Below are positions 1 to 64,000 of a stretch of DNA of 64,000 bases, piece after piece (the first letter of the stretch is position 1; every line of letters starts with the position of its first letter). The position numbers and the translations under genes were made by a program. The stretch is from the NCBI GenBank assembly GCA_021793515.1, contig JAJYSP010000003.1, positions 62,001 to 126,000 on the forward strand, written 5' to 3'. Source of the stretch: Actinomycetes bacterium (GTDB taxonomy: Bacteria > Actinomycetota > Acidimicrobiia > Acidimicrobiales > RAAP-2). Below the pieces are notes generated by a model, which did no database searches, was not told where the DNA came from, and saw nothing but the letters and a program-made list of their open reading frames with translations.

Positions 1-603
1 GGACCGTGCGACCAGTGCGCCGCCCACCGCGATCGGCACGAAGACGAGGAACAGGGCCGCGGGTGGTCCCCCAGCGCCGCCGATAGCCCACTGCGCGAGC
101 CCGGCTGCGAGGGCCCCCAGTGAACCACTCGCCGCCGCGACCGCGTTGTAGCGGCCGAAGTTACGCGTGCGAGTGGTGGAGCGACGCTCCGCGGCGATCA
201 TCGCCTGCTCGAGTGAGGTGAAGGGGCCGGACTCGATGACCTCGACCGAGAGCGACCCCGTGAGCCCGCCGAGCACGAGTAACCAGATGTTCGCCGTGAC
301 GGCGAAGATGATCCCGGTCACACCGAGCAGGAGAAAGAGCAGCGCGTACGACCGTCGCCGTCCGATCCGGTCGGCGAAGCGTCCGACGGCGAGCGAGGTG
401 ATCGCGATGCCCGCGAGCATCGCGCCGAGCACGAGGCCGACCTGCCAGCGAGACAGGCCACGATCGGCGAGCGAGGTCGCGAGCAGGACCGTGGCGAAGC
501 CGTAGGCCGCCGCGCGCAGCCCCTGGGCCACGTAGATCTTGGTGGTGTCGCTCACGACGGCATCGGTGGCGCTCGGTTCGGCGCCGGTTGCGGGCACGGT
601 CAC
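1..603 (-). CDS. MFS transporter, N-terminal part (cut by window edge)
   Basis: Reading the minus strand from a GTG at 603 gives about 200 residues of a major facilitator superfamily permease; the rest lies beyond base 1. The translation shows alternating hydrophobic segments. After the second one comes the MFS motif A loop, GRFADRIGRR, the cytoplasmic hairpin between helices 2 and 3. Substrate cannot be told. The GTG start overlaps the stop of the upstream AI-2E-family gene as GTGA (600-603), so the two genes are probably co-transcribed and translationally coupled. Confidence 0.8.
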   Translation of the reverse strand, partial: MTVPATGAEPSATDAVVSDTTKIYVAQGLRAAAYGFATVLLATSLADRGLSRWQVGLVLGAMLAGIAITSLAVGRFADRIGRRRSYALLFLLLGVTGIIFAVTANIWLLVLGGLTGSLSVEVIESGPFTSLEQAMIAAERRSTTRTRNFGRYNAVAAASGSLGALAAGLAQWAIGGAGGPPAALFLVFVPIAVGGALVARS

Positions 604-1811
604 GAACCCGGGTGCGTGGACTCCCAGAACTCCTTCACGGTCGCGTGGATCGCCGCGGCGACCGGAACGGCGAGCACGACCCCGACGAAGCCCCCGAAGA
701 GTCCGCCGATCCACGCCCCGATCTCGGCGCCCATGATGATCGAGAGGAAGATCATCAGCGGGTTCACGTTCACGGTCTTAGCCATCACGATGGGGTTGAG
801 CACGTGGTTCTGGATCAGGGTGTAGGCGAGAAAGACGATCAGGGTGATGACACCGGCGGTCGGCGAGTAGATCGCGGCGAAGAGCACCGTCGGGAACCCC
901 GCGAGCGCGCCGCCGATCTGGGGCAGGAAGTCCACGAGCAGCACCCAGAGTGCGAAGAGCATGGGGTAGGGCACGCCGAGCGAGACGAGCGTGATGAAGA
1001 CGACGACGGCCCCGAGGAACGAGGTCAAGAACCCTCCGAGCAGGTAACCCAGTGAGGCGCGGGCGATGACCGCGCCGAGGCGCTCGGCGCGCGGCCGGTT
1101 GCGATCCGAGAGCAGCGCCATGAACCCGAAGTGCAGCTTGGGCGCCTCGACGAGCAGCAGCACGATGTAGAAGAACATCGTGACGAGCATGAAGGTCGTC
1201 GTGATCGCGCCGCGCCCGAGGGCGAGCACCGGGCGCGACAGACCCCTGGCGAAGTTCGTCAACTTGTCGGTGTTGTGGGTGATCCAGTGCTGGACGTGGT
1301 ACTGGCGAAACAGGTGCCCGAGCCAGCCGTGGCCGGCTTCGGCCTGACGGATGTAGCCGGGCAGCGCGTTGGCGAGGTTGGTGAGGCCGTTGACGAGCGG
1401 GTACCCGAAGGCGACCGCGAGCCCGGAGAAGGCGATGAGCGCGACCACCATCACGACGGTGACCGCGTAGCCCCGGCGGCGCACGCCGTGGCGCATCAGC
1501 CACTGGACGACCGGGTTCAACAACATGGCGATGAAGCTGCCGACGACGAGCGTGAGCAGGATCGCCTTCAGGTGGAAGAGGATCTGGCCGAGCGCGTAGA
1601 CGCCGACGATGACCCCGACGGTGGCGAGGATCGTCGCGAGCGGCACGCTCGCACTGCGCGCGCTCGCAAAGAGCCGTCCACGGCGCGTCTCGGCCTCGCG
1701 CGGGTCACGCGCCTCGTCGGTCACGGTCGCGGCGGCGTCGCGCGTACCCGCTGGGCACTCGTGGGGTCGTCGAGGCTCACGCGGCCAACTTATCCGAGCG
1801 CGGCGCGTCAA
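600..1811 (-). CDS. AI-2E family transporter (PerM/UPF0118)
   Basis: This 403-residue polytopic membrane protein has the layout of the AI-2E exporter/PerM family. Hydrophobic pairs lie near residues 60-110, a soluble central segment follows (about 140-200), and a block of C-terminal helices contains the family-like stretches DFLPQIGG and IQNHVLNPIVM. Members have been linked to autoinducer-2 export or Na+/H+ exchange, so a substrate should not be assumed. The first roughly 30 residues are Arg-rich and unlike the family, so the true start may be the in-frame GTG at 1724. The stop overlaps the downstream MFS gene by 4 bases. Confidence 0.85.
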   Translation of the reverse strand: MTRRARISWPREPRRPHECPAGTRDAAATVTDEARDPREAETRRGRLFASARSASVPLATILATVGVIVGVYALGQILFHLKAILLTLVVGSFIAMLLNPVVQWLMRHGVRRRGYAVTVVMVVALIAFSGLAVAFGYPLVNGLTNLANALPGYIRQAEAGHGWLGHLFRQYHVQHWITHNTDKLTNFARGLSRPVLALGRGAITTTFMLVTMFFYIVLLLVEAPKLHFGFMALLSDRNRPRAERLGAVIARASLGYLLGGFLTSFLGAVVVFITLVSLGVPYPMLFALWVLLVDFLPQIGGALAGFPTVLFAAIYSPTAGVITLIVFLAYTLIQNHVLNPIVMAKTVNVNPLMIFLSIIMGAEIGAWIGGLFGGFVGVVLAVPVAAAIHATVKEFWESTHPGS

Positions 1812-2026
1812 CTGGGCCTTCGCGGTTCCAAACGTGCACGATCACGTCACGGCTCGCGGAGTGCTAGTAATGCCGGTGGTGCCGGAGGAACGAGAGGTGG
1901 GTCCGTGACCATCGGGGGGACGAGGCGCGCACGCGCGGGCGTTCGCCGTGGTGCGGGGTCGTCTTGCGTTCTTCGACCTGCGGGCGCGTCGCCCGGGTCG
2001 CATCGATCAATTGTGGGGAGGGCAGT

Positions 2027-3700
2027 GTGACAACGCAGCAGACAAGGGCCGATGAGACTACGGACGTGGCGCCAGGAGTCGCCCTACCGTCGTATGCCTC
2101 GGGCGCGTCGCTCACCGCACTGATCGGTGAGACGATCGGCGAGAACCTGCGACGTTCCGCGGTGCGATGGGCGGGCCACGAGGCCCTCGTCGACCTCGGC
2201 CAGGGAGTGCGCTACACCTACGAAGCCCTCGACGCGGCGATCGACGACGTCGCGCGGTCCCTCATCGCGGCCGGGATGGTTAAGGGCGACCGCGTCGCCG
2301 TGTGGGCGCCGAACCGCTGGGAGTGGGTGCTGTTGCAGTACGCGACGGCTCGGATCGGGGTGATCCTCGTCAACGTGAACCCCGCCTATCGCACCCACGA
2401 GCTGCAGTACGCGATCAACCAGTCAGGCTCGCGCATGCTCTTCGCGGTCCCGACGTTCAAGACGAGCGACTACCGGAACATGGTCGACTCGGTGCGCGAC
2501 GAGTTGACGCGCCTCGAGCGGGTCGTCTACTTCGACACCGAGGACTGGACCGAGTTCATGGCCGTCGCCAGTGACGCCGCGGCGCTCGCCGCGCGCGAGG
2601 TGACGCTCAGCTTCGACGACGCGATCAACATCCAGTACACCTCGGGCACCACGGGCTCGCCCAAGGGGGCGACGCTCACCCACCACAACATCTTGAACAA
2701 CGCCTTCTTCGTCGGCGAGGGTTGCCGGCTTACCGACCACGACCGGGTCTGCATCCCTGTGCCCTTCTACCACTGCTTCGGCATGGTCATGGGCAACCTC
2801 GCCTGCACGACCCACGGTTCGACCATGGTGATCCCCGCGCCGTCCTTCGACCCGGCCGCCACCCTGCGCGCGGTTTCCGACGAGCGATGCACCTCGCTGC
2901 TCGGTGTACCGACCATGTTTATCGCTGAGCTCGCGTTGGCGGACTTCGCCTCCTACGACCTCTCGTCGCTGCGCACCGGCATCATGGCCGGCTCACCGTG
3001 TCCGACCGAGGTGATGCGACGCTGCATCAACGACATGCACATGTCCGAGGTGACGATCTGTTACGGGATGACTGAGACCTCCCCGGTGTCGACCCAGACG
3101 GCGTTCGACGACCCCGTGGAAAAGCGCGTCAGCACCGTCGGACGTGTGACGCCCCACGTCGAAGTGAAGATCGTCGACCCGAACGGGCTGGTGGTGCCCC
3201 GAGGCGTGAAGGGCGAGTTCTGCACGCGCGGTTACTCGGTGATGCTCGGCTACTGGGAGAACCCCGAGAAGACCGCCGAGGCGGTCGACGAGGCCGGCTG
3301 GATGCACACCGGCGACCTCGCCACGATGGACGAGGATGGCTACCTCGACATCAGCGGGCGCATCAAGGACCTCATCATCCGCGGCGGCGAGAACGTCTAC
3401 CCGCGCGAGGTCGAGGAGTTCCTCTACACCCACCCCGACATCATCGACGTGCAAGTCATCGGAGTTCCCGACGACCACTACGGCGAGGAGGTGGCCGCCT
3501 GGGTCATGGTGCGCGAGGGGGCGGTGATGGACGCCGAGATGCTTCGTGCCTACTGCGCCGAGAAGATCGCGCGCCACAAGATCCCCAAGTACGTCGTCGT
3601 CGTGAAGGAGTTCCCGATGACCGTCACCGGCAAGGTCCGCAAGGTCGAGATGCGCAAGCAGTCCGTCGAACTGCTCGGGCTCGGCGGGCAGACAAGGTAG
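2027..3700 (+). CDS. AMP-binding acyl-CoA synthetase (fatty-acid--CoA ligase)
   Basis: This 557-residue member of the ANL adenylating superfamily would activate a carboxylic acid to its acyl-CoA through an acyl-AMP. The P-loop-like motif TSGTTGSPKGATLTHHN is present. Further on are YGMTETSP, the hinge region GRIKDLIIRGGENVYPREVE, and a C-terminal VTGKVRK with the catalytic lysine. I chose the GTG at 2027 because GGGGAGG lies 5 bases upstream; a longer reading from 1964 adds residues without family similarity. Medium- or long-chain fatty acids are likely substrates, but chain length cannot be read from the sequence. It stands alone. Confidence 0.9.
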   Translation: MTTQQTRADETTDVAPGVALPSYASGASLTALIGETIGENLRRSAVRWAGHEALVDLGQGVRYTYEALDAAIDDVARSLIAAGMVKGDRVAVWAPNRWEWVLLQYATARIGVILVNVNPAYRTHELQYAINQSGSRMLFAVPTFKTSDYRNMVDSVRDELTRLERVVYFDTEDWTEFMAVASDAAALAAREVTLSFDDAINIQYTSGTTGSPKGATLTHHNILNNAFFVGEGCRLTDHDRVCIPVPFYHCFGMVMGNLACTTHGSTMVIPAPSFDPAATLRAVSDERCTSLLGVPTMFIAELALADFASYDLSSLRTGIMAGSPCPTEVMRRCINDMHMSEVTICYGMTETSPVSTQTAFDDPVEKRVSTVGRVTPHVEVKIVDPNGLVVPRGVKGEFCTRGYSVMLGYWENPEKTAEAVDEAGWMHTGDLATMDEDGYLDISGRIKDLIIRGGENVYPREVEEFLYTHPDIIDVQVIGVPDDHYGEEVAAWVMVREGAVMDAEMLRAYCAEKIARHKIPKYVVVVKEFPMTVTGKVRKVEMRKQSVELLGLGGQTR

Positions 3701-3877
3701 AACTGGTCACTCGTGTCAGGCTGGTCCGGCTTCATGCAGCCACGACCGTCAGTAGATCCGCTCGAAAGGTTGTGCTACGAGCACGTCCCATCCGTCGGGA
3801 ACGATGGACCGTTGGCCGATTCGACGTTGCCAGCCCAGCCGAGCAGGAAGTACCACATTTCGAGAAATAATTTATCA

Positions 3878-3906
3878 TTGACAGTTTGAAATGCTAGTAA
3901 TAAGTT
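3878..3906 (+). promoter_or_regulatory. Sigma-70-type promoter of the AlbA_2 gene, probably leaderless
   Basis: A perfect TTGACA (3878-3883) is separated by 17 bases from TAAGTT (3901-3906) within a markedly AT-rich stretch of otherwise GC-rich sequence. The predicted transcription start falls within a few bases of the ATG at 3915, and no Shine-Dalgarno sequence precedes that ATG. A leaderless message is therefore likely. Confidence 0.6.
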
Positions 3907-3914
3907 AATTGTCG

Positions 3915-5645
3915 ATGGTTGAAAGTTCTGATGCGCGCTCGGCAGCGCTGGTTCGACTGGTGACTGGCGTCCTCGAGGGTGGTCACGTAGGCCCGTACGA
4001 GGGGCACGTACTTGACTGCAAGGAAGACCCATCGTGTCGTGCCCCCGACGGCCTGCTCCAGCCAGGTCGCCAACAGTCCGACGCTCTGGCGAAGACCGTT
4101 GCCGATGCGTCGGCGTGTTTCGCGAATGCCGACGGTGGCATTGTCGTCGTCGGCGTAGATGACAAAGCGACGGGTCGTTCGGCTTTCGTCGGGACTCCCT
4201 GCGACACGTCGTGGCTAGGGAACCGCATTCGCCAACTGATCAATGTCGAGGTTCTGGTCACAGAAGTGAACGTTGAGGACAGCCGTATCGTCACTGTCAC
4301 CGTCGAACCATCGTCGATACCAGTCGCTGATAGCTCGGGCAAGTATCGGAGCCGCCAGGGCCGCGATTGTCACGTCATGACCGGTGGCGAGCTCGGTCAG
4401 TTCTCGGTGAACCGGTCCGGGGCCGATTGGTCGTCAGCCCCGTCGTCTTCGACCGTCGCCGACATCGACCCGACGGCGATGGTGCAACTACGTGCGTGGC
4501 TTCACCAGTCGGGCGAGGCTTCGCGGGTGGAACTAGCCAACCGTGACGACGGTGCACTGCTCGACCAACTCGGATTAAGCACACCCGAAGGTCAACTCAA
4601 CCGGGCGGGCGAACTCCTCAGTGTCAGGCTTCATGGACGTGGCCCCCTCGTGGATTTCACGTTCAGGTCGGCCCCCGGTGCTGACGCGGTGGTGCGTATT
4701 GACCCGAGCGAAGTGCCACTCGCGGTCGTGCTCGCTGAGGTCGAGTCGGCGATCAATGACCGTAATCCCGTTTCCCTCTACTCGACCGGGCTTACCGTTG
4801 GCCAGTTTCGTGCGCTTCCTACATTGGCCCTCCGAGAGGCGTTGGTGAACGCGGTAGCCCACCGCGACTGGGCCGCGCCGGGTCCAATCCGCGTACAGCT
4901 GGAGGGGACGATGCTGACGGTCACGAATCCGGGTGGCTTCCTTCCTGGAATAACTACCGAGACGGTCATCACGGCTCCACCGCGTGCTCGTAATCCACGG
5001 TTAGCCAGGGCCTTGCGGGGGTTGCGTTTGGCAGAATCCGAAGGCATTGGTGTCGACCGGATGTACCGAGAGACGGTTCGTCAAGGTCTGCCCACCCCGG
5101 ACATCGACGAATTCCCCGATGGCAGGGGCGTGCGCTGCGTGCTCGTGGGTGGCCCGCCCGATGGGGCGGTCGTCGCCGTGGTTGGTGCCTTGTCCCAGCC
5201 AGCGGGTCAGGATGTCGACATCCTCTTATTGCTTCACCGGCTCTTGCGCGTTGCCACCGTCAACGCGACCCAACTCGCCCCAGTCATCCAAAAGTCGCGT
5301 GCGCAAGCGGCGGCGGCAATCGAACGGGCCGTGGACGCCGGACTCGTGGCCTCATCGAGTCAGGTCGGCTACTACCGACTGGCCAATGGCCCACGACACG
5401 TGCTCGCCAAGAAATTGCCCTACCTGCGTAGAACGGAAGCGGACTACGCAAGAGTCTTCGGCGATCTTCTAGGAGCGAGCGGCGAAATACGAGCACGAGA
5501 TCTCATCGACGTCTGTGGGATAAAACCCGTTCGAGCGTCCCAAGTTCTCGCTCACGCCGTCGGGAGTGGCCTACTTCAGCGGCACGGCGAATTGGGCGCC
5601 GGTGTGTACTACACGCGAAAGGGCGATTCGGGACAAATCGCGTGA
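3915..5645 (+). CDS. AlbA_2 (Schlafen-type) ATP-binding regulator-like protein
   Basis: This 576-residue protein belongs to the family often annotated as ATP-binding or transcriptional regulator with an AlbA_2 domain. The N-terminal AlbA_2/Schlafen-like domain spans about residues 25-150, with LDCKED and the glycine-rich ANADGGIVVVGVDD. A GHKL-like ATPase segment near residues 300-370 includes REALVNAVAHRDW. The last 150 residues look like winged-helix modules. Relatives are thought to bind nucleic acid; no function is proven here. ATG 3915 fits a leaderless promoter, with TTG 3909 as the alternative. The gene is solitary and appears less GC-rich than its neighbours, which hints at acquisition by transfer. 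Confidence 0.8.
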   Translation: MVESSDARSAALVRLVTGVLEGGHVGPYEGHVLDCKEDPSCRAPDGLLQPGRQQSDALAKTVADASACFANADGGIVVVGVDDKATGRSAFVGTPCDTSWLGNRIRQLINVEVLVTEVNVEDSRIVTVTVEPSSIPVADSSGKYRSRQGRDCHVMTGGELGQFSVNRSGADWSSAPSSSTVADIDPTAMVQLRAWLHQSGEASRVELANRDDGALLDQLGLSTPEGQLNRAGELLSVRLHGRGPLVDFTFRSAPGADAVVRIDPSEVPLAVVLAEVESAINDRNPVSLYSTGLTVGQFRALPTLALREALVNAVAHRDWAAPGPIRVQLEGTMLTVTNPGGFLPGITTETVITAPPRARNPRLARALRGLRLAESEGIGVDRMYRETVRQGLPTPDIDEFPDGRGVRCVLVGGPPDGAVVAVVGALSQPAGQDVDILLLLHRLLRVATVNATQLAPVIQKSRAQAAAAIERAVDAGLVASSSQVGYYRLANGPRHVLAKKLPYLRRTEADYARVFGDLLGASGEIRARDLIDVCGIKPVRASQVLAHAVGSGLLQRHGELGAGVYYTRKGDSGQIA

Positions 5646-5857
5646 TCGAGGTGGTTGGCCGCGCGGACTGGACGTCGCCGTGACGGGTCGCTGAATCGGC
5701 GTAGGCGGGAATGTTCTTAATTTCCACCGTCGATTCGTTCCAGCCCGTCGCGCAGCCAATCTCACATGAAGGTGGACGCTGCCCAATGACACAGGCATCA
5801 TCAGATGGAATCGGGCGTCGCTAACGATGAGCCGCGCGACACGATGAGTTCGTCTCG

Positions 5858-7009
5858 CTACACCCCGAGCATCCGGGCGATAAGCATCTTTTGCACCTCG
5901 CTGGTGCCCTCGCCGATCTCGAGGATCTTCGAGTCCCGGTAGTGACGCGCGACCGGGCACTCGTTCATGAACCCGTAGCCGCCGTGGATCTGGGTGGCGT
6001 CGCGCGCGTTGTCCATCGCGGCGTTGCTCGCGACGAGCTTGGCGATGGCCGCCTCTTTCTTGAAGGGGCGTCCCGCGAGCATCCGCGCCGCGGCGTCGTA
6101 GTAGGTGCAGCGCGCGCTGTGGGCGCGCGCCTCCATCTCGGCGATCTTGAAGGCGATCGACTGGTTTCGCCCGATCGCGTGACCGAAGGCCTCGCGCTCG
6201 TTGGCGTAGGCGACGCTCTCGTCGACGCAACCCTGGGCCGCGCCGACGGCTAACGCGGCGATGGCGATGCGGCCCTCGTCAAGGATCTGCAGGAAGTTGC
6301 TGTAGCCGCGGCCGCGCTCCCCGAGCAGGTTCTCCTCGGGGACCCGCAGGTCGCTAAAGGAGAGCGGGTGGGTGTCCGAGGCGCGCCAGCCGACCTTGTC
6401 GTAGGCGGGCTCGACGGTGAATCCCGGTGTGGGGACCTCGACGAGGATCGAGCTGATGGCCTTTCGACCGTCGGCGGCGACGTCGGTCACCGCGGTGATG
6501 GTCACCAGCTTGGTCAACTCGGTGCCCGAGTTGGTGATGAAGGCCTTGGACCCGTTGATCACCCACTGGCCGTCTTCGAGCCGGGCAGTCGTACGCGTGC
6601 CGCCGGCGTCACTACCCGCGCCGGGCTCGGTCAGCCCGAAGGCGCCCAGGGCCTCGCCCGAACTCAGGCGCGGCAGCCAGTACTGCTTCTGGGCCTCGTT
6701 GCCGAAGCGGTACACCGGCATCGCGCCGAGCGAGCATCCGGCCTCGAGGGTGATCGCGACGCTCTGGTCGATGCGGGCGAGCTCCTCGATGGCGATGCAC
6801 AGCGCGAAGTAGTCGCCGCCCATTCCGCCGTACTCCTCGGGGAACGGCAGGCCGAAGAGGCCCATCTCACCCATCTTGCGCACGACCTCGTAGGGGAAGG
6901 TCCCCGTCGCGTCATGGTGACGCGCCACGGGAGTGACCACGTTGGTCGCGAAGTCCCGAACGGTCTGGCGCAGGTGCTCCAGTTCCGTACTCAGTCCGTA
7001 GTCAGCCAT
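5858..7009 (-). CDS. Acyl-CoA dehydrogenase
   Basis: This 383-residue FAD enzyme would catalyse alpha,beta-dehydrogenation of an acyl-CoA, feeding electrons to ETF. Family signatures are GAFGLTEPGAGSDAGGT in the middle domain and GGYGFMNECPVARHYRD followed by EIGEGTSEVQKMLIAR near the C-terminus. The glutamate in EGTSE is the catalytic base position of short, medium and branched-chain enzymes. Isovaleryl-CoA dehydrogenases usually have Ala or Gly there, so a leucine-specific assignment is not supported. The gene starts 30 bases after the stop of the HMG-CoA lyase gene, so the pair is very likely an operon for acyl-CoA breakdown. Confidence 0.92.
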   Translation of the reverse strand: MADYGLSTELEHLRQTVRDFATNVVTPVARHHDATGTFPYEVVRKMGEMGLFGLPFPEEYGGMGGDYFALCIAIEELARIDQSVAITLEAGCSLGAMPVYRFGNEAQKQYWLPRLSSGEALGAFGLTEPGAGSDAGGTRTTARLEDGQWVINGSKAFITNSGTELTKLVTITAVTDVAADGRKAISSILVEVPTPGFTVEPAYDKVGWRASDTHPLSFSDLRVPEENLLGERGRGYSNFLQILDEGRIAIAALAVGAAQGCVDESVAYANEREAFGHAIGRNQSIAFKIAEMEARAHSARCTYYDAAARMLAGRPFKKEAAIAKLVASNAAMDNARDATQIHGGYGFMNECPVARHYRDSKILEIGEGTSEVQKMLIARMLGV

Positions 7010-7039
7010 TGCACCTCTCCATTCCGCGGGTTGGTCACG

Positions 7040-7981
7040 TCAGCGACCGTCTTCGAGACTCGCCGCGAGCGCCGTCACGGTGCGCGACGGACTCGGTCGC
7101 CCGAGCTGCTCGGCCATCCAGAGGCTCGTGCGGCACAGCGATTCGAGGTCGACGCCGGTCTCGATGCCGAGTCCCTGCAGGTGCCACACTAGGTCCTCGG
7201 TCGCGAGGTTCCCGGTGGCCGAACCCGCGTAGGGACACCCGCCGAGTCCGCCGGCCGAGGCGTCGACGGTCGTCACGCCGTGTTGCAGCGCGCACAGCGT
7301 GTTAGCGAGCGCCTGGCCGTAGGTGTCGTGGAAGTGGACGGCGAGCCGGTCGGGTCCGATGCCCCGGCGCGCGAGCTCGTCGAGCAGTGCGACCACCTGA
7401 CCCGGTGTCGCGACGCCGATGGTGTCGCCGAGGGAGACCTCGCCACAGCCCATCTCGACGAGCCGCTCGACGACGTCGGCGACCGCGGCTGGTTGGACGT
7501 CACCCTCCCAGGGGTCACCGAAGCACATCGACACGTAGCCGCGAATCGCGAGGCCCGCGTCGAGGGCGCGCTTGGCGACGTCGGCGAAGATCGCGAGGGA
7601 CTCCTCGCGCGACCGGTTCAGGTTGCGTTGGGCGAAGGTCTCGGTGGCGCTCGCGAAGACCGCGATCTCGCGCACGCCACTCGACAGGGCTCGGTCGAGA
7701 CCGCGCTGGTTGGGTACGAGCACGGGGTAGCGACCATCGAGCTCGCCGAGTCCGGCGAGGAGCAACTCGGCGTCGGCCAGTTGGGGGATCCACGACGGTG
7801 GTACGAAACTCGTCAGTTCCACCGCGCGCAGCCCGCTGGCGATGAGGCGATGAATGAACTCGATCTTGGTCGCGACGTCAACGACAGTGGACTCGTTCTG
7901 GAGCCCGTCACGTGCGCCCACCTCGTAAATCGTGACTCGATCAGGGAGTCCGTCGAGCGTGGCCACCTGTGGCGTCCTCAT
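7040..7981 (-). CDS. Hydroxymethylglutaryl-CoA lyase
   Basis: The 313-residue enzyme of the HMGL-like TIM-barrel family would split 3-hydroxy-3-methylglutaryl-CoA into acetyl-CoA and acetoacetate, the last step of leucine breakdown. The sequence shows EVGARDGLQNE at residues ~20, the metal ligands HFHDTYGQ, and the lyase signature ASAGGLGGCPYAGSATGN carrying the catalytic cysteine. ATG 7981 was preferred over a longer reading from 8107, whose extra residues do not resemble the family. It leads an operon with the acyl-CoA dehydrogenase and is divergent from the secreted GH25-like gene. Other HMGL-family lyases are possible but less likely. Confidence 0.9.
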   Translation of the reverse strand: MRTPQVATLDGLPDRVTIYEVGARDGLQNESTVVDVATKIEFIHRLIASGLRAVELTSFVPPSWIPQLADAELLLAGLGELDGRYPVLVPNQRGLDRALSSGVREIAVFASATETFAQRNLNRSREESLAIFADVAKRALDAGLAIRGYVSMCFGDPWEGDVQPAAVADVVERLVEMGCGEVSLGDTIGVATPGQVVALLDELARRGIGPDRLAVHFHDTYGQALANTLCALQHGVTTVDASAGGLGGCPYAGSATGNLATEDLVWHLQGLGIETGVDLESLCRTSLWMAEQLGRPSPSRTVTALAASLEDGR

Positions 7982-8130
7982 TGTTCGCGTACCCTTCACT
8001 CCGCGGTGGCCCGGTCCACCAGGTATTGGTCTACACCAGCCCGGCCATCCATTCCTCGCGCCCGCGCTCCTGAGGGACGCCTCCGGTGCCGCCTCGGTGG
8101 TCACCACCCCACCGTTTAGGCTTTCTCACT

Positions 8131-10515
8131 ATGGCAATCCGTCGAATCGCGCAGTTCGTCACGTCGCTCGTTCTCCTGACCAGTCTCGCGGGCACCGCGA
8201 CGACCGTGGCCGGCGCCTCGAGCACCGCGGTTCCCGCGGCCTCGATCGGTTACGACATCAGCTTCCCCCAGTGCGGCGGGAACCTGCCCACCGGGATCGG
8301 CTTCGGCGTAGTCGGGGTGAACGACGGTCGACCGCTCACCGTCAACCCCTGCCTCTCGACCGAGATCCAGTGGGCGGCGTCGGGACTCGGCACGACTCCC
8401 CAGTTCTACGTGAACACCGCCAACCCGGGACCCTCCAACAATCCGGCTTGGCCGACGACCCAGACCTTCCCCCAGGTCTGCACCGGCGCCGACTCGACTG
8501 CCTGCTCCTACGACTACGGGTGGAACGCGGGCAGCGGCTCACTCACCGCGGTGATCGCCGCAGAGACGAAGCTCGGCGCCACCTCCCCGGGCACGGCGGC
8601 AACCACGGCGCCCTGGTGGCTCGACGTCGAGACCGGTAACTCCTGGCAGAGCATGTACACCGGCGCCGCACCGACCGCGGCCCAGTTCGCCAACGACCAG
8701 GCGATGATTCAAGGTGAGCTCGACTTCCTCACCGGTCGCGGGATCCACACGGTGGGCATCTACTCCACCTCGTATCAGTGGGGCGAGATCGCCGGACCGA
8801 CGGGCAAGACCTTCGCCGCTTATGACGCGTGGCTACCGGGTTACGCGTCGCTCGCCGACGCGCAGGTGGCCTGCTCGTACCCCGCCTTCACCGGCGGACG
8901 TACCGCGATGATCCAGTACTCGTCCAACGCGCTTGACGGTGACTACGTCTGTCCGCTCATCGCGACGCCGGGCGTGGCGTCGGTGACGGTGGCGTCCTCG
9001 GCGACCTTCACCGACCAGCTCGCCGTCGCCGGTGAGCAGGCACCCGTCACCTACACCCAGTCGAGCGGCGCACCGTCGCTCGTTGTCTCACCGAGTGGAC
9101 TCGTGTCGACGAGCGGACAGCTCGTGCGCGGGACCTACACCGCAACGGGAACGATGAGCACCAACGGCATCACCGGCACCTTCAGTTTCACCCTGAGCGT
9201 CGGTGAGCTCGTCCAGGTGGCACCGACGACCAACGCCACTTCGGTGGCGGCCTCGGCGACCTTCACCGACCAGTTGAGTGTCACCGCCGTCGGCGGCGCG
9301 GTCACCTACGCCCAGACTTCCGGCAGCCCCTCGCTCGTCGTCTCGCCGACCGGACTCGTCTCGACCAGTGGACAGCTCACGCGTGGCACCTACGTGGCGC
9401 GCGGCACGACGAGTGATCCGAGCGGTGACGGCGGGACCTTCGCCTATCGGCTGACGGTCGGGACCCTCACGTCGAACTCGCCCGTGCGCGCGAGCGTGAC
9501 CACGTTCGCGGCGACCTCCTTCACCGACCAGCTGAGCGTGACTGGTGCGACCGGGACGGTCACCTTCACCCAGACGACCGGCTCACCCTCGCTCGTCGTC
9601 TCACCGACGGGTCTACTCAGCACGAGTGGGAGCCTCGCCGTTGGCTCCTACGTGGCGCGCGGCACGACAAGCGACTCGAGCGGTGACGGCGGGACATTCT
9701 TCTTCAACCTGATCGTCACCCCCGTCGGCACGCTCACCCAGGCGTCGCCGACCAGCGCGACCGTGACCAGCGCGGTCGTTGGAACCTTCACCGACCAGTT
9801 GAACGTGACCGGCGCCACCGGTGCGGTCACCTACGCCCAGACGAGTGCGTCACCGGGTCTCGCCGTCTCGAACACGGGACTCGTTGCGCCGACCAGTGCG
9901 CTCGCGGTGGGGACCTACAGCGTCGCGGGCACGACCATCGACGCCGAGGGCGACGTCGGCACCTTCAGCTTCACGCTCACGGTCGCCGCGCCGGCGACGA
10001 TCGCCCAGGCCGCCCCGACAGCGGCCTCGGTCAACACCCTGGCCACGAACGTTTACACCGACCAGTTGAACGTCACCGGCGCTAACGGGCGCGTCACCTT
10101 CACCCAGAGCTCGGGTGCGCCGACGATCGTCGTCTCTTCGAGCGGGGCGGTGTCCACGAGCGGACCGCTCAAGCCCGGCACCTACACGGCCGCGGGCACC
10201 ACGGCCGACGCGGCGGGCGACGCGGGGACCTTCACGTACACCTTGACCGTGACGCCGCCGCCCACGATGGCGACGCGGGTCGTCGGCCACGCCGTGGCGG
10301 GACACACGGTCACCCTCCAGATCCTCGGGCTCAGCATGGTCGGTCGCCCGACGGTGCGCAGTCACGCCGGCACGACGGCGTTCGTGACCCGTGACACGGG
10401 CACCGCGCTGACGGTGCGGGTCACCGTGGCGCCGCGGAGTCGCAACGGGATCTTTGTCTTCACGATCACCTTCGCGAACGGCGCCGTCTCGCGACTGCGC
10501 TACGTGCAGCGTTAG
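8131..10515 (+). CDS. Secreted GH25-like glycosidase-fold protein with five Ig-like repeats
   Basis: This 794-residue exported protein starts with a signal peptide (about residues 1-32, ending AGASS). A glycoside-hydrolase-25-like or DUF1906-like TIM-barrel domain follows (about 38-280), with YDISFPQCGG at its start and WWLDVETG holding the D-x-E pair typical of GH25 lysozymes. Five tandem beta-rich repeats of 85-89 residues then occupy about 281-705. A C-terminal module of about 80 residues closes the protein. It probably acts on or binds the cell envelope; muramidase activity is inference. ATG 8131 sits directly before the signal peptide. The stop overlaps the convergent GH1 gene stop by four bases. 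Confidence 0.8.
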   Translation: MAIRRIAQFVTSLVLLTSLAGTATTVAGASSTAVPAASIGYDISFPQCGGNLPTGIGFGVVGVNDGRPLTVNPCLSTEIQWAASGLGTTPQFYVNTANPGPSNNPAWPTTQTFPQVCTGADSTACSYDYGWNAGSGSLTAVIAAETKLGATSPGTAATTAPWWLDVETGNSWQSMYTGAAPTAAQFANDQAMIQGELDFLTGRGIHTVGIYSTSYQWGEIAGPTGKTFAAYDAWLPGYASLADAQVACSYPAFTGGRTAMIQYSSNALDGDYVCPLIATPGVASVTVASSATFTDQLAVAGEQAPVTYTQSSGAPSLVVSPSGLVSTSGQLVRGTYTATGTMSTNGITGTFSFTLSVGELVQVAPTTNATSVAASATFTDQLSVTAVGGAVTYAQTSGSPSLVVSPTGLVSTSGQLTRGTYVARGTTSDPSGDGGTFAYRLTVGTLTSNSPVRASVTTFAATSFTDQLSVTGATGTVTFTQTTGSPSLVVSPTGLLSTSGSLAVGSYVARGTTSDSSGDGGTFFFNLIVTPVGTLTQASPTSATVTSAVVGTFTDQLNVTGATGAVTYAQTSASPGLAVSNTGLVAPTSALAVGTYSVAGTTIDAEGDVGTFSFTLTVAAPATIAQAAPTAASVNTLATNVYTDQLNVTGANGRVTFTQSSGAPTIVVSSSGAVSTSGPLKPGTYTAAGTTADAAGDAGTFTYTLTVTPPPTMATRVVGHAVAGHTVTLQILGLSMVGRPTVRSHAGTTAFVTRDTGTALTVRVTVAPRSRNGIFVFTITFANGAVSRLRYVQR
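8971..10251 (+). repeat. Five tandem in-frame Ig-like repeat units
   Basis: The FTDQL landmark recurs at 9004, 9259, 9517, 9784 and 10051, giving spacings of 255, 258, 267 and 267 bases (85, 86, 89 and 89 codons). Each unit carries FTDQLxVTG, a VTxxQTSGSP-like strand, VSPTGLVSTSG, a GTYxARGTT strand and GTFxFxLTV. The second and third units are most alike, which points to growth by internal duplication. Confidence 0.9.
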
Positions 10516-11693
10516 CGGCGCTTCTCTCGGCGCTCGGTCACGGCGGCGGCGAACCACGCGGCCGAGGGTTTCGCGGTGCGCGTGAAGTTCGTCCGGTCGA
10601 CCGCGACGAGCCCGAACTTCGGCGCGTAGCCGAGGACCCACTCGAAGTTGTCGAGCAGCGACCACTGGAAGTAACCACGCACGTCGACGCCGTCGCGGCG
10701 GACCTCGTCGAGGTGGGCGAGGGCCTGGTCGAGGTAGCGGATCCGTTGGTCGTCGTCGTCGGTCCCGATGCCGTTCTCGGTGACGACGAGCGGCACGGGC
10801 GTGTACGCGGCCGCGCGGCGCAGCGTGTAGGCGACACTCTCGGGCCAGAAGGGGTAACCCATCGCGGTGAGTTCGCCCTCACCGCCCCAGATCAATCCGT
10901 CGGGTCCGAACTGGTGCTTGGTGTAGCACTGCACACCGAGGAAGTCGTCCTCGGTGGTCGCGACGAGGTATCGGTCCTCCATCTGCTCGAGGTAGGTCGC
11001 GAGCGCGGCCTCGGCGCCGTCGACCGCCTCGTACTGCGCCATCGAGAGCGTCATCCCGACGGGGAAGTCGCCCGGCCCCGCGTGGAGCGCGTCGCGCATC
11101 GCGTGGTGGCACTGACGCAGCGTCTCGTTCACCGCGACGAAGCGGTCCCAGTCGGACACCTCGGGTGGGAACATCGCGGCGAGGTAGCCCATGGCGGCCA
11201 CGATGTTGGGCTCGTTGATCGTGCAGGCCATCGCGATCAGTTCACCGAACGCTGCGGCGACGGTGGTGGCGTAGGCACTCATCCAGGTGACGATGTCGGG
11301 GCTCTCGAAGCCGCCGGCGTCGGCGACCCAGAGCGGCAGCGTGAAGTGATGCAGGGTCACCACCGGCGCCAGTCCGCGCGCGACGCAGGCGACGAGCATG
11401 TTGCGGTAGTGCTCGAGCGCTTCGAGATCGATCTCGCCGTGGCGTGGCTCGATGCGCGACCACTCGAGTGAGAACCGGTAGGCGTTCAGCCCGAACGAGG
11501 CCGCGAGGTCCAGGTCCTCCTCCCAGCGGTGCCACGAGTCACAGGCGTCACCGCACGGTTCGGCCGCGATGGACTCGGGTCGGTGCTCGAAGCGCCACCA
11601 GTCGGTGTTGGTGTTTCCGCCTTCCACCTGGTAGGCCGCGGTCGCCGTACCCCAGAGGAAGTTCGACGGAAAGCGGGCGTTCGAGTGGGGCAC
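10512..11693 (-). CDS. Family 1 glycoside hydrolase (beta-glucosidase-like)
   Basis: This roughly 393-residue cytoplasmic GH1 enzyme would hydrolyse beta-glucosides or related beta-linked sugars with retention. It opens with FPSNFLWGTATAAYQVEGG, carries the acid/base glutamate in TINEPN, and has the nucleophile in VVTENGIGTDDD. The aglycone-site tryptophans appear in QWSLLDNFEW. The GTG at 11693 immediately precedes the conserved start; the longer open frame to 11816 adds Arg-rich sequence. No transporter or sugar regulator adjoins, so the natural substrate is unknown. Confidence 0.93.
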   Translation of the reverse strand: MPHSNARFPSNFLWGTATAAYQVEGGNTNTDWWRFEHRPESIAAEPCGDACDSWHRWEEDLDLAASFGLNAYRFSLEWSRIEPRHGEIDLEALEHYRNMLVACVARGLAPVVTLHHFTLPLWVADAGGFESPDIVTWMSAYATTVAAAFGELIAMACTINEPNIVAAMGYLAAMFPPEVSDWDRFVAVNETLRQCHHAMRDALHAGPGDFPVGMTLSMAQYEAVDGAEAALATYLEQMEDRYLVATTEDDFLGVQCYTKHQFGPDGLIWGGEGELTAMGYPFWPESVAYTLRRAAAYTPVPLVVTENGIGTDDDDQRIRYLDQALAHLDEVRRDGVDVRGYFQWSLLDNFEWVLGYAPKFGLVAVDRTNFTRTAKPSAAWFAAAVTERREKRR

Positions 11694-11948
11694 GATCTCG
11701 ACCGTAGCGGCTGGGGCGTCGCGGCGCACGACGTGTCGAACTCGGCGACGGCTCGACGGACTCAGCGCCGGTGTCGATGCGCCCTGATGATGTCCAGGAT
11801 CTCGTGAACCGTCCACGAGAGCCGTCCCGCCGGTCCGACGTCACAATTCGGAACCGAGGACGACCCGGCAGCGGGCGCGCACGCGTCGTCGCGTCGCGAC
11901 GGTGAGCTCCTCGAGACCCGGGTGGTTCGGTGTTCGTTCATCGGTCTG

Positions 11949-12377
11949 TCACGATCGTAAGGCCTCAGTGTCGAAGTCGGTCCGGGCGTTGATGATGTGA
12001 CAGATCGCCGATGGCGCACAGTCGTTGGGGTCGAGCCCGTCGGCCCGTGCGACGAGGGACTCGATCACGTCGCGCGCCCGCACGAGGTCCTGGATCTGCT
12101 GGTCAATCGCCGCAGCGCGGCGGCGCAGCACGTCGAGCACGTGCGCGCACGGCGACTCGCCGCGGTCGCGGAACGCGACGATCCCGCGGATCTCGCCGAG
12201 ACTGAGTCCCGAGGCCTGACTGGCGCGGATGAAGCGCAGGCGCTCGGCGGCGTCAGTGTCGTAGTCCCGGTAACCCGAGGGGGAGCGTCGTGGCGCGTCG
12301 AGCAGACCGATCGACTCGTAGTAGCGAATGGTCTTGACGGTGAGCCCGGTCTGGGTGGCGAGTGCCCCAATGCGCAT
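11949..12377 (-). CDS. MerR-family metal-responsive regulator
   Basis: The 142-residue protein has the MerR winged-helix start (residues 1-70, with LTVKTIRYYESIGLL) and a dimerisation helix. Possible metal ligands Cys77, Cys120 and Cys126 sit where mercury, copper, zinc or cadmium sensors carry theirs. The Cys120-Cys126 spacing is shorter than the nine residues of classical mercury MerR, so the metal is open. It is divergent from the mercuric-reductase-like gene and very likely acts on the long-spacer promoter at 12393-12424. DNA distortion to realign the -35 and -10 boxes is the known family mechanism. Confidence 0.88.
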   Translation of the reverse strand: MRIGALATQTGLTVKTIRYYESIGLLDAPRRSPSGYRDYDTDAAERLRFIRASQASGLSLGEIRGIVAFRDRGESPCAHVLDVLRRRAAAIDQQIQDLVRARDVIESLVARADGLDPNDCAPSAICHIINARTDFDTEALRS

Positions 12378-12392
12378 CGTGGTGAAATTCCC

Positions 12393-12424
12393 TTGACTCT
12401 CCCCTCAACTGGAGGGTTTAACCT
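12393..12424 (+). promoter_or_regulatory. MerR-type promoter/operator driving merA
   Basis: TTGACT (12393-12398) and TAACCT (12419-12424) are separated by 20 bases, the over-long spacing typical of MerR-activated promoters. Within the spacer is the inverted repeat CCCTC-N5-GAGGG (12402-12406 and 12412-12416), the expected operator position for the divergent MerR protein. Confidence 0.75.
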
Positions 12425-12495
12425 CGATTGTAGGCGCGTGGACCCCAGGAGCGACCTCGCGCCTCGACCCCCAAGGCACCGAGAGGAGTTTGACC

Positions 12496-13902
12496 ATGAC
12501 GGGAGAAGCGCCCTACGACCTCGCGATCATCGGCTCGGGCAGCGCCGCCTTCGCCACAGCCATCGAGGCGCGCCGACGCGGTGCATCGGTCGTCATGATC
12601 GAGCACGGCCTCGTCGGCGGAACCTGCGTGAACGTCGGCTGCGTGGCCTCCAAGGCCCTGCTCGCCGCGGCCGCGGTGCGCCACGAGGCGATCGCTCCGC
12701 GGTTCCCGGGTGTGGTGACCGCAGCCGCGCCGGTTGACATGGCGGCCCTCGTCGCGGGCAAGGACGAGCTCGTGGACGCGCTTCGCGCCGAGAAGTACCT
12801 CGAGCTCGCTGACGTCTACGGCTTCACGATTCGCTCGGGCCACGCCCGCTTCGTCGCGGGCCCCGCGCTCGAGGTGGACGGCGCGCGCCTCGAGGCGGCG
12901 AACTACGTCATCGCGACTGGCGCCACTCCCTCGATCCCACCGATCGAGGGACTGAAGGACGTCGACTATCTCACGTCGACCTCGGTCATGGCGCTCGAGC
13001 GCGTCCCGGCCTCGGTGCTCGTCATCGGGGCCAACGCCGTCGGCCTCGAGGCGGGACAGTTGCTCGCGCGTCTGGGCGCGACGGTCACCATCATCGAGGC
13101 CCAAGGTCGCATTGCCCCCTTCGAGGAGCCAGCGATCGCTGAGGTCCTCACTGAGGTCCTCACCGAGGAGGGGATCAGCGTGCGTACCGCTACCACCGCC
13201 CAGCGCGTAGCGCGCAGCGGCGACGGGGTGCTCGTCACCCTCGCGACGCCCGGTGGCGTCGAGCGGCTCGAGGTGGCGGCCGTGCTGGTGGCGACGGGGC
13301 GCCATCCGGCGAGCGCGGACCTCGGACTCGCAACGGTCGGGGTCGACGTCGGCGCCCGTGGCGAGGTGGTCGTGGACGACGAGCTGCGCACGGCCAACCC
13401 GCGGATCTTCGCCGCCGGTGACGTGACGGGGCTCGCCCAGTTCGTCTACGTCGCGGGCAAGCACGGCACCGTCGCCGCGGCCAACGCGGTGGGCTCCGAG
13501 CACCGGACGGTTGACTACACCACGATGCCGCGGGTCACCTTCACGTCCCCGGCCATCGCCTCGGTCGGGCTCACCGAGCAGGCGGCGAAGGAGCAGGGCC
13601 TGGACTACGAGGTCAGTTCGCTGCCCCTCGCCTACGTGCCGCGTGCCATCGTCAATCGCGACGTGCGCGGACTGGTGACGATCGTGGCCGAACGCGGCTC
13701 CGGTCGGGTGCTCGGAGTCCACGTGCTCGCCGACCAGGCGGGCGAGGTGATCGCGGGCGCGGTCTACGCGATGCAGGGCGGTCTCACGGTATCGGATCTC
13801 GCGGCGGCGTGGACGCCGTACCTAACGATGACCGAGGCGATCAAACTCGCGGCCCAGTCCTTCTCGCGCGATGTGGCGACGCTCTCGTGCTGTGCCAGTT
13901 GA
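12496..13902 (+). CDS. merA: Mercuric reductase-like flavoprotein disulfide reductase
   Basis: This 468-residue enzyme of the pyridine nucleotide-disulfide oxidoreductase family would reduce Hg(II) to volatile Hg(0) with NADPH. It has the FAD motif IIGSGSAAFA, the redox pair Cys44/Cys49 in GGTCVNVGC, and a second dinucleotide fold near 160-200. The C-terminal vicinal cysteines in LSCCAS are the hallmark MerA metal-shuttling pair. The N-terminal heavy-metal-associated domain found in many MerA proteins is absent, as in several actinobacterial forms. ATG 12496 follows GAGAGGAG by seven bases; TTG 12490 is less likely. No merT, merP or merB accompanies it, so uptake must rely on other routes. 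Confidence 0.88.
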   Translation: MTGEAPYDLAIIGSGSAAFATAIEARRRGASVVMIEHGLVGGTCVNVGCVASKALLAAAAVRHEAIAPRFPGVVTAAAPVDMAALVAGKDELVDALRAEKYLELADVYGFTIRSGHARFVAGPALEVDGARLEAANYVIATGATPSIPPIEGLKDVDYLTSTSVMALERVPASVLVIGANAVGLEAGQLLARLGATVTIIEAQGRIAPFEEPAIAEVLTEVLTEEGISVRTATTAQRVARSGDGVLVTLATPGGVERLEVAAVLVATGRHPASADLGLATVGVDVGARGEVVVDDELRTANPRIFAAGDVTGLAQFVYVAGKHGTVAAANAVGSEHRTVDYTTMPRVTFTSPAIASVGLTEQAAKEQGLDYEVSSLPLAYVPRAIVNRDVRGLVTIVAERGSGRVLGVHVLADQAGEVIAGAVYAMQGGLTVSDLAAAWTPYLTMTEAIKLAAQSFSRDVATLSCCAS

Positions 13903-13930
13903 GCGAGCCGGTAGGCCCGACGGTTTCTTA

Positions 13931-13955
13931 ATTGTTCTGCTCACCACTAGACAAT
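13931..13955. promoter_or_regulatory. Operator-like inverted repeat A, upstream of the SufR-like gene
   Basis: TTGTTCT (13932-13938) and CTAGACAAT (13947-13955) form an imperfect inverted repeat. Its half-site spacing matches the stronger repeats at 16098-16125 and 17247-17271. It ends 34 bases before the regulator's ATG, as expected for autoregulation. Confidence 0.55.
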
Positions 13956-13989
13956 CACGGTAGGATGGCGCGAGAGTCTGCGAGCAGCC

Positions 13990-14655
13990 ATGGACACACC
14001 CGACATTCAACGTGAGGCGCGAGCCTTGGGCGACCCGACCCGGTACCGCCTGTTCCGCTACATCGTCGAGGCGGACCACCCGGTCGGCGTGGCCGAGCTG
14101 ACCGACTTCATCTCCCTCAACCACAACGCCGTTCGCCAGCACCTCGCGATCTTGAAGGAGGCGTCACTCGTCGTCGAGCAGGTCGAGACCCGCTCACGTC
14201 CCGGGCGTCCGGCGCTGCTCTACGAGCTGCACCCCGAGGCGGCCGGCACGTGGGGGACCAACGGTGCCTACGCCTGGCTCGCCGGCCTACTCGCCGAGGC
14301 GATGAAGGACGGCCTCAGCGTCCACGACGTCGGTTACCGCGACGGACAGCGCCGCGCGCGGGCCCACGAGGGACTCGACGGTGACGCGGCGATGGAACGC
14401 GAACTGCTGCGCAGCGGCTTTCGCCCGGTGCGTCGCGAGGCCGGCGCGAAGACTGAGTACGTCCTCGAACGCTGCCCCTTCGCCGACGTCGCCGTCACCA
14501 ATCCCACCGAGATCTGTCAGTTGCACCTCGGACTCGCCGAGGGTCTGGCCGACTCCATTGGCGAGTTGTCGGTCGACCGTCTGGTGCGCAAGAACCCCCG
14601 CCACGCCGGGTGTCGGCTCGTCGTCTCACACGGCCTCGACGAGTCGCCGCGCTGA
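13990..14655 (+). CDS. SufR/ArsR-type HTH regulator with C-terminal Cys cluster
   Basis: This 221-residue regulator has an ArsR-like winged helix (residues 5-85; NHNAVRQHLAILKEASLV is the recognition region). A C-terminal ligand set follows: Cys162, Cys176, His179 and Cys208, arranged C-x13-C-x2-H-x28-C. That layout matches SufR-like regulators, where the cysteines hold an Fe-S cluster that senses iron-sulfur or nitric-oxide status. Cluster binding here is inference. The gene stands at the edge of a block with NnrS-like, DUF2249, MIP18-like and hemerythrin genes, and related inverted repeats lie before it and before those genes. It is the obvious candidate regulator of the island. Confidence 0.8.
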   Translation: MDTPDIQREARALGDPTRYRLFRYIVEADHPVGVAELTDFISLNHNAVRQHLAILKEASLVVEQVETRSRPGRPALLYELHPEAAGTWGTNGAYAWLAGLLAEAMKDGLSVHDVGYRDGQRRARAHEGLDGDAAMERELLRSGFRPVRREAGAKTEYVLERCPFADVAVTNPTEICQLHLGLAEGLADSIGELSVDRLVRKNPRHAGCRLVVSHGLDESPR

Positions 14656-16062
14656 TCAGACCGACGGCGTCGCGCGCGTAGCGCGTTCGCGCAGCGCCGC
14701 GGGAATGGTGATCGGCGACGGGAACTGGTCGCTCGGTCCCGGTCCGGCGAGTAGGAGCCGGGTCGGCCGCCAGGCGAGGTTGCACGCGCTCGTGAGCGCG
14801 GTGGCTACGAGCAAGACGCCACCGAGTGCGATGGCGAGTCGGTCCCCGAAGATGAAGCCGAGCGCGAGGGCCGCGACGCTCGCGTTCACGAAGACGTAGT
14901 CGACCGTCGCCCAGCGGTGATTGAAGAGGTCGGCGAACATGAGCTGGGTGCCGTCGGCCTTCTTCGCGATCCCGCGCCCGCGCAACGCCGACCACGCGAT
15001 GAACGGGACGATCTTGTGGGCGTGGCCGACGAGGGCCACGAGCAGCCAACCCGCGAGCGCGACGACCGTGGCCGCGGTCCAGGCGACGCCGCGGTGTTGG
15101 CCGAGGTGGACGAGGACTTCACTGGTCACTCCAAGGCCCGTCGCGACGACGAGCCAGATCGCGGAGCTGACGACGAAGACGACGTGCAGGTCGACGGGGC
15201 GCCGTCGGTGGTGAATGTAGGTCGCGAGCGACCAGAGGTGGGCTCCGAGGCCCGTCGCGACCACCGCCGCACCGGTGACGGCGAGGCCGTAGACGCCAAA
15301 GAGCAGTCCCGGCGAGAGCAGGGCGACCCCGGCGAAGACCGACCAGATCGCGATCCATCCACTGCGATGGCGGCCCGGGACGTGGGAGAGCATGAACATC
15401 GGCCAGAGCTTCTCTGAGACACTGAGGTAGGTGAGTCCGAGCCAGGCGAGCAGGCCCACGCACGCGTGGGCGAGCACGACGTGGCCGTTGAGTACGAACC
15501 ACGCGCCCCGACGGTCGATGACGTAGACGACACCGTAGGAAGCGGTCACCACGAAGCCGATCACCGCGAGACGCAGTCCGACCGTGGGCGCGCCTTTGCC
15601 CCGTGCACGAAGCGGCGCGGTCACGTTCACCACGAGCAGGATGACTGCCACGGCGGCGAAGGCACCACCGAGCTCGACGACGACCTCGTGGCGCGACATG
15701 AACCCGATCGGCAACAGCCACGAGCCGGCGAGCCAGGCGAGGAACGTGGCGCGCGAGAGTCGCACGGAACGCAGTGGCCGCTGGGTGATGACGGGGGTGA
15801 ACTGGTGGATGGCGCCGAGCACGCCCATCGAGAGCGTGGCGAGCATCGCGAAGTGGGCCGCCCCGACGACGACGTCGTCGGTGGGGTCGATCGTCGCGGC
15901 CGAACGGGCGAGCACGACTGCGACGCCGCAGGCCACGAGGCCCGCGGCCGCGGCCGCGAGGAAGCTGAGCGGCACCGACGGCGGTGGCACCCCGGCGGGG
16001 ATGCCGGCCGGCCGTCCCGTCCATCCGCCCTTCGGCTCCGCTGACGTCTGCGGTGTGCTCAC
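14656..16062 (-). CDS. NnrS / heme-copper-oxidase-subunit-I-like membrane protein
   Basis: This 468-residue protein has about twelve hydrophobic segments and histidines placed within or next to helices: GAAHFAMLATLSMGVLGAIH, NGHVVLAHACVG and VGHAHKIVPF. The layout recalls NnrS and other oxidase-subunit-I-like heme proteins, and NnrS is associated with nitric-oxide tolerance. I could not confirm the family by alignment, and bound heme is inference. The gene is divergent from the DUF2249 gene across a 10-base perfect inverted repeat and converges directly on the SufR-like regulator, the two stop codons abutting as TGATCA. Confidence 0.6.
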   Translation of the reverse strand: MSTPQTSAEPKGGWTGRPAGIPAGVPPPSVPLSFLAAAAAGLVACGVAVVLARSAATIDPTDDVVVGAAHFAMLATLSMGVLGAIHQFTPVITQRPLRSVRLSRATFLAWLAGSWLLPIGFMSRHEVVVELGGAFAAVAVILLVVNVTAPLRARGKGAPTVGLRLAVIGFVVTASYGVVYVIDRRGAWFVLNGHVVLAHACVGLLAWLGLTYLSVSEKLWPMFMLSHVPGRHRSGWIAIWSVFAGVALLSPGLLFGVYGLAVTGAAVVATGLGAHLWSLATYIHHRRRPVDLHVVFVVSSAIWLVVATGLGVTSEVLVHLGQHRGVAWTAATVVALAGWLLVALVGHAHKIVPFIAWSALRGRGIAKKADGTQLMFADLFNHRWATVDYVFVNASVAALALGFIFGDRLAIALGGVLLVATALTSACNLAWRPTRLLLAGPGPSDQFPSPITIPAALRERATRATPSV

Positions 16063-16097
16063 GATCTCCTCCGACTGATTCAGCGGCGCGATGCTGC

Positions 16098-16125
16098 TAT
16101 TGTTCTAGTAAAGCATAGAACAATA
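16098..16125. promoter_or_regulatory. Operator-like perfect inverted repeat B in a divergent promoter
   Basis: TATTGTTCTA (16098-16107) and TAGAACAATA (16116-16125) are perfect reverse complements separated by eight bases. The AT-rich palindrome lies midway between the start of the NnrS-like gene (16062, minus) and the DUF2249 gene (16156, plus), so one bound dimer could control both. Confidence 0.75.
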
Positions 16126-16155
16126 CGTGGCTCCACGGAGTCCGGGAGGTGAGTC

Positions 16156-16377
16156 ATGGCAACACTTGACGTTCGTCCAATCATCGCGGCGGGCGACGAG
16201 CCGTTCGAGCAGATCATGTCGACCGTGGGGGCCCTCGGTCTCGACGAGGAGCTGGTCATCATCGCCCCCTTCGAGCCCGTGCCCCTGGAGGGGGTCCTCG
16301 GCTCCCAGGGCTTCAGCTTCGACGCGGTCGAGATCGGGTCCGGCGATTGGCAGGTCACGTTCACGAGGAACCTATGA
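16156..16377 (+). CDS. DUF2249 domain protein
   Basis: This 73-residue protein is essentially one DUF2249 domain, beginning LDVRPIIAAGDEPFEQIM and ending DWQVTFTRN. DUF2249 proteins are often neighbours of, or fused to, hemerythrin and NO-metabolism proteins; their biochemical role is not settled. GGGAGGTGA lies just before the ATG. The stop overlaps the next start as ATGA (16374-16377), so it is translationally coupled to the MIP18-like gene. The operator-like repeat B is 30 bases upstream. Confidence 0.85.
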   Translation: MATLDVRPIIAAGDEPFEQIMSTVGALGLDEELVIIAPFEPVPLEGVLGSQGFSFDAVEIGSGDWQVTFTRNL

Positions 16378-16742
16378 GTACCGGCGAGCCCGACGGCACG
16401 CCGATCGCCAGTGACGCCGTCGACGACGCGTTGAGCTGGGTCTGGGAGGCGCTCGGTGGTGTCTATGACCCTGAGCTCGGTCTGGACGTGGTGTCCCTCG
16501 GCCTCGTCTATGACGTAACGGTCGAAGCCGATGTGGTCGTGGTGACCATGACGTTGACCACACCCGGCTGTCCCGCCTCGGAGAGCATCTCCTTCATGGC
16601 CCGAGAGGCAGTCCTCGCCGTCGACCCGCGCACGAGCGGCGACGTGGACGTGCGACTCGTGTGGGACCCGCCGTGGAATCCCGGGATGATGGATGACGAG
16701 GTTGCCGCCGCGCTGGGCTTTCACGTCCGGCGCGACCGGTAG
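16374..16742 (+). CDS. Metal-sulfur cluster assembly factor (MIP18/PaaD/SufT-like, DUF59)
   Basis: This 122-residue protein carries the DUF59 hallmarks YDPELGLDVVSLGLVYDV (residues ~31-48) and TLTTPGCP, whose cysteine is the conserved functional residue of the family. Relatives such as SufT and eukaryotic CIAO2/MIP18 help mature Fe-S proteins. Placed in an operon with DUF2249 and controlled from repeat B, a role in repairing Fe-S clusters after nitrosative or oxidative damage is a reasonable inference. The start overlaps the upstream stop as ATGA. Confidence 0.87.
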   Translation: MSTGEPDGTPIASDAVDDALSWVWEALGGVYDPELGLDVVSLGLVYDVTVEADVVVVTMTLTTPGCPASESISFMAREAVLAVDPRTSGDVDVRLVWDPPWNPGMMDDEVAAALGFHVRRDR

Positions 16743-16784
16743 ACGTGGCGGTACGCTGCGCGTAACCGAGTGGATGGTGGCGCG

Positions 16785-17183
16785 ATGGCCAGGGTGCAGT
16801 CGGTATCGATTGTGCGCGTGTACGGCGACCCCGGGCGGGTCGGCGAGGAGTATCGCGTGCTCGTGGACCGCCTGTGGCCGCGAGGCAAGACGAAGGCGGC
16901 CATCGACGCCGACGAGTGGGCGAAGGACGTCACCCCGACGCCGACGCTGCGTCAGTGGTACGCCCACGAGGTTGCGCGCTTCGAGGAGTTCGCCGAGCGC
17001 TACCGCGATGAGCTCGCGAGCGACCCGCAACGCCAGGAGGTCGAACGACTAGTTGCGACGAGCCTCGAGCGACCGCTCGTGTTACTCACCGCGAGCCGTG
17101 ACCTCGAGCACTCGAGTGCTGAGGTCCTGCGCTTGGTGCTCGTCGAACCAGCGATCCGCCGTCGGGTCACGCGCCCGCGCTGA
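16785..17183 (+). CDS. DUF488 family protein (YeaO-like)
   Basis: The protein of about 132 residues has the DUF488 signature VLVDRLWPRGKTK near residue 28, with EWAKDVTPTPTLRQWYAHE and LLTASRDLEHSSA further on. Function of the family is unknown. The gene follows the MIP18-like gene by about 40 bases and may be the third gene of that operon. ATG 16785 has a G-rich stretch upstream; ATG 16770 in the same frame is an alternative. The hemerythrin gene downstream has its own operator-like repeat, so the operon probably ends here. Confidence 0.82.
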   Translation: MARVQSVSIVRVYGDPGRVGEEYRVLVDRLWPRGKTKAAIDADEWAKDVTPTPTLRQWYAHEVARFEEFAERYRDELASDPQRQEVERLVATSLERPLVLLTASRDLEHSSAEVLRLVLVEPAIRRRVTRPR

Positions 17184-17246
17184 TCGGCCGGTCGTCGCCG
17201 TCGCAACCGATTCGCCCGGGGCCGTGGAAGCACGTGGGTGACTCTG

Positions 17247-17271
17247 TTATTCTAGGAACGACTAGAACTAA
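17247..17271. promoter_or_regulatory. Operator-like inverted repeat C, upstream of the hemerythrin gene
   Basis: TTATTCTAG (17247-17255) and CTAGAACTAA (17262-17271) flank a six-base spacer. The core TTCTAG-N6-CTAGAA is palindromic, and the left half shares TTCTAG with repeat B. It ends 33 bases before the hemerythrin ATG. Confidence 0.65.
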
Positions 17272-17304
17272 GGAGCGAGCGACGCTCCACGAGAGGAAGA
17301 CGCC

Positions 17305-18507
17305 ATGACGATGTCCGACCACGAAGCGTTCGAGGCGATCCAGTCGCACCACCGCCAACTGGGAGCGGGGGTGGCCCAACGCGTCGACGCCCTGGTCGAC
17401 GGTATCGCCGGCGCTCGGGGCTACGAGCTCGCGCGCGCCGAGCTCGTCAGCTACCTCGTCGATGAGATCCTGCCTCATGCCGCCGCTGAGGAGTTGACGA
17501 TCTACCCCGAGGCGGCCAAGCGCGCCGAGCTCACGGCGACGGTCATCACGATGGTGGCCGAGCACCGCGAGCTCGCCGAGCTCGTCGAGTCGATCGCGGG
17601 TGCGTCCAACGGTGAGGACGCCGCGCGCTTCGCGCGCGCGCTCGCCGAGCTCTTCGCCGCGCACGTCGCCACCGAGAACGAGGTCCTCCTGCCGCCGCTG
17701 GTGGGCGACGAGTCGGTCGGGGTCGGGGTCCTGCTCGCCCAGATGCAGCGACTCACCGAGTCGCGTCCCGAGGCGGCGCCTGACGCGCCCGTCTCGAGCG
17801 CGGACCACGAGTCCGTCGTCGTGACCCAACTGCTCAAGGCGGCGTTGGCCCTCGCGCGCGCGGGCCAGGGCGACGAGGCCTGCGCGATCGTCGCCGGGAC
17901 CTGGGCGACCCTGCACGCCGCACGCCCCGATCTCGCCGAGGTGGTGAACCGGTCGCTGCACCGACTGGTGCGCCTCGTGAGCCAGGAGCCCGTGACCATC
18001 ACCACCAAGCGTGAGGCGCCGACCGAGCGCGCCGACGCGGTGCTCGACGTGCGAACGATGGCCCCCGCGCAGCGCCACCACACGATCTTTGTGACCTACG
18101 ACGCGCTGGGTGCCGGTGAGGCGTTCGAGCTCGTGAACGACCACGACCCCAAGCCGCTGCAGTACCAGTTCGAGGCCGAGCACGCCGGGGCGTTCACCTG
18201 GGACTACCTCGAGCGCGGTCCGAAGGTGTGGCGCGTGCGCATCGGCCGCGTCGCGGCCGCGGGATCAGCGGATGGCGTCGACGCCGTGCTCGACGTGCGC
18301 ACGATGGCCCCCGCGCAGCGCCACCACACGATCTTTGTGACCTACGACGCGCTGGGTGTCGGTGAGGCGTTCGAGCTCGTGAACGACCACGACCCCAAGC
18401 CGCTGCAGTACCAGTTCGAGGCCGAGCACGCCGGGGCGTTCATCTGGGACTACCTCGAGCGCGGTCCGAAGGTGTGGCGCGTGCGCATCGGGCGCGTCGC
18501 GGCGTAG
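17305..18507 (+). CDS. Hemerythrin-domain protein fused to two DUF2249 domains
   Basis: This 400-residue protein begins with an HHE hemerythrin domain (residues ~5-135) holding a full set of diiron ligands: His15/16, His58, Glu62, His87, His120 and Glu124. A helical linker (about 165-230) leads to two almost identical DUF2249 domains (about 244-318 and 326-400). Hemerythrin and DUF2249 proteins recur in nitric-oxide and anaerobic-respiration loci, so NO or O2 binding is likely; the DUF2249 role is unknown. ATG 17305 follows AAGGAGCGAG at some distance and GAGGAAG more closely. Operator-like repeat C lies just upstream. It ends 23 bases before the convergent rsgA stop. Confidence 0.85.
   Translation: MTMSDHEAFEAIQSHHRQLGAGVAQRVDALVDGIAGARGYELARAELVSYLVDEILPHAAAEELTIYPEAAKRAELTATVITMVAEHRELAELVESIAGASNGEDAARFARALAELFAAHVATENEVLLPPLVGDESVGVGVLLAQMQRLTESRPEAAPDAPVSSADHESVVVTQLLKAALALARAGQGDEACAIVAGTWATLHAARPDLAEVVNRSLHRLVRLVSQEPVTITTKREAPTERADAVLDVRTMAPAQRHHTIFVTYDALGAGEAFELVNDHDPKPLQYQFEAEHAGAFTWDYLERGPKVWRVRIGRVAAAGSADGVDAVLDVRTMAPAQRHHTIFVTYDALGVGEAFELVNDHDPKPLQYQFEAEHAGAFIWDYLERGPKVWRVRIGRVAA
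18034..18504 (+). repeat. Near-identical tandem duplication of the DUF2249 coding segment
   Basis: The 225 bases at 18034-18258 recur at 18280-18504, offset by 246. I count about six differences, roughly 97 percent identity, several of them synonymous. The copies are separated by a short Ala/Gly/Ser linker of seven codons. Confidence 0.92.
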
Positions 18508-18530
18508 GGCCGCTTGCGAACCGTCGAGCG

Positions 18531-19586
18531 TCAGTCGCCTTCGGGCGACCCGAGCTCGCGAGGCGGTTCCCGGAGGGTGCGACGGCTCGCCGCGCCGCGG
18601 GCGCGCGCTGGTGGATCGGCCTCGGCCTGGATGCGCCACCAGCTCGCGAGTCGTTGGGGGTCGATCTCGCCCGCTTCGACGGCCGCGCGGACCGCGCAGC
18701 CCACGTCGTCGTGGTGGGAGCAGTCGCGAAAGCGACAGTGCGTGGCCGCCTCGTCGATCTCGGCGAAGGTCTCGTCGACATCATCTGACTCGACGGCGAG
18801 GTTGGCGAGTCGGATACCCGGGATGTCGAGCAATACGCCGCCGCCGGTCAGGCGGTAGAGCTTGCGTGTGGACGTGGCGTGGCGTCCATCGCCACCGCGA
18901 CCGAGCGTGCGGGTCAACTCGTGACTGCCCTCGAGGGCGTTGAGGAGCGAGGTCTTGCCGGCACCGGACGCGCCGAGCATCACGGCGGTCACCCCGAGGG
19001 CCAGCAGGCGACGCAGGTGGTCGATCCCCTCGCCGCTGTGGGAGCTCGTCGTGAGCACCTCGACGTCGGGCACGACGGCGCGCACCGCTTCGACGGCACC
19101 CTCGACGTCGTCGGCCTCGTCGGCCTTAGTGAGGATGATGAACGGCTGGGCGCCGCTGTCGCGAGCCATCACCGCGTAGCGCTCGAGCATGCGAACGTTC
19201 GCTTCGCGGTCGATCGGGATGACGAGCAGCACCAGGTCGACGTTCGCGGCGAGCACCTGGACGGCGCGCGTACGGCGGTTCAGGCGTCGCAGCGCGCTTC
19301 GACGCTCGAGGACCGCCTCGACGCGGTCGTCGCGCACGGCGACCCAATCTCCGGCGACCGGACGCGGGTCGACGTTGGGCGAGAGGTGACAGAGCGACAC
19401 GACCTCGTTCGCGCTCGCGTCGAACCAGATGACGTCGGCGTTGGCGCCGTGGACGATGCTCACGCGACCGAGGACGCAGCCCTCGGGTACGTGGAGGTCG
19501 TCGTCGGGCCTGCGTCCGAGTGAGCGGTAGCCGACGGCGCGTCCTTCGTCGCTGTCGTGCGCAACCTCACTTCGGGGACCGGCCAT
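18531..19586 (-). CDS. rsgA: Ribosome small-subunit-dependent GTPase RsgA
   Basis: This 351-residue circularly permuted GTPase assists late 30S ribosome maturation. Motifs appear in the permuted order: G4 as LTKADE, then G1 as MLGASGAGKTSLLNAL, and G3 as LDIPGI. The OB fold lies at about 35-100. The C-terminal zinc knuckle is visible as CRFRDCSHHDDVGC (C-x4-C-x-H-x4-C). About 30 residues after the knuckle are Arg- and Pro-rich. It appears monocistronic and is convergent with the hemerythrin gene. Confidence 0.95.
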   Translation of the reverse strand: MAGPRSEVAHDSDEGRAVGYRSLGRRPDDDLHVPEGCVLGRVSIVHGANADVIWFDASANEVVSLCHLSPNVDPRPVAGDWVAVRDDRVEAVLERRSALRRLNRRTRAVQVLAANVDLVLLVIPIDREANVRMLERYAVMARDSGAQPFIILTKADEADDVEGAVEAVRAVVPDVEVLTTSSHSGEGIDHLRRLLALGVTAVMLGASGAGKTSLLNALEGSHELTRTLGRGGDGRHATSTRKLYRLTGGGVLLDIPGIRLANLAVESDDVDETFAEIDEAATHCRFRDCSHHDDVGCAVRAAVEAGEIDPQRLASWWRIQAEADPPARARGAASRRTLREPPRELGSPEGD

Positions 19587-19882
19587 GAACCTCTACTTTC
19601 CCACGCCGAACCCACGGCGTTCGACCACGGTGTCGACCCGTGCGTCCGGGCGCGCGGCGCCCGAGTGTCGCGTCGTCACCGCCGCCGACGTGGTCGGGAC
19701 CCCGCAAAGACGGCGCCACGGCGTTGGACAGGCCAGCGCCCCGGTCGATAAGGTGCGGGCAAGGTCGAACTGAAGCGAGGTTCGCGCGTGGTCGGAGGTC
19801 GGTTGTTGCGGTGCATCGTCGGGGCCCGCGCGCCCGTTCGCGCCTTCGTGGCGGCACCCCGCGCGCAGACGCGTTCGTCGCG

Positions 19883-20935
19883 ATGATGCCCGAGACCGAC
19901 CAACGCGACGCGGCGGGACCGGGGAACGTCACGACGCCACGAGCGACGCGGCGGGTCCGCGCACTCGCGCTCATTACGGCGGTAGCGACCTACCTGCTCG
20001 TCGTGCTCGGCAGCACGGTGCGCGTGAGTGACTCGGGCATGGGTTGTTCGAGCTGGCCGCTCTGCAACGGGCGCATCGGGCCCATCGACCACCTGCACCC
20101 GTTGCTTGAGCAGTCCCACCGCTATCTCGCGACGATCGTCACGGTCGCGATCGTCGCACTCGTCGTGCTGACCTGGCGGGGCGGCGCTCGGGTGGCCCAG
20201 GTGCGCACGCTCAGCCTTCTCTGCCTCGGGATCGTCGTCGTGCAGATCGTGCTCGGCGCGATCACGGTGCTCACCGACAACGCGCCCGTGACGGTGGCGG
20301 CCCACCTGATCGTCGGTCTACTCTTCCTCGCCGCGGTGACGGTCACCGCGGTCGCGTCGTTCGTCGACCCCGCGCGGCCCTGGGGGCGCTTCAGTGGCGA
20401 CGGGATCGCCTGGGCGGGTGTCGCCGGGCTCTTCGTTGTCCTGCTGTCGGGCTCGGTCGTGGTCGACGGCGGGGCCGAGGCGGCGTGCCGGTCCTGGCCC
20501 GCGTGTTTCGCGAGCCCGTCACCGACGCGGTTGGTGTCGCTGCAGTACGTGCACCGGTCCCTGGTGCTGGTCGCGGCCGTTCTCGTGGTCGCCTACGTCG
20601 TCGCGCTGTGGCGTGATCATCGGGCGACGGCCATCGTCGCGGCGTCGCTGCTCGCGGCTCAGGTCGTCGTCGGGGCCTTCGACGCGGTACTCGGCGCACC
20701 GGCGGCGCTTGCCGACGTGCACCTCGCGCTCGCCTCGGCGCTGTGGGCGGTGGTGACCGGTTCGCTCGCGCGCTCGGCGTTGACGCCGCGATCGACCGAT
20801 CCGCCCGGGGCTCGCGCCGCCGCGCACGACCCCGAGTCGGCTCGACGTTCGATTGCCCTCTGTGGGCGTGCACACGGCGTCGACGAGGTGCTGCACGGTG
20901 CCGTGCGCGATCCCGGTGAGCACGACCATGCGTGA
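19883..20935 (+). CDS. ctaA: Heme A synthase (COX15/CtaA family)
   Basis: This 350-residue protein with about eight membrane helices would hydroxylate and oxidise heme O to heme A for aa3-type cytochrome oxidase. Each half carries the heme-ligand histidines: LEQSHRYLAT and AAHLIVG in the first, YVHRSLVL and DVHLALASA in the second. CSSWPLC and CRSWPAC are the paired cysteine loops of actinobacterial and bacillus forms. About 50 C-terminal residues beyond the last helix are unlike the family core. The ATG pair at 19883/19886 lacks a clear ribosome site, so the start is uncertain. The end overlaps the enoyl-CoA hydratase gene by eight bases. Confidence 0.88.
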   Translation: MMPETDQRDAAGPGNVTTPRATRRVRALALITAVATYLLVVLGSTVRVSDSGMGCSSWPLCNGRIGPIDHLHPLLEQSHRYLATIVTVAIVALVVLTWRGGARVAQVRTLSLLCLGIVVVQIVLGAITVLTDNAPVTVAAHLIVGLLFLAAVTVTAVASFVDPARPWGRFSGDGIAWAGVAGLFVVLLSGSVVVDGGAEAACRSWPACFASPSPTRLVSLQYVHRSLVLVAAVLVVAYVVALWRDHRATAIVAASLLAAQVVVGAFDAVLGAPAALADVHLALASALWAVVTGSLARSALTPRSTDPPGARAAAHDPESARRSIALCGRAHGVDEVLHGAVRDPGEHDHA

Positions 20936-21701
20936 GCCAACGGCGGTCCGCGTCGAACGAAAAGGACCGATCACCACGGTGATCCTGCACCGCCCGTCCA
21001 CGCGTAACAGCGTCGACGGCCCGACGGCTGCGCTGCTCGCCGAGGCGTTTCGGACCTTTGACGCCGATGAGACGGCCTCGGTTGCCGTGCTGTACGGCGA
21101 GGGTGGTCACTTCTGCTCGGGGGCCGACCTCACGGCCGTCGGGACCGATCGCGGTAACCGGATGGCGAGTGACGGGGACGGACCCATGGGCGTCTCGCGC
21201 CTGACGCTCACCAAGCCGGTCGTGGCGGCCGTCGAGGGCTACGCCGTCGCCGGTGGTCTGGAGCTCGCGATCTGGTGCGACCTGCGCGTCGCGGCCACCG
21301 ACGCGGTCTTCGGCGTGTTCTGTCGGCGCTGGGGTGTCCCCCTCGTCGACGGGGGCACGGTGCGGCTACCCCGGTTAATCGGGGCCGGTCGGGCGCTCGA
21401 CCTCGTGCTGACGGGCCGCGCTGTGTCAGCCGAAGAGGCCCACGCGATGGGGCTCGTCAACCGGGTCGTGGCGAGCGGTCACGCCCGCGAGGCCGCCGAG
21501 GCGCTGGCGGCCCAGATCGCGGTCTTTCCCCAGACGTGCCTGCGCAATGACCGCCGTTCGCTCTACGAACAGGCGAGTCGCAGCGAGCGCGACGCGATGG
21601 CCAACGAGTTCAGACTCGGGCAGCACTCACTCGAGGCCGATGGACTCGAGGGTGCGCGCCGGTTCCAAGGTGGCGCGGGGCGCCACGGCGACCTCGACTG
21701 A
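20928..21701 (+). CDS. Enoyl-CoA hydratase/isomerase family protein
   Basis: This 257-residue crotonase-fold protein has the oxyanion-hole segments HFCSGADLTAV (residue ~60) and VAAVEGYAVAGGLELAIWCD (~98-117). Typical hydratases carry two catalytic glutamates; one likely position here is taken by the RRWGVPLVDGGTVRLPRL segment, where the second Glu appears to be Asp. The exact reaction is therefore open. It starts inside the end of ctaA in another frame (ATG 20928), so the genes are probably co-transcribed although functionally unrelated. Confidence 0.87.
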   Translation: MREPTAVRVERKGPITTVILHRPSTRNSVDGPTAALLAEAFRTFDADETASVAVLYGEGGHFCSGADLTAVGTDRGNRMASDGDGPMGVSRLTLTKPVVAAVEGYAVAGGLELAIWCDLRVAATDAVFGVFCRRWGVPLVDGGTVRLPRLIGAGRALDLVLTGRAVSAEEAHAMGLVNRVVASGHAREAAEALAAQIAVFPQTCLRNDRRSLYEQASRSERDAMANEFRLGQHSLEADGLEGARRFQGGAGRHGDLD

Positions 21702-21736
21702 AGGGTCTGGCGGATCCGGGTGAGGAGTGCTTCGGG

Positions 21737-22318
21737 TCAGCGCCAGCCGCGTAGCGCACGGCCGAGCACCACGTCGTAGTTTTCGAGGCCTTCGCGACTG
21801 AGGCGCGCTTCGGGGCCCGCAGCGATGCTGACGCGTTCGGGGATGACGCCCCAGACCTCCACCTTCTGTTCCTTCCACCACGCGATCGCGACCTCCAAAT
21901 CGTTGGTGCCGAGCCGAGCTGCGCAGATCACCACGCCATAGGAGGTGCGCTTGGGGATCAACTCGATGGTCGCCGACACCCGGGAATATTCCACTCCACC
22001 CGCGCGCGTCGGGATGACGACTGCGTCGGCGAGGGCGACCGCGGACTGGGTGACGCGCTCGTTGCCCGGCGGGGTGTCCACCACGACGAGGCCCTCCGCG
22101 CGCTCGATGGATCGCGTTGCCGTGCGCTCCGAGGGCGACTCTACGACCGTGATCCCGGGCAGCGGCCACAGCTCCAGCCACTCCGCGGACGAGGCCTGGG
22201 GATCGGCGTCGACGAGCGTGACCGGTTCGTAGCCGCGCTCGACCGCGGCCCCGGCGAGGTAGATCGATGTCGTCGACTTGCCGACGCCACCCTTGAGCGA
22301 GGTCACAACGATGTTCAC
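21737..22318 (-). CDS. Orphan ParA/MinD-family ATPase
   Basis: This 193-residue P-loop ATPase has the deviant Walker A motif SLKGGVGKSTT at residues 7-17, DADPQASS and VVDTPPGN (Walker B region). Its short length and lack of an N-terminal HTH fit the small ParA-like class. No parB-like gene or parS-like repeat is adjacent, so a role in positioning some other cargo is as likely as DNA partition. GTG 22318 directly precedes the conserved MNIVVTSLKGG start; the longer frame to 22639 adds Arg/Pro-rich sequence. It is convergent with the enoyl-CoA hydratase gene. Confidence 0.85.
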   Translation of the reverse strand: MNIVVTSLKGGVGKSTTSIYLAGAAVERGYEPVTLVDADPQASSAEWLELWPLPGITVVESPSERTATRSIERAEGLVVVDTPPGNERVTQSAVALADAVVIPTRAGGVEYSRVSATIELIPKRTSYGVVICAARLGTNDLEVAIAWWKEQKVEVWGVIPERVSIAAGPEARLSREGLENYDVVLGRALRGWR

Positions 22319-22572
22319 AGCGGCATGATAGGCCCCGGGGACGAGGGCGGACGGGCGGTGCTCCCGATGTCGGTTTCCGCCGTGCTTTCGACGGGCGCCC
22401 CTGGAGTTCCCGTGACGTCGAGGCGGATCCGGCTGGTGACCCGCTCGACCTGCGGCTGGTGACCGGTGCGAGCGAGCCGGTACCGTACGGGTTGACGTGG
22501 CGCCCCTAGTGGAACGCGCGTGATGGGAACAGGTCGACTGGTTGCGAGTATGCGAGCAAAGGAGTTGCGGAG

Positions 22573-23535
22573 ATGGGCAACGGCGGGGTTCGAATCGGAT
22601 GGATTGGCAGTGGGCGCATGGGTGCGGCGATGGCGACACGACTCCTCGATCGGGGAAACGACGTCACCGTGACCAACCGCACCCGTGCGAGGGCCGAGGC
22701 GCTCGGCGCGCACGGTGCGACCGTCGCGGACACCCCGCGCGAACTAGCGGACCGCGAGATCGTCTTCGTCATGGTCTCGGCCGACCAGGACGTCCTCGCG
22801 GTGACCGTCGGCGAGAACGGGGTCTTGACCAACCCCGACGTCGCCCCGACCTACCTCGTCGACAGCTCGACGATCTCGGCCGAGACCTCGGCGACCGTGC
22901 GTGCGGCCTGTGAGCGACGCGGCACGAAGTTCCTCGCGGCGCCGGTGAGCGGTAATCCGAATGCCGTGGCCGCGGGGCAACTGACGTTCGCGGTCTCGGG
23001 CGACCGTGACGCGTTCGATCGGGTCAGTGAGTACTTGCACCAGATCGGGGCGGGTGTCACGTTCGTCGGCGACGGCGACGTGGCCCGGCTGGTGAAGCTC
23101 TGTCACAACATGTTCCTCGGCGTCATCGCCCAGTCCCTCTCGGAGATCATGGTGCTCGCCGAGAGCCACGGCATCAAGCGCAGCGCACTGCTCGAGTTCA
23201 TCAACAACTCGGTCCTCGGCTCTCCGTTCACGCGCTACAAGTCGCCCGCCTTCGTCGACCTCGACTTCACACCGACGTTCACGACAGCGCTGTTGCGCAA
23301 GGACTTCAACCTCGGCATGGCCGCGGCCACGGCGACCGGGACGCCCGTGCCCATCGCCTCGTTGACTGCGGAACTCGTGGCGAGCGCCATCGGCGCCGGG
23401 TACGGCGCCCAGGACTTCGCGGCGTTGCTTGTCGAACAGGCTCGGCGTGGCGGACTCGTACTCAGTCCCGAGGACCCGCCGAACGGGGACGGCCTCATGG
23501 AGCGGCCGGTGCCCACTGCGGCGTCGCGCGACTGA
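22573..23535 (+). CDS. 3-hydroxyisobutyrate dehydrogenase-family oxidoreductase
   Basis: This 320-residue beta-hydroxyacid dehydrogenase has the N-terminal Rossmann motif IGWIGSGRMGAAMATRLL, the substrate-binding stretch APVSGNPNAVAAGQL, and the catalytic lysine in RLVKLCHNMF. It would oxidise 3-hydroxyisobutyrate or a similar beta-hydroxy acid with NAD(P)+. The valine pathway also needs methylmalonate-semialdehyde dehydrogenase, which is present at 40938. AAGGAGTTGCGGAG precedes the ATG. It appears monocistronic. Confidence 0.88.
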   Translation: MGNGGVRIGWIGSGRMGAAMATRLLDRGNDVTVTNRTRARAEALGAHGATVADTPRELADREIVFVMVSADQDVLAVTVGENGVLTNPDVAPTYLVDSSTISAETSATVRAACERRGTKFLAAPVSGNPNAVAAGQLTFAVSGDRDAFDRVSEYLHQIGAGVTFVGDGDVARLVKLCHNMFLGVIAQSLSEIMVLAESHGIKRSALLEFINNSVLGSPFTRYKSPAFVDLDFTPTFTTALLRKDFNLGMAAATATGTPVPIASLTAELVASAIGAGYGAQDFAALLVEQARRGGLVLSPEDPPNGDGLMERPVPTAASRD

Positions 23536-23713
23536 GCGATCGACTATCGGTCGCGCGGGCATCTCGCGTTCGCGTGGCCACGAGCGCGCTGGTTGACGAC
23601 ACGGCGGCGTTGTCGCAGGCACCGCGACCTCCTCGACGACGCGTCGCATCGTCCGGCGAACTCTGACCCCGGCAGGGAATCCGTCGCGGGTCGCACGTGG
23701 CTCGCGGTCGTCG

Positions 23714-24409
23714 TCACCCGTTCGTCTCGGTCGCGACGTGGAGCCGGTAGCCCACGCCGGGGGTGGTCTCGATCAGTTCGCCGTTCTCGTCGGCAAGCTT
23801 CACACGGAGTCGGTGCACGTAGGCGTGGACGTACTGGGCCTCGCTGGCATAACCGGTCCCCCACACGGCGCTGAGGATCATCTGGTGTGTGCACGTGCGT
23901 TCGACGTGGCGGGCGAGGAAGGCCAGTAGGCCGAACTCCTTCGCGGTGAGCTCGACCCTGACGTCGCGCTGGCGCACTTCGTGGTGGACGAGGTCGAGCT
24001 CGAGCTCGCCCACCCGCAAGGTCGCGGGAACGTCGGCGTCGGGCTCGTTCGGACGGTTCCGTAGGACGGCGCGGATGCGGGCCTCGAGCTCGCCCATGCT
24101 GAAGGGTTTGGTCACGTAGTCGTCGGCGCCGCCGTTCAGGGCGAGGATCTTGCGTTCGTCGGAATCGGTGGCGGAGAGCACGATGATCGGGACCTCGCTC
24201 CACTGGCGGATCCGCCGGCAGACCTCGAGGCCGTCGAGGTCCGGAAGTCCGAGGTCGAGAACTACGACGTCGGGAGCGGTGAGGGCGGTCAGCGAGAGGC
24301 CCTGCTCCGCGTTGTTCGCGCTCGAGACCTCGTGGCCACCCGACTTGAGCCCGAGGCGCAGCGCCCGCAGCAGGGAGGGGTCGTCGTCGATGACCAGTAC
24401 CCGGGCCAT
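23714..24409 (-). CDS. kdpE: KdpE-like response regulator (OmpR/PhoB family)
   Basis: This 231-residue regulator has a receiver domain (residues 1-115) with acidic DDD near the N-terminus, the phospho-acceptor Asp in VVLDLGLPD and the conserved Lys in YVTKPF. A winged-helix DNA-binding domain follows (about 130-225; TPGVGYRL near the end). Its position next to a KdpD-type kinase and divergent from kdpFABC identifies it as KdpE, the activator of potassium uptake. ATG 24409 lies one base after the kinase stop, so the two are co-translated. Confidence 0.9.
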   Translation of the reverse strand: MARVLVIDDDPSLLRALRLGLKSGGHEVSSANNAEQGLSLTALTAPDVVVLDLGLPDLDGLEVCRRIRQWSEVPIIVLSATDSDERKILALNGGADDYVTKPFSMGELEARIRAVLRNRPNEPDADVPATLRVGELELDLVHHEVRQRDVRVELTAKEFGLLAFLARHVERTCTHQMILSAVWGTGYASEAQYVHAYVHRLRVKLADENGELIETTPGVGYRLHVATETNG

Positions 24410-24410
24410 C

Positions 24411-25874
24411 TCAGTGCTCCATGGTCGCGGCTCGAGGGAGTGAGAAGACGAATCGGGCCCCGCCACCCGGTACGGGCTCGCACCAGATGCGCTCGCCGTG
24501 GGCTTCGACGAAGGTCTTGGCGATGGTCAAACCCAGCCCGGAGCGCTCGCCCGATCCGGACGGCGAGAACCGGTCAAAGATCGACGACCGCATTCCTTCG
24601 GCGACGCCGGGACCCTCGTCGCTGACCGAGAGGACCAAAGTTCCGTCGCGCAGTCCGCCGCCCACGGTGATCGAGCTGGCGGGGGGCGAGTGGCGCCCGG
24701 CGTTGTCGAGCAGGTTGACGAGCACCTGGACGATGAGCAGACGGTCGATGTCCACGTTCGGCAGCGACTCGGCGATGTCGATCACGACGCGGTGCTCGCT
24801 CAGGGTCGAGCGCAGCGCGTTCACCGCGTCGCCCACCAGCGCTGCGACCGTGACCTCGTGTCGGCGCACCGTGAGCACGCCCGCCTCGATGCGCGTCATG
24901 TCGAGCAGATTGCTGACCAGCCGCGTGAGTCGGTCCGTTTCGACCTCGATCAGGTGATGCAGCTCTCGAGCGTCATCGGACGACAGCTCGTCCGCGCGTT
25001 CGGCCAGGGTGGACGACGCGACCTTGATCGTCGATAAGGGCGTTCGCAGGTCGTGCGAGACCGCGTCCATCAGACCGCGTCGCAACTTGTCGACCTCTTC
25101 GAGTACCTGGGTTCGCAACGCCCGTTCGCGCAGCTGGGCCCGTTCGAGCGCCAGTGCGGCATCGTTGGCGAAGGTGTCCAGGACACCGCGCTCGCCCTCG
25201 GTTACCGGAAGGCTTCGCATGGCGAGCATGCCGACCGGACGTCCCGACGCCGAGAGCACGACGGTGCGCAACTCGTCGTGACCGGTCGCGGACGTCCCGA
25301 CGCTCACCGGGACGCCGGACTCGGGGTTAAGGCTCCCGAGCTCGTCGTCGGTGAGCGGGTCTCCGGCGCTGGCGGCAACCGTGAGTCGACCGTTATTCAA
25401 GATGAGGAGTGTGACGCCCGAGAGCTGGAACGCGGACTGGGTGGCCGAGACGATCGTGGTGAGTAGCGTCTGGACGGGTTGGTCACCGACGAGGAGCTCA
25501 GAGAGTCGCCAGAGTTGGCGCATCACGTCATTCGCGCGTTGGGCCTCGGAGCGGGCACTGTCGAGCCTGGCGACTACCTGGGCGACCAAGAGCATCACGA
25601 CCGCGTAGACCCCGAGCGCCGTCCAGTTCTGCGGGGCGCCCACGCTGAGGGTCCGATAGGGCGGGATGAATTCGAAGTCATAGACGAGAAATCCCGCGAT
25701 CACGCTCACCGATCCGGCGAAGAAGCCACCCACAACGGCGCCAAAGACCACCGGAACGACGAGGATCAACGCGGCGGTCGAGATGCTGATGTGCGAGCGC
25801 AGGGGCAACAGCGCGCCACCGAGCGCGACGGTCGAGACGATCCCGATCGCTGAACCAACGAGGCGTCTGCGCAT
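24411..25874 (-). CDS. KdpD-type histidine kinase lacking the N-terminal sensor domains
   Basis: This 487-residue membrane kinase corresponds to the C-terminal half of KdpD. It has a DUF4118 bundle of four helices (residues ~8-105), a GAF-like domain (about 120-245), then HisKA with His274 in DAVSHDLRTPLST. A full HATPase_c domain follows, with VLVNLLDNAGRHSP, SDEGPGV and GLGLTIAKTFVEAHG. The KdpD ATP-binding sensor and Usp domains are missing; they occur in the separate protein at 31410. The kinase is probably catalytically competent and is coupled to kdpE. Confidence 0.88.
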   Translation of the reverse strand: MRRRLVGSAIGIVSTVALGGALLPLRSHISISTAALILVVPVVFGAVVGGFFAGSVSVIAGFLVYDFEFIPPYRTLSVGAPQNWTALGVYAVVMLLVAQVVARLDSARSEAQRANDVMRQLWRLSELLVGDQPVQTLLTTIVSATQSAFQLSGVTLLILNNGRLTVAASAGDPLTDDELGSLNPESGVPVSVGTSATGHDELRTVVLSASGRPVGMLAMRSLPVTEGERGVLDTFANDAALALERAQLRERALRTQVLEEVDKLRRGLMDAVSHDLRTPLSTIKVASSTLAERADELSSDDARELHHLIEVETDRLTRLVSNLLDMTRIEAGVLTVRRHEVTVAALVGDAVNALRSTLSEHRVVIDIAESLPNVDIDRLLIVQVLVNLLDNAGRHSPPASSITVGGGLRDGTLVLSVSDEGPGVAEGMRSSIFDRFSPSGSGERSGLGLTIAKTFVEAHGERIWCEPVPGGGARFVFSLPRAATMEH

Positions 25875-25919
25875 CGCCCCATTATCGTCCCACCGGCGAG
25901 GGCGCCCTTGGTCGCGACC

Positions 25920-25937
25920 GAATGAAGAAAGAATGAA
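25920..25937 (+). promoter_or_regulatory. Direct repeat, possible KdpE site before kdp genes
   Basis: GAATGAA occurs at 25920-25926 and again at 25931-25937, an 11-base period. Tandem half-sites with about one helical turn spacing are usual for OmpR/PhoB-family regulators. It lies in the 118-base divergent region between the kinase gene and the kdp structural genes. Confidence 0.4.
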
Positions 25938-25992
25938 GGGCTTCGCGCTCGATTCGAGATTCTGTTACGAAGTGAGCCCTGAAACTGGAGAC

Positions 25993-26076
25993 ATGGCGGA
26001 TTTCCTCTCGGTACTCGGCTTCATCGGGTTCACGCTTCTCATTCTCGGGCTCATCCGGATCTTGGACCGCGTATGA
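25993..26076 (+). CDS. Small single-span membrane peptide ahead of kdpF
   Basis: This 27-codon ORF begins MADFLSVLGFIGF and ends IRILDRV: one hydrophobic helix with a charged C-terminus. CTGGAG lies three bases before the ATG. Its stop overlaps the kdpF start as ATGA (26073-26076), which argues that it is translated. I do not recognise the peptide; a KdpF-like accessory role at the Kdp complex is inference from position and shape. Confidence 0.6.
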   Translation: MADFLSVLGFIGFTLLILGLIRILDRV

Positions 26077-26162
26077 CACCGACCCAGGCGATCTTGCTCG
26101 CGGTCGCGGTCGCGATCCTGCTGTACCTCGGTTACGCCATGTTCAAGCCCGAGAAGTTCTGA
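26073..26162 (+). CDS. kdpF: KdpF, small subunit of the potassium-transporting ATPase
   Basis: This 29-residue peptide has one membrane helix followed by YAMFKPEKF, the typical KdpF ending (aromatic, then a Lys/Arg-Pro-Glu-x-Phe tail). KdpF stabilises the KdpFABC complex, lying beside KdpA. The start overlaps the preceding small ORF by four bases and the stop overlaps the kdpA start by one base (TGATG at 26160-26164), so expression is tightly coupled. Confidence 0.85.
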   Translation: MTPTQAILLAVAVAILLYLGYAMFKPEKF

Positions 26163-27850
26163 TGGGCTTCTTCTTCACAATCCTCGCGCTCGTAGTCGCC
26201 CTCGGGCTCACCTGGCGCTACCTCGGCTCCTATATGGCGGCCGTCTTCGAGGGCCGTGTCCACTTCCTCAACGCTATCGAGCGACCCATCTACTGGTTGC
26301 TCTCGACGGGACCTTCGAAGGAGCAGACCTGGAAGCGCTACGCCGGGTCGATGATCGTCTTCTCAGGCGTGTCGCTCCTCTTCACCTACGCCATCGTGCG
26401 AATGCAGGGTTCGTTGCCGCTCAACCCCCAGCACCTGCATGGCGTGTCGCCGGCGTTGAGCTTCAACACGGCCGTGTCGTTCGTGACCAACACGAACTGG
26501 CAGAACTACGCCGGCGAGAGCACGATGTCGTACTTCTCCCAGATCGGTGCGCTGATGGTCCAGCAGTTCGTGACGCCGGCGGTCGGCATCGCGGCGGCGA
26601 TCGTGCTGGTGCGCGGCTTTTCGCGGCGTCACTCGCCGACCGTGGGGAACTTCTGGGTCGACATCACCCGTTGCCTGCTCTACGTGCTCGTGCCGATCGC
26701 CTTCGTCTTTGGTCTCGTGTTCGTCGCCGAGGGCGCGGTGCAGACCCTGGCCGGGACGCTCACCGTTCACGACGCGCTCAACGGTGTTACCCAGACAATC
26801 CCGCGCGGGCCGATCGGCTTCATGGAGTCCATCAAGCAGTTGGGCACCAACGGCGGTGGGTTCCTCAACGCCAACTCGGCAACGCCGTTCGAGAACCCGA
26901 CGGGGCTCACGAACTTCCTCTCGATCTACCTGGTGCTGTCGATCCCGGTCGCGCTCACCTACACCTTTGGCAAGATGGTCGGCAGCGTTCGTCACGGACT
27001 GGCCCTCTTGTCGGTCGTGGTCATCTTGTTCGGCGCGGTGGTTGGCCTCACGGCCACGGCCGAACACCAGAACAACCCGGCCGTCGCGGCGGCGGGGGTG
27101 CATTCGAGCGTCGGGAACACCGAAGGCAAGGAGGTGCGATTCGGTGACACCTCGTCGGCGCTGTTCGCGGTCGCCTCGACCAGCACCTCGACGGGCTCGG
27201 CGAACGCCGCCTACGACTCCTTCACCCCCCTCGGGGGCATGGGACTGCTCACGGGCATGATGCTCGGTGAAGTCTCCCCGGGTGGCGTGGGCAGCGGGCT
27301 CTACACGTTGTTGCTCTACGCGATCATCGCGGTCTTCATCGGCGGGCTCATGATCGGACGAACACCCGAGTACCTGGGCAAGAAGATCCAGGCGCGAGAG
27401 ATGAAACTCGCGGGGCTGGGAGCGCTGGTGATGCCAATCGCGGTGCTCGCCATCACCGCGATCGCGGTGTCAGTGTCTGCGGGCCGCTCGGGACCCCTCA
27501 ACGCCGGCCCCCACGGCTTCTCTGAGATCCTCTACGCCTTCACCTCCCAGGGCAACAACAATGGATCGGCGTTCGCCGGGCTGGCCGGCAACACGCCGTT
27601 CTATAACGTGGTCGGGGCCATCGAGATGCTGATCGGCCGCTTCGCGATCATGATCCCGGCGCTCGCCCTGGGCGGCGCACTCGCCGCGAAGGACGTGGTG
27701 CCCGAGTCCCTCGGCACCTTTCGCACGGACAACGCGATGTTCGTGGGTCTGACCATGGCCGTGGTCGTGATCATCGGCGGGCTGACGTTCTTCCCGGCCA
27801 TCTCCCTGGGGCCGATCGTCGAGCAGCTCAGTCACGGGAGGTTCTTCTGA
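26162..27850 (+). CDS. kdpA: Potassium-transporting ATPase subunit A
   Basis: This 562-residue channel-like subunit selects and passes K+ in the Kdp complex. The selectivity-filter regions of the four pore repeats are visible: [43 protein letters not shown] and [11 protein letters not shown]. Length is normal for the family. It is the first large gene of the kdpFABC operon, and the stop shares one base with the kdpB start. Confidence 0.97.
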
Positions 27851-29904
27851 TGAGCACCGTCGACCAGGTCACGGCGCCCACCGCCCGGCCCGTCGCCAAG
27901 GCGCGGGGGCTCTTTGACCCCGCGATCCTGCGCGACGCGCTGAAGGCGTCGGTGCGCAAGTTGAGCCCCGCCGTGCAGGTCCGCAACCCGGTCATGTTCG
28001 TGGTGCTCATCGGTTCGATCATCACCCTGATCGAGGCGGTCGCGCATCCGAGCACCTTCTCGTGGTCGATCACGGTCTGGCTCTTCCTCACGGTCATCTT
28101 CGCGAACTTCGCCGAGGCGATGGCCGAGGGCCGCGGCAAGGCCCAGGCCGACACGCTACGGCGTATGCGCTCAGAGGCTGAGGCCCGTCGCCTGAAGCCG
28201 GACGGGTCCGAGGAACTCGTGCCGGCGGCGAGCCTCGCCAAGGGCGACTGCGTCGTCTGTGAGGCCGGGGACGTCATCCCCTCGGACGGTGAGATCATCG
28301 AGGGCATCGCGTCGGTCGACGAGTCGGCCATCACCGGCGAGTCCGCGCCGGTCATCCGCGAGTCCGGTGGCGACCGCTCGGCGGTCACCGGAGGCACGAA
28401 GGTCCTGTCGGACCGGATTGTGGTGCGTATCACCGCCGAGCGGGGCCAGACCTTCATCGACCGCATGATCGGCCTCGTCGAAGGGGCGAACCGCCAGAAG
28501 ACCCCGAACGAGATTGCCCTGGCGATCCTGCTCGCGGTGTTGACGATTGTCTTCATCCCCGTGGTCGTCACCCTCGTGCCCTTCGCCGCCTACGCCGGCG
28601 CCACGGTCTCGGTGGTCACCCTAGTGGCCCTGCTCGTCTGTCTCATTCCGACCACTATCGGCGCGTTGCTCTCGGCCATCGGCATCGCCGGGATGGACCG
28701 TCTCGTCCAGCGCAATGTTCTGGCGATGAGCGGACGAGCCGTCGAGGCCGCCGGTGACGTGCAGACCCTGCTGCTCGACAAGACGGGCACCATCACCCTG
28801 GGCAATCGGATGGCGGCCAACTTCCTGCCCGTCGGCGCCCACAGCGAGCGTGACGTCGCCGACGTCGCCCAGCTGGCCTCGCTCGCCGACGAGACGCCCG
28901 AGGGGCGCTCGGTGGTCGTACTCGCAAAGGAGCGCTTCGACATCCGCGAACGGCGGCTCGAGGCGGGTCACCACTTCGTCCCCTTCACCGCGACGACTCG
29001 CATGTCGGGGTTGGACCTGGGTGAGCGCCAGATCAGGAAGGGCGCCGGCGACTCGGTCAAGCGGTGGGTGGTCGAGCAGGGCGGGACCGTGCCACCCGAG
29101 CTCGACGCGATCGTGGAGCGGGTATCGCGCCTCGGTTCGACGCCCCTCGTCGTGGCGGACGGTTCCGACGTGGTGGGCGTCATCGAGTTGAAGGATGTCG
29201 TGAAGCAGGGCATCCGCGAGAAGTTTGGCCAGATGCGTCGCATGGGCATCCGAACCGTCATGATCACGGGCGACAACCCCCTTACGGCGGCCGCGATCGC
29301 CCAGGAGGCCGGTGTCGACGACTTCCTCGCCGAGGCCACGCCCGAGGCCAAGATGGCGCTGATCAAGCGTGAGCAAGAGGGCGGCAAGCTCGTCGCCATG
29401 ACCGGTGACGGCACCAATGACGCGCCCGCCCTGGCCCAGGCCGACGTCGGGGTGGCCATGAACACGGGAACGACGGCCGCCAAGGAGGCGGGCAACATGG
29501 TGGACCTCGACTCGAATCCCACCAAGCTCATCGACATCGTCGAGATCGGCAAGCAGCTGCTGATCACCCGTGGGGCGCTCACCACCTTCTCCATCGCCAA
29601 CGACGTCGCGAAGTACTTCGCGATCATCCCGGCACTCTTTGTCGCTACGTACCCCCAGCTCGGCGCGCTCAACATCATGCGCCTGCACAGCCCCCAGAGC
29701 GCGATCCTGTCGGCGGTCATCTTCAACGCGCTGGTCATCGTGGCGCTCATCCCGCTCGCCCTGCGCGGGGTGAAGTTTCGCGCGTCGGATTCGGCCTCGA
29801 TCCTGCGGCGCAACGTGTTGATCTACGGCGTGGGCGGGGTGATCGTGCCCTTCGTCTTCATCAAGCTGATCGACCTCGTGCTGGTCGCCCTGCACGCCTA
29901 CTAA
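27850..29904 (+). CDS. kdpB: Potassium-transporting P-type ATPase subunit B
   Basis: This 684-residue P-type ATPase powers K+ uptake. It has the actuator loop ITGESAPV, the phosphorylated aspartate Asp310 in [12 protein letters not shown], the N-domain, and the hinge motif [16 protein letters not shown]. The membrane segment [17 protein letters not shown] carries the PTTIG-type motif of KdpB, and the C-terminal helices are complete. ATG 27850 overlaps the kdpA stop by one base. Confidence 0.97.
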
Positions 29905-29915
29905 GGAGAATCTCA

Positions 29916-30515
29916 ATGCTGCTCCTACGTCGCTCGTTCACGATGGCGGTGATCTGTCTCGTGCTGTTCGGCTTCGTGTACGCGCTCGCGGGCACGGGGC
30001 TCGCCCAGCTCGCCTTCCGGGGTCAGGCCAATGGGTCGCTGACGCCCAACGGATCGCTGCTCATCGGCCAGAACTGGTCGAGCTCGCGGTGGTTTCACGG
30101 CCGTCCCGATGACACGGGGCCGTACGCGACGAACGTGGCCACGGGGGTCGCCGGCGGCGACAACCCGCTCGTCGCCAACGGCGTCGCCGGGGGGTCCGGG
30201 GCGACGCAACTCGGGCCGCGCTCCAAGACCCTGCTCGCGGACACGAGGGCGCTCGTGGCCTACTGGCGCGCCCGCGGCGTCACGCCGACGCCCGACCTCG
30301 TGACCACGTCGGGCAGTGGCTATGACCCGGACATCTCGCCGATGGACGCCACGGTCCAGATACCGATGGTCGCCCGGGCGACCGGCGTCGCGCCGCGCCA
30401 ACTGCGTCGGCTCATCGCGAGCCAGACGCACGGACCCCAGTGGGGGTTCCTGGGCTCGAGCTACATCGACGTGCTCGGCCTCAACGAGGCGCTCGCGCGC
30501 CTGGAGCGAGGATGA
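29916..30515 (+). CDS. kdpC: Potassium-transporting ATPase subunit C
   Basis: This 199-residue subunit has one N-terminal membrane helix (about residues 9-31) and an extracytoplasmic domain. Family features are GQNWSSSRWFHGRPD, TTSGSGYDPDISP and GVAPRQLRRLI. It stabilises the complex and aids high-affinity transport. TAAGGAGAA overlaps the kdpB stop and sits before the ATG. The stop overlaps the next start as ATGA (30512-30515). Confidence 0.96.
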   Translation: MLLLRRSFTMAVICLVLFGFVYALAGTGLAQLAFRGQANGSLTPNGSLLIGQNWSSSRWFHGRPDDTGPYATNVATGVAGGDNPLVANGVAGGSGATQLGPRSKTLLADTRALVAYWRARGVTPTPDLVTTSGSGYDPDISPMDATVQIPMVARATGVAPRQLRRLIASQTHGPQWGFLGSSYIDVLGLNEALARLERG

Positions 30516-31318
30516 CGGCGCCCGCCCACCCCACGGGCCCGCCGGCCCGGTCACCCACCGCGCGGGCCGTCGCGTGGTTCGCTCGGCGTCGTCGCGGCCT
30601 CGTCGTCCTCGTCGCGGTGGTGGCACCACTCGCCCTCGCCGCCGCATTCGTCTCGTTTCGTCAGTCGCTGACCACCGTCGCCGCCGCCTTCGCCTTCGTG
30701 GTGCTCGAGGTGATCGTCTCGGTTGTGGGCAGTCGCCTCGCCGGTGCCCTCGTCAGCCTCTCGTCGGCGTTGTGGTTCGACGTCTTCCTCGCTCCGCCCT
30801 ACGGGCGCCTGGCCATTAGCCATCGACCCGACCTGGAGGCGGCGATCGGGCTGATCGTCGTCGGTGTCGTGGTGAGCGAACTCGCCGCGAGGAGCCGGCA
30901 CCACCGTCGAGCCTCGGGCGAAGAGTCGGACTTCGTGTCGATGGTCCACGAGATCGCGACCCTGGCCGCGGGCCCGGCGCCGGTAGACGACGTGATCGCC
31001 CAGGCCTGCGTGGCGTTGCGCGAGGTGTTGTCGCTGCGGGGCTGTCGCTTCGAGTCCGGCCCCCTCGGCCCCGCCCTCGCGCGCATCGTCTCGAACGGCG
31101 AGGTCGAGCACGTCGGGCTGCAGTGGCCCGTGGGTGAGATCGGGATCCCGGGACCCGAGGCCGAGCTGCCGGTGCAGTGGCGCGGACGTGTGGCGGGCCG
31201 GTTCGTGGTCACGCCGACCCCGGGGCTGAGCGTGTCACTCGAACGCCGCGTCGTCGCCGTCGTGCTCAGCGAGATCGTCGCGGCCGCTGTCGACCATCGT
31301 GAATCGGTGCACTCGTGA
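30512..31318 (+). CDS. DUF4118 membrane protein of the kdp operon (no kinase domain)
   Basis: This 268-residue protein has a DUF4118-like bundle of about four helices (residues 25-130, ending before ELAARSRHHRRAS). A soluble, GAF-like region of about 130 residues follows. There is no H-box or ATPase domain, so it resembles the middle of KdpD alone. It starts within the kdpC stop (ATGA) and ends about 90 bases before the KdpD-like gene. It may help the neighbouring sensor proteins detect potassium or turgor, but that is inference. The family call rests on helix pattern and context. Confidence 0.65.
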   Translation: MTAPAHPTGPPARSPTARAVAWFARRRRGLVVLVAVVAPLALAAAFVSFRQSLTTVAAAFAFVVLEVIVSVVGSRLAGALVSLSSALWFDVFLAPPYGRLAISHRPDLEAAIGLIVVGVVVSELAARSRHHRRASGEESDFVSMVHEIATLAAGPAPVDDVIAQACVALREVLSLRGCRFESGPLGPALARIVSNGEVEHVGLQWPVGEIGIPGPEAELPVQWRGRVAGRFVVTPTPGLSVSLERRVVAVVLSEIVAAAVDHRESVHS

Positions 31319-31409
31319 TCGCGTCGCGCGTCGGACCCCGGGCCTCGACGCGGCCGGGTCGGTCGGGTCCTCCCGGCTCGACGCACGGGCGGGCGGGAGC
31401 CGCGTAGCC

Positions 31410-33899
31410 ATGGCCCGCGGACAGCTGCGCGTCTATCTGGGCTCGGCCCCGGGCGTCGGCAAGACCTATCGGATGTTGGACGAGGGCTGGCGGCGCAAGG
31501 GGCGCGGGACCGACGTCGTCATCGGCTTCGTCGAGACCCACGGTCGACCGCTGACCGAAGCGCAGTTGCGTGACATCGAGATCGTGCCACGCACCTCGCG
31601 CGAGTACCGAGGGGCGCGATTCGACGAGATGGACCTCGAGGCCATCCTCGCCCGGTCGCCCAAGGTCGTGCTCGTCGACGAACTCGCCCACACCAACGTG
31701 CCGGGCGGTCGTCACGCCAAGCGCTGGCAGGACGTCGAAGACTTGCTCGACGCCGGGGTGGACGTGATCACCACGGTCAACATCCAGCACCTCGAGTCGG
31801 TCAACGACGTCGTCGAGAAGATCACCGGCGTCACCCAGCAGGAGACGGTGCCCGACGTGATCGTGCGCCGCGCTGAGCAGGTCGAGCTCGTGGACATCAC
31901 ACCCGAGGCGCTGCGCCGGCGCATGGCCCACGGCAACATCTACACCGCGGACAAGATCGACGCGTCGCTCTCCAACTACTTCCGCACGGGCAACCTGAGC
32001 GCGCTGCGCGAGATCGCCCTGCTGTGGCTCGCCGATCGAGTGGAGGACGCGCTGCAGCGCTACCAGCAGGACCACGACATCGACAAGACGTGGGAGACGC
32101 GCGAGCGCCTCATCGTCGGCGTCACCGGCACGGCGGTCGACGAAATCCTCCTGCGTCGAGCCGCGCGAATCGCGTCGCGCAACGGCGCGGCACTGCTCGC
32201 GGTGCACGTGGTCAACGCCGACGGGCTGCACCAGCCGCTGCTCGACACGTCGGTCGCGCGCGGGCTCGTCGAGGAGTTTGGCGGCAGCTACCACGAGATC
32301 GTCGACGACGACGTCGCCACGGCCCTGGTCTCGTTCGCCCGCTCGGAGCGAGGCACGCAGATCGTGCTGGGCGCCAGTCGTCCACGCGGCGCGCTACGTC
32401 GGATGAGCGGGGTGGTCGAGAAGGTCCTGCGCCACGCGCGCGACCTCGACGTGCACATCATCGCGGTCGGCGCCGAGCGGCCCGTGCGTGTGCGCGCCCG
32501 CCGTGCCAAGCGCCGCGTGAGCTCGCGCCGCGTGGCGCTCGCACTCGTCGTGGGCGCGTTCGCCATGACGGTGGTCACGATCGTGATGGCCAGTGTGCGC
32601 GGTGACCTCTCGCTCTCAACGGAGATCCTGGTCTATCTCGTCGTCGTGATGGCGCTGAGCTCGTGGGGCGGTGCGCTCGTCGGCGTCGTCGGGGCCCTCG
32701 CCGCGGCGGGACTCGAGAACTACTACTTCGTCGCGCCGCTGCACGCCCTCGAGGTCTCGCGGCCCGACGACGTGGTGTCGCTCGTCGTCTTCTTGTTGTT
32801 CGCCGTCGGGGCGAGCCTCGTCGTCGATCGTTTCACCCACCAGTCCAACGAGGCCGATCGCGCGCGGTCCGAGGCCGAGATCCTGGCGCGGGCGGTCGCG
32901 GACGGGACGGGCTCGCACCGCGACCTGCTCGTTCTGCTCGACACCCTGCGAACGGTGTTCGCCGCGTCGGGCGTCGCGGTACTCAAACGGGCGAGCGATG
33001 GGTGGCGGACCGACCTCGTGAGCGGTGTGGAGCCCGACCCCGCCGCTTCGACGAACCGGTTCGTCGTCGGTGAGGACTACGTGCTGGTGCTCGAGGGCGT
33101 GCACCTCGACGCGCAGGACCGCCAACTGGTCGAGGCGTTCGCCGGTCGTATCGCGGCGGGCCTGCGCTCGATCGTCATCGCCGAAGACGCGGCCCAACTG
33201 CGCGTCATCGCCGAAGCCGAGGCACTGCGGATGGGGACGCTGCGCTCGGTGTCCCGAGACCTGGGGGCGTCACTCGACGCGATACACACGAAGCTCGACG
33301 GACTCCTGCACGAGGCACCGTTGCGCTCGACGACGCAGTTGCGCTCGGACATCCAGGCGATCGAGGCGGACGTACAGCGCCTTCATCGGCTCCACGCCAA
33401 CCTGCGCGACGTCGGGCGACTCGAGACGGGCAATGTCGCGCCGAGACCGACCACCGTCTCGGCCCGTGCGTTGGTGCGACGTTCACTGCGTTCGGTCGAC
33501 ACGCGGGGACGCACCGTCGCGCTCGACGTCGCCGCGGACCTGCCCCCGTTCACGACCGATCTCGAGATGGCCGTTCGCGCGATCGAGGTAGTGCTCAACA
33601 ACGCGTGCCGCTTCAGTCCGCCCGACCAGCCGGTGCGGGTCACCGCGGGCGTCGCGGGTGACGTGCTCGAGATCCTCGTAATCGACCGAGGACCCGGCAT
33701 GACCGTCGAACAGCGCGCGGCCGTCTTGGACCCGCTGCAGTGGTCGGGCGAGCAGTCGGGGGCCGACCTGGGCCTGACCGTCGCCTCGGGCTTCCTCAAC
33801 CTGCTCGGCGGACGGCTTCGTTTCGAGGACACCCCGACCGGTGGGCTCACCGTGGCCCTCGAGTTTCCGTTGTTCGAGATGGACGCCCCGACGTCGTGA
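31410..33899 (+). CDS. kdpD: KdpD-like sensor with a degenerate kinase core
   Basis: This 829-residue protein has the full KdpD layout. The N-terminal KdpD sensor ATPase (residues ~1-215) shows Walker A GSAPGVGKTYRML and LVDELAHTNVPG. A Usp-like domain follows (about 235-360; ERLIVGVTGT), then four membrane helices (about 375-470), a GAF-like region and a kinase core. The H-box reads SVSRDLGASL, placing Arg616 where the phospho-acceptor His belongs, and the GLGLT motif of the ATPase domain is weakened to ADLGLTVASG. Autophosphorylation is therefore unlikely. ATG 31410 follows GGGCGGGAG; a longer frame opens at 31299. The separate kinase at 24411 may supply catalysis. Confidence 0.88.
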   Translation: MARGQLRVYLGSAPGVGKTYRMLDEGWRRKGRGTDVVIGFVETHGRPLTEAQLRDIEIVPRTSREYRGARFDEMDLEAILARSPKVVLVDELAHTNVPGGRHAKRWQDVEDLLDAGVDVITTVNIQHLESVNDVVEKITGVTQQETVPDVIVRRAEQVELVDITPEALRRRMAHGNIYTADKIDASLSNYFRTGNLSALREIALLWLADRVEDALQRYQQDHDIDKTWETRERLIVGVTGTAVDEILLRRAARIASRNGAALLAVHVVNADGLHQPLLDTSVARGLVEEFGGSYHEIVDDDVATALVSFARSERGTQIVLGASRPRGALRRMSGVVEKVLRHARDLDVHIIAVGAERPVRVRARRAKRRVSSRRVALALVVGAFAMTVVTIVMASVRGDLSLSTEILVYLVVVMALSSWGGALVGVVGALAAAGLENYYFVAPLHALEVSRPDDVVSLVVFLLFAVGASLVVDRFTHQSNEADRARSEAEILARAVADGTGSHRDLLVLLDTLRTVFAASGVAVLKRASDGWRTDLVSGVEPDPAASTNRFVVGEDYVLVLEGVHLDAQDRQLVEAFAGRIAAGLRSIVIAEDAAQLRVIAEAEALRMGTLRSVSRDLGASLDAIHTKLDGLLHEAPLRSTTQLRSDIQAIEADVQRLHRLHANLRDVGRLETGNVAPRPTTVSARALVRRSLRSVDTRGRTVALDVAADLPPFTTDLEMAVRAIEVVLNNACRFSPPDQPVRVTAGVAGDVLEILVIDRGPGMTVEQRAAVLDPLQWSGEQSGADLGLTVASGFLNLLGGRLRFEDTPTGGLTVALEFPLFEMDAPTS

Positions 33900-34096
33900 T
33901 CACGTCGACCGCGTCGCGTAGGCGACGAGCCACGAATCTGGCGGGTCACGACTCGAGGACGCTGGTCTGGTCGAGTGACGAACACGGGTGGGGTGACCAC
34001 ACTCACGGTGCACCTCCGATGGGCTCGGTCGCACGCAGTACAGTCCGTCCCAGTACCGAATCATCGGTGCTGACGACCGTCGATAAAGAGGTCCAC

Positions 34097-34150
34097 ATGT
34101 CAGGTGAGGTGGAAGTTCGATCAGCGCGGATCGCGGGGGCTGTCTCGTGA
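34097..34150 (+). CDS. Possible 17-codon leader ORF coupled to the hydroxy-acid dehydrogenase
   Basis: AAAGAGG (34085-34091) sits five bases before ATG 34097. The short frame MSGEVEVRSARIAGAVS ends in a TGA that overlaps the GTG start of the next gene as GTGA (34147-34150). The arrangement suggests translational coupling. The peptide itself matches nothing I know. Confidence 0.4.
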   Translation: MSGEVEVRSARIAGAVS

Positions 34151-35343
34151 CGCTACGCCGTTCTGACCACACGCTGGCGTTGGCGCCCGCCACCACCGAC
34201 GACTTCCGCGAGCTCGCGCGCCGCCGCCTCCCGCGTCAACTCTTCGACTACGTCGACGGGGGAGCCTTCGCCGAGAACTCGATGCGCGCCAACGAGGACG
34301 ACCTGCACGCGCTGCGCGTGCGCCAGCGGGTGTTGCGCGACGTGTCGGCGCGCCGTCTCGAGACGACGGTGCTCGGCCAGACGCTCTCGGTCCCCGTGGT
34401 GCTCGCCCCGGTGGGTTTCGCCGGGATGTTCGCGCCGCGTGCTGAAGTGCTCGCCGCGCGCGCCGCGCAGCGTACCGGGATCACCTTCACGGAGTCGACG
34501 CTCTCGATCTGTGGAATCGAAGAGGTGGCCGCGGCCACGACCACGCCCTTCTGGTTCCAGCTCTACGTGATGAAGGACCGTCGCTTCGCCGAGGACCTTG
34601 TCGCGCGCGCTCGCGCGGCGGGCTGCGCGACCCTCGTCTTGACGGTCGACCTCGCGGTGACCGGTCGGCGCTTTCGAGACGCGCGAAACGGACTGAACGG
34701 CGGGATCTCTACGCTCGGCCAGTACCGACGCAAGATCGACCTCGCGACGCACCCGCGCTGGGTGCGTGAGGTTGCCCTCGGTGGCAAGCCTTTGACGTTC
34801 GGGAACCTGGAGAGCGCCGTGCCCGCGGGCCGCGTGCCCGAGGACTTCCAGCACTGGGTCGCGAGCCAGTTCGATCCGAGCGTGACCTGGCGTGACCTCG
34901 AGTGGCTGCGCTCGCTCTGGGATGGGCCGATCATCTTGAAGGGGATCCTGGACCCCGAGGACGCGCGCGAAGCCGTCGCCAACGGCGCGGACGCGATCAT
35001 CGTCTCCAACCACGGCGGACGCCAGCTCGACGACGTCACCTCGACGATCCGCGCCCTGCCCGCCATCGCCGAGGCCGTCGGCGACCAAGTGGAGATCCTG
35101 ATGGACGGCGGTGTGCGCAGCGGCCTCGACGTCGTGAAGGCCCTATCGCTCGGCGCCCGGGCCTGTCTCATCGGGCGGCCGTGGGTCTACGCGGTGGCCG
35201 CACGCGGCGAGCAGGGGGTCGTCAACGTGATCGAGTCGATTCGCGCCGACCTCATGGTTGTGCTCGCTCTGACGGGTGTCGCCGACGTGAAGGACCTCAA
35301 TCCCTCGGTCCTCGAGGGCGGGTGGCGCGACTCGGAGCGGTAA
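34147..35343 (+). CDS. lldD: FMN-dependent alpha-hydroxy-acid dehydrogenase (L-lactate dehydrogenase-like)
   Basis: This 398-residue TIM-barrel flavoenzyme would oxidise L-lactate or another 2-hydroxy acid to the keto acid, passing electrons to the quinone pool or oxygen. It has FDYVDGGAFAENS near the N-terminus, PVVLAPVGFAGM, the FMN lysine in ILKGILDPEDA, and the active-site histidine in VSNHGGRQLDD. MDGGVRSGLDVVKAL binds the phosphate. Lactate is the commonest substrate for this length, but glycolate or mandelate cannot be excluded. GTG 34147 overlaps the short leader ORF. No lactate permease is adjacent. Confidence 0.88.
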   Translation: MTLRRSDHTLALAPATTDDFRELARRRLPRQLFDYVDGGAFAENSMRANEDDLHALRVRQRVLRDVSARRLETTVLGQTLSVPVVLAPVGFAGMFAPRAEVLAARAAQRTGITFTESTLSICGIEEVAAATTTPFWFQLYVMKDRRFAEDLVARARAAGCATLVLTVDLAVTGRRFRDARNGLNGGISTLGQYRRKIDLATHPRWVREVALGGKPLTFGNLESAVPAGRVPEDFQHWVASQFDPSVTWRDLEWLRSLWDGPIILKGILDPEDAREAVANGADAIIVSNHGGRQLDDVTSTIRALPAIAEAVGDQVEILMDGGVRSGLDVVKALSLGARACLIGRPWVYAVAARGEQGVVNVIESIRADLMVVLALTGVADVKDLNPSVLEGGWRDSER

Positions 35344-35517
35344 CCAGTGGTACCTGACAACCAGGGGGCGGTCCCAGAATCAGTGGTCTCTCGTGGTCAG
35401 CCGTCGCCGATTACGTGCCACGACCCGTCCACGGGACGACGGCCGGCCGATTGAGTCGATGCGGCAGTTTCGTCTGGGGTCGTCCCGCTCGTCGCCAGAA
35501 CTGGTTGAGTGGTAGTC

Positions 35518-36558
35518 ATGCGAGCAGCCATCTACAACGGACCCCACGCCATCGTGCTCGGTGAGCGACCCGACCCGATCATCCAGGACCCGACGGACGC
35601 CGTCGTGCGCGTCGTGCTCGCGTGCGTCTGTGGTTCGGACCTCTGGTACTACCGTGGCGAGTCGCCCCACGAACTCGGACCAATCGGCCACGAGTTCATC
35701 GGGGTCGTCGAGGACGTCGGCGCGGACGTGCACGGCCTCGTGCGCGGTGACCTCGTGATCGCGCCCTTTATCTTCAGCGACGGCACCTGCGCCCACTGTC
35801 GCGCCGGCTGGATGCCGAGCTGCGTCGCGGGCGGCGCGTTCGGCAATCACGGCATCGATGGCGGCCAGGGCGAGGCGGTTCGGGTGCCCTTCGCCGAGAC
35901 GACCCTCGTCACCGTGCCCGGCACGGGCCACTCGGACGAGACGCTGCGATCGCTGCTCACGCTTTCAGACGTGATGTGCACCGGCCACCACGCGGCGCTC
36001 AGCGCGAACGTCCAGCCGGGCGCTACCGTCGCGGTCGTCGGCGACGGGGCCGTCGGTCTCTCGGCGATCCTCGCGTCGGCCCGCCTCGGGGCGCAGCGCG
36101 TCATTGCACTGAGCCGCAACCCGGCCCGTCAGGCCCTCGCGCGTGCCTTCGGTGCCACCGACGTCGTCGCCGAGCGCGGCGAGGAGGCGGTGGCTCGCGT
36201 GCTCGAGCTGACCGGCGGGATCGGGGTCGACGCAGCGATGGAGTGCGTGGGCACGGGTCAGTCGATGACGACCGTCTTCGGCATCGCGCGTCCGGGCTCG
36301 GTCGTCGGTGCTGTCGGCGCGCCCCACGGCGTGCACGTGCCGATCGAACGGGTGATCGTCGCCAACGTCGGCTTGCGCGGCGGCGTGGCCCCGGCGCGCC
36401 GTTACATCCCCGAGCTGATGGAAGACGTCCTCGATGGCCGGATCAACCCCGGTCTCGTGTTCGACTTCGAGACCAACCTCGACGCCGTGGCGAGCGCCTA
36501 CGAAGCCATGGACCAGCGCCGCGCCGTGAAGTCACTCATCCGCGTCGGGACGATCTGA
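35518..36558 (+). CDS. Zinc-dependent MDR-family alcohol dehydrogenase
   Basis: This 346-residue medium-chain dehydrogenase has the catalytic-zinc residues in [10 protein letters not shown] and [14 protein letters not shown] cysteine lobe follows ([14 protein letters not shown], one cysteine fewer than the usual four), then the NAD(P) motif [14 protein letters not shown]. Substrate is unknown. The ATG at 35518 is preceded by GGTTGAGTGG; a GTG three codons earlier is in frame. The aldo/keto reductase gene starts 67 bases downstream, so the two may form an operon for carbonyl and alcohol interconversion. Confidence 0.87.
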
Positions 36559-36625
36559 CCGCGAAGCCCCGGCCCCTGGGGCGTCCGAAGCACCAAACCC
36601 ATCGAATACAAGTAGGAGAGCCACC

Positions 36626-37603
36626 ATGAAGCACCAGCACCTCGGAACCCTCGACGTCGGGCGCATCGGTCTGGGCACCATGGGCATGTCCACCGCCTAC
36701 ACGGGCGCGGGCAGCGACGACGCCGAGTCGATCCGTACCATTAACCGAGCCCTCGACCTCGGGGTCACGCTCATCGACACCGCCGAGATCTACGGGCCTT
36801 ACGTGAACGAGGAACTGGTCGGGCGCGCCATCGCCGGGCGACGCGACGAGGTCGTCATCGCCACGAAGTTCGGGCTGGTCTCCCACGACGGTGCCGGTCC
36901 CTGGAACCTCGACAGCCGCCCCGCCAACGTGCGCGCGGCGCTCGAAGGCTCGCTACGACGCCTCGGCACCAATCACGTCGACCTCTACTACCAGCACCGG
37001 GTCGACCCCACCACGCCCATCGAGGAGACCGTCGGTGCGCTCGCCGAGCTGGTCGCCGAGGGCAAGGTGCGCCACATCGGTCTCTCGGAGGCCGGACCCG
37101 ACACGATCCGCCGGGCGCACGCCGTGTACCCCGTCACGGCCCTGCAGTCCGAGTACTCGCTCTGGACCCGTGACCCCGAGGCGCGCGTGCTCGCGGTGTT
37201 GCGCGAACTCGGCATCGGACTGGTCGCCTACTCGCCACTCGGTCGGGGATTTCTCACCGGCGCGATCCGCTCGGTCGAGGACTTCGCCGAAGATGACTCG
37301 CGAAAGACCAACCCACGGTTCATCGGCGAGAACTTCGAGCACAATCGGCGCGCCGTTGAGGAGGTCACCGCCATCGCCGCCGAGGTCGGGGCCACCCCCG
37401 CCCAGGTCGCCCTCGCGTGGGTGCTTGCCCAGGGCGATGACATCGTGCCGATACCGGGCACCAAGCGCGTCGTGCGTCTCGAGGAGAACGTCGCGGCTGA
37501 CGAGGTCCGCTTGACGAGCGAGCAGATCGAGCGGCTCACGCACGTCACGCCCCCCGCGGGTGAGCACCACAACGTCCAGCAGATGACGATGATCGAACGA
37601 TGA
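36626..37603 (+). CDS. Aldo/keto reductase (AKR13-like)
   Basis: This 325-residue NADPH-dependent reductase has the catalytic tetrad: Asp and Tyr in [16 protein letters not shown], Lys in ATKFGL and His in YYQHRVD. The cofactor segment near the C-terminus is [23 protein letters not shown] lies six bases before the ATG. It is clearly paralogous to the gene at 60884, with matching stretches over the whole length. Natural substrate is unknown. Confidence 0.92.
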
Positions 37604-37717
37604 GGTCGCGTCGGGTCCGACGTCGGTCGTGACGTGAACGGGTCTGCCCGGTGGTCTCGGCCCGACGAACCGGCCGTGGTCGTTGGTTGCGTTGTTGTCG
37701 TATGCAATAATTAGCCT

Positions 37718-38203
37718 ATGAAAGTGAGTGCGGTCCCTCGTGAAGCGAGTGAACCCGTGATCGACGCGTTCATCTCGGCGAGCCGGGCACTCGTGGCGGT
37801 CGCCGTGCGGTCCCTCGCCGACGTCGCCGAGGAGGTGACGCTCACGCAGTACCGCACGCTCGTGGTGCTCGCGTCGCGTGGTCCCCAGCGGCTCACCGAG
37901 CTCGCCCAGGCAGTGGGGGTCACGCCGGCCACCGCGACGCGGATGTGCGACCGGCTCCTCGCCAAACGACTCATCGTGCGCCGAACCGAGCGGGGTGATC
38001 GACGCAACGTGCGCATCTCACTGAGCGACGCCGGACGGAACCTCGTGGCGGTCGTCACGTCGAACCGCCGCCGCGAGATCGAACAGATCGTCGGTGGCAT
38101 CACCGCGGCCGACCGGGACGTCTTCGTCAAGGTGCTCGAGCGCTTCACGCTCGCCGCGGGCGAGGTACCCGAACAGGACTGGGCTTCGGGTTGGGCGATC
38201 TGA
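37718..38203 (+). CDS. MarR-family transcriptional regulator
   Basis: This 161-residue winged-helix protein has the MarR core: TQYRTLVVLASRGPQRLTEL, the recognition helix in TPATATRMCDRLL, and the wing RRTERGDRRNVRI. No Shine-Dalgarno sequence precedes ATG 37718. An AT-rich stretch (37701-37713) with TAATTA at 37708 lies only a few bases upstream, so the message may be leaderless. The stop overlaps the start of the CLC gene by one base (TGATG), which makes the channel its likely target. Confidence 0.9.
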   Translation: MKVSAVPREASEPVIDAFISASRALVAVAVRSLADVAEEVTLTQYRTLVVLASRGPQRLTELAQAVGVTPATATRMCDRLLAKRLIVRRTERGDRRNVRISLSDAGRNLVAVVTSNRRREIEQIVGGITAADRDVFVKVLERFTLAAGEVPEQDWASGWAI

Positions 38204-40257
38204 TGAGCGTGGACACGCCACCGATCCCCACCCGCGCGCGGTGGTCACGCACACTGCGTGCACGGGCTTCGGTGTGGATCGGCGCATCGAGCTACGGGCG
38301 CAAGTGGCTCATCCTCGGCTCGGTCATCGGGGTGATCGCGGGCCTCGGCGCCGTCGTGTTCTACGAGGCCCTCCAGTTCGCCAGCTGGTTCTTCCTGCAC
38401 GTGCTCGCGGGCTACAACGAACCGTCCCCGGTGGGCGAGGGCTATCGCGTGGCCTCATCGCACTTCGCGCGGCCCTGGGCCATCCCGCTCGTGGCGACCA
38501 TCGGCGCGCTTGCGGGGGCGATCCTCGTCTTCACGTTCGCGCCCGAGGCCGAGGGCCACGGCACTGACGCCGCGATCGCCGCCGTGCACCACAACCCGCG
38601 CGGGATCCGGTTTCGCACGGTCATCGTGAAGATCGTCGCCTCGGCCCTCACGATCGGCTCGGGCGGCTCGGGCGGACGCGAGGGCCCGACCGGCCAGATC
38701 AGCGCCGGGTTCGGCTCGCTGCTCGCGCGCACGCTGGACCTCAGCCCCTCGGACGCGCGCATCGCGGTTTCGAGCGGCATCGGGTCGGGCATCGGGTCGA
38801 TCTTCGGCGCCCCGCTCGGCGGAGCCATCCTCGCCACCGAGATCATGTACCGCGACGACTTCGAGGTTGAGGCGCTACTGCCGGCCTTCATCGCCTCGAT
38901 CGTCGGCTACTCGGTCTGGGGGACGATCGAGGGCTTCGACCCCCTGTTCGGCTATACCAGCAACTACCACCTCGTGAACGCCTACCAGCTCGTCTGGTTC
39001 GCGATCATCGGTGTCTTGGGTGGGCTGGTCGGGCTGCTCTACGCCAAGGGCTTCTACGCGATGGTCGCGGTGTTCCACCGCCTGCGCTTGCCGCGGTGGG
39101 TGCGCCCGGGGATAGGCGGACTGCTCGTGGGGACCATGGCCCTCGCGATCCCCGAGGTCCTCGGCACGGGCTACGGCTGGATCCAGCAGGGTCTCGGCAC
39201 CCAACTCCTTCACATCCCACTCTGGATCGTCCTGATCCTGCCCTTCGCGCGCATCGCGGCGACGGGGCTCTCGATCGGGTCCGGTGGGTCGGGCGGGATC
39301 TTCGGACCCGGCATGGTGATCGGCGCCTTCGTCGGCGCCGGGGTGTGGCGCCTGCTCGCGCCGCTCAACGGCAGCCTCGGCCACGACCCGGCGCCCTACG
39401 TGATCGTCGGCATGATGGCCTGCTTCGGTAGCATCTCGCGCGCGCCACTCGCGGTAATGCTCATGGTCGCCGAGATGACCGGGTCGCTCTCGATGGTCGT
39501 GCCCGCCATGGTCGCCGTCGGGCTCGCGACGCTCATTGTGCGACGCGGCGACGACACGATCTACCGCAGCCAGCTGAAGAGCCGCAGCGAGTCCCCGGCG
39601 CACCGTATCGCCGCGGGCATGCCACTGCTCCACTCGATCCCGACCTCCCAGGCGGCGGTGCCCGTGCGGTGCCTGCTCGTCGAGTCCGCGAGCGCGAGCG
39701 CGGCGCTCGAGGCGATGCGCGAGGTGCACGTCCTCGCGGCCCCCGTCGTCGACGACGACGGGCTCTATCGGGGCATCGTGAGCGCCGACGCGCTGGTCGG
39801 CGATGACCCCGCGCTGCGCGTCGCCGATCGGCTCGACGCGAGCTTCGCCCCGATCCACCAGAGCGTCCGACTGAACGTGGTGCTCGAGATCCTCACGGCG
39901 ACGCCCCAGACGTGGGCCGCCGTCGTCGACGACAACCGAAGCGTGGTCGGAACGATCGCGATGTCGGACCTCGTGCGGGGCTATCGCCGCGCGTTGCAGA
40001 TGAGCCTGCGCCAGATGACCGAGCTGAGCGGCGCCGACGATTCGCTCTACGTCGAGGTGGCCGAGGGATCGGCGCTCGTGGGTGAGTGCCTGCGCGACGC
40101 CGGGCTACCTCGCGGAGTCTTGATCACGCTCATCGAGCGCCGTCGCGACACGGTCCAGCCGACCGGCGACGTCGTTTTCGAAGCGGGCGATCGCCTCACG
40201 GTCCTCGGCGTCAAAGCCGACCTCGAACGGTTGGCTTCGATCGCGACGACGGGCTAA
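38203..40257 (+). CDS. CLC chloride channel/antiporter with CBS and RCK_C domains
   Basis: This 684-residue protein has a CLC membrane domain (residues ~30-445) with GSGGSGGREGPTGQ, whose Glu is the gating/proton glutamate, and GSGGSGGIFGPGMVIG. Two CBS motifs (about 480-600) follow, and a C-terminal TrkA_C/RCK_C-like domain of about 75 residues ends the chain (GDRLTVLGVKADLERL). CBS and RCK_C parts usually bind nucleotides and gate transport. The usual GSGIP selectivity sequence is replaced by GSGGSG, as in other members of this subclass. It is translationally coupled to the marR gene. Its stop overlaps the convergent DUF1697 stop by four bases. Confidence 0.88.
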   Translation: MSVDTPPIPTRARWSRTLRARASVWIGASSYGRKWLILGSVIGVIAGLGAVVFYEALQFASWFFLHVLAGYNEPSPVGEGYRVASSHFARPWAIPLVATIGALAGAILVFTFAPEAEGHGTDAAIAAVHHNPRGIRFRTVIVKIVASALTIGSGGSGGREGPTGQISAGFGSLLARTLDLSPSDARIAVSSGIGSGIGSIFGAPLGGAILATEIMYRDDFEVEALLPAFIASIVGYSVWGTIEGFDPLFGYTSNYHLVNAYQLVWFAIIGVLGGLVGLLYAKGFYAMVAVFHRLRLPRWVRPGIGGLLVGTMALAIPEVLGTGYGWIQQGLGTQLLHIPLWIVLILPFARIAATGLSIGSGGSGGIFGPGMVIGAFVGAGVWRLLAPLNGSLGHDPAPYVIVGMMACFGSISRAPLAVMLMVAEMTGSLSMVVPAMVAVGLATLIVRRGDDTIYRSQLKSRSESPAHRIAAGMPLLHSIPTSQAAVPVRCLLVESASASAALEAMREVHVLAAPVVDDDGLYRGIVSADALVGDDPALRVADRLDASFAPIHQSVRLNVVLEILTATPQTWAAVVDDNRSVVGTIAMSDLVRGYRRALQMSLRQMTELSGADDSLYVEVAEGSALVGECLRDAGLPRGVLITLIERRRDTVQPTGDVVFEAGDRLTVLGVKADLERLASIATTG

Positions 40258-40766
40258 GCGAGCATCTTCTCGAGGGTGCGCAGGTTCCGGTTAGTGTGGA
40301 ACTCCTTAAAGCGTGACCGCGTGAGCTGGGTGGCGACGGCGCTGCTCGTCGTGGCGCCCTTTTGGACCTGCCAGTAGAGCACGGCCTCGCCGACGGCGAC
40401 GCGCTCGAGTCCCGGGTCGATCTCGAGGTGAGCGGCGACCTGGGACTCGAGGCCCTGCTCGAAGAAGAGGACGTAGCGGTGCATCGACGCCACGTCCTCG
40501 AACGGGTAGTCGGCGACCACGCGGGTGAGCCGAGGCCACTGGACGATCTGGCAGCGGATCGGGAATGCGAACTTGGTCCGCAAACCCTTTTCGGCGCGCG
40601 CCGCGACCGCGACGGGGTCGTCTGGTCCTTCGAAGACGACGTTGCCCGACTGCAAGACCGTCGACACCGCCTCGAATCCCGACGCCTCGAAGCAGCTGCG
40701 CAGGTCCGCCATCGCCATCGTCCGACCCCCGACGTTCACCCCGCGCAAGAGTGCCGCGTACCGCAT
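40254..40766 (-). CDS. DUF1697 family protein
   Basis: This 170-residue protein has the family start MRYAALLRGVNVGGR and further signatures STVLQSGNVVFEG and RNLRTLEKML. Function is unknown. ATG 40766 immediately precedes the conserved start, so the open frame running to 41507 was not used. It is divergent from the methylmalonate-semialdehyde dehydrogenase gene and converges on the CLC gene. Confidence 0.92.
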   Translation of the reverse strand: MRYAALLRGVNVGGRTMAMADLRSCFEASGFEAVSTVLQSGNVVFEGPDDPVAVAARAEKGLRTKFAFPIRCQIVQWPRLTRVVADYPFEDVASMHRYVLFFEQGLESQVAAHLEIDPGLERVAVGEAVLYWQVQKGATTSSAVATQLTRSRFKEFHTNRNLRTLEKMLA

Positions 40767-40937
40767 GGGTTCATGGTAACGGCACCGTCGCTTCCCGGGT
40801 TCCCAGGCATCGCGACCCCGGGAGACCACGGGAGCACGAATGCCCGGAACCGTGACGGTAGGGGCTACCGGCGGGCCCGGCGTCACCGCGCTCGGCCATC
40901 CGTGACAGGCTGTGAGGGTGACGAACAAGGAGCGATC

Positions 40938-42434
40938 GTGAGAACGATTGGACATTGGATCGATGGCGCTGCGACCGCGGGTAACTCGACGCGGACCCAG
41001 GCCGTTTACAACCCCGCCACGGGCGAGGTGCAGGCCGAGGTGGTACTCGCGAGCCCGAGTGACGTCGACGACGTCGTCGCCTCGGCCGCGCGCGCCTTCA
41101 CCGAGTGGTCCGAGGCCTCGCTCAGTGTCCGCTCGAAGGCCCTGTTCGCCTTCCGCGAACTGGTGAACCGGCGGGCCGGCGACCTGGCAACGCTCATCAC
41201 CGACGAGCACGGCAAGATTCTCTCTGACGCCACGGGTGAGGTGCAGCGCGGTCTCGAGGTCGTCGAGTTCGCGTGCGGCATCCCGCAGTTGCTGAAGGGC
41301 GAGTACTCCGACCAGGTCTCCGGTGGCGTCGACCTCTTCTCCTATCGTCAGCCCCTCGGGGTCGTCGTGGGGATCACGCCCTTCAACTTCCCGGCGATGG
41401 TCCCGATGTGGATGTTCCCGATCGCCATCGCGTGCGGCAACGCCTTCGTCCTCAAGCCCTCCGAGCGCGACCCGAGTGCCTCGATCCTGATGGCCGAACT
41501 CTGGCAAGAGGCTGGCCTACCCGACGGGGTCTTCAGCGTGATTCAGGGTGACGCCGACACGGTCAACGCCCTGCTCGACCACCCCGACGTCCAGGCGGTC
41601 TCCTTCGTCGGCTCGACACCCATCGCGCGACAGATCCACGCGCGCGCGACGGCCAACGGCAAGCGGGTCCAGGCCCTCGGCGGCGCGAAGAACCACTCGA
41701 TCATCTTGCCCGACGCCGACGTCGACTTCGCGGCCAAACACCTCGTGGCCGCCGCCTTCGGCTCGGCGGGCGAGCGCTGCATGGCGATCTCGGCCGCCGT
41801 CACGGTGGGTGGCGTCGCCGATCCCCTCCTCGAACGGGTGGCCGAGTTGGCGCGCGAGATCAAGGTCGGTCCGGGACGCGACGCCACCAGTGAGATGGGA
41901 CCAGTGATCACCGCCGCGTCCAAGGACCGAATCGTCGGGCTCATCGGCTCCTCGGCCGCGCAGGGCGCCGTCATCACCGTCGACGGCCGCGACCTGTCGG
42001 TTACGGGTCACGAGCGCGGCTTCTTCGTCGGTCCGACCCTGATCGACCGGGTGAGCACCGACATGGACGTCTACCGCGAGGAGATCTTCGGGCCGGTGCT
42101 CTCGACGGTGCGCACGGACTCGGTGGACGAGGCCATATCGCTCATCAACGCCAACCCCTACGGCAACGGCACCGCGATCTTCACCTCGAGCGGCGAGGCC
42201 GCCCGGCGGTTCCACCGCGAGGTGCGCGTCGGGATGATCGGCATCAACGTGCCGATTCCGGTGCCCATGGCCTACTACTCCTTCGGGGGTTGGAAGGACT
42301 CGCTCTTCGGCGATCGCCACATCCACGGTCCCGAGGGCGTGTCCTTCTACACCCGCGCCAAGGTGGTGACGGCTCGCTGGCCCGAGCACCGCGAGGAGCA
42401 CGGCGCCTCGTTCTCCTTCCCGACCGCTCGCTGA
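40938..42434 (+). CDS. mmsA: Methylmalonate-semialdehyde dehydrogenase (CoA-acylating)
   Basis: This 498-residue aldehyde dehydrogenase of the MMSDH group would convert methylmalonate semialdehyde to propionyl-CoA with CoA and NAD+, the end of valine and some pyrimidine breakdown. It begins GHWIDGAATAGNSTR, has GITPFNFPAMVPMWMFPIA and the catalytic cysteine in GSAGERCMAIS. MMSDH-type sequence PMAYYSFGGWKDSLFGD is present near the C-terminus. GTG 40938 follows AAGGAGCGATC. It is solitary; the 3-hydroxyisobutyrate dehydrogenase at 22573 is the matching preceding step. Confidence 0.92.
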   Translation: MRTIGHWIDGAATAGNSTRTQAVYNPATGEVQAEVVLASPSDVDDVVASAARAFTEWSEASLSVRSKALFAFRELVNRRAGDLATLITDEHGKILSDATGEVQRGLEVVEFACGIPQLLKGEYSDQVSGGVDLFSYRQPLGVVVGITPFNFPAMVPMWMFPIAIACGNAFVLKPSERDPSASILMAELWQEAGLPDGVFSVIQGDADTVNALLDHPDVQAVSFVGSTPIARQIHARATANGKRVQALGGAKNHSIILPDADVDFAAKHLVAAAFGSAGERCMAISAAVTVGGVADPLLERVAELAREIKVGPGRDATSEMGPVITAASKDRIVGLIGSSAAQGAVITVDGRDLSVTGHERGFFVGPTLIDRVSTDMDVYREEIFGPVLSTVRTDSVDEAISLINANPYGNGTAIFTSSGEAARRFHREVRVGMIGINVPIPVPMAYYSFGGWKDSLFGDRHIHGPEGVSFYTRAKVVTARWPEHREEHGASFSFPTAR

Positions 42435-42535
42435 GCAGTCACGGGCCCGAGCGCATTGACAGTCGCGTCGCGGGCGTTCGACGTGACGGTGAACTCGAGC
42501 GCTCGTCGCCGCGGGCGGAGAGGTGCCCCGCGGGT

Positions 42536-43555
42536 TCAGGACCCGTCGAGGCCGAAGCGCTCCGCGAGCGCGCTCGCGACGCGCAGACACGCGAGGCTGT
42601 CCTCGTGGGTCTGCAGTGGTGACTCGAGGAGCCCGCGACCCACGTAGTCGGCGAAGGCGTTCACCTGATAGGCGAGCCCGCCGTGGCCGCGGATCCCCGA
42701 CTCGTCGACCCAGTAGGCCATGGGCGAATTGAAGCCCTTGCCCGCGAGGCCGACCCTGGAGGGCGCGAAAAAGGGTTGCCCGAACTCGATGACGCCCTCG
42801 TCACCGGCGATCAGCGCGTGCGCAGGCACGTCGACGACCCCCGAGACGGTGAAGGTGGCGCGCGCGCCGTTCGCGTACCCGAGGTAGGACGTCGTCTCGG
42901 CGTCGAGACCGTCCTCGCGCACGATCGCGCGCACGTCGAGCAAGTCGGGTTCGCCGAACACCATCTGGCACAGTGCGATCGGGTAGATGCCCATGTCCCA
43001 GAGCGGGCTGCCGTCACCCTTTCGCCACATGCGCTCGAGTGACCGGTTGTCCTGGCAGAAGTCGGCGAGCACGAGTCGCGGCGCACCGATCGCCCCGGCG
43101 TCGAGGAGCTGGCGTGCGACGTCGACCTGGGGCAGGTAGCGCGTCCACATCGCCTCCATGGCGAGCACGCGGCGTGCACGCGCGCGCGCGAAGATCGACT
43201 CGGCCTGGGCGATGACCTGGGTGAGTGGCTTCTCGATGAGCACGTGCTTGCCGGCGTTTATGGCGAGCATCGCCGCGTCGTGGTGGCCGGAGGGCAGGTT
43301 GGCGATGTAGACGGCGTCGACGTCGTCGCGCTCGACGAGTTCGTCGTAGCGCGAGAGCGCGACGGGGATGTCGTGGGCCGACGCGAAGGCCCGGGCGCGA
43401 CCGGGAGTCTGGGAGGCGACGGCCACGATGCGCTGGGTGGTGTTCGCGCGGACCGTGCTCGCGAACTGGTCGGCGATCCACCCGGGCCCGAGGATGCCCC
43501 AGCGCAGCGAGGGCACCGTCGCCGGGTCGATCAGACGGGGCTCGGGCAGGCTCAT
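42536..43555 (-). CDS. Gfo/Idh/MocA-family oxidoreductase
   Basis: This 339-residue protein has an N-terminal Rossmann fold (LRWGILGPGWIADQF), the family motif HVLIEKPLT with the conserved Glu-Lys-Pro, and a C-terminal alpha/beta domain with MWRKGDGSPLWDMGIYPI. Relatives oxidise sugars, inositols or dihydrodiols with NAD(P). The substrate is unknown and no sugar-uptake gene adjoins. Confidence 0.9.
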   Translation of the reverse strand: MSLPEPRLIDPATVPSLRWGILGPGWIADQFASTVRANTTQRIVAVASQTPGRARAFASAHDIPVALSRYDELVERDDVDAVYIANLPSGHHDAAMLAINAGKHVLIEKPLTQVIAQAESIFARARARRVLAMEAMWTRYLPQVDVARQLLDAGAIGAPRLVLADFCQDNRSLERMWRKGDGSPLWDMGIYPIALCQMVFGEPDLLDVRAIVREDGLDAETTSYLGYANGARATFTVSGVVDVPAHALIAGDEGVIEFGQPFFAPSRVGLAGKGFNSPMAYWVDESGIRGHGGLAYQVNAFADYVGRGLLESPLQTHEDSLACLRVASALAERFGLDGS

Positions 43556-43653
43556 GACCTCAGTGTAGGGAGGACGCTACCTCGGGTCCGGCTGTCTCGC
43601 GCGGCGTCGGCGCCGCCGGAGTCAGGGCACGTCGCGACACGCTCGCGATGGTG

Positions 43654-44301
43654 TCAGTGGTCGTCGTCGGGCGCGCGTTCGTGTCCCGACGGGTCGGCGA
43701 TCGGGACGTTCAGGTTGAAATGGAGCCCGGCGAGGCGGATCACGAAGCACACCACCGCCGCTCCGATCGCGACGCCGGTGTCGTAGGCGTGGAAGTTGAG
43801 CGCGACGGCGGTGATCGCGGCACCGACGAGGGCCGGGATGGCGTAGAGTCCACTCGTGAGCACGGTGGGGACGCGACGGATCGTGATGTCGCGGATCGTT
43901 CCGCCGCCGACGCCGGTGATCGCGCCGAGGATCGTCGACTGGAACGCTCCGAGCCCGTGGCCGAAGGCGACGGCGGTTCCGGTCACGCAGAAGAGGCTGA
44001 GCCCGGCCGCGTCGAGCAGGTTGATCGAGCGCACGACTCGGTGCAGGAACCGTCGGCCGAGGAAGGCCACCACCGCGCTCGCGAGTGCGACCGCGAGGTA
44101 ACGCCAGTCGCGAAACGTCGCGGGGGGCGTCGCGCCGATGAGGAGGTCGCGGATGATGCCACCGCCGAGCGCGGTCATGGTGCCGAGCACCGTCACGCCG
44201 ACGAGGTCGAGCCGCTCGGCCTCCATCGCGGTGAGGGCCCCGTTCAGCCCGAACACGAAGGTGCCGACGAGCTCGAGGACGAGCAGGATCGTCGGGGTCA
44301 T
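43654..44301 (-). CDS. TRIC-like/UPF0126 membrane protein (YicG family)
   Basis: This 215-residue protein has about seven hydrophobic helices and two copies of the family motif: GGGIIRDLLIGATPP and GGGTIRDITIRRVP. The two-repeat layout is typical of UPF0126, related to trimeric intracellular cation channels. Transport of glycine or cations has been suggested for relatives. ATG 44301 overlaps the M20 gene stop as ATGA, so the two are coupled. Confidence 0.88.
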   Translation of the reverse strand: MTPTILLVLELVGTFVFGLNGALTAMEAERLDLVGVTVLGTMTALGGGIIRDLLIGATPPATFRDWRYLAVALASAVVAFLGRRFLHRVVRSINLLDAAGLSLFCVTGTAVAFGHGLGAFQSTILGAITGVGGGTIRDITIRRVPTVLTSGLYAIPALVGAAITAVALNFHAYDTGVAIGAAVVCFVIRLAGLHFNLNVPIADPSGHERAPDDDH

Positions 44302-45596
44302 CGGGGCGCCCGGGCGCCCTCGCGACCCAGCCACGCGAGCACCGCGACCACCAACGCCTCGGTGCCCGTGTCGAGGGTCGGCTGGATGACCGGCGCGAAG
44401 TGCGGCGAGTGGTTCACCGGGATGTCGCTCGTCAGTCGACCGGCCGCGCGCGCCTCGTCGTAGCGGGCGGGGTCCACGCCGCCGATCGCCCAGTAGGTGT
44501 AGGGAACGCCGAGCGCGTTGGGCACGTCGCTGAAGTCCTCGCTCGCGGACTGCATCGCGAGCGTGTCGGCCCGAGCGCCGAAGTGCTCGGCGAAGGCCGC
44601 CGCCACCCGTTCGGTGACCGTCTCGTCGTTCTCGGTGAGCGGGAACCGGTCGAACCGTTCGATGGTCGCCGGCGCCACCGCGTCCGAGGCCGCGCACTCG
44701 GCGTCGACGATGCGCTTGATCGCCGCGAGGGTTGCCGAGCGGCTCTCCTCGGTGTAGGTGCGGATGTTGAGCTCGAGCACGGCTCGGTCGGCGATCACGT
44801 TGCTCTTGGTCCCCGCGTGCAGGCTCCCCACCGTGACGACCACCGGATCACCCGGTCGGGTCTCGCGCGACACCACGGTCTGCAGGCGCACGACGATCAT
44901 CGCGGCCAGTACGACCGGGTCGACGGAGGCCTGGGGCATGGAGCCGTGCGCGCCGCGGCCGTAGACCGTGATGCGCAGGCTGTCGGCCGCGGCGAGGACG
45001 GGCCCGACGCGGGTCGCGACGGTGCCGGCCGGCAGTGCCAGGACGTGCTGGGCCATCGCGACGTCCGGTGAGCCGACGACGCCCACGAGGCCGTTGTCCA
45101 CCATGCCCGTCGCGCCGTCGCCAGTCTCCTCGGCGGGTTGGAAGAGCGTCACCAGCGTGCCGGACCACTGGTCGCGATCCTGGGCGAGCAGTCGGGCGGC
45201 GCCGAGCAGGCACGTGACGTGCACGTCGTGGCCGCAGGCGTGCATGACCGGCGTCGCGTTGCCGTCGTCGTCGGTGACGACGACGTCGCTCGCGTAGGCG
45301 AGCCCGGTCGCCTCCGCGACGGGCAGCGCGTCCATGTCGGCGCGCACGAGCACCGTCGGGCCGTCGCCGTTTCGTAGCACGCCGATGACCCCGGTCCCCC
45401 CGAGGTGCTCGTGGACCTCGTACCCGTCGTCTCGAAGGCTCGCCGCGACGGCTTGGGCGGTCGCGACCTCGTGGTGGGAGAGCTCGGGGTGCGCGTGCAG
45501 GTGGCGGTAGAAGTCCTCGAGCCAGGGACGAAGGGTGGGTAGCCCGACGAGCACGGCCGCGGCCGGCGACTCGGGCGAGGACGATGAAGTGCTCAC
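44298..45596 (-). CDS. M20-family amidohydrolase
   Basis: This 432-residue metallohydrolase of the M20D group (hippuricase, IAA-amino-acid hydrolase type) would release amino acids from N-acyl or amide substrates. Metal ligands are visible in MHACGHDVHVT, QPAEETGDGA and QHVLALP, with a late His in NHSPHFAP. The dimerisation domain lies at about 195-310. It heads a two-gene operon with the TRIC-like gene. Substrate is not predictable. Confidence 0.9.
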   Translation of the reverse strand: MSTSSSSPESPAAAVLVGLPTLRPWLEDFYRHLHAHPELSHHEVATAQAVAASLRDDGYEVHEHLGGTGVIGVLRNGDGPTVLVRADMDALPVAEATGLAYASDVVVTDDDGNATPVMHACGHDVHVTCLLGAARLLAQDRDQWSGTLVTLFQPAEETGDGATGMVDNGLVGVVGSPDVAMAQHVLALPAGTVATRVGPVLAAADSLRITVYGRGAHGSMPQASVDPVVLAAMIVVRLQTVVSRETRPGDPVVVTVGSLHAGTKSNVIADRAVLELNIRTYTEESRSATLAAIKRIVDAECAASDAVAPATIERFDRFPLTENDETVTERVAAAFAEHFGARADTLAMQSASEDFSDVPNALGVPYTYWAIGGVDPARYDEARAAGRLTSDIPVNHSPHFAPVIQPTLDTGTEALVVAVLAWLGREGARAPR

Positions 45597-45658
45597 GGCA
45601 TCAGTTTGACAGATTGACGTGCGCGCATCGCCGAACTCGCCCGATCATCGAGCGTCGC

Positions 45659-46402
45659 CTACGCGTTCGCGACGCTGCCCGGGCCCAGGTCCATCCCCGA
45701 GGTTCGATAGAGGGCGCCCTCGCTCGTGATGAAGAAGCCCTCGAGACCCGGGATTCGCTCGAGCAGCGCGAGGACCGCGGCGCCGCCGACCGCGAGGGCC
45801 GTCGCGAAGGCGTCGGCCTCAGCGAGCCGTCCGCCGACCACCGTCGCCGACACGGCGGCGACCTCGCCACCGAAGGGGTTGGTGAGGTGCTCGCCGCGCT
45901 CGTAGACGCCCGAGGTCGCCGCGGCCGAGTCGACGCGGATGACCGCGCAGAACGCGTCGCGCACGCTCGGGTGCTGGACACCGACGTCGTAGGTGGACCC
46001 CGGGCTGACACAGATGTCGCCGCCCGCGTTGACGAGGGCCTCGGTGACCCCGCCGTCGACGAGCACGGCCAGGGCGCGCTCCGCCGCCCAACCCTTGACG
46101 AGTCCCGTCGGGTCGAAGCCGCCCGCGAGGGCCCACGGGTCGAAGTAGCCCGCCGTCGTGTCGCGCGCGGCCTCGCAGCGTTCCATCACCTCGCGCATCA
46201 ACGACGACGGCGCGGCGACCTCACCGCGGCGTAGTCGCGACAGCTCGCTGTCGGGCTTCCACGTGCTGAACCGGTCGTCGAGTCGGTGCAGCTCGGCCGC
46301 GGCCGCGTCGAGCAGGGATTCGACGTGCGCGCTATCGAGGTCGGCCGGATCGACGAGGAAGGAGACCACCGTCCCCATGACGGGTTCGGCCCGCGTGATC
46401 AC
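45659..46402 (-). CDS. apbE: FAD:protein FMN transferase (ApbE)
   Basis: This 247-residue ApbE-family enzyme attaches FMN from FAD to Ser/Thr in FMN-binding domains. It shows MGTVVSFLVDP, DDRFSTWKPDSELSRL, the flavin-binding DPTGLVKGWAAE, ALVNAGGDICVS, and AEADAFATALAVGG near the C-terminus. No signal peptide or lipobox is visible at the GTG 46402 start, although many ApbE proteins are exported. The start overlaps the FMN-binding protein stop as GTGA. It is the third gene of a flavin electron-transfer operon. Confidence 0.93.
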   Translation of the reverse strand: MITRAEPVMGTVVSFLVDPADLDSAHVESLLDAAAAELHRLDDRFSTWKPDSELSRLRRGEVAAPSSLMREVMERCEAARDTTAGYFDPWALAGGFDPTGLVKGWAAERALAVLVDGGVTEALVNAGGDICVSPGSTYDVGVQHPSVRDAFCAVIRVDSAAATSGVYERGEHLTNPFGGEVAAVSATVVGGRLAEADAFATALAVGGAAVLALLERIPGLEGFFITSEGALYRTSGMDLGPGSVANA

Positions 46403-46848
46403 TTGAAGCGGAGCTTGTCGAGGGCGCCCTGGATGGAATAGGCGTAGGCCTCGCTGGTGTAGGTCGCCCCGGTGACCGCGTTGATGCGGATGCCCTGGGC
46501 CTTTAGCACCTCGGCCTTCAGGATCGGCACGGCGTAGGAGGCGAGTTGCTGGGAGTAGGAATCGAGGGTCTGGAGCTTCTCGACGTGCAGGCCCACAATG
46601 TGATGGTTCGCGATCACTACCTTGACCGACATCACGCCGTAGCTGTAGTTCTCGAGCGGACCGATCGCGGTGGCCTGTCCGGGACCCGCCGGCGCGGTCG
46701 TCGTGGGCGCGCCGGGCTTGGGCGTGGTGGTCGTGGTCGTCGGTGCGGACCGAACAATCGGGCCGGCCTTGCCCGGCGTTCCGTGCAGGGCTACGACGCT
46801 GGTGAACCCGGCGGCCGTCGCCCCGAGCAACGTGAGTACTCGTCTCAT
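46399..46848 (-). CDS. Exported FMN-binding-domain protein
   Basis: This 149-residue protein has an N-terminal hydrophobic export or anchor segment (residues 1-22), a low-complexity Thr/Pro/Ala linker (about 35-62), and an FMN_bind domain. The flavinylation motif INAVTGATYTSEAYAYS near residue 124 matches the known S/T-GA-T site modified by ApbE. FMN would be linked to a Thr there, outside the membrane. ATG 46848 lies seven bases after the upstream stop. The domain would carry electrons from the membrane reductase to an unknown acceptor. Confidence 0.92.
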   Translation of the reverse strand: MRRVLTLLGATAAGFTSVVALHGTPGKAGPIVRSAPTTTTTTPKPGAPTTTAPAGPGQATAIGPLENYSYGVMSVKVVIANHHIVGLHVEKLQTLDSYSQQLASYAVPILKAEVLKAQGIRINAVTGATYTSEAYAYSIQGALDKLRFK

Positions 46849-46855
46849 GGCAACC

Positions 46856-48280
46856 TCATAGTGCGTAGACCTCTTGGTGTAACGCCTCGGCGGGCACGCC
46901 GGCGTGCTGGGCCATGGCGACCGCGTCGCGTACGAAGCCCGGCGAGCCGCTCACGAACACGTCGCGTGCGGCGAGGTCCGGGACGAGTCGCGCGATCGCC
47001 TCCATGGGCACCGCTTCGCGGTTGCCGAGCAGTCGATGCGTCGTGCCCTTGCGGTGACGCACCAGTTCTTCCACCTCGTCGGCGAGGACGAGCTCGTCCT
47101 CGCTCGCTGCGCGAAGCACCACGACCGGCCGGGACTTGAGGGGCAGGTCCTCGAGGAGCGACCGCACCGCGGTCACCCCGACCCCGCCGGCGATGAGTAG
47201 GGCGTGGCGACGACGTTGGGCGTGGACGGTGAAGGCGCCGTAGGGGCCCTCCATGGCGACTCGCGTGCCGGGCGCGATGCTCGCGAGAGCCCGGGTGAAG
47301 TCCCCGACGCCCTTCACGGTTAGTCGCAGGTAGGGCGGCTGGGGCAGGGCGGACACGGTGAAGGGGTGCGCCTGCCACCACAGCCGCGGCGTGAGGAACC
47401 GCCACTCGCAGAACTGTCCCCCGGCGATGACGAGCCGGTCGAGGGCTTCACCCTCGAGGATCACCGAGACGACGTCGGGTCCCTCGCGCACCACCTCGGC
47501 GACGCGCAGCCGGTGGCGTCGCGACCGGTAGATCGGCACGCCGACGCGATAGGTCAGCACGAGAGCCGCGGCCAGGATCCACGCGATCGTCCACGCGTAC
47601 TGCACGACGGGGTGACGGACGAAGGAGGGGCCGAGCACCACCTCGTGGGCGAAGGCGAGCGCGAGGGCCGCGTACATCATGAGGTGCAGCACCCACCACC
47701 GCTCGCGCGGGATCCGCGAACGCACCTGGCGAATCGAAATGAGCCCGATCAGCACCATGATGGCGAGCGCCACCGTCGCGGTGACCATGTTCGGGAAGGT
47801 TCGCAGGAGCACGCCCACCTCACCAAAGACGCCCGAGCGGGCGGCCTGGGCGTAGGCGAGGGTGAGCAGCACGGCGTGCGCCGCGATCAGTCCGATCGTC
47901 CAGGGCGCGAGGCGGCGGTGCCAGAGCAGGACGCCGTCCTGGCCGAGGGTGCGCTCGAGGGCCGGCGCGCGGCTGGCCATCACGACCATCAACAGCGCGG
48001 CGTAGGTCCCCGCGAGCCCGGTCGTCGAGCCGAGGAACATGGCGAGCCCACCGCGCAGGTGGAGCTCGCTGAGCGTGCCGTCCACCACGGGTAGGCCGAG
48101 CACGAGCCCTAGGCCAATGCCGGCGACCGCCAACGTGGCGTAGAAGGACACGGCGCTCGGCCGGCGGCTCGACGTGCGTGGTTCCTCGGTCCGTACCCGA
48201 GGTCCGGCGACGGCGGCGCGCGGGTAGAAGATTGGCGTGTCCAGGGTTCCTCCGGTCGGTAGCCACGTGCGTGTAATCAC
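46856..48280 (-). CDS. Ferric-reductase-like membrane flavocytochrome with NAD(P)H-oxidase domain
   Basis: This 474-residue protein has a ferric-reductase-like transmembrane region (about residues 45-250) with candidate heme histidines in LLWHRRLAPW, IAAHAVLL, WWVLHLMMY and FAHEVVLG. A ferredoxin-reductase-type module follows: FAD site with QAHPFTVSALP, and NAD(P) site with LLIAGGVGVTAVRSLL. It would move electrons from NAD(P)H across the membrane to the flavinylated protein encoded next. It heads a three-gene operon with the FMN-binding protein and apbE. About 40 N-terminal residues precede the first helix. Confidence 0.9.
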   Translation of the reverse strand: MITRTWLPTGGTLDTPIFYPRAAVAGPRVRTEEPRTSSRRPSAVSFYATLAVAGIGLGLVLGLPVVDGTLSELHLRGGLAMFLGSTTGLAGTYAALLMVVMASRAPALERTLGQDGVLLWHRRLAPWTIGLIAAHAVLLTLAYAQAARSGVFGEVGVLLRTFPNMVTATVALAIMVLIGLISIRQVRSRIPRERWWVLHLMMYAALALAFAHEVVLGPSFVRHPVVQYAWTIAWILAAALVLTYRVGVPIYRSRRHRLRVAEVVREGPDVVSVILEGEALDRLVIAGGQFCEWRFLTPRLWWQAHPFTVSALPQPPYLRLTVKGVGDFTRALASIAPGTRVAMEGPYGAFTVHAQRRRHALLIAGGVGVTAVRSLLEDLPLKSRPVVVLRAASEDELVLADEVEELVRHRKGTTHRLLGNREAVPMEAIARLVPDLAARDVFVSGSPGFVRDAVAMAQHAGVPAEALHQEVYAL

Positions 48281-48409
48281 GTGAGACTAACCACCGGTAC
48301 CCGCTTCTACGACCGCATCTTGCGGAGTTCTTATCTTCGCTGACCGCTCGATCTGCTCCGTGGGGCTCACGCGAGGCTAGTCCCGGCGTACGGGAGGTCT
48401 GCGCTTGGG

Positions 48410-48865
48410 TCAGTCGCGCAGGAAGCGGTCGAGGCGCCAGCTGCCCGTCATCACGACGTCACAGAGCGCGCTCGTCACCCGACACATGACATCGAGCACC
48501 GCCGACGCCGCCGTGTCGGCGGGGACCTCGAGCAAGAGGCCGCGCTGGTTGTGGTCCTGGGTCACGCGAAACGGCGCGCCGTCGAGCAGTTCGGCGATCC
48601 GCACCCGGCCGAGTCGGCCCCGGGTGTGCAGCACCCCGAGCGAGGACGGCTGGTCGTGTCCGTGGCGGGCGGGGTTCGTGACGAAGCTCGCGACGGTCAC
48701 GCCCTCGAGCTTGCGCAGGCCCAAGAAATTGACCTTGAGGTCGTCGACGTCGTCGACGACGTTGGGGATCACGTTGCACCAGCCACGCCCAGCCGCGATC
48801 GACTCGATCGACGCGATCGCCTCGGCCCGGTCGTTCGAGAACGAGATCGAGTGGGGCGTCGGCAA
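48410..48865 (-). CDS. Hypothetical protein paired with a ferritin-like gene
   Basis: This 151-residue protein starts MPTPHSISFSNDRAEAIASI and has an alpha/beta-looking pattern with LKVNFLGLRKLEGVTVASF in the middle. There is no signal peptide and no membrane helix. I do not recognise the family. It begins 30 bases after the stop of the ferritin-like gene, so the two are probably co-transcribed and work together. Confidence 0.7.
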   Translation of the reverse strand: MPTPHSISFSNDRAEAIASIESIAAGRGWCNVIPNVVDDVDDLKVNFLGLRKLEGVTVASFVTNPARHGHDQPSSLGVLHTRGRLGRVRIAELLDGAPFRVTQDHNQRGLLLEVPADTAASAVLDVMCRVTSALCDVVMTGSWRLDRFLRD

Positions 48866-48895
48866 CGGGATCCTTTCTCGGCGAGTGCCCCGAGA

Positions 48896-49960
48896 CTAGG
48901 CGAGTCCCGGGGCGCGGCGGTATTCGAAGCTCGGACCGATCGGCACGCCCGACGTCGCACTTCCGCGCGCCATGGCGCGTGCGAGGTCCTCGAGCGCGGA
49001 CATGGTCGCGAGCGAGCCCATGAAGGTCGCCATGTCGTTGTGGCCATTGAGCAGGTCGTGCAGCTGGGCGAGCAGCGTGGTGTAGGTGGCATTGAAGTCG
49101 TCGACCTGACGACGTGCTGGCGAGTCGTCGGGGTGGTCACTCGAGGCGGGGTCCGTCGGCAGGTCGTAGACGCCACGGGGGTCGACTGTGACGGGGTCCC
49201 CAGCGAAGGCGTAGGCGGTGAGCCGTGACTCGGCGTCGGGGACCTGGACCAGGCGACGTCCGTGCTTGAGCTCACTGAGTCGGTAGAAGTGGGCGAAGTC
49301 GTTGTTCCCGTTCGGACCGTCGACCTCGACCGGGGAGACCGAGGTCCCCTCACCCTGTTCGATGATGGTCTCGAGCGCGGCGACAGCGCTCGCGGCGTCG
49401 ACGACACTGACCGAGCCGAACACCAGGTCCGGGCCGACCTGGTGGCGCGGGGTCGCGGCGAACACGCCGGCGGGTAGTCGGGTGATTGCGTTGGCGATCG
49501 TCAGGTAGAACTCGCCGATCGTGACCGACGGCACCTCGACGAGGGCGGCGTGGGCCTCGTAGTCGACCGGGTCCCGGGGCTCCTCGATCTCGATGAAAGC
49601 CTCGAGTTGGTCGGCACTGTAGGGACGCAGGTGCAGGCGCAGCTGGCCCTCGACGCCGCCGGGGAGGTGGCTGGGGTAGGTGGGGATGAAGCGTCGGTGC
49701 GAGATCGCCGGCGCGCCGCCGAGGGCGTTGAGCACGTTGGCGGCGAGCACCATGTGGAGCATCTCCTCGACTACCACCGATCTGAGGATTGCGGCCGCCT
49801 CGGCGTTGACCTCGGGGTCGAGCGAGAAGTAGGCGTAGAGGTAGACGGGGATCGTCGCGTGCTCGAGCTCGATCGCGCGCTGTAGCGCAGCGCGCACCGA
49901 CGTCGGGGTCGGATCGTCGTGGTGCAGCCCCGCGAGCGTCGAACGGTGCAGTGTGATCAT
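48896..49960 (-). CDS. Ferritin-like protein of the VioB/iminophenyl-pyruvate dimer synthase type
   Basis: This 354-residue protein has a di-iron helical bundle with ELEHATIPVYLYAYFS (residue ~31-46) and VVVEEMLHMVLAANVLNALGGAP (~65-87). The Glu and Glu-x-x-His residues match the ferritin-like domain of VioB and RebD, which couple imine units in pigment biosynthesis. No other violacein or rebeccamycin genes are present, so the reaction here is unknown. AGGAGACACC directly precedes ATG 49960, which decides this start over the longer frame to 50065. Confidence 0.82.
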   Translation of the reverse strand: MITLHRSTLAGLHHDDPTPTSVRAALQRAIELEHATIPVYLYAYFSLDPEVNAEAAAILRSVVVEEMLHMVLAANVLNALGGAPAISHRRFIPTYPSHLPGGVEGQLRLHLRPYSADQLEAFIEIEEPRDPVDYEAHAALVEVPSVTIGEFYLTIANAITRLPAGVFAATPRHQVGPDLVFGSVSVVDAASAVAALETIIEQGEGTSVSPVEVDGPNGNNDFAHFYRLSELKHGRRLVQVPDAESRLTAYAFAGDPVTVDPRGVYDLPTDPASSDHPDDSPARRQVDDFNATYTTLLAQLHDLLNGHNDMATFMGSLATMSALEDLARAMARGSATSGVPIGPSFEYRRAPGLA

Positions 49961-50099
49961 GGTGTCTCCTGGTCCGTCCTCACCCGAGGTCCGCGGCGTT
50001 TCACACCGAGGTACGACGCGACCGAGAACTGCACTGAGGATTCCACATGGCGCGCGGGAACGCAACCGTGAATGACCTCGACACTGCGCCTACGACAAC

Positions 50100-50894
50100 T
50101 CAGTTCCGAGGTCGAACCGTGAGGCATTGGGCGATGGTGCCGATGGGTCCGCGTAGGTCGTGGATGGTACTGGTGGTGAGTCCGATCCCGTGGGCGCCGA
50201 AGGTGACTGCGGTGTCGAACCCGAGCCACTCGCCCTGGGGGGACGCGAAGAGGTGCGCGGTGAGGTCGACGTTCGGGAAGGCGAGCCGCGAGGACGGCGC
50301 ACGCGGCGTCACGCCGTTGGCCATATCGAACAGGCCGGCGGCTCGTGCGAGGTCGCTCACTGCTTCACCCTCGACCAGGGCGACACTCGTGCGCAGCCAG
50401 AACGCGGCTCGGCCGGGTTCCTGTTGGGCGCGGCGAACCTCGACCGAGCCGACGAACCCGCCCGGCCAGAACGTCGACGGGTCCCAGGGCGCCATACGGT
50501 CCGGCGGTTCGATGCGCTCGAGGGGCGTGGCGGCGAATTCGGACGTCTCGTAGCGTCTCATCAGCCACGCGCGCAGCGCGACGGCGACGCGGCCCGCGTA
50601 GCGGAGCCGCGCCTCGACGAGTTCGATGGTCCGCCCGGGGCGCACGACCTCGACCTCGATGTCCACGACGTCGATGGGGATGGTGCCGAAGATGTCGTAG
50701 CTGAGCCGCGCCAGGGGCAGCTGATCATCGCGGCGGGTGTCCCGGTCGACCTCGATCGCGTGGGTGAGCAGTCCGAGTGCCGGGGAGACGTGCTGCTCGG
50801 TCGTCGCCCAGGCGCCGCCCACGTGCGCGGTGGCTTCGAAGCGCAGGTCGCTGAGCCGTCGGAAGTAGGCGCGCGGCGTCGAGGCGTCGGCCAT
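50100..50894 (-). CDS. Acyl-CoA thioesterase-like protein (TesB/4HBT_3 hotdog type)
   Basis: This 264-residue double-hotdog protein resembles acyl-CoA thioesterase II proteins of actinobacteria. It shows GGAWATTEQHVSPALGLLTHA at the N-terminal hotdog, LSYDIFGTIPIDVVDIEVEV in the first sheet, and the C-terminal GEWLGFDTAVTFGAHGIGLT. The latter carries the Asp and the Thr/Gly loop expected of the second active site. It would hydrolyse an acyl-CoA of unknown chain. ATG 50894 was chosen because upstream residues are Arg-rich. Confidence 0.8.
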   Translation of the reverse strand: MADASTPRAYFRRLSDLRFEATAHVGGAWATTEQHVSPALGLLTHAIEVDRDTRRDDQLPLARLSYDIFGTIPIDVVDIEVEVVRPGRTIELVEARLRYAGRVAVALRAWLMRRYETSEFAATPLERIEPPDRMAPWDPSTFWPGGFVGSVEVRRAQQEPGRAAFWLRTSVALVEGEAVSDLARAAGLFDMANGVTPRAPSSRLAFPNVDLTAHLFASPQGEWLGFDTAVTFGAHGIGLTTSTIHDLRGPIGTIAQCLTVRPRN

Positions 50895-51135
50895 CACGCC
50901 ATCCCTACTGCTCGGGCGCTGCGGCGCGGGATTGCGGGTCCGGGTCGCGGGGTCACGAGGCACCCGCCCCGAGCACAACGAGCGTCGCGGACACGGCCGG
51001 GTTCGGTCTCGCTCGGTGAAGCCACGCACACTATCTTCGCCGAATGTGACGAGTGCCGACGAACTCGCTTTTGGACACCCAGAAGCCAGGGATAACCTCG
51101 TTGCATCGAAGAAGTCCGGTTGACTTCCGAACCAG

Positions 51136-52392
51136 ATGGAGCAGGGTCCCGTGGCGGTACGTGATCAGATGGTCGAGCAGCCTGTCGGCGACGGGGTGAG
51201 GATCGCCCAACGCGCCATGCACGCGGCGCCGTTCTATGCGATGGCCTTCGAACAACAGGCGGCCGCCATCGAAGCGCGAGGTGACCACGTCGTTCGCTTC
51301 AACCTCGGCGAGCCCGACTTCGGTGCGCCAGCGGCCGTGCGCGAGGCGATGCGTACGGTGATGGACGGCCGACCGACGAGCTACACGCCGGCGCTCGGCC
51401 TGCGAGAGCTGCGCGAGGCGATTGCCACCTTCTACCGTGAGCGCCACGGCGTGCGCGTCGACCCGGCGCGGGTTGTCGTGACCTCGGGCGCGTCATCGGC
51501 TCTGTTGCTCGCCGTCGCGTCCGTCGTTGACCCGGGCAGCGAAGTGATCATGGCTGACCCCTCCTACCCGTGCAATCGTCAGCTGGTCGAGTCATTCGGG
51601 GGTCGGGTCGTCTCGGTCGAGACCACGGTCGCGACCCGGTTCCAACTCGACCGGGACCTCGTCGAGGGCGCGTGGACCAAGGACACCCGAGTGGTGATGA
51701 TCGCGAGCCCGTCTAATCCGACCGGGACCTCCATCGACTACGACGAGCTGACGGCGATCTGCGAGAACGCGCGGGCGCGCGGGGCGTGGCGACTCGTCGA
51801 TGAGATCTATCTCAACCTGGCCGACCCCGACGAGAACGGTCGACCGGCGAGCAGCGTGCTCGCCGTCGACCCCGACGCCATTGTGATCAACAGCTTCTCC
51901 AAGTACTTCGGCATGACGGGCTGGCGACTCGGCTGGTGCGTTGTCCCCGAGGACCTCGTGCCCGCGTTGGAGCGTCTCGCGATGAACTACTTCCTCTGCG
52001 CCTCCTCACCGGCCCAGCAGGCGGCGCTCGCGTGCTTCACGCCCGAGACCCTCGTCGAGTGCGAGGACCGCCGGGCCGAGTTCGTCGCGCGCCGCGCGAT
52101 CGTTCTCGCCGAACTCGCCCGTATCGGCTTGCCGGTCTCCGTCGAGCCCGACGGGGCGTTCTACGTCTACGTCGACGTGAGTGGGACAGGCCTGGGCGCC
52201 TGGGAGTTCTGTGAGCGTGCGTTGCGCGAAGCCAACGTCGCCATCACTCCCGGTAAGGACTTCGCGACCCGTACCGCCGAGACCCACGTCCGACTCTCGT
52301 ATGCCACCTCACGCGATGAGTTGCGCGAGGGGCTGACGAGACTCGGCACGTTCGTCGCCGCGCTCGGTGGCGGATCCGCTGTCGCAGGGTGA
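51136..52392 (+). CDS. PLP-dependent class I/II aminotransferase
   Basis: This 418-residue fold-type I aminotransferase has FNLGEPDFGAP at the substrate site, IASPSNPTGTSIDYDEL, and the PLP-lysine in NSFSKYFGMTGWRLGW. It would transfer an amino group between an amino acid and a 2-oxo acid, most like aspartate or aromatic aminotransferases. The start could be ATG 51136 or GTG 51151, which follows GGAGCAGGG. It is solitary, about 130 bases upstream of a carboxymuconolactone-decarboxylase-like gene. Confidence 0.9.
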   Translation: MEQGPVAVRDQMVEQPVGDGVRIAQRAMHAAPFYAMAFEQQAAAIEARGDHVVRFNLGEPDFGAPAAVREAMRTVMDGRPTSYTPALGLRELREAIATFYRERHGVRVDPARVVVTSGASSALLLAVASVVDPGSEVIMADPSYPCNRQLVESFGGRVVSVETTVATRFQLDRDLVEGAWTKDTRVVMIASPSNPTGTSIDYDELTAICENARARGAWRLVDEIYLNLADPDENGRPASSVLAVDPDAIVINSFSKYFGMTGWRLGWCVVPEDLVPALERLAMNYFLCASSPAQQAALACFTPETLVECEDRRAEFVARRAIVLAELARIGLPVSVEPDGAFYVYVDVSGTGLGAWEFCERALREANVAITPGKDFATRTAETHVRLSYATSRDELREGLTRLGTFVAALGGGSAVAG

Positions 52393-52518
52393 GCCTCGAT
52401 GGTGGCGTCGGACACGGCAGGCACGGCCGCTTGACGGGCCCATTAGCGATGAACAGTCCCACCGTGGGCCGGTAGGCCGCGTGCGGTGCCCGTGGCCGTG
52501 ACGTGATTGGGTGTGAAC

Positions 52519-53166
52519 ATGGAGAACGTTCCGACACACCGTGGCCAAGCGCCCTCGTACCGTTCGCGCCATGGGCGCCTGCCCTGGCCCACGCCCGAGG
52601 AGCTGAGCGCCGAGCAGCTCGCCGTCTACCGTGCGATCGTCGATGGCCCGCGGTCTGACGGGCCCAAAGTTGTTTCGTTCGTCGACAGGGACGGCCACCT
52701 CGAAGGCCCGTTCAACGCGATGGTGGTGCACCCGAAACTCGGTGAATCGGTCCAGGCGCTCGGGGCGGCGGTCCGCTTCGCCAGTTCACTCAGCGATCGA
52801 CAGCGTGAGATCGCGATATTGGAGCTCGCGCGCCGTGAGCGCTGTGACTTCGAGTGGTACGCGCACGAGCGGATTGGTCGGGCGGTCGGTCTGAGCACCG
52901 ATGAGACCCAGGCGGTGCTGACGGGTCGTGACTGTCCGAGCTTGCATGCCAGCGAGTCGATGGTGCGACGGGTCGTCGGGGCACTGCAGACCCGCCGCGA
53001 TCTGGATGACGCCGAGTTCGACGAAGCGACGTCGGCGCTCGGGATGGCTGCGATCGCCGACCTCGTCGTCCTTGTCGGGTACTACCAACTGTTGTCACTC
53101 GGTCTCACGGTGTGGCGAACGCCGCTACCCGACGGCGAGCCACGGCCTTGGCGCGATGACGACTGA
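52519..53166 (+). CDS. Carboxymuconolactone decarboxylase-like protein without the CxxC pair
   Basis: This 215-residue protein has the AhpD/CMD helical fold (about residues 75-145) with REIAILELARRERCDFEWYAH. The peroxidatic C-x2-C of AhpD is not intact: only Cys in ERCDFEW remains. It is therefore unlikely to be a peroxidase; related actinobacterial proteins are of unknown function. ATG 52519 is one of three closely spaced in-frame starts (TTG 52507, GTG 52513). Confidence 0.8.
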   Translation: MENVPTHRGQAPSYRSRHGRLPWPTPEELSAEQLAVYRAIVDGPRSDGPKVVSFVDRDGHLEGPFNAMVVHPKLGESVQALGAAVRFASSLSDRQREIAILELARRERCDFEWYAHERIGRAVGLSTDETQAVLTGRDCPSLHASESMVRRVVGALQTRRDLDDAEFDEATSALGMAAIADLVVLVGYYQLLSLGLTVWRTPLPDGEPRPWRDDD

Positions 53167-53383
53167 ACCCATTGCGAGTCGCGGGTGGTTTCACAACGCG
53201 TGATACGCGGTCGAACGTCGCTCGTGCGTCTTCACCACACCGGCGCGACATATCGGGGAACAGCGCGTCGCCCGAGTTCGGGCCACTCGAACCGAGCAAT
53301 CAGTCGACGGTATCCGCTCGCGGAACCCGTCAATTGGTCGTGTCTTGACGAGGCCCGCGTCGTCTTTGCAGTCGCGGGCGTTG

Positions 53384-54124
53384 TCAGGGGGCCAGGCGGT
53401 CGAGCGATCCCACTGTCGGCAGTGCGATCCACCCCTCACGGCGCGCGACCTCGTGGTGCTTCTTCGGGATCTTGATGGTCTCACCGATCGCCGCGGCGCG
53501 AGCGACGAGTGCGGCGATCAAGGCGTCAAAGGCGTTGTCGTCGGCGACGCAATGCTCGATCTGGTCATGGCTCAGCGTCAACCAGCGACGGGTGTCGTCG
53601 ACGACGCGTTGCACGAGGTCACGGCGCCTCTCAACGGCGGCCTTTCCCTTGTAGCTCCCTTCCTTCAAACCCCAGAGACCGAGGGCACCCGCGGGATAGA
53701 CCTCGACGACGACGCCCGAACCGTCCAGCACCGGTCGCCTCTCGAGTCGTGACAACACCGCAGCGGCCCGCATGGCCGGGATCGCGATCCGGTCCGTCGA
53801 AACCGAGAGCGGGGGAGTGCCGAGTTGCTTTCTCGCCCAGACATCTGTCTGGCGAAGGCGATAGGCCACGTTATCCGCGTGCTGATAGTCCTTCGGCCAC
53901 GAGCCGTTTCGATGGTGCATGCTCACCGCGTCGACGAATGCGCGTGGCCAGCCGAGCGGAACGTCGATCCCGACCTTCGTCACGCGGGCGATGACCTCGC
54001 TCAGTCGGTCGTCGTCGAGGTGGGAGGCGAGTTCGACGACCGCGGCGCCGTTACTCGACCACGAGATCTCACAGTAGCCAGTGTTGCTCGCCTGCGAGGC
54101 GAGGTCGACCCCGGCGGTGGTCAT
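53384..54124 (-). CDS. DUF429 family predicted nuclease
   Basis: This roughly 246-residue protein has the RNase-H-like opening TTAGVDLASQASNTGYC with an early aspartate, IDVPLGWPRAFVDAV, and DDNAFDALIAALVARAAA near the C-terminus. DUF429 members are predicted nucleases from these conserved acidic residues; activity is untested. ATG 54124 directly precedes the conserved start; ATG 54178 would add 18 charged residues. It has no evident partner gene. Confidence 0.82.
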   Translation of the reverse strand: MTTAGVDLASQASNTGYCEISWSSNGAAVVELASHLDDDRLSEVIARVTKVGIDVPLGWPRAFVDAVSMHHRNGSWPKDYQHADNVAYRLRQTDVWARKQLGTPPLSVSTDRIAIPAMRAAAVLSRLERRPVLDGSGVVVEVYPAGALGLWGLKEGSYKGKAAVERRRDLVQRVVDDTRRWLTLSHDQIEHCVADDNAFDALIAALVARAAAIGETIKIPKKHHEVARREGWIALPTVGSLDRLAP

Positions 54125-54585
54125 CGGTTCGCACACGCCGCGTCGTTCGCGATCCTTCTTCCCCTCGCGACTGGACATTCACGAATCATGGCGCATCGAC
54201 GTCAATCGCTGGTGGACCGATGTTTGAGGGTGGCGGCGGGCAAACGTCAACGACGCTTCGTCTTCGGTCATTGCGAGGAGTAGCACAAACGTCGGCGGAG
54301 CGGTCGTCATCGCGGTGAGGTCGCGTACGGGCAAGGCGGTACGAAGCATTCGCGCACTGCGTGACCTCGACCAGACACTGAAAGAGCCATGACGTCGAAC
54401 AGGACCCGCCGACGGAGACCAGCGTCGTCGAATGAGAACCGGTGGACTCGAGACACCCGGGACATACCGGTCGTTACCCAACAGCTGGTCCGAGAACGGT
54501 GGCCGGCGTGACGAGAGCGTGTTCAGCGCGTTTCGGGGCATCTGCGTGCCATACTCGCGCCTAGGGCGAAACTCGAAGGAGGGCC
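54125..54585. other. Noncoding stretch between DUF429 and the chaperone-like gene
   Basis: I see no gene, tRNA or clear hairpin here. The first 54 bases could be an N-terminal extension of the minus-strand DUF429 gene. Open frames in the rest lack ribosome sites and family features. GAAGGAGG (54571-54578) is the ribosome site of the following gene. Confidence 0.5.
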
Positions 54586-55944
54586 ATGGGCGTGAGTGAC
54601 GTTGCGTGGGGTTCGTACCCCAAGGGTTTTCTACGCCAACTGCAGCGTGATCTGAACCTCGTGGGCGACGATCCCGCGGCACTGCTCGCTACAACCTTCG
54701 GTGCACAACCCTCCGACGAGTTCGTGAAGCGGTGCTGGCCGACGATTCGAGACCGGTGGGTGATCAAGAGCCCCACGGTGCGCCGATCGGTCGTCGCCGA
54801 GTTGCGCGCGAAGGGACTCGGTGACACCGAGGTCAAGACCTCAACCGTGAAGGGTCAGGTCGATTACCTCCGCTCGTGTCGTAATAGTGCAGCACTCCGG
54901 CAAGTCGTCGTAGCCCATCTACTGGCCGCCGGTAACGAACTGCGCGTCGTCAAGTCCCCGGTGGCGAAGCGCTCGGCGACCACGGGACCCGCGATGCCGA
55001 CCTCCGCGAGCGACTGGGACGTCTTTTCCTCGGTGCTGGCGCTCACGCTCTCCCAGATGGAGATCGACCAGTACCTCATTCTCAACCCGCGAGAGAAGAA
55101 GGATTACTACGTGCAGTTCGCGCTCCAAGGGCCATCGGGGATCTGGATGGAGACGGTGTCGAACAACTTCCTTCCCGAGTGGGAGCAGCTCGCTGAACAC
55201 GACCTCGCTTTGCTCGCGAGCATGGGGTGGCATGCGCCCACGAAGGATGCGAGTGACGCCGGTGATGTCGAGGGGTCGGCCAACTTCTTTCGGGGTTGGT
55301 CGCTGCCGGTACGCTTCGACGAGGTGAGCGATCTCGCCGTTCGAACACTTCGAGAGGTCCTCGACGTGCGTCACCCTGGTCTGTTGTCCTATCGCGCCTT
55401 CGCCAAGGGAAACGCCGAGATCATCTTGCCCAACCTCGGCGTCGTGCGCGAAATACCACCGTCGCAGAGCGATCAGTCCACCCCCGTCGCGCCGCGCACG
55501 AGCGATGACCTGCTGAGCGAGGTGAAGGAGATGATGAAGAAGTTGCTCGGTACGGACACGATCGTCACCGACGAAGACAACGACATCCCGGTTCGCAGCG
55601 AGACCGTCATCACCTACGTGCGGGTTCAGAAGGACGCGCCGGTCGTGACGGTCTTCGCCCCGGTCCTCTGGGAGATTGGTTCGCCCCCGGACATCCTGTT
55701 CACCATCAACGAGATCAACAACTCGATCCGCTTCGCTCGGGCAATCTGGGACGGCAAGGGGATCTTGCTGTTCGCGGACGTCGCGGCGTCGACGCTCGGT
55801 GTCGACCAGCTGGCCACCGCACTTCAAGCCGTATCCACCCTGGGCGACTCCTACGCCAAGGAGCTCCAGCAGCGCTACGGGGGTCGTGTCGCCAACGGTG
55901 AGGCCCTTCCGCCCAGGGAGGCGCCGATGGCGGGGTATCTCTAA
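54586..55944 (+). CDS. YbjN/T3SS-chaperone-like (TY-Chap) protein
   Basis: This 452-residue cytosolic protein has three parts. Residues 1-130 are a Lys/Arg-containing helical region I do not recognise. Residues ~140-290 look like a TY-Chap-type domain (QFALQGPSGIWMETVSNNFL). Residues ~320-430 are a YbjN-like domain (ITYVRVQKDAPVVTVFAPVL, INEINNSIRFARA). Actinobacterial proteins of this type are predicted peptide-binding chaperones for secretion or conflict systems. No such system adjoins. GAAGGAGG lies seven bases before the ATG, an excellent ribosome site. Confidence 0.65.
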   Translation: MGVSDVAWGSYPKGFLRQLQRDLNLVGDDPAALLATTFGAQPSDEFVKRCWPTIRDRWVIKSPTVRRSVVAELRAKGLGDTEVKTSTVKGQVDYLRSCRNSAALRQVVVAHLLAAGNELRVVKSPVAKRSATTGPAMPTSASDWDVFSSVLALTLSQMEIDQYLILNPREKKDYYVQFALQGPSGIWMETVSNNFLPEWEQLAEHDLALLASMGWHAPTKDASDAGDVEGSANFFRGWSLPVRFDEVSDLAVRTLREVLDVRHPGLLSYRAFAKGNAEIILPNLGVVREIPPSQSDQSTPVAPRTSDDLLSEVKEMMKKLLGTDTIVTDEDNDIPVRSETVITYVRVQKDAPVVTVFAPVLWEIGSPPDILFTINEINNSIRFARAIWDGKGILLFADVAASTLGVDQLATALQAVSTLGDSYAKELQQRYGGRVANGEALPPREAPMAGYL

Positions 55945-56151
55945 CGCACGACACTGTCGTCGGTCGCGACTGAGGACCGAACCGGTGGACTGGGTGATCG
56001 GCGCGAGTCGACACTTGTCAGATGTGCACATCGGGTTGAACGCAGCGCCGACTCGTTGTGTTCCCGTGAACCGACACGCTTCCCGGCTTCACCGGCGCCG
56101 TCTGTGAAGGGTGCGATACCAACGTTCCACCGGTCGGCCTAGCGTGGCCAG

Positions 56152-57396
56152 GTGACCCAGCTTTCGATGGTCCGTTCGCTCACGGTCCATCGTCGATCGA
56201 GGAACGGGCGGCGCGTCGCGCGCCACCGCGTGGCGGCGGTTGTCGCCACCGTGGTCGCGACGTCCCTGATGGGTGTCGTGCCTTCGGCTGCGGCACGAAC
56301 GGTCGCTCGGGCGCAATCGGCGAAGCCGGTCGTGATCGCGCCCCACGTGACCGCCGCAACTGGGCTCCACCTGTTCAAGATTGACGGTCGTCGCTTCGGC
56401 GTTCGACGGATCGTCCACGTCCTCGAGTTCAGCGGCACCCAGTTCTCGCTCCAGATCGGTCTCGCGCACCAAGCGATCGACGGGGGTCGTCAGACACCGG
56501 GCTCGATGTGCCGGACGACCGTGGGTTGCGTCGCGGCTGTCAACGGTGACTTCTTCGACTGGACGCCTCGCGGGCAACCCGATCCCGCTGACGAGGTTGG
56601 TGGAATCACTCGAGACTGCGTGCTGCTGCACACACCGGAGATCTCGCACCAGCAAGCAAACCTCGACGGACAATCGGTGAGCGCAGCGTTCAATTGGACG
56701 AGCACCCTCGACGTCAACGGTGTCACTGTGCCGATCACCGCCATCAATCAGCAGTTGCCGATGTCCTACGTGCAGGTCCATCTCCCGTTGACGGGAACCC
56801 TGCTGTTCACCTCACCGTACGCGCTGCGCACGCCGGTGGCGGCCGGCCGGGTCACGTACGTATTCTCGGCTGTCAACAGTGCCGTGAGCCCGACCACGAT
56901 CAACGCGACGGCCGAACTCAGCTACGTCATCCAGACGACCACGGCCGTGGCGGTTAGCCCGGGTCAGGTCGCCGTCTCGACGCCACTCGGGTCGCCGCTC
57001 GCCAACTTGGTGCCCGGTGACACCGTGTCGTTGACCACTACGTCGACCTCGGGGTGCGACAGCATCGGGGGACACCCGATCCTCCTCGATCACGGTGTGG
57101 CCAACCCGGTGAACCCGGCGGATACGTATATGACACGGCCCTACGCCAGAACGGTGATCGGTTGGACGACGTCGGGGGCGACGATCCTCATGACCGTGGA
57201 CGGCGCGGACGGCGTGTCGGGCGCCACGGCGAGTCAACTCGTTCGACTCCTACGGTCGATCAACGTCGTCACCGCACTCGACCTCGACGGTGGTAATTCC
57301 ACCACACTGTACGCGAGAGGACGCTTACTCAATCGGCCATCGCACGGGACCGAGCGTCGAGTGTCGACCGCTCTGCTCGTGGTGAAAAACCAGTGA
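56152..57396 (+). CDS. Exported phosphodiester glycosidase (NAGPA-like) family protein
   Basis: This 414-residue protein starts with a long Arg-rich signal peptide (about residues 1-48, ending PSAAA). The NAGPA-like domain carries CVAAVNGDFFDW (residue ~127), GGHPILLDHG, ARTVIGWTTSGATILMTVDG, and ALDLDGGNSTTLYARGRL. The family includes the enzyme that uncovers mannose-6-phosphate, and many bacterial members act on cell-surface glycans. Substrate here is unknown. GTG 56152 was used; ATG 56167 is possible. A stem-forming inverted repeat overlaps the stop. Confidence 0.85.
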   Translation: MTQLSMVRSLTVHRRSRNGRRVARHRVAAVVATVVATSLMGVVPSAAARTVARAQSAKPVVIAPHVTAATGLHLFKIDGRRFGVRRIVHVLEFSGTQFSLQIGLAHQAIDGGRQTPGSMCRTTVGCVAAVNGDFFDWTPRGQPDPADEVGGITRDCVLLHTPEISHQQANLDGQSVSAAFNWTSTLDVNGVTVPITAINQQLPMSYVQVHLPLTGTLLFTSPYALRTPVAAGRVTYVFSAVNSAVSPTTINATAELSYVIQTTTAVAVSPGQVAVSTPLGSPLANLVPGDTVSLTTTSTSGCDSIGGHPILLDHGVANPVNPADTYMTRPYARTVIGWTTSGATILMTVDGADGVSGATASQLVRLLRSINVVTALDLDGGNSTTLYARGRLLNRPSHGTERRVSTALLVVKNQ

Positions 57397-57454
57397 AGCG
57401 CAACGCCACAGGTGTCACTCGGAACCCCGCGGGCGCCACTCGGGGCGCTTCACT
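57392..57454 (+). terminator. Inverted repeat at the end of the NAGPA-like gene
   Basis: AGTGAAGCGC (57392-57401) and GCGCTTCACT (57445-57454) are perfect reverse complements. They enclose 43 bases that hold a CCCCG/CGGGG inner stem. The left arm covers the stop codon. No T-tract follows, so it would be a non-canonical terminator or RNA-protecting structure. Confidence 0.5.
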
Positions 57455-57712
57455 AGAGCGAGAACTGAACTGATCGCGTCGAGGCGGGTAGGTCGACGTC
57501 GCCCCGACCACGACGCCAGAACTTCGCCCACCGCCGGGGCGGTCTGTGGTGAAGCGGGTTCGCACGGTGCTACCCGGGGCCCTACGACTCGTGCGATGCG
57601 ATGCGATGCGACGCGGCGCGACTGCTTGCAACGTGAGAATCCCTCGGACCCGCTCGCGCTACCGAACTGCGATAGTGCGAGCGGGTCCGAGGGACGACTC
57701 AATGTTGACGTG
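57455..57712. other. Gap between convergent genes, with a long hairpin
   Basis: Between the NAGPA-like structure and the minus-strand gene end I find no gene. The stretch contains a short GATGC microrepeat near 57597-57612 and the 21-base inverted repeat listed separately at 57641-57693. Confidence 0.5.
57641..57693 (-). terminator. Strong 21-bp hairpin downstream of the repeat-containing exported protein
   Basis: The arms 57641-57661 and 57673-57693 pair at 20 of 21 positions around an 11-base loop. The hairpin lies 20 bases beyond the stop of the minus-strand gene at 57713. It has no following U-tract on that strand; strong stems without U-tracts are common at actinobacterial gene ends. 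Confidence 0.7.
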
Positions 57713-58333
57713 TTACTTCTTGGCGCCCAAGATGTTGACGCTGGTCGCGACGGTCGGAGCCGACGCCATGGCGCGAACTACGACGCGGTCACCCGCGGCC
57801 AACGTGACCGTGTTCTTCACGTTCGAAGCGCGAAGGATCTTGGTGGTCGAGACAATCGTGAAGAACTTAGAGACCTTCTTCGCGTTCGTGACGGTGATGG
57901 AGCCAGGCGCGTACGGCGTGGCAATGACGCCCTGGAACGCGATGGTCTTCTGCGCGCTCATGGCCAGGATGTTGATACTGGTCGCGACGAGCGGCGTCGA
58001 CGTCAGCGCCAAGGCGCGAACCTCGACACGGTCACCCACGGCCAAGGTGGCCGTGTTCTTCACGTTCGAAGCGCGAAGGATCTTGGTGGTCGGAGCGATG
58101 GCGAACGTCTTCGAGACGCCCTTCGCGTTCGTGACGAGGACGGAGTCGGTCGACAGCGTCTTGATTACGCCCTGGAACGCAATTGACTTCTGCGCCTTCA
58201 CGCTGGTGTGGCTGGTGGTCTTGGTCGGGTGTGACGCCGCTGAAGCGATGCTCACCGCGCCTGCCGTGAGACCGACGCTCAGCAAGCTGGCTACGGCAAC
58301 TCGCCCGAAAGTACCTGTCTTGGATTCGTACAT
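57713..58333 (-). CDS. Exported protein with two DUF5666-like repeats
   Basis: This 206-residue protein has a signal peptide (about residues 1-33, ending SIASAAS) and a short Thr/Ser/Lys linker. Two beta-rich repeats of about 75 residues follow, each with KxIAFQGVI, VTNAKxVSKxF, TTKILRASNVKNT and GDRVxVRA. The pattern resembles DUF5666-type OB-like domains of exported proteins; function unknown. GAAGGAAACACC before ATG 58333 decides the start. A long hairpin follows the stop. Confidence 0.75.
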   Translation of the reverse strand: MYESKTGTFGRVAVASLLSVGLTAGAVSIASAASHPTKTTSHTSVKAQKSIAFQGVIKTLSTDSVLVTNAKGVSKTFAIAPTTKILRASNVKNTATLAVGDRVEVRALALTSTPLVATSINILAMSAQKTIAFQGVIATPYAPGSITVTNAKKVSKFFTIVSTTKILRASNVKNTVTLAAGDRVVVRAMASAPTVATSVNILGAKK

Positions 58334-58793
58334 GGTGTTTCCTTCAGTTGATCTGTCCGAGACAACCCCGAACTGATTCAAGTGTGCCGCGCCGAATTGT
58401 GGATTGAGTGTGAGTGAACAGTGAATTACCAAAGTTCTAAAAGAGGGCGAGCGAACTCGGCTCGGTCAATCAAAGTGGGTCCCTAGAACTTCGCCCAATT
58501 GGCTCAGTCTCTAGCCCAACGGCGCGGACGTCGCTCTGGGAGTTGCACCGTCGTGGTGTACGAGTCAATGTCTCGTCTCGCAGTGTCGATGGTTTGATGC
58601 CAAAGGTTTGCGCGGAGTTTCTTGGACCCGTGCGGACGACGTCGCGCGGATGGTGGCGCGCGGGCGAGCCTGTGGGTTGACGGCGCAAGTCGCTCCAGTG
58701 GAACATGAACTCCTGCTCCTCATTTGGTATTAACTGGGGGTGATGCGCCACTGCAATAACGGTTGAAACCCTAGTAGTTGGAGGAACATCACC
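58334..58793. other. Intergenic stretch between divergent genes
   Basis: About 460 bases carry no convincing gene. The first 100 bases must hold the promoter of the minus-strand exported-protein gene. GTTGGAGG at 58776-58783 is a ribosome-site-like sequence before a possible short ORF. The single CTAGAAC near 58480 has no mirror half. Confidence 0.5.
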
Positions 58794-59096
58794 GTGATTC
58801 AACGCACGTCACTCGCAAGTTGCGTCGTCGGTTGTGCGATCTGGTCGAAGGCGACGGTGTCGCGCGATGCGACCGAGCGTGGGTCGCGCGACGATGGACC
58901 GATCCGCCGTTCTGTTACGTCGCGTCGACTTGCGACGCACGGGTCGGGGCCGTTCTGTGGCGGTCTTGACCTTCGTCGTCAAGCGAATCTGTCGCGGGGG
59001 ATCGAGCCGTGCATATTGGACTTTTGGCCCTGTGTTCGTGGCCATCACATACCTACGGTAGGGAACGGGGCCGTTGACGAAGGGATGCACTCGTGA
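58794..59096 (+). CDS. Doubtful 100-codon ORF upstream of an alcohol dehydrogenase
   Basis: A GTG at 58794 is preceded by TTGGAGGAACATCACC, and the frame ends in a TGA that overlaps the next gene start as GTGA (59093-59096). Against it, codon use is unlike neighbouring genes and the product, rich in Arg, Ser and Cys, resembles no family. It could be a translated leader or a decayed gene. Confidence 0.25.
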   Translation: MIQRTSLASCVVGCAIWSKATVSRDATERGSRDDGPIRRSVTSRRLATHGSGPFCGGLDLRRQANLSRGIEPCILDFWPCVRGHHIPTVGNGAVDEGMHS

Positions 59097-60127
59097 AGGC
59101 TCTGCAATATCGAACCATCGGTTCTGCGCCGGAAGTGGTCGAAATCGACACGCCGGTGCCGGGCCCGGGGCAGTTGCGACTGAGGGTCACTGCCGCGGGC
59201 GTTTGTCACTCGGATGCCTTTCTGATGAGCCTGCCAGCCGAGGCCTACACATTTGGGCTTCCCCTGACGCTCGGTCACGAAGGTGCCGGGATCATCGACA
59301 TGGTAGGCGAGGGTGTCGACGCCCGGCACCTCGGCGTGGAAGTCGTCGTCTATGGCCCCTGGGGCTGTGGTCAGTGTTACGCCTGCGCCCAGGGCCACGA
59401 GAACTACTGCGAGCGAGCCGTCGCCGAGGGTATCGCTCCCCCGGGACTCGGTGCGCCTGGCTCGATGGCCGAGTACATGATCATCGACGATCTACGTCAC
59501 GTTGTGCCTCTCGGCGGCCTCGACGCGGTCAAGACGGTCAGCCTCACCGACGCCGGTCTGACGCCGTACCACGCGATCAAGGGTTCGCTCACGAAACTCG
59601 TGCCAGGTTCGACGGCGGTAGTGATCGGTGTCGGCGGCCTCGGACACGTTGCGGTGCAACTGTTGCGCGCGCTGAGTCCAGCGACGGTGATCGCCCTTGA
59701 CGTGGACGACGAGAAGTTGGCACTCGCCACGCAAGTTGGCGCACACCACACGATGCGTTCGGACGCAGCCGCAGTGTCGTCGATTAAGGCGATGACCAAC
59801 GGATTGGGGGCGAACGCCGTCTTCGACTTCGTCGCCGTGCAGGCCACGATGGATCTCGCCAAGGCGGTCCTTCGCACCGAAGGCGACGCGGTGCTGGTCG
59901 GGGTCGGTGCTGGTGTGTTGCCGGTGGGCGTGCTTGCCGGGCCGTACGACTCGTCGATCCGTGCTCCGTACTGGGGTACGCGGTCCGAGCTCTTCGAGGT
60001 GCTCGAACTCGCGCGGCGCGGTCTCGTACACGTCGAGACCGAGGTCTTCTCCCTCGATACCGCCCCCACGGCCTACGAGCGGCTGCATGCGGGTTCCCTG
60101 CGCGGTCGAGCGGTCATTGTGCCGTAG
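59093..60127 (+). CDS. NAD-dependent zinc alcohol dehydrogenase (MDR family)
   Basis: This 344-residue enzyme has both zinc sites intact: catalytic GVCHSDAF and GHEGAGII, and the structural lobe CGQCYACAQGHENYC. The NAD fold shows VVIGVGGLGHVAVQLL followed by an acidic ALDVDD, which favours NAD+ over NADP+. It likely interconverts an alcohol and an aldehyde. GTG 59093 has GAAGGG about eight bases upstream. A bulged stem lies at the stop (60127-60159). Confidence 0.9.
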   Translation: MKALQYRTIGSAPEVVEIDTPVPGPGQLRLRVTAAGVCHSDAFLMSLPAEAYTFGLPLTLGHEGAGIIDMVGEGVDARHLGVEVVVYGPWGCGQCYACAQGHENYCERAVAEGIAPPGLGAPGSMAEYMIIDDLRHVVPLGGLDAVKTVSLTDAGLTPYHAIKGSLTKLVPGSTAVVIGVGGLGHVAVQLLRALSPATVIALDVDDEKLALATQVGAHHTMRSDAAAVSSIKAMTNGLGANAVFDFVAVQATMDLAKAVLRTEGDAVLVGVGAGVLPVGVLAGPYDSSIRAPYWGTRSELFEVLELARRGLVHVETEVFSLDTAPTAYERLHAGSLRGRAVIVP

Positions 60128-60159
60128 TCACTCCCGACCTCGTGGCTCGGTCGGGTGAC
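60127..60159 (+). terminator. Bulged hairpin at the end of the alcohol dehydrogenase gene
   Basis: CCCGACC (60133-60139) pairs with GGTCGGG (60149-60155), and GTCA (60127-60130) extends the stem with TGAC (60156-60159) across a two-base bulge. The loop is nine bases. No T-tract follows. Confidence 0.5.
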
Positions 60160-60883
60160 GGTGCGCCCGCGTGCCACACGGTTCGGCGCGGTGGGTGGCG
60201 TCTAGGCGAGCATCGGGCGCTCGCGAACTTGCGTTCGGACCGCCGTGACCCGGATTGCCTCGACTACTCCTCCGTCGGGTCCTTCTTCGGGTACCGGCCG
60301 AGGCACCGCAGGAGGAACCGTTGAAAGTTGCCAAGATCCTCACTGCGTCCGCTTGCAGCGTCGTGATCCACGCGACTTCCGTGTGTGTCGCCAGTACTAG
60401 AGGTGAGACCGGCCAGGTGCACGCTGTTCGCTCGCGCGCCTCGAGGGACCTTCGGCATACGTTCGCGACGCTTCCGTGGTTTGTTCCCAGCTTCGCCCAT
60501 GGCAGTAGCCTCCCACACTCTCGCGCCCTAGCGCGTTCACGTTGCTCGTTCTTCGTCGCGCACCTGGTGGCGCCGTGGCGGCGGTTCGAACCGATCTCAC
60601 AGCGGCCGTCACGACGTCGGATTGTCGCGACCAGTCGCGCTCGAGTAACCGGCCACGTTGGTCGAAGCGTTCCCGGCGAGCTTCGTCATGTTCACGCGAC
60701 CAAAGCCGGTCGCCGGTCCTGAGTGTTTTCTGAACTGGGACGGGGTGCTCGAGTTAGTCATGATCGGTTCGGGCACGACAACCTCGAGCGCGTGAGAGGC
60801 ACGGCGCGGCGATGACGTCCTCGTGACAGGTGCGACGCGTCGACCATAAGGTGAGGGTTGCTTCTCAAACCAGGAGGTCTGTC
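60160..60883. other. Long stretch without a recognisable gene
   Basis: About 720 bases between the alcohol dehydrogenase and the aldo/keto reductase contain only short frames without ribosome sites or family features. An RDLRHTFATL string in one frame near 60440-60470 recalls an integrase box but the rest does not. The last 60 bases hold a candidate promoter for the aldo/keto reductase gene. Decayed sequence is possible. Confidence 0.5.
60823..60852 (+). promoter_or_regulatory. Candidate promoter of the second aldo/keto reductase gene
   Basis: GTGACA (60823-60828) and TAAGGT (60847-60852) are 18 bases apart and fall 32 bases before ATG 60884. The match to sigma-70-type boxes is moderate. Confidence 0.35.
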
Positions 60884-61879
60884 ATGATCGTTTCTCGTCG
60901 CACCCTCGGGTCCGGACCGGCGACTTTGGAGGTCTCCGCGCAGGGCTTGGGCTGCATGGGCATGTCGGAGTTCTACGGCAGCGGTGACGAGCAGGAGTCG
61001 ATCGCGGTCATCCACGCCGCCCTCGATGCGGGGGTGAACTTCTTGGACACCGCCGATATGTACGGGCCGTTCACCAACGAACGACTGGTCGGGCGCGCGA
61101 TCGCCGCTCGACGTGATGAGGTCGTGCTCGCCACGAAGTTCGGCAATGAGCGACGCGAGGACGGCACGAGGGTCGGAGTCAATGGCCACCCGGACTACGT
61201 GCGCCGCGCGTGCGACGCCAGCCTCGCGCGCTTGGGTGTCGAGCACATCGACTTGTATTACCAACACCGGGTCGACCCGAGCGTGCCGGTGGAAGAGACG
61301 TGGGGCGCGCTGGCGGAACTCGTGGCGGCCGGCAAGGTTCGCCACCTCGGGATCAGCGAAGCGGCCCCGGCGACGATTCGTCGGGCTCACCAGGTCCACC
61401 CGGTGACGGCAGTCCAGACTGAATGGTCGCTGTGGTCGCGCGACGTCGAGGACAATGGAGTCTTAACGACGGTCCGGGAACTCGGCATTGGCTTCGTGGC
61501 CTATTCACCGTTGGGGCGGGGATTCTTGTCGGGGACGATCCGCAGCGTTGAGGATCTCGACGAGAAGGACTTTCGCCGGCACTCGCCACGATTCCAGGGG
61601 GAGAACTTCGCGAAGAACCTCGAACTCCTCGAGCGCGTGCGTCAGATCGCGGCCGAGAAGGACGTCACGCCGAGCCAGTTGGCGCTGGCGTGGGTGCTGG
61701 CCCAGGGTGAGGATGTCGTGCCCATCCCGGGTACGAAGCACCGTCACTACCTCGATGAGAACATCAGCGCCCTCGACGTCCAACTCAGCGACGACGAACT
61801 GGCCGAACTCGACGCCGCGGTGCCGGTCGGATCGAGCGCGGGCGACCGATACGCCGATATGTCGACCGTCAACCGTTAG
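60884..61879 (+). CDS. Aldo/keto reductase (AKR13-like), second copy
   Basis: This 331-residue reductase has the tetrad in [22 protein letters not shown] and YYQHRVDPS, and cofactor-site [15 protein letters not shown]. It shares long identical stretches with the protein at 36626, such as [11 protein letters not shown] and ALAWVLAQG, so the two are paralogues. AGGAGG lies six bases before the ATG. The gene appears monocistronic with its own promoter. Confidence 0.92.
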
Positions 61880-62035
61880 CTCACCAGTGACGTGCCCGTC
61901 GCGAGCGCTGCGGACAGTGGTTGGTCGTTCCTCGTCGTCGTGCGGTGACGATGACCTTCAGCCCACGGCATCGTGGCGAGCCCGCGACGGACGGACGACC
62001 CTGGTGCGTGCCGACGAGTGGGTAGCGTGGCGGCT

Positions 62036-62809
62036 ATGGCTGCACGTACGGTGAGTGACCTTAACGGGGTACGAGCGCTCGTCACCGGTGGGACGAGTGG
62101 ACTCGGTCGGGCGATGGCCGAAGCGCTCGCACTCGCCGGTGCCGAGGTCGTCGTCACGAGTCGTGATCGTGAGCGAGCGAGCGACGCCGCGAATGGTCTC
62201 GGCGCCGGTGCGCGCGGTTGGGCGATGGACGTTCGAGAACCCGACGCGGTTTCGAGCGCGGTCGACCAGATATACGACGAACTGGGTGGCCTCGACCTTC
62301 TCGTGTGTAACGCGGGCGTCGGGATGCGCACGGTGAACCCTCGGTTCCTCAGCCATCCTCAGCCGTTTTGGGAGGTCTCCGCGGATGGCTTTCGCAACGT
62401 CGTTGACACGAAGATTGTCGGGACCTTCTTGGTCGCCCGTGCCGTCGTCCCGCGCATGCTGTCAGATGGCGGCCGCGTGGTCGTGATCTCCATGAACGTC
62501 GAGACGATGACCCGGGCCGGCTTCGTGCCCTACGGTCCGTCGGGTGCCGCGGTCGAGGCTCTCGCTCAGGTGATGGCGGCTGACCTGGCGGCGACGTCGG
62601 TGCGACTCAACGTGCTCCTCCCCGGTGGCGCCACGGCCACCGGCATGATCCCCGATGACGTCTCGCCCGAGGTACGGGCACGACTGTTGGATCCCGCCAT
62701 CATGGGTCCGCCCATCGTGTGGCTCGCCTCGCCCGAGGCCGCCGACGTCCACGGTGAGCGAATCACCGCCACCGAGTTCGAGCAGTGGCGCTCGCAGCGC
62801 GCCCGTTGA
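62036..62809 (+). CDS. Short-chain dehydrogenase/reductase-family protein with altered active site
   Basis: This 257-residue SDR has the cofactor motif TGGTSGLG (residues 17-24) and CNAGVG (91-96). Ser152 and Tyr166 fit the catalytic positions, but the usual Tyr-x3-Lys reads YGPSG, with Gly170 in place of the lysine. The family normally needs that lysine for cofactor binding and proton transfer. The protein may be inactive or use a different mechanism. ATG 62036 begins just before the Rossmann fold; no clear ribosome site is seen. Confidence 0.85.
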   Translation: MAARTVSDLNGVRALVTGGTSGLGRAMAEALALAGAEVVVTSRDRERASDAANGLGAGARGWAMDVREPDAVSSAVDQIYDELGGLDLLVCNAGVGMRTVNPRFLSHPQPFWEVSADGFRNVVDTKIVGTFLVARAVVPRMLSDGGRVVVISMNVETMTRAGFVPYGPSGAAVEALAQVMAADLAATSVRLNVLLPGGATATGMIPDDVSPEVRARLLDPAIMGPPIVWLASPEAADVHGERITATEFEQWRSQRAR

Positions 62810-63200
62810 GCGGCGACCTGGAGTTTCGAATGCGCAGGTTCACCGACGTCTGGTGCGCCGTAGCGGTGTAATCGCTGGACTCAGCCGACGCATCAAGCAG
62901 CGTCGATCGGCGTGATACGGATCACTGCCTAGGAACCAAAGTGTGGCGGTTCGATCACGGCCACCGCCGAATCCGTGCCTACTCGGCACCCTTGGGCTAC
63001 CGCGAGACCTCGGTGAGGGGTGCGCGGGCCTCACGTCGTCAGCGACGGGACTAGTTCGAGCACATCGTCTAATCGACACTCGGTCAGTTCCATACCGATC
63101 TTCACCGTGGGAACGACGGGTAGACGATTCTCACCGTCTGTACGGGTAGCGGGGCTACTCTCGACAGGTAGCGCGAGGCCCGCAATGTGAGGAGTGCATC
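62810..63200. other. Intergenic stretch before the acyltransferase
   Basis: No gene or RNA is recognised in about 390 bases. There is a short palindrome GTGATACGGATCAC near 62910-62925 and a weak GGCGGT/ACCGCC stem near 62950. GAGGAG at 63189-63194 is the ribosome site of the next gene. Confidence 0.45.
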
Positions 63201-64000
63201 CTGAAGGCCGAAACGATCGAACCGCTTCGAAGCGAACAGTCGACGTTCCGACCCGACATCCAAGGGCTACGCGCCGTCGCGGTCATTCTCGTCGTCTTGC
63301 TGCACGCCTCGGTTCCGGGTTTCGAGGGCGGCTACATCGGCGTCGACGTGTTCTTCGTCATCAGTGGCTTCGTGATCACGAGGCTGCTGCTTCGTCAGCC
63401 CGAGCGCAGCATTCGTGAGAATCTGGCGCATTTCTACGTCCGCCGCATCCGGCGCATCGTGCCCGCCGCGACGGTGGTCCTGGTGGTGACCGTGATGGCG
63501 GCCTACGTCCTGCTCGGTGCGAACTTCAATGTTCAACTGCTCGGCGACGTCCGATGGGCCGCGCTCTTTGGAGAGAACTTCAGGCTCATCAACACCGGGA
63601 GCAACTACTTCATTCCGGGTCTCGCGCCGTCGCTCGTCACGCACTACTGGTCACTCGCAGTCGAGGAGCAGTTCTACCTCGTGTACCCCGTGATCATCTT
63701 CGCGATCGTCCGATACGTGCCGTCAGCCAATCGCGTGCGGGCCCTGGTCGGTTTCCTCGTCCTCGCTGTCGTCTTGTCGTCATGGTGGTCGTATCACCTC
63801 ACGGCCGTGAATCCCGTGGCGGCCTACTACTCACCCTTCACCCGGTTCTGGCAGTTCGCGCTCGGAGGGCTCGTCGCCGTCATTCCCGTCGCGTGGGCTC
63901 GACGGACTCCACTCGCGAACGCCATCGCTGCGGGGCTGGCGCTCGTGGTGATCGCGGTCGCGGCCCTTCGCCTCAACGCCTTCAGCGCCTATCCGGGGCT
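63201..64000 (+). CDS. Acyltransferase 3 (OafA/YrhL-like), 5' part, cut by window edge
   Basis: About 266 residues of a membrane O-acyltransferase are visible. FRPDIQGLRAVAVILVVLLH opens the first helix, then GGYIGVDVFFVISGFVIT, FYVRRIRRIVPA, and HYWSLAVEEQFYLVYPV, all typical of the family. It would acetylate surface polysaccharide or peptidoglycan; many members have a C-terminal SGNH domain, which would lie outside the window. No ATG, GTG or TTG occurs in frame between the stop at 63147 and the first helix. CTG 63201, six bases after GAGGAG, is the best start. Confidence 0.88.
   Translation, partial: MKAETIEPLRSEQSTFRPDIQGLRAVAVILVVLLHASVPGFEGGYIGVDVFFVISGFVITRLLLRQPERSIRENLAHFYVRRIRRIVPAATVVLVVTVMAAYVLLGANFNVQLLGDVRWAALFGENFRLINTGSNYFIPGLAPSLVTHYWSLAVEEQFYLVYPVIIFAIVRYVPSANRVRALVGFLVLAVVLSSWWSYHLTAVNPVAAYYSPFTRFWQFALGGLVAVIPVAWARRTPLANAIAAGLALVVIAVAALRLNAFSAYPG

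Follow-up and report, generated by a model that had tools for sequence, protein, structure and literature searches.

A SufR-like regulator with conserved operators at a putative Fe-S and nitrosative stress locus of actinobacteria

A compact group of genes surrounds an ArsR-type regulator (REG) in a 64-kb stretch of actinobacterial DNA, referred to here as the window (Table 1). A membrane protein (MEM) is encoded next to REG and divergently from an operon in which the start of the MIP18 gene overlaps the stop of the DUF2249 gene and a DUF488 gene comes third, and the group ends with a gene for a hemerythrin-DUF2249 fusion (HHE). Genes for merR and merA adjoin REG. A palindromic core, TCTAGT-N4-ACTAGA, is shared by three sites that stand 36-41 nt before REG, before the divergent MEM and DUF2249-MIP18-DUF488 genes (at 41 nt from the first codon of MEM and 36 nt from that of DUF2249), and before HHE.

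Table 1. Features of the regulator locus, in window coordinates
Feature	Position	Strand	Remarks
Operator A core	13936..13951	.	38 nt 5' of REG start; left half degenerate
REG: ArsR-type (HTH_20) regulator with V4R/H-NOX-like C-terminal domain	13990..14655	+	Invariant C162, C176, H179, C208
MEM: 12-helix membrane protein, heme-copper-oxidase subunit-I fold	14656..16062	-	
Operator B	16098..16125	.	Perfect 10-nt arms; between divergent MEM and DUF2249 genes
DUF2249 (COG4309), single domain	16156..16377	+	PF10006, 60 bits vs cut-off 29.5
MIP18/DUF59 (SufT-like) Fe-S maturation factor	16374..16742	+	PF01883, 76.5 bits vs 23.5; DUF59 motif
DUF488 protein, 'inactive N3' subclade	16785..17183	+	PF22752, 108 bits vs 27
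Operator C	17247..17271	.	Core end 38 nt 5' of hemerythrin start
HHE: hemerythrin domain and two tandem DUF2249 domains	17305..18507	+	PF01814, PF10006

An earlier note on this DNA had described three related inverted repeats, and direct reading of the sequence confirms them. The arms of repeat B (16098-16107 and 16116-16125) are perfect over 10 nt with 8 nt between them, and repeat C reads TTCTAG-N6-CTAGAA, both as claimed. Repeat A (13931-13955) is degenerate. It retains TTGTTCT and ACTAGA, yet differs from the 24-mer at 5 of 18 positions and is not picked up by itself as an inverted repeat; it would fall short of significance were it not for the orthologous sites. The 24-mer, TTGTTCTAG-N6-CTAGAACAA, has two matches with up to three mismatches in the window (B and C; 0 expected), and across the whole genome only B and C match it. 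With up to two mismatches the core is found exactly three times in the 64 kb (A, B and C; 0.32 expected), a count reached by none of 100 shuffles. A looser core has 17 matches genome-wide, namely A, B, C and 14 others, and since the reversed control pattern has 49, no site stands out in the window's genome outside the cluster. The operator flanks contain no clear -10 or -35 element, so repression is something that we infer.

All three operators hold up as real sites, and they are conserved. They were compared with 80 named loci carrying REG orthologues (966 kb in total), nearly all from actinobacterial metagenome-assembled genomes (MAGs); these are the top 80 among 211 relatives and, having been collected by helix-turn-helix peptide patterns, lean towards regulators with this recognition helix. 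With up to two mismatches, 137 sites occur in these loci, whereas each of four control palindromes matches 3-8 times. Among testable genes, a count that omits those whose upstream stretch runs off the locus or whose alignment does not begin near the N-terminus, a site with up to three mismatches lies 5' of HHE in 35 of 36, of DUF2249 in 33 of 34, of MEM in 24 of 33 and, within 150 nt, of REG in 68 of 79, which leaves 9 MEM and 11 REG genes with no site in the scanned stretch. Three control palindromes, summed at the same tolerance, gave 8/237 tests for REG, 4/99 for MEM, 3/102 for DUF2249, 2/108 for HHE and 1/9 for the FAD reductase discussed below; at two mismatches they reached one MEM and one DUF2249 gene and none of REG or HHE. 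At 85% REG identity the 80 loci and the window form 45 clusters. Counting one gene per cluster, with up to two mismatches within 250 nt, sites precede HHE in 22/23, DUF2249 in 18/21, MEM in 13/20 and REG in 25/43, compared with 0-1 matches per control palindrome. Sequence conservation is highest on the operator itself, not on its flanks. The repeats are therefore conserved upstream of orthologues, where the earlier note had proposed to look for them, beyond the level of control palindromes and mostly in the company of the regulator.

REG consists of an ArsR-type helix-turn-helix (PF12840 HTH_20, 36 bits vs cut-off 27) joined to a V4R/H-NOX-like domain. The Cys162, Cys176, His179 and Cys208 to which the earlier note drew attention are present and invariant in 81/81 sequences. 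In another alignment, of distant REG proteins, rows L020, L022, L025, L028 and L032 follow a wrong strand or frame, and the remaining rows are in register. The three cysteines are spaced X13/X31, compared with X12/X27 in the mycobacterial SufR Rv1460. In Mycobacterium tuberculosis SufR, the cysteines C203, C216 and C244 are required for function, according to an excerpt of the source (PMC6034842), and the protein acts as a repressor while it carries a 4Fe-4S cluster, with NO or ROS lifting the repression, as excerpted from another (PMC9045647). REG itself was dropped as a candidate for the genome's SufR, scoring 20.1 bits against the TIGR02702 equivalog cut-off of 178.8. A second SufR-like regulator adjoins an Mrp/ApbC gene at G000:C9 (L051) and, with 42.2 bits, is also below this cut-off.

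In fold searches, MEM resembles the oxidase subunit CcoN (8smr_E; Z 30.7, 387 aligned, 3.5 A) and NOR (4xyd_A; Z 29.1, 368 aligned, 3.3 A). A COX1 Pfam match is found in 2/10 MEM proteins (best E 9.4e-5), and the MEM sequence matched nothing among solved structures at E 10. Of the label 'NnrS/oxidase-like', the NnrS part is not supported by Pfam: with a limit of E 10, PF05940 is reported for none of the 10 MEM proteins, and the identification was abandoned. MEM is instead a divergent member of the heme-copper-oxidase fold. NnrS was above its cut-off in 0/198 genomes of the phylum, and likewise in 0/14 control genomes, so this search does not prove its own sensitivity. The CuB/FeB histidine pair is located in helix VII of heme-copper oxidase subunit I. 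The seventh helix of MEM (232-254), judged by helix order and not by residue superposition, has no conserved histidine (H232 occurs in 20/34); a canonical CuB/FeB site is therefore not expected, and MEM seems to be without the CuB pair. Its invariant or near-invariant histidines are at positions 70, 86, 194, 227, 275, 293 and 347.

Among the soluble proteins, HHE carries a hemerythrin domain (PF01814, 58.7 bits vs 25.3) in which the diiron ligands are complete, as had been claimed: H15, H16, H58, E62, H87, H120 and E124 are present in 34/34 sequences. No match of HHE to the RIC model (TIGR03652) was reported. The MIP18/SufT-like assignment is likewise sustained by a PF01883 score above cut-off and by the motif DPE-X26-31-T-X2/3-C, defined for DUF59 in an excerpt of PMC9045647, with the protein under the SUF_assoc equivalog cut-off (84 vs 143.4). 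The genes beside REG probably protect iron proteins.

Related genomes place the site before further genes. Peroxiredoxin genes follow it in six loci, of which L093 alone was Pfam-checked and L101 has a frame that looks broken; L102, L104 and L106 share an identical site. Some loci, L093, L102, L104 and L106 among them, showed no core cluster next to REG and yet keep sites before REG and before the peroxiredoxin gene. CMD/AhpD-like genes have a site in two loci, and in G052 a site precedes a truncated-hemoglobin gene. FAD-reductase genes also lie behind sites in relatives. They were dropped as universal members: relatives with at least 59% identity occur in 4/14 genomes searched (the window's own best match has 25%), and the two G008 copies (C76, C115) have no site with up to two mismatches within 350 nt. 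Operators before sufB were likewise rejected as a general feature. Within 1.5 kb of sufB no site with up to two mismatches was found in 13/14 genomes, the window's own included, in a scan where some loci are cut by contig ends and four have three-mismatch matches; the exception, G055, has an exact site before sufB and a weak one before RIC.

A mechanism can be proposed that we consider rather probable, in which REG is a SufR-like Fe-S repressor whose operator binding depends on its cluster and which is released by NO, peroxide or iron loss. REG, probably a dimer, would hold a cluster on Cys162, Cys176, Cys208 and perhaps also His179. As long as this cluster is intact, the protein would bind TCTAGT-N4-ACTAGA about 40 nt before start codons and repress its own gene, MEM, the DUF2249-MIP18-DUF488 operon and the HHE gene. 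NO, peroxide or iron loss would damage the cluster, and REG would leave the DNA; the diiron hemerythrin and the oxidase-fold MEM would then be produced and might bind or remove NO or oxygen species, while the MIP18 factor may rebuild Fe-S proteins. What computation shows are the operators, with their conservation and their co-occurrence with REG, as well as the invariant cysteines and the predicted folds. Cluster binding and the enzyme activities are putative, repression rather than activation is assumed by analogy with SufR and from site position, and the signal (NO, Fe-S damage, oxidants) is suggested by the gene set. The compact SufR-like regulon for NO or Fe-S stress envisaged in the earlier note thus survives in the conservation of regulator, operator and targets, but not in a match to the SufR model or in the identity of NnrS.

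Whether REG is what binds the palindrome can be judged from their co-occurrence. A strict form of the site is present in 11/16 genomes with a strong REG match (threshold E 1e-40, set after inspection of the REG search result) and in 3/45 others, with 29 sites in 14 genomes altogether versus 8 in 7 for the reversed control. Five of the 16 are without the strict form, and G000, G055 and G057 among them have looser or other sites; the G049 locus, with a strong REG, has no good site, and the G042 locus has only a weak one, before REG. Some genomes would suit a different regulator that merely also controls REG: in G051 (a MAG listed as 95% complete) the target cluster has operator-like sites with two and three mismatches and no strong REG was found, and G015 and G017 have motif-like sites with neither a strong REG nor the cluster. 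Such a regulator is nevertheless a very slim prospect, given that in L041, L045 and L047, from other families, REG and sites occur together without the core cluster and that the remote homologues L046 and L049, whose recognition helix is altered, are without good sites, though L048 keeps the helix and has only a weak site. It is also improbable that REG belongs to the ArsR/SmtB-type repressors that respond to metals (Hg, As, Cu), with cysteines binding a thiophilic metal. In favour are its ArsR-type helix-turn-helix, the merR and merA genes that adjoin it in both the window and L076, and the merA homologue near REG in L134. In neither the window nor L076, though, does such an operator precede either mer gene, merA matches occur in only 3/80 loci (which differ in length) and near REG in two, the recognised targets are not metal-export genes, and the cysteine spacing of REG resembles that of SufR and presumably differs from that of ArsR metal sites.

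A stronger competitor, though in our view unlikely, is that REG and its operator form a general redox, peroxide or O2 regulator to which NO is irrelevant, with the hemerythrin storing or sensing O2. The sites at peroxiredoxin and CMD/AhpD-like genes would agree with this, and the target genes that carry a label include none recognised as NO reductase or flavohemoglobin. However, excerpts of published work connect DUF2249 with nitrogen-oxide genes of proteobacteria, Thermus and haloarchaea, and sites stand before a truncated-hemoglobin gene and, in a weak form, before a RIC gene. The window cluster contains no recognised NO-specific gene, which counts against the NO reading, and the peroxiredoxin and CMD/AhpD-like targets also fit oxidative stress.

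The earlier note knew of no described system with this set of genes, and no paper among the open-access matches listed presents this set or the operator in its title or abstract opening. As far as these open-access papers show, the stress-response circuit is undescribed. For a group of actinobacteria represented here almost entirely by MAGs, it names a regulator, an operator and a set of targets of stress defence, all open to test. One switch would govern the uncharacterised DUF2249 family and an oxidase-fold protein without the usual CuB ligands, so that their role becomes testable through the releasing signal. It is conceivable, if doubtful, that in Acidimicrobiaceae and relatives a SufR-derived Fe-S sensor was rewired, leaving Fe-S assembly for a regulon dedicated to nitrosative stress, with new effectors. 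The CuB-less oxidase-fold protein and the hemerythrin-DUF2249 fusion would then stand in for NnrS and flavohemoglobin, and G055, where a REG relative is still near RIC and sufB, would represent an intermediate state.

Several known systems share parts of this arrangement. SufR of Mycobacterium (Rv1460), Streptomyces and cyanobacteria has, like REG, an ArsR-like helix-turn-helix, a C-terminal domain with three similarly spaced cysteines and a site before its own gene, and Fe-S sensing is proposed for REG by analogy. In architecture and in the pattern of cysteines, the name 'SufR-like' is apt. The score of REG, however, falls far short of the equivalog cut-off, the REG operator differs from the S. 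avermitilis SufR box, CAAC-N6-GTTG as quoted in an excerpt of PMC11995493, and the suf control typical of SufR is limited to the one sufB site in 14 genomes. RIC, YtfE and ScdA resemble HHE in having a hemerythrin-type diiron domain in an Fe-S context, whereas HHE does not match ScdA_N and has DUF2249 domains in its place. Subunit I of heme-copper oxidases and NO reductases (CcoN, NorB) has the fold predicted for MEM, a protein of 12 predicted helices, and differs in the helix-VII histidine pair. In the NsrR, NnrR, DNR and HcpR regulons, the regulator belongs to another family than REG, the operator is unlike the REG site where it is quoted, and the membrane protein is NnrS, which MEM is not by Pfam. 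The likeness lies in their content: as excerpted, these regulons include DUF2249 (COG4309), a predicted member under NnrR and NsrR, together with hemerythrin-like genes and the heme-copper membrane protein NnrS (PMC1274295).

Three related inverted repeats stand where the earlier note had placed them: before the gene of the regulator REG, at the divergence of the membrane-protein gene MEM from DUF2249, and before HHE, which encodes a hemerythrin-DUF2249 protein. Repeat B has the claimed perfect arms of 10 nt, and repeat A is degenerate. The core, TCTAGT-N4-ACTAGA (a 16-mer), has exactly three window sites at up to two mismatches (A, B, and C; 0.32 expected), while a longer 24-mer pattern has two at up to three mismatches (0 expected) and across the whole draft genome (2.38 Mb, 43 contigs) matches B and C only. 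A looser core matches 17 places in this genome versus 49 for the reversed control, and is thus uninformative outside the cluster. Core ends lie 38 nt before the start codons of REG (A) and HHE (C), and B lies 41 nt from the MEM start and 36 nt from the DUF2249 start.

Features of the REG cluster, in order from 11.9 kb of the window
Feature	Position	Strand	Remark
merR, merA	11949-13902	-, +	directly 5' of REG; MerA 546 bits, cut-off 454
Operator A	13931-13955		
REG	13990-14655	+	regulator
MEM	14656-16062	-	membrane protein
Operator B	16098-16125		
DUF2249	16156-16377	+	operon with MIP18, DUF488
MIP18	16374-16742	+	DUF59 motif
DUF488	16785-17183	+	
Operator C	17247-17271		
HHE	17305-18507	+	hemerythrin-DUF2249 protein
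Tandem DUF2249 copies in HHE	18040-18507	+	215/222 nt identical
GTPase		-	presumably RsgA-like

A search for REG covered 60 relatives, and the neighbourhoods of its better matches were compared. As far as contigs reach, and in the same or shuffled order, REG, MEM, DUF2249, MIP18, and HHE, mostly with DUF488, are retained in congeners and in two further families (L040, L044). The repeats recur in relatives at all three places. In the best 80 of 211 loci with REG relatives (966,297 nt), the core occurs 16, 48, and 73 times at 0, 1, and 2 mismatches, whereas four control palindromes of equal base make-up occur 0, 0-1, and 2-8 times; conservation upstream of orthologues, which the earlier note had set as a check, is therefore well above these controls. 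By title, 22 of the 80 loci belong to Acidimicrobiaceae, Acidimicrobiales or Acidiferrimicrobium; L147 is labelled Streptosporangiaceae and L090 Bacillota, and all others carry no finer name than Actinomycetes, Actinobacteria or Actinomycetota. The stretch scanned reached 250 nt from the aligned gene start, or 150 nt in the case of REG, DUF2249, and the FAD reductase; within it, a site with up to three mismatches precedes HHE in 35/36 cases, DUF2249 in 33/34, REG in 68/79, MEM in 24/33, and the FAD reductase in 2/3. This result holds with one gene per 85% cluster, and information content is high across the operator and low in the flanks. A Markov sequence of 1.58 Mb gave 0 matches at up to three mismatches, 1 at four, 10 at five, and 85 at six, so the weakest sites, taken singly, could be chance.

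Sixteen genomes have a strong REG (E at most 1e-40), and 11 of them carry a stricter version of the site (with AT flanks; one mismatch), as do 3 of the 45 others (Fisher p 2.8e-6). Of the five strong-REG genomes lacking it, the window's own, G055, and G057 show other or looser sites close to REG; in the remaining two, the G042 locus has a weak site alone, before REG, and no good site was found in the G049 locus. Of the genomes with the site and without a strong REG, G035 has part of the REG cluster, broken off by a contig end, and G015 and G017 carry sites at unrelated places. In G017, three motif-like sites lie within 90 nt (L072, 6461-6549) upstream of a gene resembling those for XRE/HigA-type regulators, with no REG nearby; this array probably belongs to another regulator. 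MEM is present in 13 of 61 genomes, namely 11 with a strong REG, G035, and G051. The G051 target cluster (L248, 7244-10173) has operator-like sites with 2 and 3 mismatches, and a strong REG was not found in that genome; REG may have been lost during assembly, or another protein may control the cluster.

REG matches HTH_20, and its predicted model (mean pLDDT 80.5, pTM 0.58) has an ArsR winged helix and a C-terminal domain with weak Foldseek matches including Bet3, H-NOX, MopR, and YslB, which are taken here to share a V4R/H-NOX-like fold. The proposed C162, C176, H179, and C208 are invariant (81/81). The likeness to SufR holds for the winged helix and cysteines and fails for class membership, the SufR model giving 20.1 bits against a cut-off of 178.8 and the operator being different. 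Excerpts on Mtb SufR state that its function requires C203, C216, and C244 (PMC6034842) and that its repression is relieved by NO or ROS (PMC9045647). By analogy, REG probably works in the manner of SufR, though not classed as one. It is likeliest, judging from sequence, an Fe-S repressor: NO or oxidants would damage its cluster and repression would be released. Sites 36-41 nt before start codons fit repression; promoters could not be placed at the operators, and REG could conceivably be an activator.

Beside the cluster, merR and merA also adjoin REG in L076, and no operator of the REG-site kind precedes them in the window or L076. A second SufR-like regulator of the same genome (G000:C9; L051:5667-6446), transcribed divergently from a gene for an Mrp/ApbC Fe-S carrier, scores 42 bits against the SufR model, under the cut-off.

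Sites at up to two mismatches also precede peroxiredoxin genes (6 loci, three with an identical site), CMD/AhpD-like genes (2 loci), a FAD/NAD reductase gene, and the gene for a small ACP-like protein. In G052, a truncated-hemoglobin gene close to REG (globin match, 21.8 bits vs 21) has a 1-mismatch site ~180 nt upstream. In G055, from another family, REG lies within ~7 kb of genes for RIC (229.6 bits vs 204.7), with a weak site (6/18 mismatches to the 24-mer), and sufB (872.6 vs 717), with an exact site 92 nt upstream; the other 13 of the 14 genomes that carry sufB show no site at this gene at up to two mismatches. The genes for RIC, truncated hemoglobin, DUF2249, and hemerythrin point somewhat towards NO as the signal, that for peroxiredoxin towards general oxidative stress. 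The small ACP-like protein is conserved at operators in L080, L083, L094, L129, and L132, with an acyl-carrier-like pattern read by eye and no Pfam match in the one member examined; a weakly similar protein (27% over 66 residues; L047:879-1157) is found beside a truncated hemoglobin.

The claimed diiron ligands of HHE are present in 34/34 sequences. Its tandem DUF2249 copies appear to be a recent duplication or gene conversion, and the protein is about one copy shorter in several relatives. MEM had been called NnrS-like, for which Pfam offers nothing: the window protein has no match, and 2/10 relatives match COX1 weakly. Its predicted model (mean pLDDT 75.4) aligns with CcoN over 387 residues (Z 30.7, 3.5 A) and with an NO reductase over 368 (Z 29.1, 3.3 A). 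In the heme-copper-oxidase family, a helix VII histidine pair holds CuB/FeB. MEM lacks this pair in helix VII, as assigned by helix order, and therefore probably does not act as an ordinary oxidase or NO reductase; it may bind heme.

Excerpts of published work tie DUF2249 to nitrogen-oxide regulons of proteobacteria (PMC1274295), and to Thermus nitrate respiration and haloarchaeal denitrification, the haloarchaeal paper also citing links to hemerythrins and the heme-copper oxidase superfamily. The SufR box excerpted from PMC11995493, CAAC-N6-GTTG, differs from the REG operator. No description of this regulon or operator was found among the open-access papers searched. Kinds already known include the type of regulator, hemerythrin, MIP18, and the tie to DUF2249; as far as those papers reach, the gene combination, the operator, and the oxidase-fold partner without the CuB pair are new.
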